From Verrucomicrobia bacterium ADurb.Bin070 (GTDB lineage Bacteria; Verrucomicrobiota; Kiritimatiellia; RFP12; UBA1067), in assembly GCA_002071025.1 (NCBI GenBank), contig MWEJ01000008.1:1-34410 (forward strand): a stretch of DNA of 34,410 nucleotides. The letters run 5' to 3'. The translations under genes were made by a program, and so were the position numbers. The first letter of the stretch is position 1, and every line of letters starts with the position of its first letter. The notes under the pieces are model-generated. The model saw only the letters and a list, made by a program, of their open reading frames with translations. It was not told the DNA's origin and made no database searches. Shown here piece after piece: positions 1 to 34,410 of this stretch.

Positions 1-813
1 CGCGTGCGCCTCGCGGGCAGCCAGCCGATAACGCCCCTTGCTTTTGTCGAAGTGCACCCGCGTTACGTGGATTGGTGGTGCGATGCCACGAATGGCCCTG
101 TCAGCCATGTGCCCCGTCCGGTCTCGTACGATTTTGGCTTTCAAAGTGTCTTTACCACACATCGCGTGGACGTATACGGCAGTACTGTGGCAGGCTCGCT
201 GACGCCATCATCTCTCATAGGCGGGCGTATCTTGATGCCAGACATGGTTTATTACTATTCGTTGTCGGCGCTGGTCCCCTGCCCTGCATCGGAAGCGGAC
301 GGCTCGCCTCCCGTTCACTCAAAAACGTTCGAAATGTTTTCGAGTCTCAAGATCGAGGCGTTTTACTCTAAGAACCGCCGTCCGCACGGACTCAAGGTAA
401 GATATAATTGCTCAGATTACATTGCGGCCGTCAAAGCGCGGCGCACTTTGTCGGACGAATGGACAGAAGTCGCGCGCTTCACGGGCACCTCCGAACTGAC
501 CACCTGGATTGCGGATCAGCCGCTCGCCGCGTATGGCAACTTTTTCTGCGTGGCGCTGGTCTATGTCCCCAGCCTTTATTCGTCCGCAACGCCGGAACAG
601 GCAACCCTCCCTTTCAAGCTCACCCGACTTCAAGACGGCCGCGTGCGCGTCATGTTTGATACCGAAGCCGGAACGGCGTACTGCGTAACATGCTGTGCCC
701 TGCCGCGCGGTCCGTCCAAGGAACTGCGCGTCGACGGCACCGGGGCACGCATGGAGGCGATGTTTGATCACGCGCCCGAAGCCGCCACGGTGCACGTCTC
801 CAAAATTCAATAA
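1..813 (+). CDS. Hypothetical protein, 3' portion (5' end outside window)
   Basis: The reading frame is open from the first base and ends at a TAA at 811-813, so the gene probably begins upstream of the window. A GTG at position 4 is an unlikely start because no leader or signal peptide follows it. About 270 residues are visible. I do not recognise a catalytic family. The last ~60 residues (hydrophobic/aromatic strand, a Cys-Cys pair in a context like AYCVTCC, then alternating polar and hydrophobic residues) and an earlier stretch with 'SDEWTEVARFTG' resemble the small beta-sandwich modules that end many secreted proteins of Verrucomicrobiota/Kiritimatiellota; this is a pattern-level impression only. 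Base composition is less GC-rich than the next genes. It faces the helicase gene tail to tail across ~90 bp. Confidence 0.55.
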   Translation, partial: RVRLAGSQPITPLAFVEVHPRYVDWWCDATNGPVSHVPRPVSYDFGFQSVFTTHRVDVYGSTVAGSLTPSSLIGGRILMPDMVYYYSLSALVPCPASEADGSPPVHSKTFEMFSSLKIEAFYSKNRRPHGLKVRYNCSDYIAAVKARRTLSDEWTEVARFTGTSELTTWIADQPLAAYGNFFCVALVYVPSLYSSATPEQATLPFKLTRLQDGRVRVMFDTEAGTAYCVTCCALPRGPSKELRVDGTGARMEAMFDHAPEAATVHVSKIQ

Positions 814-905
814 GCCCCCTTGCTGGATCTGCTTCTTTCGCATAGCAAGCGAGGCCGCAAAAGGCACATTGAAGGGCGTTCTATCATTCTGTTGTTCCAA
901 ATATT

Positions 906-3485
<2,580 letters not shown>

Positions 3486-3705
3486 GTCAGAATGTGGACA
3501 GCGTTACTGTAGCGCCGGCGGCGCACGGGGTCAAGGCGGCGAGGGGGCAGGGGGCAATCGGTGGGGGTCCGGGGGCGTACGAGTCGAGTGCGTGTTTGGT
3601 GCGGAGCACAGTCGGGAGTCAACTGTCTTCGTTCCCGGTTCGGCTTTCGACGTTCGTTGCCAAATACCCTTTCAACGGAGAGGCGAGTAAAGCCTGTCTC
3701 TCTGC

Positions 3706-3726
3706 GGCGGTCTCGGCGAGACCGCC
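3706..3726. repeat. Perfect 9-bp hairpin, intergenic palindromic repeat
   Basis: GGCGGTCTC, a GGC loop and GAGACCGCC form a perfect 9-bp stem. There is no T-run after it on either strand, so it is not a typical intrinsic terminator. The flanking text (GAGAGGC upstream and again downstream at ~3754) suggests a larger degenerate repeat unit. It may be a dispersed intergenic repeat of this genome, but only one copy is in the window. Confidence 0.55.
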
Positions 3727-3878
3727 CTGCCGGCTGCAAGACCCTGTCGGTTGAGAGGCAGAAGCAGGAAGGAAGGATGCGTGACAGGAACCTGAAACCA
3801 GAAACCCGAAACCTCAACGGCAAGTGAATCGGATGCGCCCGCGAACGACATGCCCCCTGGCCGCCCAGGAGATCGGCA

Positions 3879-3906
3879 TTGACAATTCTCCGCTCCTCTG
3901 CACAAT
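3879..3906 (+). promoter_or_regulatory. Sigma-70-type promoter for the heparinase-like gene
   Basis: A consensus -35 TTGACA (3879-3884) is followed after 16 bp by CACAAT (3901-3906), four of six matches to the -10 consensus. The predicted transcript would begin near 3914, leaving a leader of ~80 nt before the ATG at 3996. This is a sequence match only. Confidence 0.55.
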
Positions 3907-3995
3907 GAGCGCTCAATCATACGTCTGTGCCGCAGGGTGTGTGCCGGTCGGCCGCACCGGCGCGCTTTCGGAACGAATGGAAAGAGTGGTCCCCG

Positions 3996-6383
3996 ATGAT
4001 CCGTCTGCTGAGTCTTGCCCTTGTTGCCGCCGCCGTCGCCCGCGGCAATTCCCTGGCCATCCCCAACGCCGGCTTCGAAGACACCCATACGCCGGCCTGG
4101 ACGATCTCCGACGCCGGCCTGAGCGTCATCGCGGAGGAGGCCGCGCACACCGGGAAACGCGGGTTACGCGTCACAGACGCCGCCGATGACCAAGGCAGCA
4201 GTTGCCGGTCCGCGCCGGTGCCGGTCACCGCCGACAAAACCTACGCGCTCTCCTTCTGGGGGCGCGTCCTGGAGAACGACGGCGCGGTCGGTGTCTACAT
4301 GCAGTTCGCCGATGCCAAGGGACGCGTCCTCACCTCGCCCTCCCGCCACGGCGAAATCATCCAGACCATCCAAGGCGCCAAGGGCGAGTGGCAGGCCTTC
4401 ACGCTCGTCGGCCGGGCACCGCCCGATTCTGCCGTTCTATGGGTCTGGGTGCATAGCTTCAACGGCGGTTGCGGCGCGGCCGACGCGGATGATTTCGCGC
4501 TTGCCGAGCTGAGCGACGCCGAAGCGGAAAAAGCGCGCGTCGCGGCCTTGCGCACATCGCGGAACGGCTTTCCGCCCCCTGATCCGGCGCGCGTTGCGGC
4601 GATCGCCGCCTGGCTCGCGCCCGCGCCGCACGGCCTGGGACGTCCGGCCGCCGACCGCGACGCGTGGAACCGCCTGGCCGCGCAGCCTGAGGCCGCCGCG
4701 CTTCTGCGTGATGCGGAAAAGGCCTTGCGCACGCCGCCGCCGGAACTGCCCGACGACCTCTATCTCGACTTCACCACCACCGGCAACCGCCGCAACTACG
4801 AGCGGCCTTACGGCCAGCGTTCGCAGCGGCTCACCGCGTTGCTGCTGGCCGAGTGCCTGGAAGATAAAGGACGCTTTCTGCCTGCGCTCGAGCGCGACCT
4901 GCTTGCGGTCTGCGACGAGCGGAGCTGGACCATGCCGGCGCATGATGCCGATCTCGGCAACTTCAAGGGCACGCGCCTCACCATCGACCTCGGCTCTTCC
5001 GCGCGCGGCTGGCTGCTTGCCGAGACAGACGCCTGGCTCGGCCACCGCCTCTCGCCCGCTGTGCGCGAGCGGCTGCGCGGCGAGGTCCGGCGGCGCGTGC
5101 TGGAGCCCTACGTGAACGCGGTGCGCAGCGGCAATATCAACGGCAACTGGTGGATGCGCGGCGACAACAACTGGAATGCCGTCTGCTCCGCCGGTGTGGT
5201 CTGCTGCGCCCTGGCGCTGCTTGAGCCGCGCGAGGAGCGCGCCCTGGTACTGGCCGCCATGGAGTTCTCCAACCCCTTCTTTATCAGCGGGTTCACCGAC
5301 GACGGCTACTGCAGCGAGGGCATGGGCTACTGGAACTACGGCTTCGGCCACTACGTGATGATGGGGTTGGCCGTGCGCGCGGCCACCGGTGGCCGGCTCG
5401 ACCTCTTTGCCGGCGACAAGCTGCGGCGCATCGCCGCGTATGCCAAGGGTTATCAGATCCAGCCGGGCCGCTCGCCCTGGTTCGCGGACGGCGGCGGCGC
5501 GCCGAGCCACGACGTCTGGGCGCTCATCCGGCAGGTCTATCCCGAAGCCGTGCCGGCCGACACGCCCGCGCCCGCGCTGCTGAAGGGCGGTCACGCCACC
5601 ATCGGGCTGCGGGCCTTCGGACAGGAGCCGCCGCCACCCGCGCCCGCAGCGGAAAGCCTGCCGATCCGCACCTATTTCCAGGACGCGCAGGTGCTGATCA
5701 CGCGCTCGGGCGGCGCGTCCAACGACGTGCCGTTCGGCGCGGCGGTCAAGGGCGGTCACAACGCCGAGCACCACAATCACAACGACGTCGGCTCGTATGC
5801 CGTGGTGCTCGACGGCGTCGAGATGCTGGGCGATCCCGGCGGCGAGGTCTACACGCGCCGTACCTTCAGCCGCGAGCGGTACGTCAGCCCGATGCTCAAC
5901 TCCTACGGCCACCCGGTGCCGGTGGTGGCCGGCCAACGCCAAACGACCGGGCGGCAGTCGGCCGCGCGTGTGCTGGACGCCGCCTTCACCGACGCGCAAG
6001 ACCGCTTGGAGCTTGACCTTGCGGCCGCATACCGCGTCCCCGCATTGACCGCGCTGGTGCGGACCTTCACGCATGACCGGACGGTGCGCGCCATCACGGT
6101 CAGCGACGAGGTCCGCTTCTCGACGCCGCAGACGTTCAGCGTGCCGATCATCACCTACCGCGACGTGACGCGCAAAGACGACACCGCGCTGTACCTCCAC
6201 GACAAACAGCGCTGCGTGGAAGTGAAGATCGCCGCCGAAGGAGGGGCCTGGCGGCTTGAGGATGAACGGCTTGAGAATCCCGGCAAGGCCTCGCCGCGCC
6301 GGCTGGCCGTGACGTTCGACGCGCCCGTCACCTCCGCCCGCGTGCGCGTGACTCTCTCGCCCGTGCCCGACTTCAAGCCCTGA
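3996..6383 (+). CDS. Secreted heparinase II/III-family polysaccharide lyase-like protein
   Basis: 795 residues from the ATG at 3996. This start is chosen because it places a clean signal peptide (MIRLLSLALVAAAVARG) at the N terminus; the frame is open further upstream but codes no leader. Residues ~20-180 look like a carbohydrate-binding-type beta-sandwich ('IPNAGFEDTH' opening, 'ADDFALAEL' ending). Residues ~200-540 form the predicted alpha/alpha barrel, with the family-typical NNWNAVC near residue 391. The C-terminal half holds the heparinase II/III signature HHNHND (592-597) followed by 'DGVEMLGDPGGEVY'. The family cleaves uronic-acid-containing polysaccharides by beta-elimination or acts on related glycans; the substrate cannot be read from sequence. 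It has its own promoter and no sulfatase or transporter beside it, so it is not part of a visible utilization locus. Confidence 0.85.
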   Translation: MIRLLSLALVAAAVARGNSLAIPNAGFEDTHTPAWTISDAGLSVIAEEAAHTGKRGLRVTDAADDQGSSCRSAPVPVTADKTYALSFWGRVLENDGAVGVYMQFADAKGRVLTSPSRHGEIIQTIQGAKGEWQAFTLVGRAPPDSAVLWVWVHSFNGGCGAADADDFALAELSDAEAEKARVAALRTSRNGFPPPDPARVAAIAAWLAPAPHGLGRPAADRDAWNRLAAQPEAAALLRDAEKALRTPPPELPDDLYLDFTTTGNRRNYERPYGQRSQRLTALLLAECLEDKGRFLPALERDLLAVCDERSWTMPAHDADLGNFKGTRLTIDLGSSARGWLLAETDAWLGHRLSPAVRERLRGEVRRRVLEPYVNAVRSGNINGNWWMRGDNNWNAVCSAGVVCCALALLEPREERALVLAAMEFSNPFFISGFTDDGYCSEGMGYWNYGFGHYVMMGLAVRAATGGRLDLFAGDKLRRIAAYAKGYQIQPGRSPWFADGGGAPSHDVWALIRQVYPEAVPADTPAPALLKGGHATIGLRAFGQEPPPPAPAAESLPIRTYFQDAQVLITRSGGASNDVPFGAAVKGGHNAEHHNHNDVGSYAVVLDGVEMLGDPGGEVYTRRTFSRERYVSPMLNSYGHPVPVVAGQRQTTGRQSAARVLDAAFTDAQDRLELDLAAAYRVPALTALVRTFTHDRTVRAITVSDEVRFSTPQTFSVPIITYRDVTRKDDTALYLHDKQRCVEVKIAAEGGAWRLEDERLENPGKASPRRLAVTFDAPVTSARVRVTLSPVPDFKP

Positions 6384-6401
6384 CCGCCGCGCGGCGCTCG
6401 C

Positions 6402-8255
6402 TCAGTTCTCGTTCGAATGCAGGCCGCCGGAACCGGCGCCAAACTCGATGTTGGCGCGTTCGGGATCGGCGGGCAGCGCCTTGGAACAGCTCCAGATGCA
6501 GGCGCCGCAATGGATGCATTTCTCGCGGTCAAACTCGGGCGTGCCGCCCTCCTCGCCCGGCATCAGGGCCTGTGCGGAACAGATCTCGATGCAGGTGCGC
6601 TCTGTGCAGGAGGCGCAGAGCGCGGGATCGGCGAAGGTCACGTGGTCGGCGAAGCCGGCTGCGGCCTGCACCTTGCCGCCTTTGAAGAGCGCGTCCTGGT
6701 GCGACATCAGCAGGGTGCCGTCATACGGAATCTCGGGCCAGCCGGCCAGCGTCATCACCGTGTCGTGCAGGGGCTGCCGTGCCTTGGCGCAGGCCTCGAC
6801 CGCCTCGCTGAGCGCGGCGGGCGCGATACGCGCGCCGTAGACGCTCGCCAGCGTCGGGATGCGTTGCGAGGGCGGGCAGGAACCGACCGAAAGATTGAGC
6901 ATGCCGCGTGTCATGCCGGTCATGCCGGTGCCCATCATGCCGAGCATGAATCCCTTGCCGAAGCCGTCGCGCGCCTTCTTGGCGGCCTGCAACTCGGCGT
7001 CGAGCGGATCCTGGCGGCGGCGGCGCACATACGCGCCGGTCAGCGCGGCCTTGGTGAAGGGCTGATCGCGCGCGAGCAGATCGATCACGCCTTCGGCCAG
7101 CAGCACGCCGCTGCGCCACGCCTCATCCACGCCAGAGTTGGTGAGCACATTGGTGGAGCCGGAGCCCTCGCCGATGCGGGCGAAGCCGTCGCCTGCCAGA
7201 TACGGCTCGCCGCGCGCGCCGGACTCCTGCAGCGACTTCGCGCCCCATGAGCGCAACGTGCCGCCCTGAAGGTGGCGCCACAGGTAGGGGTGCTGCATCC
7301 AATGCTGCAGATACCGGTAGGTGGTGCGGATCGGATTGTCCAGCCACGAGGGCACGAAGATGCCGAGCGAGGCGGTGCGGTCGGGGTAGACGTAGAGGAA
7401 ACCGAAGATTTCGGGCTCGGGAAAGCCCAGCGTGTGCAGCACCGTGCCGGGCTTGAGGTCGCACGACGCGGGCAGTTCGACGACTGCTTTCATGCCCACG
7501 GCCCAATCATGCTGGTGGTGGCCTTCGGGCAGCCCGAAGTGGCGGTCCAGCTTGCGGCCGACCGCGCCGACCGGACCGTCACCCACCACCGTCAGCCGCG
7601 CGCGGATGTCCATGCCCGGCATGTAGGCGGCCTCGGGGACGCCCTTTTTGTCCACGCCTTGGTCCGCCAGCCGCACGCCGACCACCGCGTCACCCTCCAG
7701 CAGCGGGGCGCTGACCGGCGTGCCGGGCCAGATCTGCACCAGACCGGAGCCCATGAGCTGCGTGCCGCACCACGACAGGAAAGAGCCCATCGACATCACC
7801 AGGCCCGGCTCTTTGCGCAGGAAGGGCGGAATCCACGGCAGCTCGGTGGCCGAAGGGGCCTTGCGCATGGCGAACTGGCCGTGTTTGAAAACGCCGTCCA
7901 TGAAGCGCGTGCCAGCGCTGCGGCGGCTCGCGCCGACGGTGTCGAAGAGGTAGGCGACCGACTCGTGGCTGACCTCCGCCGCGTTGGGGATCTCTTTCGC
8001 CAGGTCAAGTTCGGGGAACGAGGCGCGGATGTGGCGTCCCTTGGTGACGACGCCGGAGACGCCGAACCCGATGTCATCGGCGCGTTCGTAACACATCACC
8101 TGCAACGGCATACCCGGCATCACCTTGCTCTCAAAGGCGGGCGTGCCGTCGGGCTTCATCATGGCGCGGCTCAGCGTGGTCAAAAAGCCGGCCGTGGCCG
8201 GGCCGAAGCCCACGCACACGATGTCGGCTTCCATCGATTGTCGTTCTTCAGTCAT
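6402..8255 (-). CDS. ETF:quinone oxidoreductase-like flavoprotein with C-terminal 2[4Fe-4S] ferredoxin domain
   Basis: A 617-residue FAD protein. The dinucleotide-binding motif DIVCVGFGPATAG sits at residues ~11-23. The middle of the protein follows the electron-transfer-flavoprotein dehydrogenase/geranylgeranyl-reductase pattern ('GTVLHTLGFPEPEIFGFLYVYPD', 'NPIRTTYRYLQHWMQHP', 'GDGFARIGEGSGSTNVLTNSGVDEAWRSG'). The C terminus carries two cysteine clusters: C547, C550, C555, C559 and C580, C583, C586, C590. Canonical ETF-QO has a single cluster, so the second is notable. The likely job is to pass electrons between a flavin donor and the quinone pool or a ferredoxin-like partner. No etfAB genes are adjacent. 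The ATG at 8255 is supported by an AAGGA-type ribosome site ~7 nt upstream. Confidence 0.75.
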   Translation of the reverse strand: MTEERQSMEADIVCVGFGPATAGFLTTLSRAMMKPDGTPAFESKVMPGMPLQVMCYERADDIGFGVSGVVTKGRHIRASFPELDLAKEIPNAAEVSHESVAYLFDTVGASRRSAGTRFMDGVFKHGQFAMRKAPSATELPWIPPFLRKEPGLVMSMGSFLSWCGTQLMGSGLVQIWPGTPVSAPLLEGDAVVGVRLADQGVDKKGVPEAAYMPGMDIRARLTVVGDGPVGAVGRKLDRHFGLPEGHHQHDWAVGMKAVVELPASCDLKPGTVLHTLGFPEPEIFGFLYVYPDRTASLGIFVPSWLDNPIRTTYRYLQHWMQHPYLWRHLQGGTLRSWGAKSLQESGARGEPYLAGDGFARIGEGSGSTNVLTNSGVDEAWRSGVLLAEGVIDLLARDQPFTKAALTGAYVRRRRQDPLDAELQAAKKARDGFGKGFMLGMMGTGMTGMTRGMLNLSVGSCPPSQRIPTLASVYGARIAPAALSEAVEACAKARQPLHDTVMTLAGWPEIPYDGTLLMSHQDALFKGGKVQAAAGFADHVTFADPALCASCTERTCIEICSAQALMPGEEGGTPEFDREKCIHCGACIWSCSKALPADPERANIEFGAGSGGLHSNEN

Positions 8256-8302
8256 GGACAGTCCTTCGTTACGCTCTCTCTGTGATCCCTCAACTGCTCG
8301 CT

Positions 8303-8332
8303 ATCATACAGGGCGTCAACAAGCTCTGTCAA
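8303..8332 (-). promoter_or_regulatory. Promoter upstream of the flavoprotein gene
   Basis: On the minus strand TTGACA (8332-8327) and TATGAT (8308-8303) are separated by 18 bp. Both hexamers match consensus well (6/6 and 5/6). The start of transcription would lie near 8296, about 40 nt before the ATG at 8255. It separates this gene from the tyrA pair upstream on the same strand. Confidence 0.6.
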
Positions 8333-8361
8333 TGAGCCGCGCCGCAGATGCGCGCGCGTCG

Positions 8362-9201
8362 CTACAGCAGGTCGCGGATGCGGTTGGCCTCGCGGATGTA
8401 GGCGTCAAGGCGATCCCAGTCGCGTTCCTCGAGACAGCGCGTGAAGGCGGCCACGCGGTCGGAGAAGGCTGCGACCGCTGCGAGGATCGCGTCTCGGTTC
8501 TGCTCGAAGATCGGCACCCACATGTCGGGCGAACTCTTGGCGAGGCGCACGGTGGAGGCGAAGCCGCCGCCCGCCAGGCGCGGCACGGCGTATCCGGCTT
8601 TCTCCTCGCTCTGCACGGCGAGCGAGAGGGCATAGGCGACCACATGCGAGAGGTGTGAGACATACGCGGCGTGACGGTCGTGCTGCTCGGCGGTCATGAA
8701 CTCAAATTTAAGGCCGACCGCATGAAAGAGTTCGAGCGCCGTCTTACAGGCGTCCGGAGCGCTCCACTCGAGATCGCAGAGCAGCACGGTCTTGTTCCGG
8801 AAGAGCCCTTCCATCGCGGCGTCGGGGCCTGCGTTCTCGGTGCCGGCCATCGGGTGCGCCGCGACATACCGCTCGCGTCGCGGGTGCTCGCGCACCGCAT
8901 CGGCGATGCGCAGCTTGGTGGAGCCGAGATCGATCACGGTCTGTCCGTCGCGCGCGGTGTCGAGCAGGCTCGGCAGGAGCGTCTCGATGGCGTTGACCGG
9001 CACCGCCAGCAGCAGCGCGTCGGCCTCGCGGGCGGCTTCGCCCAGCGCGACAATACGGTCGACGAGGCCGAGCTCCAGCGCGCGCGCCGCATGCGCCGGG
9101 TCGGCGTCCACGCCGAGCAGTTCTGCGGTCAGGCCTGACGTGCGCAGGTCGCGGGCGAACGAGCCGCCGATCAGGCCGAGTCCGATGAGGGCAACTGTCA
9201 T
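8362..9201 (-). CDS. tyrA: Prephenate/arogenate dehydrogenase
   Basis: 279 residues from the ATG at 9201, chosen because it puts the Rossmann motif GLGLIGG at residues 7-13, as in TyrA proteins; the frame upstream is arginine-rich out-of-frame text of the amidohydrolase. Other markers are DLGSTK (residues 91-96) and the catalytic-histidine motif HPMAGTE (116-122). The enzyme oxidatively decarboxylates prephenate or arogenate with NAD(P)+ in tyrosine synthesis. Length fits a monofunctional TyrA with no chorismate mutase or ACT domain. The start codon overlaps the stop of the upstream amidohydrolase in an ATGA, implying translational coupling. Confidence 0.92.
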   Translation of the reverse strand: MTVALIGLGLIGGSFARDLRTSGLTAELLGVDADPAHAARALELGLVDRIVALGEAAREADALLLAVPVNAIETLLPSLLDTARDGQTVIDLGSTKLRIADAVREHPRRERYVAAHPMAGTENAGPDAAMEGLFRNKTVLLCDLEWSAPDACKTALELFHAVGLKFEFMTAEQHDRHAAYVSHLSHVVAYALSLAVQSEEKAGYAVPRLAGGGFASTVRLAKSSPDMWVPIFEQNRDAILAAVAAFSDRVAAFTRCLEERDWDRLDAYIREANRIRDLL

Positions 9202-10073
9202 GCCGAGGCCCGGGGTTGGAGGGTGGCGGGCGCGTCGCTGCGTGCCCGAACAGGGTCCGTCAGGCCGAGCAGGCCTGCGGCGTTGTCCCAGAGAATCTGC
9301 CGCTGTTGGCGCACCGTGAACGGCAGCGCGAGAAAGGCACGCAACACGGCGTCCGGCGACTGCCACGGGGCATCGGAGCCGAACAGGATGCGCGACGCGC
9401 CGTGGCGCCGCACCATGCGCACGAGCTGCGCGTCGGACATCCAGAAGAGCGTGTGCGACAGGTCGAGGTAGAGCGGGCGGCCGATGAGCGCCGCCTCGGC
9501 CTCGTCCCACATCTGGAAGCCGCCCAGGTGCGCGGCCACCACCGTCAGACGCGGATGCGCCGCCAACAGCGCCGCCAGCGCGCGGGGCGTGGTGCGGAAG
9601 GGCGGCGTGAAGACGCGCTCGCCGCCGGCGTGCAGGAAAACGAAGAGGCCGCGCTCGGCGCAGCCGCGCCAGACCGGCTGCATGCGCGGATCATCCAAGG
9701 TGAAAGCCTGATACTCGGGGTGCAGCTTGACGCCGCGGAGGCCGGCCACCTGAATGGCCGCGAGCGCGGCCGGGATGTCGGGCGTGTCGGGATGAAGGGT
9801 CGCGAGGCTGCGCACCGGGCCGCGGTTGATCGCGGCGGCCCAGGCGTTGATCGACGCCACCTGCTCGGGCCGGGTCGCGACGGGCAGATTGAGCGCACCG
9901 CAGATGCCGGAGCGGGCGAGGTCTGCCGTCAGCCCGGCCACGGTGCCGTCAAACGCCGGCGGGTTGCCAAAGCGCCGCGCGAGCTCGCCCACCGCCTTGG
10001 GGGCCAGCGCGTCCGGGTAAAGGTGGACGTGGCAGTCGAACACCGGCGTCGGTTCTGGAAGGGTCGTTTGCAT
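9198..10073 (-). CDS. Amidohydrolase-family (amidohydrolase_2) metal-dependent hydrolase
   Basis: 291 residues from the ATG at 10073. Another ATG at 10088 is possible but it overlaps the predicted -10 hexamer, so the shorter form is preferred. The metal-binding HxH lies at residues 15-17 (FDCHVHLYP). Later markers are 'GVKLHPEYQ', 'FLHAGGE', 'VVAAHLGG' and the C-terminal 'ILFGSDAPW' with the conserved Asp. This is the TIM-barrel hydrolase/decarboxylase-like family typified by amidohydrolase_2; the substrate is not predictable. It overlaps tyrA by four bases and probably shares its transcript, though a link to tyrosine synthesis is not evident. Confidence 0.8.
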   Translation of the reverse strand: MQTTLPEPTPVFDCHVHLYPDALAPKAVGELARRFGNPPAFDGTVAGLTADLARSGICGALNLPVATRPEQVASINAWAAAINRGPVRSLATLHPDTPDIPAALAAIQVAGLRGVKLHPEYQAFTLDDPRMQPVWRGCAERGLFVFLHAGGERVFTPPFRTTPRALAALLAAHPRLTVVAAHLGGFQMWDEAEAALIGRPLYLDLSHTLFWMSDAQLVRMVRRHGASRILFGSDAPWQSPDAVLRAFLALPFTVRQQRQILWDNAAGLLGLTDPVRARSDAPATLQPRASA

Positions 10074-10086
10074 CTGAAAGCGCCTC

Positions 10087-10115
10087 ATTGTAGGCGTCCC
10101 GTGCAGCCCGCGCAA
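10087..10115 (-). promoter_or_regulatory. Promoter of the amidohydrolase-tyrA pair
   Basis: On the minus strand TTGCGC (10115-10110) and TACAAT (10092-10087) are separated by 17 bp. Transcription from here would start near 10080, only ~7 nt before the ATG at 10073. The transcript would then be almost leaderless and could not include a normal ribosome site. Confidence 0.45.
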
Positions 10116-10143
10116 GCGAAAGCGCTCGTCGTTCAACAACACG

Positions 10144-10172
10144 TTGTCAGCGTTGCCGCGAAACGGTAAACT
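10144..10172 (+). promoter_or_regulatory. Promoter of the SMP-30-like gene
   Basis: TTGTCA (10144-10149) and TAAACT (10167-10172) are separated by 17 bp, five and four matches to consensus respectively. The start site would be near 10179, about 40 nt before the ATG at 10220. It lies back to back with the minus-strand promoter at 10087-10115. Confidence 0.5.
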
Positions 10173-10219
10173 GACGGCCAAACCTGCGGGTGGACAGAAG
10201 AGCAACGAAAGGGTGCAGT

Positions 10220-11122
10220 ATGAAACAGGGCATGATCGGGCTGGTTTCGGGCGTGATGGCCGCGTGCGCGGTGGCGGCGGGGCTGGACGACGTGGTCGCG
10301 CCGGGCACGGTGGCGGAAAAGCTGGCGGACGGGTTTAAATTCACGGAAGGGGCGACCGTCAACGCGGCGGGCGAGGTTTTCTTTGTGGATCAGCCGAACA
10401 ACAAGATCCTGCGCTGGTCGCGCGAACAGGGGCTGCGTACCTTTATGGATCCGGCCGGCCGCGCTAACGGCATGTGCTTCGCGCCGGACGGGAGTCTGCT
10501 GGTCTGCGCCGACGAGAAGATGGAACTGTGGTCGGTCTCGCCGGACGGCGCGGTGACGGTGCTGGCCAAGGCGCACGCCGACAAGGCGTTCAACGGGCCG
10601 AATGACGTGTGGGCCTGCCCGCAGGGCGGCGGCTGCTATTTCACGGATCCGTTTTACAAGCGCCCGTGGTGGACGCACGCCGAGGCGCCGCAGGGCACCC
10701 AGCAGGTGTATTTCCTGCCCCAGGGCGGTGCGCCGCGCCGCGTGACCGAGGACCTGCAGCAGCCGAACGGGATTGTCGGTACGCCGGACGGTAAGCAGCT
10801 TTACGTGGCCGACATCAAGGCGAAGAAGGTCTTCGCCTATGCGATTCAGCCCGATGGCTCCCTGGCTGGCAAACGGCTCTTCTGTGAGATGGGGTCGGAC
10901 GGCATGACGCTCGATGCCGACGGACGGATCTATCTGACCAACAAAGAGGGCGTCTATGTTTACGACGCGGCGGGCGCCTTTCTGGGCGTGATCAAGATCC
11001 CGGAGGGGTGGAGCGCGAACGTCTGCATCGGCGGCCCGAAAAAAGACACGCTCTTTGTGACCGCCTCGAAGGGCTTTTACGCGGTTCCGCTCAAGGTCAA
11101 AGGTACGCCGCAGGGGAAATGA
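10220..11122 (+). CDS. Secreted SMP-30/gluconolactonase/LRE-like beta-propeller protein
   Basis: 300 residues from the ATG at 10220, which is preceded by GAAAGGG at good spacing and begins a signal peptide (MKQGMIGLVSGVMAACAVAAG). The body shows the six-bladed SMP-30 pattern: 'FTEGATVNAAGEVFFVDQ' with the metal-ligand Glu, 'FNGPNDVW' with the metal-ligand Asn, 'PNGIVGTPDGKQLYVAD', and 'GSDGMTLDADGRIYLTN' with the late Asp. Members are calcium- or zinc-dependent lactonases acting on sugar lactones; the exported location suggests action on periplasmic or extracellular sugar acids. It ends 56 bp before the permease gene and may be co-transcribed with it. Confidence 0.82.
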   Translation: MKQGMIGLVSGVMAACAVAAGLDDVVAPGTVAEKLADGFKFTEGATVNAAGEVFFVDQPNNKILRWSREQGLRTFMDPAGRANGMCFAPDGSLLVCADEKMELWSVSPDGAVTVLAKAHADKAFNGPNDVWACPQGGGCYFTDPFYKRPWWTHAEAPQGTQQVYFLPQGGAPRRVTEDLQQPNGIVGTPDGKQLYVADIKAKKVFAYAIQPDGSLAGKRLFCEMGSDGMTLDADGRIYLTNKEGVYVYDAAGAFLGVIKIPEGWSANVCIGGPKKDTLFVTASKGFYAVPLKVKGTPQGK

Positions 11123-11178
11123 CGATGGTGCGGCGCGCGGGTGCGGGCCGACGTTGCCCCGTCTAAAAGGGTTCGTGC

Positions 11179-14100
11179 TTGAGCATTCAAAAACAGATGA
11201 CGATCACGGCCTGGGTCCGGCGAAACCTGCTGCATTACCGCGTGCGGCATGCCGGTTTTGCGGCTACGTCCGCGCTGACGGCGGCCATCTTCTGCGCGGC
11301 GCTGTTGACCGGCGAGTCGCTGCAAGCCAGCCTGCGCGCCGGCTTGCGCGCACGGCTCGGCGCCATCCGTTCGGTCGCGCTGCTGACGGACGGCGTCTTT
11401 CCGGCCGACATGGCGCAGCGCCTGCCCGGGAGCGAGGCCGCGCTGCTCCTGCGCGGCGAGCTGCTGAACGCCGAGGGCGTGGTGTGTGCGTCGGACGCGC
11501 AGGTCATCGGGCGGCCGGGGCCGCCCGATGAGGGGCGGGCCGCGCTCAACCGACGGGCGCTTGCGCAAGTGGCGGGTATGACGGGCGCGGTGCGTTTCGT
11601 CAAGCCTTCGCTCTACGCGGCCGAGTTGCCGCTCGGCCCGGTCACTGCGTCGCGGCTGGTCCGCCGCAATCTGGATTTTGCGGCGGCGTTCGGGGCGCCG
11701 GCAGCGCCAGACGCTTTGCTGCCCGCCGACTTCGCGCTGCGCCCGGACTCGGTGCCGCCCGTGAACGTGTTCGTGCCGCTCGCCGCGCTTGCGCGCGACG
11801 CGGGAGTTCCGGACATGGCCAACCTGCTGCTCTCCCCGCTGCCGCCGCCGGTGCTCGCGCACGCATTGGCGGAGGCGTTGACGCCAGAGGCGTGCGGGTT
11901 GGAGGTCAAAGACCAGAGGTCAGCGGGCGGAGGGCGGGACGGCCCGGACACCGTGATCACCAGTCGCCGTGTCTTTCTGCCGGCCGGCGTGCATGGCGCA
12001 CTGAGCCGCGCGGGGTTGCCGGTCGAGGCCGCGACCTTTCATCTCGCAGACAGCTTCGAGGCGGGCGACCGTTCGACGCCGTACGGGTTTGTGGCGGCGG
12101 TGACGCCTGGAGGTCCGCAGGTGCCGCGCGATCTGCGCGATGATGAGGTCGTCATCAACGCCTGGCTCGCCGAGGCGCTGGGCGTCTCCAGCAACGGAAC
12201 CGTGACGCTGCGCTGGCGTCGGTTCGAGGCGGGCGGCCGGCTGTCGGAGACGCAGGGCGTGTTCCGTGTGAGAGGCGTGCTGCCGATGGAAGTTGCGGCT
12301 GCGGTACGCCGCGCGATGCCTGTTTTCCCCGGCTTAGAGGGGGTTGACCGTTGCGCCGAGTGGGACATCGGTCTGCCGATGGACGACGAGCGGCTGAACG
12401 ACGCCGCCAACGAGGCTTACTGGAAAGCGTGGCGCGAGACGCCCAAGGCGTTTCTCACGCATGCGGCGGGCACAGCCTGCTTCGGTGCCGTGTTCGGTGA
12501 ATCCATGAGCCTGCGCGTCGCGACTGACGAAGCGACCGTGCGCACGGCGCTCAAAGGGGTGGCGCCGGAGCGGTTCGGCTTTCAGGTGCGCCCAGTTTGG
12601 CAAGAAGGGCTGGCCGCGGCACGCGGGTCAACCGACTTCCGGCTGCTCTTTAGCGGCATGGCGTTCATGCTGGCGGCGGCTGCGCTGCTGTTGGCCGCGC
12701 TCTCGCTGGCATTGGCGCTTGAGGCGCGGAAGGGCGAGATTGCCCTGTTGCGTGCATTGGGCTGGAGCCGCGGCCACGTGATGCGTGTGCTGATGGCGGA
12801 GTGGTGTGTGCCGCTGGGCGTTGGCGCTTTGGCGGGGAGCTGCGGCGGCGCGGTCTTGGCGCGCGCGCTGGTTTGGAGTCTGGGCCGGTTCTGGCGTGAC
12901 GCCTTTGCCGGCGCCGAGCCCGCATTTGTTTTTTCGCTTCCGGCAGCGGTGCTGGCAGCAGGCGTCAGCGTGGGGGCATCGCTGCTGATGGTGCTGCGCA
13001 GTGCCGCGCACTATGCCGCGTGTCCGCCGACTGAGTTGTGGCGGGCGCAGGGGGTGCCTGCGCAGGCCGTGTTCGCGGCGGGGGACAGCGCACCGGTGTC
13101 GCGTGTGGCGGCTGCGTTGAGCCCGTGCGGCGGGGTGCTGGCGGTCGCGGCGCTGGCCGTGATGGTATGGAGCCCGGGCGGCAGTGCCGCGCATGGTGCG
13201 TTTTTCGGTGCCGGTTTTCTGCTGATGCTGTCTCTCATGCTCTTCATGGCGTCGTTGGGCGTCGCATGGCGCCGCGCCGCGCTCGGGCGTGCGGCGTCCG
13301 TACGTTCGCCGCTGGCGGCCGGCGTGTCGCGCGCGCTGTCGGTGCCGCGGCGCAGCGCGCCGGTCGTGATCCTGCTGGCGGTGGGGCTCTTCCTGACGGT
13401 CGGCATCCTTGCGATGCGGCATGATCCGGCCGCCGGCTGCGAGCATCCGTGGTCCGGCAGCGGCGGCTTCCGCGCGATCGTCACGGCGGCCGTGGCGCGT
13501 GACCGCGCGCGCGGTCTGGAACTGGCGCGCGAAGTGAGCGGTGCGACCGGCGTGGTGCCGGTACGGCTGCGTGAGGGCGACGAGGCGGGGTGCCTCAACA
13601 TGAACGCGCCGCAGACGCCGCGGCTGCTGGGCGTGGACACGCGCACCATGGCGCGTGCGCGAGCCTTTGAGCCGCGCGAGGCCGGCGGGGTCTGGTCGCC
13701 GCTCGCGCGCCTGCTGCCGGACGGCGCGATTCCGGTGTTGGCGGCCGATCAGGCGATGTTGCAGTACAGCCTCAAGGTCAAGGCCGGGCTTACGGACGGT
13801 GCTGTGCTGACCTATGTCGGGGCGGACGGCACGCCGTGGCGCGTGCGCATTGTGGGGGCGCTGCCGGTGCGCAGCGGGATCCTGCAGGGCGCATTGATCA
13901 TGGACGAACGGTTTTTTGCGCGGCTGTATCCGGAGGAGGGCTACCGCATGTGGCTCTGTGATTACGCGCCGTATGCCCTGCGCGAGGCGGCTGATATGGC
14001 CCTCAAACGCCAGAATGACGGCCGCCGGGCTCAGCTTGCCGCGCTGCGCCATCCGGTGCCGGGCGTGACGGTTGAAACGGTGGAAGCGCGTTTGCGGACG

Positions 14101-14499
14101 CTGGGGGCGATGGAGGCGAGTTACTTGGATCTGTTCGTGGTGCTGGGCGGACTGGGCTTGGTGCTGGGTGCTGCGGGGATGGCGCTGGTCATCCTGCGCG
14201 GGGTGGAGGAGCGGCGAGGCGAGTTCGCGTTGCTGGGGGCGGTGGGTGTGCCGTGGCGGCAGCGGGTCCGCCTGCTGGCGGGCGAATACGGGGTGCTGGC
14301 GGCGGCGGGCGTGGTGTGCGGTATGATTCCGGCGCTGGTGGCGATCCAGCCCGCGGCACGCGCGCTGGGCGCGCAGTTGCCGTGGGCCGCCATGGCGACT
14401 GTGGCAGCCGGCTTGGTGGTCTGTCTGGCGGTGTGCGTGTGGGGTGCCGCCCGTGCGGCCGCCGGGCGGTTCGACCCCGCCGCCCTGCGGGAACTTTGA
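11179..14499 (+). CDS. Large FtsX/MacB-type ABC transporter permease
   Basis: 1106 residues from a TTG at 11179, chosen because AAAAGGG lies 7 nt upstream; an ATG six codons later lacks such a site. I see ~10 membrane segments: one at ~27-47, four at ~489-610, three at ~640-745 and a last set at ~983-1092. A large periplasmic region (~50-485) precedes the first FtsX core and another (~750-980) precedes the second. The pattern is that of fused FtsX permeases such as YbbP, which work with an ATPase in lipoprotein or hydrophobic-substrate export. No ATPase gene is adjacent. A short repeat-like insertion sits at residues ~241-254 (11901-11940). Confidence 0.82.
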   Translation: MSIQKQMTITAWVRRNLLHYRVRHAGFAATSALTAAIFCAALLTGESLQASLRAGLRARLGAIRSVALLTDGVFPADMAQRLPGSEAALLLRGELLNAEGVVCASDAQVIGRPGPPDEGRAALNRRALAQVAGMTGAVRFVKPSLYAAELPLGPVTASRLVRRNLDFAAAFGAPAAPDALLPADFALRPDSVPPVNVFVPLAALARDAGVPDMANLLLSPLPPPVLAHALAEALTPEACGLEVKDQRSAGGGRDGPDTVITSRRVFLPAGVHGALSRAGLPVEAATFHLADSFEAGDRSTPYGFVAAVTPGGPQVPRDLRDDEVVINAWLAEALGVSSNGTVTLRWRRFEAGGRLSETQGVFRVRGVLPMEVAAAVRRAMPVFPGLEGVDRCAEWDIGLPMDDERLNDAANEAYWKAWRETPKAFLTHAAGTACFGAVFGESMSLRVATDEATVRTALKGVAPERFGFQVRPVWQEGLAAARGSTDFRLLFSGMAFMLAAAALLLAALSLALALEARKGEIALLRALGWSRGHVMRVLMAEWCVPLGVGALAGSCGGAVLARALVWSLGRFWRDAFAGAEPAFVFSLPAAVLAAGVSVGASLLMVLRSAAHYAACPPTELWRAQGVPAQAVFAAGDSAPVSRVAAALSPCGGVLAVAALAVMVWSPGGSAAHGAFFGAGFLLMLSLMLFMASLGVAWRRAALGRAASVRSPLAAGVSRALSVPRRSAPVVILLAVGLFLTVGILAMRHDPAAGCEHPWSGSGGFRAIVTAAVARDRARGLELAREVSGATGVVPVRLREGDEAGCLNMNAPQTPRLLGVDTRTMARARAFEPREAGGVWSPLARLLPDGAIPVLAADQAMLQYSLKVKAGLTDGAVLTYVGADGTPWRVRIVGALPVRSGILQGALIMDERFFARLYPEEGYRMWLCDYAPYALREAADMALKRQNDGRRAQLAALRHPVPGVTVETVEARLRTLGAMEASYLDLFVVLGGLGLVLGAAGMALVILRGVEERRGEFALLGAVGVPWRQRVRLLAGEYGVLAAAGVVCGMIPALVAIQPAARALGAQLPWAAMATVAAGLVVCLAVCVWGAARAAAGRFDPAALREL
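11901..11940 (+). repeat. Repeat-like in-frame insertion in the permease gene
   Basis: Within the first periplasmic domain the sequence GAGGTCA occurs twice within 20 bp, followed by GCGGGCGGAGGGCGGG. The encoded stretch (EVKDQRSAGGGRDGP) is hydrophilic and low-complexity, unlike its surroundings. It resembles the other linker insertions in this window in style but not in sequence. Confidence 0.3.
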
Positions 14500-14547
14500 C
14501 CGGCGGAGCGTGTCGGTCCGTCGCCGGCGCTTACGGACAGCCTTTTT

Positions 14548-14567
14548 CGCGGACGGGGCCGTCCGCG
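14548..14567. terminator. Perfect 9-bp stem hairpin after the permease gene
   Basis: CGCGGACGG, GG, CCGTCCGCG is a perfect inverted repeat 49 bp after the permease stop codon. It could end the permease transcript, but no T-run follows it on the plus strand, so an intrinsic-terminator call is weak. Confidence 0.4.
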
Positions 14568-14661
14568 CCCCCAGGCTCGCGCATTTCATTCCTCTAGAAA
14601 CGCATGATCTCCGCGCATCCTGGCCCCCAATCGATTACCCAGCCGATTACGGCAGAGAAGA

Positions 14662-14691
14662 TTGGCACGGGCGATTCGAATGTGGTTTAAT
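14662..14691 (+). promoter_or_regulatory. Promoter of the DUF3127-prmC pair
   Basis: TTGGCA (14662-14667) and TTTAAT (14686-14691) are separated by 18 bp, five and four matches to consensus. The transcript would begin near 14698, giving a ~55-nt leader before the ATG at 14753. Confidence 0.5.
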
Positions 14692-14752
14692 AAGGGCGTC
14701 TTCATTTGCATGGAAGTTTCAACGGTTGAAACGATATGGCGAGGATGGATGT

Positions 14753-15097
14753 ATGGCTAGCAATACTTATGAAATGACCGGTGCGGTCAAAACGATTTTC
14801 GAGCCCATGACGTTCCCGAGCGGTTTTACAAAGCGCGAGTTTCTGTTGGCCATGGAAGATGACTATCCTCAGGATGTCAAATTCACCTGTGTCAAAGAGC
14901 GTGCCTCACAGTTGGACCGCGTGACGCTGGGGGACCGTGTCAATGTGGCTTTCCGCGTGCGCTGCCGCGAATGGCAGGGCAAATATTTTGTGGATCTTGA
15001 GGCGTTCCGGATCGACAAGGTGGAAGGCGACGGTTCGTCGATCGAATATGAAGGCGGCGGCTCGGTTGAGCCGATGGACGATCCGACGCCGTTCTGA
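14753..15097 (+). CDS. DUF3127-domain protein (small OB-fold-like)
   Basis: 114 residues from the ATG at 14753; GAGG lies 8 nt upstream and the family's N-terminal pattern begins right here. The order 'YEMTGAVKTIFEPMTFPSGFTKREFLL', 'YPQDVKFTCVKERASQLDRVTLGDRVNVAFRVRCREWQGKYFVDLEAFRI' (described here in pieces) matches DUF3127, a family with an OB-like fold suggested to bind single-stranded nucleic acid; function is unproven. The C-terminal ~25 residues are acidic and glycine-rich and end in DDPTPF, reminiscent of the acidic tails of single-stranded DNA-binding proteins that recruit partners. It is followed closely by prmC and probably shares its promoter. Confidence 0.85.
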   Translation: MASNTYEMTGAVKTIFEPMTFPSGFTKREFLLAMEDDYPQDVKFTCVKERASQLDRVTLGDRVNVAFRVRCREWQGKYFVDLEAFRIDKVEGDGSSIEYEGGGSVEPMDDPTPF

Positions 15098-15138
15098 GGT
15101 TGGGCGATGGCGGGCGTAGCGCGGAGATGAGAAGACGG

Positions 15139-16008
15139 ATGACAGAAACGCCCATGACGTTGCGTGAACTGATTGCCCGGGGCGATGCGTACCTGCAGCG
15201 CCGGAATGTGCCGGATGCGCGTGTGGTGTGTGAATGGCTGGCGGCATGCCTCTTTAAATGCGGTCGGCTGGACCTTTACCTTCATCTTGACGCGGTGCCG
15301 GACACGCGCATCGTGGATGCGCTGCGGCGGGGCGTGCAGCGTGTCGCCGCCGGCGAGCCGGTCCAGTATGTGCTGGGCCGGTGGGACTTTCGCTCGTTGA
15401 CCCTGAAAGTGGACCGGCGGGCCTTGATCCCGCGGCCCGAGACCGAACAGTTGGTCGATTTCGTCTTGGCATCCCCTCAGGTGCGGCGAACCCCGAAACC
15501 GCTGGTGGTCGATGTCGGCACGGGCAGCGGATGCATTATCCTCAGTCTTGCACACGATCTGCACGACGGTGTGTTTGTCGGGCTGGACGTGAGCCCTGAC
15601 GCCTTGGCGCTGGCGCGGGAGAACGCTGTGCTGACGGGCTTGGCGGATCGCGTCCTGTTCGCCGAGAGTGACGGCTGCGGCGAGTTCGACCCGGCCAGCG
15701 TAGATGTGCTGGTATCCAATCCGCCCTATATCCCGTCGCACGTGGTGGACGGGTTGGAGCGGCACATTCGCGACCATGAGCCGCGGCTCGCGCTGGATGG
15801 CGGGCCCGACGGGTTGGCGGTTTACCGCGCAGTGCTGCTGGACGCGGTCATGGTGCTCAAGCCGGGGGGCGGGGTCTTTTTCGAGATCGGTGATGAGCAG
15901 GGCCCCGCGTTACGTGACCTGTTGGAAGAGTATGGCTTTGTCGAGGTGACCGTGCAGCGGGACTATGCGGGCAAAGACCGGTACGCCACCGGCACCCTCG
16001 GGTTTTAA
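15139..16008 (+). CDS. prmC: Release-factor glutamine N5-methyltransferase
   Basis: 289 residues from the ATG at 15139, the first with a purine-rich site (GGAGATGAGAAG) at usable distance; an ATG at 15127 is an alternative. The S-adenosylmethionine motif VVDVGTGSGCI lies near residues 124-134 and the diagnostic NPPYIP begins at residue 194. The N-terminal helical domain ('LRELIARGDAYLQRRNVPDARVVCEWL') is the usual PrmC release-factor-binding part. The enzyme methylates the Gln of the GGQ loop in peptide release factors. Its usual neighbour prfA is not in the window; here it follows the DUF3127 gene by ~40 bp. Confidence 0.93.
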   Translation: MTETPMTLRELIARGDAYLQRRNVPDARVVCEWLAACLFKCGRLDLYLHLDAVPDTRIVDALRRGVQRVAAGEPVQYVLGRWDFRSLTLKVDRRALIPRPETEQLVDFVLASPQVRRTPKPLVVDVGTGSGCIILSLAHDLHDGVFVGLDVSPDALALARENAVLTGLADRVLFAESDGCGEFDPASVDVLVSNPPYIPSHVVDGLERHIRDHEPRLALDGGPDGLAVYRAVLLDAVMVLKPGGGVFFEIGDEQGPALRDLLEEYGFVEVTVQRDYAGKDRYATGTLGF

Positions 16009-16114
16009 TGATTTGCCGAACGCGCGGTGCGTGCAACGTGTCCGAGCGGCCGGAGACGGCAGAACGCATGCCGGCGTCAATCTCGCATCTTCATGTTTCA
16101 GCGCATTTGTCACT

Positions 16115-16142
16115 GAATCCACTTGTCATGATAAGTGGATTC
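16115..16142. promoter_or_regulatory. Palindromic operator, copy 1
   Basis: A 28-bp palindrome with left arm GAATCCACTTG, core TCATGA and right arm TAAGTGGATTC; only one base pair breaks the symmetry. It is the most extended copy of a family whose centres are 65, 65 and 68 bp apart upstream of the regulator gene. Confidence 0.75.
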
Positions 16143-16181
16143 CCGTCGACGGTCTGACCATGCGGTTAAGGCCGGTGTGAG

Positions 16182-16205
16182 ATCCACATGTCATGACAAG
16201 TGGAT
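16182..16205. promoter_or_regulatory. Palindromic operator, copy 2
   Basis: 24 bp: arm ATCCACATG, core TCATGA, arm CAAGTGGAT. One mismatch between arms. Its centre is exactly 65 bp after that of copy 1. Confidence 0.75.
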
Positions 16206-16246
16206 TTCTATGGCGGGACAGTTCAAGGAGTCGAGGCAGGTGCAAT

Positions 16247-16270
16247 ATCCACATGTCATGACAAGTGGAT
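16247..16270. promoter_or_regulatory. Palindromic operator, copy 3
   Basis: Identical over 24 bp to copy 2 (ATCCACATG, TCATGA, CAAGTGGAT). Its centre is exactly 65 bp after copy 2 and it ends 15 bp before the -35 hexamer of the regulator promoter. Confidence 0.75.
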
Positions 16271-16285
16271 TAACAGCGATGTCGT

Positions 16286-16314
16286 TTGACGGTCTGACGC
16301 GGGCGTGATATGCT
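16286..16314 (+). promoter_or_regulatory. Extended -10 promoter of the double winged-helix regulator
   Basis: TTGACG (16286-16291), 17 bp, TATGCT (16309-16314), with TGA just before the -10 giving an extended -10 element. Transcription would start near 16321, five nt before the ATG at 16326. The promoter lies between operator copies 3 and 4, which suits autoregulation. Confidence 0.6.
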
Positions 16315-16338
16315 GTTCTCATCTCATGAGAAGTGAAT
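16315..16338. promoter_or_regulatory. Degenerate palindromic operator, copy 4, over the start codon
   Basis: Core TCATGA with right arm GAAGTGAAT and left arm GTTCTCATC (six of nine symmetric positions). Its centre is 68 bp from copy 3. The ATG inside the core is the predicted start codon of the regulator, so occupancy would block both transcription start and initiation. Confidence 0.5.
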
Positions 16339-16907
16339 GGGCCATCTATCATCCGACCGTGTGGAGGACGTGCCGCGCGCTGATGAATGAGCGCCGATTG
16401 CGGTGCTTGGCTGCCGTGTTGGACAAGCCGGGAATTGCCGTCAAGGAGGTCGCCGCAGAGACGGGGTTGCCCCAGAACCAAGCCAGCATTAATTTGCGTA
16501 TGCTTCAGGCGCGGGGCTTGATCACCGCCCGGCGTCACGGAAAGTGGCTTCGATATGATCCAGAGCCGGACCCGCTGGTTGAACATGCCAATGCCATGTT
16601 GAAGGCCGTCCGACGCGAATGTGCCGCAGGTGAGTGTGCCTTGTCCCGGATCTGCCGGACGCTGCGCGCGTTCACGCATGCGCGGCGGCTGACGATTCTG
16701 CACGTTTTGGCGCGCCACCCGGATTCAACCGCGGAGACCATCGTGGCGATGACAAGGATCAGCCAGCCTGCGGTCTGCCGGCACCTGACGACGTTGAGAC
16801 GGTCGGGAGTGGTTGGGTTGACGCGGGAGGGCGCTTGGCGATTCACGGTGCCACGGAAACAGTCGGCGCTGGCCCGTGCGCTGCTTGCGCTCATCGACAC
16901 CCGGTGA
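16326..16907 (+). CDS. ArsR-like transcriptional regulator with two winged-helix domains
   Basis: 193 residues from the ATG at 16326. There is no ribosome site, but the promoter predicts an almost leaderless transcript starting near 16321. Two similar halves each contain a winged helix-turn-helix: residues ~15-80 (recognition helix around 'LPQNQASINLRMLQARGL', wing 'ARRHGKWLRY') and ~108-175 (recognition helix around 'ISQPAVCRHLTTLRRSGVV', wing 'LTREGAWRF'). Both read as ArsR/SmtB-type folds. The classical metal-site motif ELCVCDL is absent. A single chain with two such folds could act as an intramolecular dimer, fitting a near-symmetric 24-bp site. Its regulator role is inferred from fold and from the surrounding operators; the ligand is unknown. 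Confidence 0.75.
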   Translation: MRSEWAIYHPTVWRTCRALMNERRLRCLAAVLDKPGIAVKEVAAETGLPQNQASINLRMLQARGLITARRHGKWLRYDPEPDPLVEHANAMLKAVRRECAAGECALSRICRTLRAFTHARRLTILHVLARHPDSTAETIVAMTRISQPAVCRHLTTLRRSGVVGLTREGAWRFTVPRKQSALARALLALIDTR

Positions 16908-16916
16908 TCGCCGCAA

Positions 16917-16940
16917 ATCCATTTTTCATGATACGTGAAT
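16917..16940. promoter_or_regulatory. Palindromic operator, copy 5, between regulator and nfo
   Basis: Arm ATCCATTTT, core TCATGA, arm TACGTGAAT; eight of twelve positions are symmetric. It lies 10 bp after the regulator stop and ~80 bp before nfo, so nfo may belong to the same regulon. Another GGTCTGAC (16966-16973) follows it. Confidence 0.5.
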
Positions 16941-17018
16941 GGCCGAAACGACGACACGGCCGGTCGGTCTGACTTTGACAGGGCCGAGGGTCAGGGGATT
17001 GAAAAAGAGGGAGTGGAC

Positions 17019-17858
17019 ATGTATTACATCGGACCTCATGTGTCCATTGGGGGCGGCGTGGCCAACGCGCCAAAGAACGCCAAGGCGCTGGGCGCCACGG
17101 GCTTCGGCATGTTTGTGAAAAATCAGCGGCAATGGACCGCCGCACCGTACGCGCCCGCCGACATCGAGGCGTTTAAGAATCAGATGGCCTCAGACGGCTA
17201 TACCGCCGCCCAGGTCATGCCGCACGCCGGCTACCTCATCAATCTCGCCAACCCGGACGAAGAGGCGCATGCGAAGTCAATGGGCTCGCTGATGGATGAG
17301 ATCCGGCGCTGCATGTCGCTCGGGCTCGACAAGCTGAATTTTCATCCCGGCAGCCATCTGCGCAAGCTGACGCCCCAGGCGGCGTGTGTGCGCGTGGCGC
17401 AGTCGATGAACACCGCGCTGGCGCAGACGCAGGGCGTGACGCTGGTGATCGAGAACACCGCCGGCAGCGGCGGCAACCTGGGTGCGCCGTTTGAGGAACT
17501 GCGCACCATCATCGATGGTGTGGACGATAAGTCGCGCGTCGGCGTCTGCCTGGATACGATGCACACCTTCGCCGCAGGGTTCGACATTCGTACCCGCGAC
17601 GGCTTTCTGGCAACGATGGAGCATTTTGACCGGACAGTCGGCTTCACCTACCTGCGCGGCATGCACATCAACGATTCCAAAGTGGCGCTCAATTCGCACG
17701 TCGACCGGCACGAGTCGCTGGGCCGGGGGCTGCTGGGCATCGACGTCTTTCGCTGCATCATGGCCGACGCGCGCTTCGAGAACATGCCGCTGGTGCTGGA
17801 GACCCCCGACGAAACGCTGTGGGAGCGAGAAATCCAGCAGTTGATGGAGATGTGCTGA
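17019..17858 (+). CDS. nfo: Deoxyribonuclease IV (apurinic/apyrimidinic endonuclease)
   Basis: 279 residues (E. coli Nfo has 285) from the ATG at 17019, preceded by GAGGGAG. The start 'YYIGPHVSIGGGVANAPKNA' is the family N terminus. Zinc-site features are present in order: a His at residue 69 (MPHAGYLINLA), 'LNFHPGSH', 'VIENTAGSGGNLG', 'GVCLDTMHTFAAG', 'MHINDSK', 'HVDRHESLGRGLLG' and 'LETPDE'. The enzyme cuts 5' to abasic sites using three zinc ions in base-excision repair. Its position behind the palindrome-flanked regulator suggests possible co-regulation. Confidence 0.95.
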   Translation: MYYIGPHVSIGGGVANAPKNAKALGATGFGMFVKNQRQWTAAPYAPADIEAFKNQMASDGYTAAQVMPHAGYLINLANPDEEAHAKSMGSLMDEIRRCMSLGLDKLNFHPGSHLRKLTPQAACVRVAQSMNTALAQTQGVTLVIENTAGSGGNLGAPFEELRTIIDGVDDKSRVGVCLDTMHTFAAGFDIRTRDGFLATMEHFDRTVGFTYLRGMHINDSKVALNSHVDRHESLGRGLLGIDVFRCIMADARFENMPLVLETPDETLWEREIQQLMEMC

Positions 17859-17918
17859 GCCGTCCGGGGTGATCGGGCTTTGGACATGTGTCCCCATTTC
17901 TCACAAGAAGGATTCGCG

Positions 17919-20609
17919 ATGAAAAATATTCTGCGAGGCGTGTTGCTGCTGCCGCTGGCGTGTCTCGGTGGCGAGGCGGTTCTTGGTGTCGGCGGGAAAC
18001 TGTCGCTCAGCGAGCCGGCGATCGAATTCGACGGGGGGCTCTTCACAAAAGGCTGGCAGCGCAGCCTGCACGGCACGGGCTTCACGTTTGCCGATGCGAA
18101 GAGCGGCACATGCGCGTTTGCATTGAAGCTTTCAGAGGCCGAGCAGATCGCCGTCCAGGTGAAGGTGGTGCCGGCCGCCGATGGCGCACTCCGCGCGCAC
18201 TATACCTTTACGCCGAAAGCGGCGCTCGAACTGAGCAGCCTGTTTGTCGGCACCCGCTTTTCCGCGCAAAACATGATCGGCGGACGCTGGCGCGCCGACC
18301 AGAAATCGGGCGTCTTTTCGGAGACGCAGGGCGCGCTCGCGATATTCAGCGGGAAAATCAAAGAGCTAGAGATCGAGACGCCGCCTCCCGCCAAACAGCG
18401 CCTTGTCTTGGCGTTCGATGCGCCGACCTCCGTTTTGATTCAGGATGACCGCCGGTGGGGCGATACCTTCGGCCTCCGCCTCGGCGTCGGCGGCACGGGG
18501 CTCTATCCGGCCGGCAAGCCGCTTCAGGTCGGGTTCACGCTCAAGACCCACGCGCCGCTCACCCTGACATACGCCCGGCCGGTGGTGCTGGAAGCGGGGC
18601 CGGAGTGGGTGACGCTCGCGTATGAAAAGGAGATTGTTCCGGGGTCCGCGCTCGATTTTTCCGGCATGGGCTTCGCCGACGCGCCGGCCGGCAAATACGG
18701 CTGGCTGAAAGCGGTCGGCCCGCACTTTGAGTTTGAACGCAAGCCCGGCGCCGCGCAGCGCTTTTACGGCGTCAACTTCTGCGGCACGGCCAACTTCCCG
18801 TCGCAAGAGCAGGCCGAGCAGCTCGCGGACCGTTTGGTCCGCTTGGGCTACAACAGCGTGCGTATTCACCACCACGACAACGGCTGCGTGCAGGGGAGCC
18901 CGGACGCATTAACGCTCAACCCCGGCCAGATGGCGCGGCTCGACGGCTTCCTGGCCGCCTGCTATAAGCGCGGACTCTATGCGACCACCGACCTGTTTGT
19001 CTCGCGCAAGGTCGCATGGCGCCACATCGGCATCGACCAGGATGGCCAGGTCGAGATGCAGGTCTTTAAGGCACTGATCGCGGTGCACGAGCCGGCCTTT
19101 CAGAATTGGGCCGCGTTCGCGCGCGCCTTTCTCAACCACGTCAACCCGCACACCGGTCGCCGCTACGCCGACGAGCCGGGCATGCCGTTCATCGCGTTGA
19201 TTAACGAAGGATCGATCGGCTACGCCAAGGCCGAAGCGCGCGAAACGCCGGCCATGCAGGCCGCGTGGGCCGCGTGGCTGGCTGAACAGCGCGCCAAAGA
19301 CCCGGCCTATGCCGAGATTCCGGATAAGATGCCGTTGCGTATGTCCGGCCGCGAAGGTGCCGCGGTGGCGCGCTTTGTCGCCGACACGGAAGCGCGCATG
19401 GTCGCACGGATGAAGGCTTTCCTGCGCGAGGAGATCGGCTGCCGCGCTCTGATTTCGAACTACAACTGCGGCACGCACTACACCACGCTCCAGCCGGTGC
19501 GCGAGGCGCTGTACGATTATGTGGACGATCACTTCTATGTGGATCACCCGAATTTCTTAGATAAGCGCTGGGCGCTGCCGAGCCGCTGTGGCAATGAGAA
19601 CCCGCTGCGCACCGGGTGCACGGTGCCGTGTGGCGTCGCCTTCACCCGCCTCGCCAACAAGCCGTTCACCGTTTCGGAATACAATTTTTCCGGCCCCGGC
19701 ATGTACCGCGGCGTCGGCGGGATCATGACCGGCGCGATGGGCGCATTGCAGGACTGGAGTGCGCTGTGGCGCTTTGCCTACTCGCACCGGCTGGAAAACA
19801 TGTTCTCCTCGGAGGGCTTCGCCGGATATTTCGACGTGGCGACCGATCCGCTCTCGCAAGCGTCGGACCGCGCGTCGATCTGCCTCTTCCTTCGCCGTGA
19901 TCTCGCGCCCGCGACGCCGCGCGCGGCGATCCATCTGGTGCCTCGACCGGACGGGCACGGCGCGGCATTGCCCGAAGCCGCACGGTCGGTCGCTCCCGCC
20001 TGGCGCACTGCGGCGTGGCACGCTCAGGTCGGAACGTATGCGGCAACGGCGCCCCTTGCGACATGGCGTCTGCTGCCGGAAAGCGATGCGTATGCGACCG
20101 GTACGGTGACGTGCGCTGCGTCGCTGACGAACGCGGTCGGCCCTCTGGTTATTGATCCGGCGCGCGGCGCGTTCACGCTGGACACCGAGCGCACGATGGG
20201 TGGTTTCGCGGAAGAGGGACGCATCGCGGCCGGCGCGTTGACGGTGACCCTTCGCGGCGCACCGGCCACGGTCTGGGTGAGCGCGCTCGACGACCAGCCG
20301 GTGGTCCGTGGCCGGCGGCTGCTGCTCACCCATTTGACCGATGTGCAGAACAGCGGAGTCAAGTACGCGGACGCGGCGCGCAAGATTTTGCTGTCGTGGG
20401 GCAAAACGCCGTACCTCGTGCGCGCGGGGCAGGCGGAGATTGAGCTGACGGTGCGGCATCCCGAGACCTACACCGTCTATGCGCTCGCGACCAGCGGCCG
20501 CCGGCTGGGCCAGGTGCCCGCGCGTGTGTCCGACGGTGCCCTGTGCTTCACCGCCGATGTCGCCCATCCGGAAGGCGCCCGGCTGTTGTATGAGATCATC
20601 AATGAATGA
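17919..20609 (+). CDS. Large secreted clan GH-A-type glycoside hydrolase
   Basis: 896 residues from the ATG at 17919 with AAGGA 8 nt upstream and a signal peptide (MKNILRGVLLLPLACLGG). Residues ~20-270 are a beta-rich N-terminal region. The (beta/alpha)8 part begins near 'FYGVNFCGTANFPSQEQ' (~residue 285), with 'SVRIHHHDNG' near 315. The candidate acid/base is E430 in the strand 'FIALINEGSI' and the candidate nucleophile E587 in 'FTVSEYNFSG', the spacing expected for clan GH-A. A further beta-rich domain (~650-890) ends the chain. I cannot assign a numbered family or a substrate. It precedes the fucose enzyme on the same strand, separated by a palindromic repeat. Confidence 0.75.
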   Translation: MKNILRGVLLLPLACLGGEAVLGVGGKLSLSEPAIEFDGGLFTKGWQRSLHGTGFTFADAKSGTCAFALKLSEAEQIAVQVKVVPAADGALRAHYTFTPKAALELSSLFVGTRFSAQNMIGGRWRADQKSGVFSETQGALAIFSGKIKELEIETPPPAKQRLVLAFDAPTSVLIQDDRRWGDTFGLRLGVGGTGLYPAGKPLQVGFTLKTHAPLTLTYARPVVLEAGPEWVTLAYEKEIVPGSALDFSGMGFADAPAGKYGWLKAVGPHFEFERKPGAAQRFYGVNFCGTANFPSQEQAEQLADRLVRLGYNSVRIHHHDNGCVQGSPDALTLNPGQMARLDGFLAACYKRGLYATTDLFVSRKVAWRHIGIDQDGQVEMQVFKALIAVHEPAFQNWAAFARAFLNHVNPHTGRRYADEPGMPFIALINEGSIGYAKAEARETPAMQAAWAAWLAEQRAKDPAYAEIPDKMPLRMSGREGAAVARFVADTEARMVARMKAFLREEIGCRALISNYNCGTHYTTLQPVREALYDYVDDHFYVDHPNFLDKRWALPSRCGNENPLRTGCTVPCGVAFTRLANKPFTVSEYNFSGPGMYRGVGGIMTGAMGALQDWSALWRFAYSHRLENMFSSEGFAGYFDVATDPLSQASDRASICLFLRRDLAPATPRAAIHLVPRPDGHGAALPEAARSVAPAWRTAAWHAQVGTYAATAPLATWRLLPESDAYATGTVTCAASLTNAVGPLVIDPARGAFTLDTERTMGGFAEEGRIAAGALTVTLRGAPATVWVSALDDQPVVRGRRLLLTHLTDVQNSGVKYADAARKILLSWGKTPYLVRAGQAEIELTVRHPETYTVYALATSGRRLGQVPARVSDGALCFTADVAHPEGARLLYEIINE

Positions 20610-20618
20610 CAACTGCCG

Positions 20619-20681
20619 GTTTGTGGAGTGCGGGATCTTGCTCCCGTTTTCCAAAGCGGCGGCAAGCCGCCGCACTCCAAA
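20619..20681. repeat. Compound palindromic intergenic repeat
   Basis: The outer arms TGGAGTGCGG (left) and CCGCACTCCA (right) are inverted copies. Inside are two hairpins: CGGGA/TCCCG and a perfect GCGGCGGC-AA-GCCGCCGC. The unit ends two bases before the ribosome site of the fucose gene. Repeats of this style are familiar to me from Kiritimatiellota/Verrucomicrobiota intergenic regions and are often mis-translated as 'SGGKPPHSKWRR'; that link is from memory. It may act as an mRNA-processing or attenuating element between the two genes. Confidence 0.7.
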
Positions 20682-20693
20682 TGGAGGCGTGAC

Positions 20694-23600
20694 ATGACGA
20701 ACAACTTTGACATACTCATTTTGACTGCGGCGAACGAGGCGCAGGCCGATGGGTATCGCGCGCAGCTCGCTTGGCGGCGGGCGAACGGGTTGATTCACCC
20801 GGACACCGAAACGCGGGTGATCACCGATCCCGGCGGTCGCCGCGTGGGGTCGCTCGGCGCCACGCTGAACGTGTTGGCGCAGGTGGCCGGCGGGCGGGGC
20901 GTCGAGGCCTTTGCCGGCCGGCGCATCCTCATCTGCCATTCGGGCGGCGACAGCCGGCGCACACCGGCCTACGCGGCGCAAGGCAAGGTGTTTACGCCGG
21001 TGCCGGCGACAGGCCCTGCGGGACAGCCGCTCGCGTTGTTTGACCTGATCCTGCGCACGGTGTCGGCCCTGCCCGCGCCTGCGGGTGGCCATGTGCTGAT
21101 CACCTCCGGCGACGTGCTGCTCACTTTCGACCATGCGTCGGTGGATTTTTCGCGGCTGGGCGTCACGGGCGTCGCCTACTTCGGGCCGGTCGAGCGCGGT
21201 TCGCGGCACGGTGTGTATGTGCCGTCCGGTTTCGGCGCGAACCCGCAGCGCACGGAGTGCGTGCCGGTCGTCGATTTTCTGCAAAAACCCTCCGAGACGG
21301 AAGCGCGCGCGTGCGGGGCGGTCGATCCCTTCGGCCACGTGGCGGTGGACACGGGGCTCATCAGCCTGACACCCGAAGTCTGCGCGCGGCTGGTGAAAGC
21401 GGCGGGGGTTCCGTCGGCAGTGCCGGTCGTTTCGGCAGTTCCGGTGGACGGAGAGAATGTCGAAGGTAGAAGGGGGGAGAACGCTCAACGCTCAATGGGG
21501 GGGGAGAAGGGGCTGCTGGATGCGATCACCGGCGGCGACTGCCCGCCGCTGGACCTTTACGAAGAGCTGACCATGGCTGTTGCGCCGCGCTTTGACGAGG
21601 CGCGCTACCTGGATCGGTTCGTCACGGTGCGCGGGCGCGATGCGGCGCACCGGCGGCGCATGCGCGCCTTTTATCGCGCGCTGCGCGGGGTCCCGTTCCA
21701 GGTCAACATCGTGCCGTATTGTGAATTTTTCCACATCGGCAGCAGCCGCGAGCTGTTGGCCGGGTTCTCGGGGCTGTCGCGCACGGCGCAGGCTTACGGT
21801 TTCGCCAACGGCAGCGGCGCGTGCGTGACCGGCAGCGGCGAAACCGGTCGGGCGTTTGTGTTCAACGCGCGGATCGAGTGTCCGTTCACGACGGGCAACG
21901 CGCTGGTGGAGTCGGTGCATGCCGCAGCATGCGCGGGGCTGGAGCTGGCCGGAGAGAACATTCTCACCGGCCTGCCCCCCGAAGCGACCGCAGCGGTTCG
22001 CTTGCCGTCCGGCACGGGCCTGGTGGTGCTGCCGGTCGGCGCGCGCGGCTGGGCGGCCGTGGCGTATGGGCTCGACGACGATTTCAAGACGCCGTTCGGC
22101 GGCTCGGCCCCCTGCCGCTTTCTCAACGTGCCGATCGAGCGGGTGCTGGCGCGCGCCGGGATGAACCCCGGGCGCGTGTGGCGCGGCGACGAGCGTGACG
22201 GCCTTTGGCGTGCGCGGCTCTGGCGTGTGGGGCAGTTGGACGATGTGCTGGCCGAGGCCATGACGCTGGCGCGGCTCGCCGCAGAGAGTGCCTCCGAGAC
22301 GCCGAGCCGGATCGCCGGCCGCGGGACGCGCTACGGCTTGGCCGAGCTGCTGCCCCGGGTGAACCATGCGCGTCTGCTGGCCGTGCGTGCCGAGATTCGG
22401 CGTCAGGTGAATCTGCTGAATGTGGCCGCGCGCGTACTGAATAACGATTCGCTGCCGGCGGCGGAGGTGTGCGGCGAGATTCGCACCGGCGAAGAGGCGA
22501 CGCGCGCGTTGCGTCAGCTTGCCGGCCTGCTGGACGGCGCGGCGCAGGGCAAGCCGCTGTTGCGCGCGCGCATCTTGCGGCTGATGGCGATGATCGGCGA
22601 GACGTTGGCGGGTCAGATCACCGAGCCCGCTCTGCCCTCCTGCCTGTCCGAAGTGGCGGCGGCGGTGGCGGTGAGCTTCGAGCCCTGCCGCCTGCCGCGG
22701 CGGGCGGCGATCCTGCACGACCAGGTGGTGTGGGTCACCACACCGGTGCGCATCGATTTCGCGGGCGGCTGGTCCGACACGCCGCCGATCTGCACGGAGC
22801 GCGGCGGCACGGTGCTGAATGCGGCAGTGACGCTCAACGGGCTCTATCCGGTCCAGGTGATGGCCAAACTCAACACGGCGGGGTGCATCCGCCTGTCGAG
22901 CATCGATCTGGGCGAGCGCAAGGAGATCCGCACCACGGCCGAGCTGCTCGATCATCATGATCCGCACGACTGGGCGGCGCTGGCCAAGGCCGCGCTGATC
23001 CTGGCCGGCATCGGTCCGTCGCGGCGCGAGGAGCCGCTGGCCAAATGGCTCAAGACGCTGGGCGGCGGGCTGGACCTCACGATCTTCTCGTCGCTGCCGA
23101 AAGGCTCGGGCATGGGGACGAGTTCGATCTTGGGCGCGGCGGTGATCGCCTGTCTCGACCGCGTGTTGGGCGTGCCGTTTAACACCGACCGTTTGATCCG
23201 CATGACGTCGATCCTCGAACAGCGGATGTGCACGGGCGGCGGCTGGCAGGATCAGGTTGGCGGCATCATGCCGGGCGTGAAATTGATCCGTACGCAGCCG
23301 GGGCCGGACCAGACGGTCTCGCTGCGTTGGACGGTCTTCGACATGTCGGAGGGCAGCGAACTCAAGCAGCGCTGCCTGCTCTACTTCACCGGGCAGAAAC
23401 GCATGGCGCGCAACATCCTGCAGAATGTGGTTTCCGGCTATCTCGCGCGCGACCCCGCGATCCTGCGGACCGTGGAGGCGCTCAAGGTGTCGGCGCTGGC
23501 GACCAAGGAAGCGCTCGACGCGCAGGACATCGACGGGTTCGCGGCTGGCGTGGCGCGTTACTGGGAGTTGAAGAAAAGCATCGATCCGGGCTCGACCAAT

Positions 23601-23816
23601 GCGCCGATCGAAGCGCTTCTCGCCTCGGTCTCGCGCGAGACGCTGGCGGCGCTCCTGCCGGGCGCGGGCGGCGGCGGCTTCATCTTCATGATCGCCAAGA
23701 GCGCGGCGGCGGCGGAACGCATCCGCGCGAGCTTCGAGGCCCATCCGCCGAACGCGCACGCGCGCTTCTTCGATTTTGATGTCGACCGGCAGGGGCTGAA
23801 AGTCACGGTGCTCTGA
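20694..23816 (+). CDS. fkp: Bifunctional fucokinase / fucose-1-phosphate guanylyltransferase
   Basis: 1040 residues from the ATG at 20694 (GGAGG six nt upstream); the frame continues upstream only through the palindromic repeat. The N-terminal half is the fucose pyrophosphorylase-type nucleotidyltransferase ('[17 protein letters not shown]', '[12 protein letters not shown]'). The C-terminal half is a GHMP kinase: '[16 protein letters not shown]' near residues 683-698, the phosphate loop '[16 protein letters not shown]' near 801-816 and the late '[11 protein letters not shown]' near 990. Known homologues (Fkp of Bacteroides) turn L-fucose into GDP-L-fucose via fucose-1-phosphate. Related sugars such as D-arabinose or heptose are alternatives. 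A low-complexity insertion with a G8 run lies at residues ~252-272. The stop overlaps the dtd start by one base. Confidence 0.88.
21445..21510 (+). repeat. Low-complexity insertion with G6 and G8 runs in fkp
   Basis: Between two conserved parts of the guanylyltransferase domain, the DNA becomes purine-rich with tandem ACGCTCAACGCTCAA and the runs G6 (21472-21477) and G8 (21497-21504). The encoded text ([21 protein letters not shown]-like) is hydrophilic and unlike the flanks. AACGCTCAACG is shared with the helicase linker. The frame is intact here. Confidence 0.55.
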
Positions 23817-24265
23817 TGAAGGCGTTGATCCAGCGCGTCTCCGAGGCATCCGTCGACGTGGACGGGCGGCGCGTGGCCGAAATCGGTCCGGGGTTGCTGG
23901 TGTTGCTCGGCATGACGCACAGCGACGGCATAGACGACGCGGCGTGGCTGGCGCGCAAGATTCCCGCGCTGCGGATTTTCGAGGACGAGGCGGGATTGAT
24001 GAACCGCTCGGTGCTCGACATCGGCGGCGCGGTTCTCGTGGTCTCGCAGTTCACGCTGTACGCCGACACGCGCAAAGGCAACCGCCCCAGTTTTGTGGCG
24101 GCGGCGCGTCCGGAGCAGGCCGAACCGCTCTACGAGGCGCTTGTGCGCCACTTGCGCGACACGCTCGGCGCGTCGCGCGTCAGCACCGGCGTTTTCGGCG
24201 CGGAGATGAAAGTGCGCCTGCTCAACGACGGGCCGGTCACGGTCGAGCTGCTCAGCGGCGGGTGA
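23816..24265 (+). CDS. dtd: D-aminoacyl-tRNA deacylase
   Basis: 149 residues, a full-length DTD. Signature motifs are SQFTLYAD (residues 77-84) and NDGPVT (137-142) holding the Gly-cisPro pair that selects D-aminoacyl-tRNA. The protein hydrolyses D-amino acids (and glycine mischarged on tRNA-Ala) from tRNA as a proofreading step. Its ATG overlaps the fkp stop (TGATG), so translation is probably coupled. Confidence 0.96.
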
Positions 24266-24303
24266 GAAGGGAAGAGGGAGGAGGGAAAAAGGAGGAAGGA
24301 GGG
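24264..24303 (+). repeat. 40-base uninterrupted purine tract after dtd
   Basis: Starting within the dtd stop codon, 40 consecutive bases are A or G on the plus strand, built of GGGA/GGA units (for example GAGGGAGGAGGG). Mirror-like purine runs can form triplex or G-rich structures. It looks like simple-sequence expansion rather than a gene part. Confidence 0.6.
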
Positions 24304-24362
24304 TAACGAGTACACGGGCATTGCGTATGCGGGTTGCCTGTGCCATGCTGTTATCTGCAACG

Positions 24363-24866
24363 ATGGATCGCATGACGCCAGAGCAACGCCACCGGTGTAT
24401 GTCGCAGATCCGCAGCAAGGACACCGGGCCGGAATGGACCGTACGCCGCATGGTGCACGCGATGGGGTTCCGTTACCGGCTGCACGTGAGCAGCCTTCCG
24501 GGAAAGCCGGATATTGTGCTGACGCGCCACCGCAAGATCATCTTCGTGAACGGCTGTTTCTGGCATGCGCACGGTTGCTTGTCGTCACGAAAGGTACCCG
24601 CCACCCATCCGCGTTTCTGGACAGAGAAGTTCGCGCGGAATGTCGAGCGCGACCGCAAGGTGTTGGGTCAGTTGTGGTCGGACGGCTGGCACGTACTGGT
24701 TGTGTGGGAGTGTGAAACGAAAGACCCCGGACGGCTCTCCGCGATCCTCTCCGCGTTCCTCAAGCCGTCACGGGGTCCTGTCAACTACGCGCTCGACGAT
24801 CAGCACGCGCTGTATGAGCAGGCGGCTGAAAGCCGCGTTGAGTATGGCTTCGAAAACGAATCCTGA
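24363..24866 (+). CDS. vsr: Very short patch repair endonuclease (Vsr), orphan
   Basis: 167 residues if begun at the ATG at 24363; ATGs at 24327 and 24372 are alternatives and none has a strong ribosome site. The family core is intact: E24, D50 in 'LPGKPDIVL', then FVNGCFWHAHGC with H68 and the zinc ligands C65, H70, C72, then 'KFARNVERDRKV' and 'VLVVWECE' with C117. By alignment from memory to E. coli Vsr these correspond to E25, D51, H69, C66, H71, C73 and C117. The position equivalent to His64 is Asn. Vsr nicks 5' of T:G mismatches that arise from deaminated 5-methylcytosine. It is normally next to a cytosine methyltransferase; none is found here. Confidence 0.92.
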   Translation: MDRMTPEQRHRCMSQIRSKDTGPEWTVRRMVHAMGFRYRLHVSSLPGKPDIVLTRHRKIIFVNGCFWHAHGCLSSRKVPATHPRFWTEKFARNVERDRKVLGQLWSDGWHVLVVWECETKDPGRLSAILSAFLKPSRGPVNYALDDQHALYEQAAESRVEYGFENES

Positions 24867-24909
24867 GACATCGCGATTGAATGAAGAATAGAAAAAAAGG
24901 AGAACGCAC

Positions 24910-26340
24910 ATGAAACAGATGGGAATGATGGTTCTGGCGGCGGGCCTCGCCGGTTTCGCGGCGGGCGGGCCCGCCATCGACGCCTCGGCGGAACGCGCCC
25001 GGACGCCGCTGGATCCGGGGCTCAAGCAGATCGGGACGATCCGGCCGCGCGGCGCCGATCAGACCGCGGGCTCGAATTGGACGCTGGGATGCGAGACGCT
25101 GGACCGCGATTTCGCGATCTGGGATGCGTACAAGGCTTACATCGTGCCGCTGGGGATCAAGACCATCCGCCTGCAAGGGGGCTGGGCCAAGACCGAAAAG
25201 GCCAAGGGGGTGTATGACTTTGCCTGGCTGGACGCGGTCATCGATGACGCGCGCGGCATGGGGCTGAACATTCTTCTGGAAACCGGATACGGCAATCCCG
25301 TGTATCCGGGCGGCGGAGGCTTTGATCTGGCGGGCGGCTTCCCGACCTCCGAGAAGGGGCTCGCCGCCTGGGACCGGTGGGTCGAGGCCATGGCCACGCG
25401 TTACGCGGGCAAGGTGCGCGACTGGGCCATGTGGAACGAGCCTGACATCAACAAGCAGCACAAGCCCGCCGACATCGCGGCGTTCAACATCCGCACGGCG
25501 GAGATCATCAAGCGGATCATTCCCGACGCGCGGATCGCGGGGCTTTCGCTGGCGAGCTCAAATCCCAAGCTGCTGGATCAATGCCTGGGCGCATTGGCCG
25601 AAAAAGGCAAGGTGGACCTGTTCCACTGGTTCATCTATCACGGGTACGAGTTCAACCCGGACTCCTCCTACCCGAAAGTCGAGGCGCTGAAGGCCACGCT
25701 CGCCAAATACTCGAAAACGGCGCGCATGCGGCAGGGGGAGAACGGGTGCCCCTCCGAAACCGCCACGCGCTTCGCGCTGTCCAACCATCCTTGGACCGAA
25801 TACAGCCAGGCGAAATGGGATCTGCGGCGCATGCTGGGCGATCTCGGTCACGATGTCGAATCGGCCGTCTTCACCATCTGCGACTTCAATCACACGGGGC
25901 GCGAGATCAATCGCAAAGGCCTGCTGCATGCCACCGCCGATAAGCGGGTGGACGGCATCAAGCTGGCGTACTATGCGGTGCAGAACACGGCCGCGGTCTT
26001 TGACAACACGCTGGCACGCGTGACGGTGCCGGCGGTCAGCGTCATGGCCGACACCTCGAGCGCCTGTTTCGCATACCGGCATGTGAAGAGCGGATCGCCG
26101 CTGGTCGTGCTGTGGGACAATTCCGGCACGCCGGACGACGCGTTCGTCACCCGTCCCGCGCAGGTGACGGTCAAAGACCTCGCCTTTCAGGAGCCGGTCT
26201 GGGTGGATCTGGTCACGGGCCGTGTTTACGCATGGCCGGCCGACCGCATGGTGAAGGCGGGCGCGTTCACGCTCTTCAAGGATGTCCCGTTCTATGACGC
26301 GCCGGTGCTGATTGCAGAGAAGGCGTTGATTCTCAAGTAA
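24910..26340 (+). CDS. Secreted GH39-like / clan GH-A glycosidase
   Basis: 476 residues from the ATG at 24910 with AAGGAGAA ideally placed and a signal peptide (MKQMGMMVLAAGLAGFAAGG). The (beta/alpha)8 pattern is clear: 'GIKTIRLQGGWAKTEKAKGVYDF', 'LDAVIDDARGMGLNILLETGYGNP', then 'DWAMWNEPDINK' with E177 as the probable acid/base. The probable nucleophile is E277 in 'MRQGENGCPSE'. A beta-rich C-terminal domain follows (~380-476). The best guess is a GH39-like exo-glycosidase; family and substrate are uncertain. It is followed by a stem-loop and the change in base composition that opens the metal-efflux region. Confidence 0.75.
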   Translation: MKQMGMMVLAAGLAGFAAGGPAIDASAERARTPLDPGLKQIGTIRPRGADQTAGSNWTLGCETLDRDFAIWDAYKAYIVPLGIKTIRLQGGWAKTEKAKGVYDFAWLDAVIDDARGMGLNILLETGYGNPVYPGGGGFDLAGGFPTSEKGLAAWDRWVEAMATRYAGKVRDWAMWNEPDINKQHKPADIAAFNIRTAEIIKRIIPDARIAGLSLASSNPKLLDQCLGALAEKGKVDLFHWFIYHGYEFNPDSSYPKVEALKATLAKYSKTARMRQGENGCPSETATRFALSNHPWTEYSQAKWDLRRMLGDLGHDVESAVFTICDFNHTGREINRKGLLHATADKRVDGIKLAYYAVQNTAAVFDNTLARVTVPAVSVMADTSSACFAYRHVKSGSPLVVLWDNSGTPDDAFVTRPAQVTVKDLAFQEPVWVDLVTGRVYAWPADRMVKAGAFTLFKDVPFYDAPVLIAEKALILK

Positions 26341-26347
26341 ATCATAC

Positions 26348-26367
26348 GGGCGCGAGTGCCCGCGCCC
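26348..26367 (+). terminator. Hairpin after the second glycosidase
   Basis: GGGCGCG, loop AGTGCC, CGCGCCC: a perfect 7-bp GC stem beginning seven bases after the stop codon. A T-rich tail is missing (CCGACTTTG follows), so it is a likely but atypical terminator. Confidence 0.5.
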
Positions 26368-26379
26368 CCGACTTTGCTC

Positions 26380-26428
26380 CACATTAACCACCTATGGAGC
26401 AACGACTAAACCTGTATAAGTTAATGTG
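26380..26428. repeat. Inverted repeat CACATTAAC / GTTAATGTG
   Basis: Two perfect 9-bp inverted arms at 26380-26388 and 26420-26428 are 31 bp apart. The left arm also takes part in a nested GCTCC...GGAGC stem (26376-26400). A similar GTTAACAC occurs at the promoter start site, so these may be operator half-sites. Confidence 0.45.
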
Positions 26429-26493
26429 TTGCCGGTGTCGGCAATACGGCAGAGCGGTGTCACCAAACCCGCTGCGGAAGAACAAATCTCGCC

Positions 26494-26520
26494 CAATCTC
26501 GGCAATCTCGGCAATCCCGT
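26494..26520 (+). repeat. Three tandem 9-bp repeats
   Basis: CAATCTCGG, CAATCTCGG and CAATCCCGT follow each other directly, with a further imperfect CAAATCTCG just upstream at 26483. They end 19 bp before the -35 hexamer of the efflux promoter and could be activator sites. Confidence 0.5.
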
Positions 26521-26538
26521 TTCAGCGCAGGCTGAGAC

Positions 26539-26567
26539 TTGAACAACGTGGTTTATAGTGTCATAAT
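26539..26567 (+). promoter_or_regulatory. Extended -10 promoter of the metal-efflux operon
   Basis: TTGAAC (26539-26544), 17 bp, CATAAT (26562-26567), with TGT directly before the -10. It is among the best promoter matches in the window. The start near 26574 falls at the end of the palindrome TGTTAACA and leaves a leader of ~330 nt before the first clear gene. Confidence 0.6.
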
Positions 26568-26665
26568 GTTAACACATCGCAGAGGGCACGTAGCCGCTTG
26601 TGAGGTAGCGAGTTTTGGGCATTGTACGGCTTTTTTGACAGTCGATTGTCAGAAGGGGGGAATGT

Positions 26666-26863
26666 GTGGGCAGGGTAATAACCCATCTTGAAATCGAAAC
26701 GGGGAGAATAAAATTATCGACAGTCAAGAAAGGAGGCGTCACAAAAAAATTGCTCTGCCCCGGCTACGCTTCGGCCGCTGAAACTTTTCTTAAGGCAGGC
26801 AAGTTCGAGCGTACCCGCAAGACACGCGGCGACAGCCTCTCGGCCTGTCCGGCTCGCACGTGA
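26666..26863 (+). CDS. Possible 65-residue leader ORF of unknown function
   Basis: A GTG at 26666 follows AGAAGGGGGG at ideal spacing, and 65 codons follow, rich in Lys, Thr and Arg. No family is recognised, and the codon content is not distinctive. It lies wholly within the predicted leader of the efflux operon, 43 nt before the YHS-like gene. It may be a real small protein, a leader peptide or chance. Confidence 0.3.
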   Translation: MGRVITHLEIETGRIKLSTVKKGGVTKKLLCPGYASAAETFLKAGKFERTRKTRGDSLSACPART

Positions 26864-26906
26864 CACCTGCAAAACGCGGATGCGGATAAAACGAAAGGAA
26901 TCTCCC

Positions 26907-27215
26907 ATGAACATCAGGAATTGGGTGCTGGCCTGCGCGGCCACGGCACAGTTGACCACCGCCGCTTTCGCGGCAGACCAAGCCGGGCAGACACCGGCGG
27001 CGACCAAAGCGGTCGCAGTCAAGGCGCAGACGACCTGCCCCGTGATGGGCGGACAGGTGGACAAGACCAAGTTTATCGACTACGCGGGTAAAAGGATTTA
27101 CGTCTGCTGCGAAAGTTGCATCGCCACGATCAAGAAGGATCCGGCCAAATACGTGAAGAAGCTTGAAGCAGAGGGGATTACCCTCGACAAGGCCGGGCCG
27201 TCAAAAGCCAAATAG
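26907..27215 (+). CDS. Small periplasmic YHS/TRASH-like metal-binding protein
   Basis: 102 residues from the ATG at 26907, preceded by AAGGA, with a signal peptide (MNIRNWVLACAATAQLTTAAFA). The mature part has 'TTCPVMGGQVDKTKFIDYAGKRIYVCCESC' and 'IKKDPAKYVKKL', the pattern of YHS/TRASH-like domains in which Cys pairs bind copper or other soft metals. Proteins of this type accompany Cus/Czc efflux systems. It is first in the operon, 10 bp before the TolC-like gene, and probably delivers or buffers metal in the periplasm. Confidence 0.8.
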   Translation: MNIRNWVLACAATAQLTTAAFAADQAGQTPAATKAVAVKAQTTCPVMGGQVDKTKFIDYAGKRIYVCCESCIATIKKDPAKYVKKLEAEGITLDKAGPSKAK

Positions 27216-27225
27216 GATTGGTTTT

Positions 27226-28512
27226 ATGAAAATCGATCCATTTCTTTTGCTGATCCCGGCAGCGCTCTTTATGGGCCCTGACCCCGGGTATTCTCAAGCA
27301 AGACCAGCAGACCCCCTCCTGACTCTCACCGACGCAGTCCAACGGGCTGTCAGCGACAACGCTCAACTGTCCAGCCTGCGCGCCAAGCGGGACGCCATGC
27401 TGGAAAGGCCCGGCCAGGCCAAGGCCTTGCCCAATCCCATGTTATCCTATGGCGGCATGGACATGGCAAAGGGCGGAACGTGGCCGGACACAAGCGAGAA
27501 ACGGATCATGGTGCAACAGGAGTTTCCCTGGTTTGGCAAGCGGTCTCTGCGGGAGGGTATCGCCGAAAAAGAAGCCGAAATCATGCAACGCGATCTCGAT
27601 GCCATGACGTGTGATGTCGTGATGAGGGTCAAAGAGAGCTTCTACGACCTCTACGCCATCCGGCGGGTCATCACCATCGCACAAGAAGAAGAAGCCGTGC
27701 TCAGACGTATGGTGACGATCGCCGGAACCCGTTATGCCTCAGGAAAGGGGTCTCAGGCCGATCTGATCAAGGCGCAGACCGAAATCACGATGTTGAAACA
27801 GCGGCTGCTCGAATTGCAGGCGCAGGAGAACACGGTCAAGGCCAAATTGAACACCCTGCTCAACCGCAGAGCCGACGAGCCACTCGGGAAACTGGAGCCT
27901 CCCCCAAAGGTTGGAGCACCCGTCGAGGCTGCCAGACTCTTTGCCGAAGCGGCGCAGAACCGCCCCGAGGTCCTTGCCGCTCAGACACGGATCGAACGCT
28001 ACCGGCTCGAAAAAAAACTGATGGAAAAGGAGTATCTGCCGGACTACAAGCTCGGAATAGAGTACCGTGACATCCAGTCCGAAGACAACATGCTCATGTT
28101 CACCGTCAGCGTGGAGCTGCCTGTCTGGCAGTCGAAATACGAGGCCGGCACCCGCGAGGCTGAACGAATGCAGGCGGCGAGCCGGGCAGCGCTGGAGGCC
28201 GCAGAACGCCAGAGCGCCTTCGACGTGCAGGACGCGCACTTCAAACTGCAGACAGCCCTGCGCACGTTCAACATGTACCGCACCGATCTTGTGCCCCAAG
28301 CTGAGTCCCGCTTCAGCACCAGCGAAGCCGGGTATCAGGAGGGAAAGGTGGATTTTCTTGACCTGCTCGAAAGCGAGCGGTTCTTGTTGAACACGAAAGT
28401 GATGACCGCCATGAGCGAGGGCGCAGCGGGCGTGCAGGCGGCGCGTCTTGAGCGGGCCGTTGGAGTTAACATGTCTTTCGTCTCACCTGACGACCACAAG
28501 GAAGAACCATGA
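27226..28512 (+). CDS. TolC-family outer-membrane efflux protein (CusC/CzcC role)
   Basis: 428 residues from the ATG at 27226, with AGGATT upstream and a signal peptide ending near 'GYSQA'. Two repeats of the long-helix TolC pattern are visible: 'LTLTDAVQRAVSDNAQLSSLRAKRDAM' with later 'LIKAQTEITMLKQRLLELQAQENTVKAKLNTLLNR', and again 'LFAEAAQNRPEVLAAQTRIERYRLEKKLMEKEYLPD'. It forms the outer-membrane channel of the tripartite pump. Its stop overlaps the adaptor start by ATGA. Confidence 0.88.
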   Translation: MKIDPFLLLIPAALFMGPDPGYSQARPADPLLTLTDAVQRAVSDNAQLSSLRAKRDAMLERPGQAKALPNPMLSYGGMDMAKGGTWPDTSEKRIMVQQEFPWFGKRSLREGIAEKEAEIMQRDLDAMTCDVVMRVKESFYDLYAIRRVITIAQEEEAVLRRMVTIAGTRYASGKGSQADLIKAQTEITMLKQRLLELQAQENTVKAKLNTLLNRRADEPLGKLEPPPKVGAPVEAARLFAEAAQNRPEVLAAQTRIERYRLEKKLMEKEYLPDYKLGIEYRDIQSEDNMLMFTVSVELPVWQSKYEAGTREAERMQAASRAALEAAERQSAFDVQDAHFKLQTALRTFNMYRTDLVPQAESRFSTSEAGYQEGKVDFLDLLESERFLLNTKVMTAMSEGAAGVQAARLERAVGVNMSFVSPDDHKEEP

Positions 28513-30125
28513 AAAAACGCATCGTTCTTGCAGTCGCCGCCGGACTGTTAGCGGGATTGTTCATCGGCAGAGGGTGCTTGTCGCAACCGGCGCCCAGAGT
28601 GTCGGCAGGCACCGCGGTCACAGACGCTGCCCAAGTCTGGACGTGCTCCATGCACCCGCAGATCCGGCTGGCGCAGGCCGGCAACTGCCCGATCTGCGAA
28701 ATGCCCCTGATCCCGGCGGCTGCGGCTCAGACTGGTTCCGGGGGAGTCCCCCTGTTGCAGCTTTCCGACCACGCGCTCGCCATGGCCCATGTAGAGACCA
28801 CACCGGTCGCCCGCAGAAAGCTCTCCCGCGAACTGCGCGCGGTCGGGAAGATCCAGTACAACGAGTCCGCCCTCGCAACGATCACCGCGCGCGTCGACGG
28901 GTACGCCGAGCGGCTCTTCGTCGATTTCACGGGCGTCGATATCAAAGCCGGGGACCATCTCGCGGAGGTCTACAGCCCGGAGCTGCTCGTCGCCCAACAG
29001 GAACTGCTCATCGCGCTCCAAAGCGGCACGGGCGGACAGGCCGGACCACTGGCGGAGATGTCCAAGCTCAAACTTCGGCGCTGGGGACTCACCGAGGCCC
29101 AGATTCAGTCGCTGGTCGAACAGAAGAAGATCGCTGAACGCGTCACACTCTACTCGCCCATACAGGGGACCGTCATCGAGAAATCCATCATTCAGAATAG
29201 CGCCTTTAAAGCCGGCGACGCACTCTACCGCGTCGCCAACCTCGACACCGTCTGGGTTTATCTGGACATCTACGAATATGACCTTGCCTGGGTACGCTAC
29301 GGTCAGCGGGTAGACCTGACCGCGGAGGCTCTGCCCGGGAGGACTTTTGAAGGCCGGGTCACGTTTGTGCAACCGATTGTGAACGAAGAAACCCGCACCA
29401 TCCGGGTGCCGGTCCATGTGGGCAACAGCGACCACGCGCTCAAGCCAGGCATGTTCGTAAGCGCCGTCATCCGGTCAGTTTTGGCGTCCGACGGTACGGC
29501 TGCGGCCACCGGTGTCGAGGGCAAATTCTCCTGCCCCATGCACCCGCAGGTCCTGAAGGATCTCGCGGGCGCATGCCCGTTGTGTGACATGCCCCTGACG
29601 CTGATCCCCGGTGCGGCGGAAATCACGGCACCCCCAGCGCTGACGAACGCCCCGGGCGCTATCCGTTACGCCTGCCCTATGAAGTGCGAGGGGCCTAAGA
29701 CGTATGACAAGCCCGGCAGTTGCCCGGTCTGCAACATGAAACTCAAGCCCCTGCCTGCCGCCGCGTTGGCCGTTGTGGCACCGCTCGCCGTGCCGGTCAG
29801 CGCGGTGCTGGACAGCGGAACCCGGAAATTGGTCTATGTCGAGAAATCCCGGGGCCTCTTTGAGCCGCGCGACGTTGTCCTGGGGCCTCGCTCCGGAGAG
29901 TTCTTTCAGGTGCTGAACGGCCTTGACGAGGGCGAGCGCATCGTGACCCGCGGCGGGTTTCTGATCGACAGCCAGTTCCAAGTCACCGGCCATCCGAGCC
30001 TGTTCTATCCCGGAGGACTGACGGGCGACTCGACCTTGCGCCAGCAAAAAGGAAAACCGGAGAAAGATATGACTGCGGGCCCCGCACCCGAAACACCCGT
30101 TGCACCGTCGCAACACAGACACTGA
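28509..30125 (+). CDS. cusB: CusB/CzcB-type RND adaptor with three heavy-metal-binding domains
   Basis: 538 residues, longer than a simple adaptor. An N-terminal membrane anchor or signal (residues 3-20) is followed by heavy-metal-binding domain 1 (CSMHPQI...CPICEMPL, ~44-70). The barrel-sandwich/hairpin part ('LRAVGKIQYNESALATITARVDGYAERLFVDFTGVDIKAGDHL' region) and beta-barrel ('VWVYLDIYEYDLAWVRYGQ') follow. Two more such domains lie at ~338-367 (CPMHPQV...CPLCDMPL) and ~386-415 (CPMKCEG...CPVCNMKL), placed between the barrel and the membrane-proximal domain. It links pump to outer-membrane channel and probably hands metal to the pump. CxMHPxI domains usually bind Cu(I)/Ag(I), which favours Cus over Czc, but this is inference. 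Confidence 0.88.
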   Translation: MKKRIVLAVAAGLLAGLFIGRGCLSQPAPRVSAGTAVTDAAQVWTCSMHPQIRLAQAGNCPICEMPLIPAAAAQTGSGGVPLLQLSDHALAMAHVETTPVARRKLSRELRAVGKIQYNESALATITARVDGYAERLFVDFTGVDIKAGDHLAEVYSPELLVAQQELLIALQSGTGGQAGPLAEMSKLKLRRWGLTEAQIQSLVEQKKIAERVTLYSPIQGTVIEKSIIQNSAFKAGDALYRVANLDTVWVYLDIYEYDLAWVRYGQRVDLTAEALPGRTFEGRVTFVQPIVNEETRTIRVPVHVGNSDHALKPGMFVSAVIRSVLASDGTAAATGVEGKFSCPMHPQVLKDLAGACPLCDMPLTLIPGAAEITAPPALTNAPGAIRYACPMKCEGPKTYDKPGSCPVCNMKLKPLPAAALAVVAPLAVPVSAVLDSGTRKLVYVEKSRGLFEPRDVVLGPRSGEFFQVLNGLDEGERIVTRGGFLIDSQFQVTGHPSLFYPGGLTGDSTLRQQKGKPEKDMTAGPAPETPVAPSQHRH

Positions 30126-30140
30126 CGGAGGTCCGGCTCT

Positions 30141-33100
30141 ATGATCAATGCGCTTATCCGCTGGTGTTTGAAGAACCCGTTCCTGATGGGGCTCCTCGTC
30201 GTTGGCCTGTGCGTGACCGGTTACTTCGCCGTCGTGCACACGCCGGTGGACGCGATCCCGGACATCGGCGACAAGCAAGTCATCGTGTATGCCGACTGGC
30301 CCGGCCGCAGCCCGCAGGATGTCGACGACCAAGTCACATTCCCGCTCACGACGAGCCTGACGGGCACGCCCGGCGTAAAGACGATCCGCTCGATGTCGGG
30401 CTTCGGCTTTTCGATGGTCTTCGTCATCTTCAAAGACGAGGTCGATTATTACTGGGCCCGCTCGCGCGTGCTCGAACGCATGAACGTGGCCCAGCAGCGG
30501 CTGCCGTCCGGCGTCACGCCTGTGCTCGGCCCCGACGCGACCGCTCTCGGACAGATCTACTGGTACACGATCGAAGGCGAGGGCTTCGATCTGGCAGAGC
30601 TGCGTTCGATTCAGGACTGGTACGTGCGATACCAGCTCAACGCCGTCGAGGGCGTGAGCGAGGTCGCAAGCATCGGCGGCTTCGTCAAGCAGTACCAGAT
30701 CGACATCCACCCGGACAAGCTCCGCGCACACCGCGTCACGCTGATGGACGTCTACGAGGCCGTCAGCAAGAGCAACATCGACGTCGGCGCAAAGGTGGTC
30801 GAGAGCAACGGCATCGAGTCCTTCATCCGAGGTGTGGGGTTCATCAAAACCGTCGGGGATCTCGAGCGGATCGTTATCCGTCAAGAGGGCGGCACACCGA
30901 TCACCGTGCGCAATGTCGCGACCGTTCAGATGGGTCCCGACTTCCGGCGCGGCTCGCTGGACAAAGGCGGCGTTGAGACTGTCGGCGGCGTGGTGCTCAT
31001 GCGCTACGGCGAAAACCCCCGCGCGGTGATGCGGCGGGTGAAAGCCAAACTCGCCCAACTGGAATCGGGCCTGCCGGCCAAAACGCTCGCGAATGGCCGG
31101 ACATCGAAAGTCCGCATCGTGCCTTTCTACGACCGAACCACGATCGTCAACGAAACCATCGCCACGCTGCTGGAGGCGCTGAGCGAAGAGCTTCTGCTCG
31201 CCAGTATCGTGATCCTCTTTTTCCTGCTCCACCTCCGGACCACGGCCACTGTCTTGGCCACGCTTCCCCTGGCGGTGGCGCTCACCTTCATCCTGATGTA
31301 TCTCTTCGGCATCGACAGCAACATCATGTCGCTGGCCGGGCTCGCTATCGCCATCGGCGACGTGGCCGACATGGGCATCATCATGTCCGAAAACATCTAC
31401 CGCCGCATCGCCGCCGCGACTGAGGAAGAAAAGCGCGAGAAAGGCCACTTCGGACTCATCTATGAGGGCGCGACCGAGGTCGGCGGCGCGATCATCACCG
31501 CCGTCTCGAACACCATCGTGTCGTTCATCCCGGTCTTCTTTCTGACGGACCAGGAAGGCAAGCTCTTCCAGCCCCTGGCCTTCACCAAGACCTTCGCCAT
31601 CGGCTCCTCTGTGGTGCTGGCGGTAACGGTGGTCCCGTTCCTCTGTTACCTGCTCTTCCGGCCGGTCAAGTGGCGCAACGGCATCGTCGCCCTCATGGCG
31701 GCCTCCATCGGGGCGGCCGTGGCATGCGTCACGCATCTGGCGTTCGTTTGGGGCCTCGCCAAGGGGACTGGGGCAGGCTGGCTGATCTCCTGCGCGGCCG
31801 GCGTCGGCGTCGCGCTCTGCGTGCTCCGTATGGCCCGCGAGCGCTTCCAGCCGCTGGAGGAGAATCGCGTCTCGCGCCTGATCGCCAGATGCTACGTCCC
31901 GACGCTGGGCTGGATTCTCGCGCACAAGAAAACATTTCTCGCCCTGCCTTGCCTCTTGCTCTTTGCCGGGCTGAGTGTCTGGCTGGGCCTTGGAACAACC
32001 CTTTATCCGGTCGAGTCCCTCATCAACCTCTTCGCCAGCGAAGCCGCGTCGCCAGCGCTCAAGCGGCTCATGTATGTTCCGCCGGACACAGCCGTCACCC
32101 GCCCGCTCGTCGAGTTCGACCACCTCCGTTGGGAGCGCGTGCGACACAAGAACGGGCGGGAGCAAAGTCGCGTCCGTTGGCGCCGCCCCGATCCGAAAGG
32201 GCAAGCCGATGAAACCGAGGCCGGAATAACGGTCCTCCGCGAGAAGCGTATCCTCCCCGGCTTGGGCCGGGAGTTTTTTCCGCCCCTGGACGAAGGCTCG
32301 TTCCTCTACATGCCTTCGCTGCTGCCGCAGGGTTCCCTCTCTCAGGCGATTCAAGTCAACAGCACCCAGGACCGTGCCATGGCCAGCGTCCCTGAAGTCG
32401 AATCTGTCGTGGGCAAGGTGGGGCGCGCCGAATCGGCGCTCGACCCCGCCCCGATCGGCATGATGGAAAGCATCGTCATCCTCAAGCCCGAGGACACGTG
32501 GCGGACGCGCCACGTCAAACGGTTCTTCTCCGACTGGCCCGACACCCTCAAGAAGCCGCTTTCGTGGCTGTGGCCAGAGACGCGGCGAATCACCAAAAAC
32601 GAGATCCTGGCAGAGCTTCAGGAAAAGACCGCGATCCCCGGCGTATTGCCCACCTTTCTCCAGCCGATCCAGACGCGGCTGATCATGCTGCAGACCGGGT
32701 TCCGCGCCATGATGGGAGTCAAGATCTACGGGTCGGACCTGCGCGAGATCGAGCGGATCGGTCTGAGAATCGAACAGCTCCTGCACGAGGTGCCCGGAGC
32801 GACTGACATCGTCGCGGACCGCATTGTCGGCAAACCTTACATCCAGATCGAGATCGACCGTGACCGCATCGGACGTTACGGCGTCAACATCCGGGACGTG
32901 CAGGATGTCATCGAAATGGCTTTGGGCGGAATGAACCTCACCGAGTCGGTCGAGGGACGCGAACGCTACCCCATCCGCATCCGTCTGGCCCGCGATTTCC
33001 GGGAGGACGCCGAAGCCATCCAGCGGATCAGCGTGCCCACCTCATCAGGCGCACAGGTGCCGCTGGCGCAACTCGCCGCCATCACGACCGTTCTGGGACC

Positions 33101-33821
33101 GCAGGAGATCAAAGGCGAACGCGGACTCCTCGTCGGGTACGTCACCATGAACACCCGTGATCGCGACGAGGTGTCCGTCGTCAACGATGCGGAGGCTCAC
33201 CTCCGGCAGGCTCTGAAGGACGGGCGGCTGCAATTGCCTGCGGGCTATTACTGGGAGTGGTCCGGCCAATTCGAGAACCAAGTCCGGGCCATGGCCCGCA
33301 TGCGGATACTCGTGCCCGTCACGCTGGGCATCATGTTCGTCATGCTCTACCTCGGCTTCTCCCGCTGGTGGTTCGCCCCCGTGATTTTCTTCGGCGTGCT
33401 GGTCTCCGCCAGCGGCGGCTTCATCATGCTCGCCCTCTGGGGCGTGAACCTGTCGGTCGCAGTATGGGTCGGCTTCCTCGTCCTCTTCGGCGTCGTAGAC
33501 GATGACGGCGTGATCGTCGCCACCTATCTGGAGGGCGTTTTCAAAGACCGCTCGTTCGCCTCGGTCGCCGAAATACGCGCAGCCACCATCGATGCCGGGC
33601 TCAAGCGTATCCGACCCTGCCTGATGACCACCGCGACAACGGTCTTCGGTCTGATGCCCATCTTCTGGGCCACGGGGCGCGGCTCGGACGTCATGAAACC
33701 GATGGCGATCCCGTCCGTCGGCGGCATGTCGGTCAGCCTGATCACCCTGTTCATCGTACCCTGCGTCTTTTGCGCGGTGGAGGAGTGGAAGTGGAAACGG
33801 GCTTCCGAAAAACCAGCATAA
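30141..33821 (+). CDS. cusA: CusA/CzcA-family heavy-metal efflux RND pump, enlarged
   Basis: 1226 residues against ~1040 for typical family members; ATG at 30141 after GGAGG. Family markers: 'TPVDAIPDIGDKQVIVYADWPGRSPQDVDDQV' N-terminal region, the transmembrane 4 charged motif GDVADMGIIMSEN (D407 and D410), 'PPLDEGSFLYMPSLLPQGSL', 'VGKVGRAESALDPAPIGMMES' and 'IMLQTGFRAMMGVKIYG' with methionines as in copper pumps. The extra length is an additional hydrophobic pair (~512-555) after segment 6 and a charged soluble insert (~630-705) before the second periplasmic half. The pump uses the proton gradient to move metal ions from periplasm or cytoplasm out through the TolC-like channel. Substrate: Cu/Ag favoured; Zn/Co/Cd not excluded. 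Confidence 0.9.
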   Translation: MINALIRWCLKNPFLMGLLVVGLCVTGYFAVVHTPVDAIPDIGDKQVIVYADWPGRSPQDVDDQVTFPLTTSLTGTPGVKTIRSMSGFGFSMVFVIFKDEVDYYWARSRVLERMNVAQQRLPSGVTPVLGPDATALGQIYWYTIEGEGFDLAELRSIQDWYVRYQLNAVEGVSEVASIGGFVKQYQIDIHPDKLRAHRVTLMDVYEAVSKSNIDVGAKVVESNGIESFIRGVGFIKTVGDLERIVIRQEGGTPITVRNVATVQMGPDFRRGSLDKGGVETVGGVVLMRYGENPRAVMRRVKAKLAQLESGLPAKTLANGRTSKVRIVPFYDRTTIVNETIATLLEALSEELLLASIVILFFLLHLRTTATVLATLPLAVALTFILMYLFGIDSNIMSLAGLAIAIGDVADMGIIMSENIYRRIAAATEEEKREKGHFGLIYEGATEVGGAIITAVSNTIVSFIPVFFLTDQEGKLFQPLAFTKTFAIGSSVVLAVTVVPFLCYLLFRPVKWRNGIVALMAASIGAAVACVTHLAFVWGLAKGTGAGWLISCAAGVGVALCVLRMARERFQPLEENRVSRLIARCYVPTLGWILAHKKTFLALPCLLLFAGLSVWLGLGTTLYPVESLINLFASEAASPALKRLMYVPPDTAVTRPLVEFDHLRWERVRHKNGREQSRVRWRRPDPKGQADETEAGITVLREKRILPGLGREFFPPLDEGSFLYMPSLLPQGSLSQAIQVNSTQDRAMASVPEVESVVGKVGRAESALDPAPIGMMESIVILKPEDTWRTRHVKRFFSDWPDTLKKPLSWLWPETRRITKNEILAELQEKTAIPGVLPTFLQPIQTRLIMLQTGFRAMMGVKIYGSDLREIERIGLRIEQLLHEVPGATDIVADRIVGKPYIQIEIDRDRIGRYGVNIRDVQDVIEMALGGMNLTESVEGRERYPIRIRLARDFREDAEAIQRISVPTSSGAQVPLAQLAAITTVLGPQEIKGERGLLVGYVTMNTRDRDEVSVVNDAEAHLRQALKDGRLQLPAGYYWEWSGQFENQVRAMARMRILVPVTLGIMFVMLYLGFSRWWFAPVIFFGVLVSASGGFIMLALWGVNLSVAVWVGFLVLFGVVDDDGVIVATYLEGVFKDRSFASVAEIRAATIDAGLKRIRPCLMTTATTVFGLMPIFWATGRGSDVMKPMAIPSVGGMSVSLITLFIVPCVFCAVEEWKWKRASEKPA

Positions 33822-33857
33822 AGACAGCCGTCTTCTCATAGGCTTGAGGTTGCGTTC

Positions 33858-34410
33858 ATGAACCGATGACCCGGCTCTGGGCGTCGTTTGCGTTGGGCCA
33901 TTGAAAACACCCCTGCTTTGTCTTCCGACCGCGCCTTGTTCATTTGCCTGACGTATCCCGCGATCTGGGAGCGGGACGGGCGGAAGGTTAAACGTCATCT
34001 TGACACTTTCGGGAAAAGGTGTTGCCGGATCGGTGCTTTTTTCGCGTGGGCGTTGGAATATCAGACAAGGGGTGCACCGCATTTCCATTTGTTGGCCCGA
34101 TTCCCTGACTCATGGGATATCAGGCGGGTGCGTGAATGGGTCGCTTCAAGCTGGTTTGACATTGTCGGATCGGGAGATGAAAAGCATCTGAGGGCCGGAA
34201 CCTCTGCGGAGTGGGTCAAAAATCCTGAGTGTGAGGGCTGGTATATCGGACACTATCTAGGCAAAGAATATCAAAAGACAGTTCCTGACGGAGTGACACT
34301 GACAGGGCGCATGTGGGGCATGATCGGGTGCTGTTTGATCGAACGTGATAGTATCCGGCCCATAGATGAAACGGTAAAACAACGTAAGATAAAGGCGTAT
34401 GAGAAGTCGT
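33858..34410 (+). pseudogene. Rolling-circle replication initiator (HUH endonuclease), 5' defect, 3' end outside window
   Basis: An open frame runs from 33870 to the window end (180 codons) and is in frame with an ATG at 33858 that has TTGAGG upstream, but codon 4 is TGA. Numbering from that ATG, the frame carries FICLTYP (28-34, motif 1), APHFHLL (HUH motif with H75 and H77, motif 2) and YIGHYLGK (Y129, Y133, K136, motif 3). 'HLRAGTSAEWV' and 'GRMWGMIG' also fit plasmid/phage Rep proteins of the REP_ORF2-G2P-like kind. Such enzymes nick an origin through a catalytic Tyr. Either the gene is inactivated by one nonsense change (CGA to TGA would suffice), or translation begins at a TTG such as 33888 without a visible ribosome site. 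Base composition is clearly lower in GC than the pump gene, a sign of transfer. Confidence 0.75.

Follow-up and report, generated by a model that had tools for sequence, protein, structure and literature searches.

ArsR repressors typically regulate their own genes from an inverted repeat over the promoter, and sensing of metals or of redox state is common among their relatives. REP and REPIN palindromes are widespread among bacteria, and a transposase is the partner best described for them. A REPIN consists of two inverted REPs set a fixed distance apart (in P. fluorescens, 71 and 110 bp), with a less conserved spacer between them; REPINs are spread at random over extragenic space and are tied to specific RAYT transposases (PMC3116915). 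The locus described here lies in a window of 34,410 nucleotides (the whole stretch of DNA that was analysed) and centres on a gene for a protein with two ArsR domains. This protein appears to act as an ArsR-like autorepressor at its own gene, and its palindromes resemble REPINs elsewhere. We compared it with both kinds of system.

As in the REP/REPIN–RAYT systems (PMC2817692, PMC3116915, PMC3733652), short palindromes are dispersed through extragenic space. Like REPINs, they occur as doublets at fixed spacing with poorly conserved spacers, there are several palindrome subtypes per genome, each tied to one gene, and the gene is flanked on both sides by its palindrome. Unlike those systems, the locus has as its partner protein a tandem ArsR of the winged-helix type, which does not match Y1/HUH transposases, the palindromes are near-perfect dyads of 22–28 bp, and the copies are far fewer (about 5–45). 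A GTAG or CGTC tag at the palindrome end was not noticed in the aligned copies read. Because the partner lacks a transposase signature, the locus was not filed as a REP–RAYT system, despite the matching layout.

The likeness to ArsR/SmtB repressors (SmtB, HlyU, BigR, PagR and AzuR, PMC8790569) is the ArsR fold in each half of the chain. The differences are that the 193-aa chain carries two ArsR domains rather than one, that no specific metal-sensor family or equivalog of NCBIfam reached its cut-off, that operator-like repeats are dispersed, and that each half has a strong family-specific signature (PTLWRTCR in the first, TAFTHPRR in the second). The C-terminal half weakly matches the small autorepressing SdpR-type ArsR protein (NF033789), but the score was 42.8 against a cut-off of 100 and no paired immunity or signal gene was seen. 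A limited search of the openly accessible literature found no prior description. The reading we prefer, at a probability of roughly two in three, is that this tandem-ArsR protein represses its own gene and that its operator belongs to a REP-like family of repeats.

The tandem ArsR gene and its palindromes

The features of the locus are as follows.

16117–16140, no strand: palindrome copy 1 (ATCCACTTGTCATGATAAGTGGAT), also present as solitary copies elsewhere in the genome
16182–16205, no strand: palindrome copy 2; one such unit is absent from a 98%-identical orthologous locus
16247–16270, no strand: palindrome copy 3, centred at about −62 relative to the predicted transcription start
16286–16314, + strand: predicted promoter, TTGACG (16286–16291), 17-nt spacer, TATGCT (16309–16314); its score was reached in 0 of 200 shuffles
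16315–16338, no strand: palindrome copy 4, presumed autoregulatory operator over the predicted transcription start and the ATG
16326–16907, + strand: tandem ArsR-type gene, 193 aa, with recognition helices at residues 50–62 and 147–159
16917–16940, no strand: palindrome copy 5, right after the stop codon

The five 24-bp copies (size also given as 22–24 bp) surround a single small regulator gene, as a preliminary description made from the sequence had reported. Their positions were confirmed, and none is expected by chance: allowing up to three mismatches, the pattern gave nine strand-matches, compared with 0.00 in 100 dinucleotide shuffles. Successive starts are 65, 65, 68 and 602 bp apart, reproducing the distances given earlier for the first four copies. 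In copies 1–3, 10 of the 11 arm positions pair, compared with 9 of 11 in copy 4; the strong copies do lie upstream and a weak one covers the start codon. Copies 4 and 5 are degenerate and deviate from the consensus at up to three positions. The regulator start codon (ATG, 16326–16328) falls within the core of copy 4, and copy 5 starts 10 bp beyond the regulator stop (16907). A relative with 57% identity (L131) has a perfect palindrome at the position equivalent to copy 4.

That the chain contains two ArsR-like folds was borne out by Pfam, NCBIfam, a PDB profile search and AlphaFold, which agree on two winged-helix domains. The AlphaFold two-domain model has a pLDDT of 93.7 and a pTM of 0.87, NF033788 is matched in two stretches of the chain with 92.1 bits (cut-off 55), and the PDB profile search returned SmtB and HlyU. 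With Foldseek, single halves matched ArsR structures (TM up to 0.80, to PagR), and no full-length tandem match was found among PDB structures. Only winged helices were seen in the chain, with no transposase signature by Pfam, NCBIfam, PHROGs or AlphaFold and no sensor domain by Pfam or AlphaFold. Matches to a defence library (CARF/Csa3) were set aside as generic winged-helix similarity, and a phage or plasmid origin was rejected because there was no full-length match. The regulator is flanked by a prmC-like gene and by one for a TIM barrel of the xylose-isomerase type, similar to endonuclease IV.

Family members and the geometry of their promoters

The gene belongs to a family of tandem-ArsR DNA-binding proteins of the Verrucomicrobiota, which at E up to 1e-20 occurs in 27 of the phylum's 289 genomes and reaches ten copies in a single genome. 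A scan of genome contigs gave 35 named relatives, mostly in Kiritimatiellae, Lentisphaerae and Verrucomicrobia assemblies, and their neighbouring genes are mostly different. A palindrome with at least 9 of 11 positions paired, close to the gene start or stop, was present at 31 of the 35, where ∼0.1 is expected per locus; the other four had none by this measure. It was also present at 20 of 24 further loci with a recognised family gene, a set that includes the window's own locus again and a re-fetched locus from G011. In nearly every member a palindrome lies over the promoter or start codon, often with a second copy just past the stop (L131, L135, L139, L141, L144, L149, L163 and others).

The general form of the palindrome is NNCACACYTNNNNARGTGTGNN; in the window's subfamily, the core is TCATGA. 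Core and outer bases vary among family members with the palindromic symmetry kept, and most relatives carry a palindrome that differs from the window's. Exact matches to the NNCACACYTNNNNARGTGTGNN form were found in 14 of the 145 genomes of the order, and 9 of these 14 have a strong family hit (E up to 1e-20), compared with 3 of the other 131 (P = 7e-9).

The predicted transcription start of the regulator, at ∼16321, would leave a 5-nt leader before the ATG. In the window and in L130, L131, L135, L137, L138 and L066, the palindrome begins exactly 1 nt past the −10 box, is preceded by a TTG-box, a 17-nt spacer and the −10 box, and is centred at +6. These seven members represent six independent loci, since L130 and the window's locus are near-identical orthologs. 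Another arrangement is seen in L144, L147, L151, L156, L161, L162, L163 and possibly L149: a TTGAC-like box precedes the palindrome, and the ATG stands at or close to the palindrome's other end. Because the promoter–palindrome geometry is fixed while the palindrome sequence changes, the palindrome is best read as an autoregulatory operator; in the window, it overlaps the gene's own promoter or start. The association proposed in the preliminary description was upheld, both by this fixed position across differing palindromes and by the co-occurrence of gene and palindrome among relatives and across genomes. Most probably, then, the palindrome belongs to the regulator and controls it. Each family protein would recognise its own ∼22–28 bp palindrome, and the position of this site over the promoter and start codon suggests that binding represses the gene's own transcription, with copy 4 as the presumed operator in the window.

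The window's genome holds a second family member, L066 (G000 C53). In its counterpart in G078 (L227, contig C255) the gene is missing past its start and the operator persists with mismatches.

Dispersed palindromes, doublets and arrays

The regulator locus had been described as self-contained, a view that did not survive, as at least five further solitary palindromes lie in intergenic DNA on other contigs of the same genome. The dispersed copies there are single, and the five have no common flanks beyond about 28 bp, which does not point to copying in that genome. Some relatives have 27–45 dispersed palindromes per genome. The well-assembled genome G196 has 45 sites. Most of its dispersed clusters are doublets, whose spacing is characteristic of the subtype: 100 bp for one (four cases), and mostly 85–88 bp (five cases) and 77–79 bp (three cases) for two others. 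Three regulators in this genome carry exactly the three doublet subtypes, one to one. In G073, the equivalent structures are arrays, with 28 copies in units of ∼169 bp and ∼123 bp, and the two unit types correspond to the upstream regions of two paralogous regulators, one each.

In the manner of REPs and REPINs, the palindromes would have come to populate intergenic DNA singly, in doublets and in arrays, with one protein per subtype. A bolder and more tentative version, which is possible but which we would not favour, is a REP-like system without a transposase, in which the tandem-ArsR proteins are the dedicated partners of the doublets and subtype-specific binding maintains, spaces or even helps to spread the repeats. 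With each subtype of this Verrucomicrobiota repeat family tied to a DNA-binding protein that lacks a catalytic domain, one can test whether binding by a protein is enough to keep or spread such repeats.

An ordinary small regulon, with the protein as transcription factor, the dispersed palindromes as operators of its target genes and the array as strong control of its own promoter, is unlikely. The sites are few in the window's genome and intergenic, and a promoter-like box lies within about 30 bp of some of them (C5, C315). A −10-like box at operator distance was found near dispersed sites in 11 of 116 tests at P up to 0.02, where 2.3 are expected, so a few dispersed sites may be true operators. 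G093 has kept intact the site upstream of a glycosidase gene, within surrounding DNA of about 88% identity, which supports some function of the site; the regulator is reduced to a remnant in that (incomplete) assembly. However, among the 72 dispersed sites or clusters classified in all genomes read, 40 lie in tandem, 21 in convergent and 11 in divergent gaps, against a background of 121, 41 and 53, respectively (home-made gene calls), and promoters are therefore not favoured. In two species, an orthologous site is placed between the 3′ ends of convergent genes, and a coherent set of target functions was not seen. Operators are also not expected as fixed-spacing doublets or as copies of gene flanks. 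At C159 of G011, both regulator flanks and both palindromes are present and the gene is missing, and two other loci of this genome copy the regulator's 3′ end.

The spacers of the G196 doublets (L309–L335) are unrelated in sequence with exact spacing kept, and have 25–57% GC, mostly below 45%, in a genome of 67% GC. Doublet spacing and AT-rich spacers would be explained if the palindromes were sites of chromosome architecture, bridged or wrapped by the protein and functionally like matS or parS. Dispersal without gene-orientation bias fits this idea, and centromere-binding winged-helix proteins such as AspA (5k5q, 4rs8) are among the Foldseek matches of the regulator. Nevertheless, the several subtypes, the up to ten paralogues per genome, the patchy distribution across the phylum and the loss of the gene in close relatives make such a role decidedly unlikely.

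Other explanations for individual sites were tried and dropped. The palindromes could not be treated as synteny breakpoints, since synteny is poor everywhere in these genomes, and precise excision was rejected because G078 lacks one palindrome through a 98-bp indel with no exact palindrome boundary. The copies at C42 and probably C177 are ordinary terminator-like hairpins (C42 has a compensatory change in G078) and were removed from the set. A search with Rfam found no noncoding RNAs in the gaps.

Palindromes of different subtypes lie 59 and 47 nt past the ribF stop codon in two genera (L123 and L089). Other dispersed repeats were seen along the way. A ∼66-bp intergenic repeat at 20616–20681 of the window, just past a glycoside hydrolase gene, has dozens of copies in G078 and G093, and a second intergenic family (window 14532–14640) has many copies in G078. 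A hairpin repeat of ∼29 bp (GGGCGGTCTC...GAGACCGCC) at about 2930–2960 of L123 (G000 contig C1) also occurs dozens of times in G078 and G093.

DNA recognition and the spacing of the array

The two half-sites of a palindrome are identical and the two recognition helices of a chain differ, so that two chains per palindrome is the simpler arrangement. Over 27 protein–site pairs, the N-terminal recognition helix covaries with core bases 1–4 (partial r = 0.19, P = 0.006) and the C-terminal one with bases 10–12 (partial r = 0.15, P = 0.022); examples are ASQYLR with TTTGCAAA and NQASINLR with TCATGA. With many comparisons made and relatedness as a confounder, this covariation is a lead only. A homodimer would probably bind the palindrome, placing the N-terminal helix of each chain close to the centre and the C-terminal one on the outer arm. 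The earlier proposal that one molecule fills one palindrome is less likely, given identical half-sites and differing helices that seem to track different parts of the half-site. The family offers many natural protein–site pairs for working out how a two-headed ArsR protein reads DNA.

The 65-bp spacing had been taken as six helical turns. The orthologous locus in G078 has two upstream palindrome copies compared with three in the window, and spacers 1 and 2 of the window are alike in register (23 of about 42 bases, P = 0.002); the regularity thus appears to stem, at least in part, from tandem duplication of a 65-bp unit, which would account for the extra upstream copies. Likewise, the four copies of L147 follow one another at 81, 81 and 80 bp, and the spacers between them are clearly alike. 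Spacings in other members are about 81, 113–118, 123, 160 or 169 bp, and helical phasing was rejected because these vary and are not multiples of the helical turn. On contig C33 of G156 (71879–72586), three palindromes lie 345 bp apart, one of them within a family gene.

The preliminary description had combined these features into a stand-alone ligand-responsive switch with one protein per palindrome and cooperative stacking, which we consider improbable. Strong sites are arrayed upstream of a weak operator, and metal or redox sensing would not be unusual for an ArsR relative; against this, nothing in a chain of just two winged helices points to a ligand, copy number and spacing differ between relatives, and palindromes are found throughout genomes. 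What stands of that description is that the palindrome belongs to the regulator and probably controls it; the self-contained ligand switch and the helical spacing do not, and the larger pattern is of more interest than the array.

It is very improbable that the palindromes act as RNA hairpins, either as terminators or by masking the start codon, since although the palindrome includes the start codon and, in some members, also the ribosome-binding site, the symmetry reaches the centre with no loop in many copies, the apparent arm covariation within a genome is nearly gone once copies are split by core type, and copies 1–3 lie upstream of the promoter.
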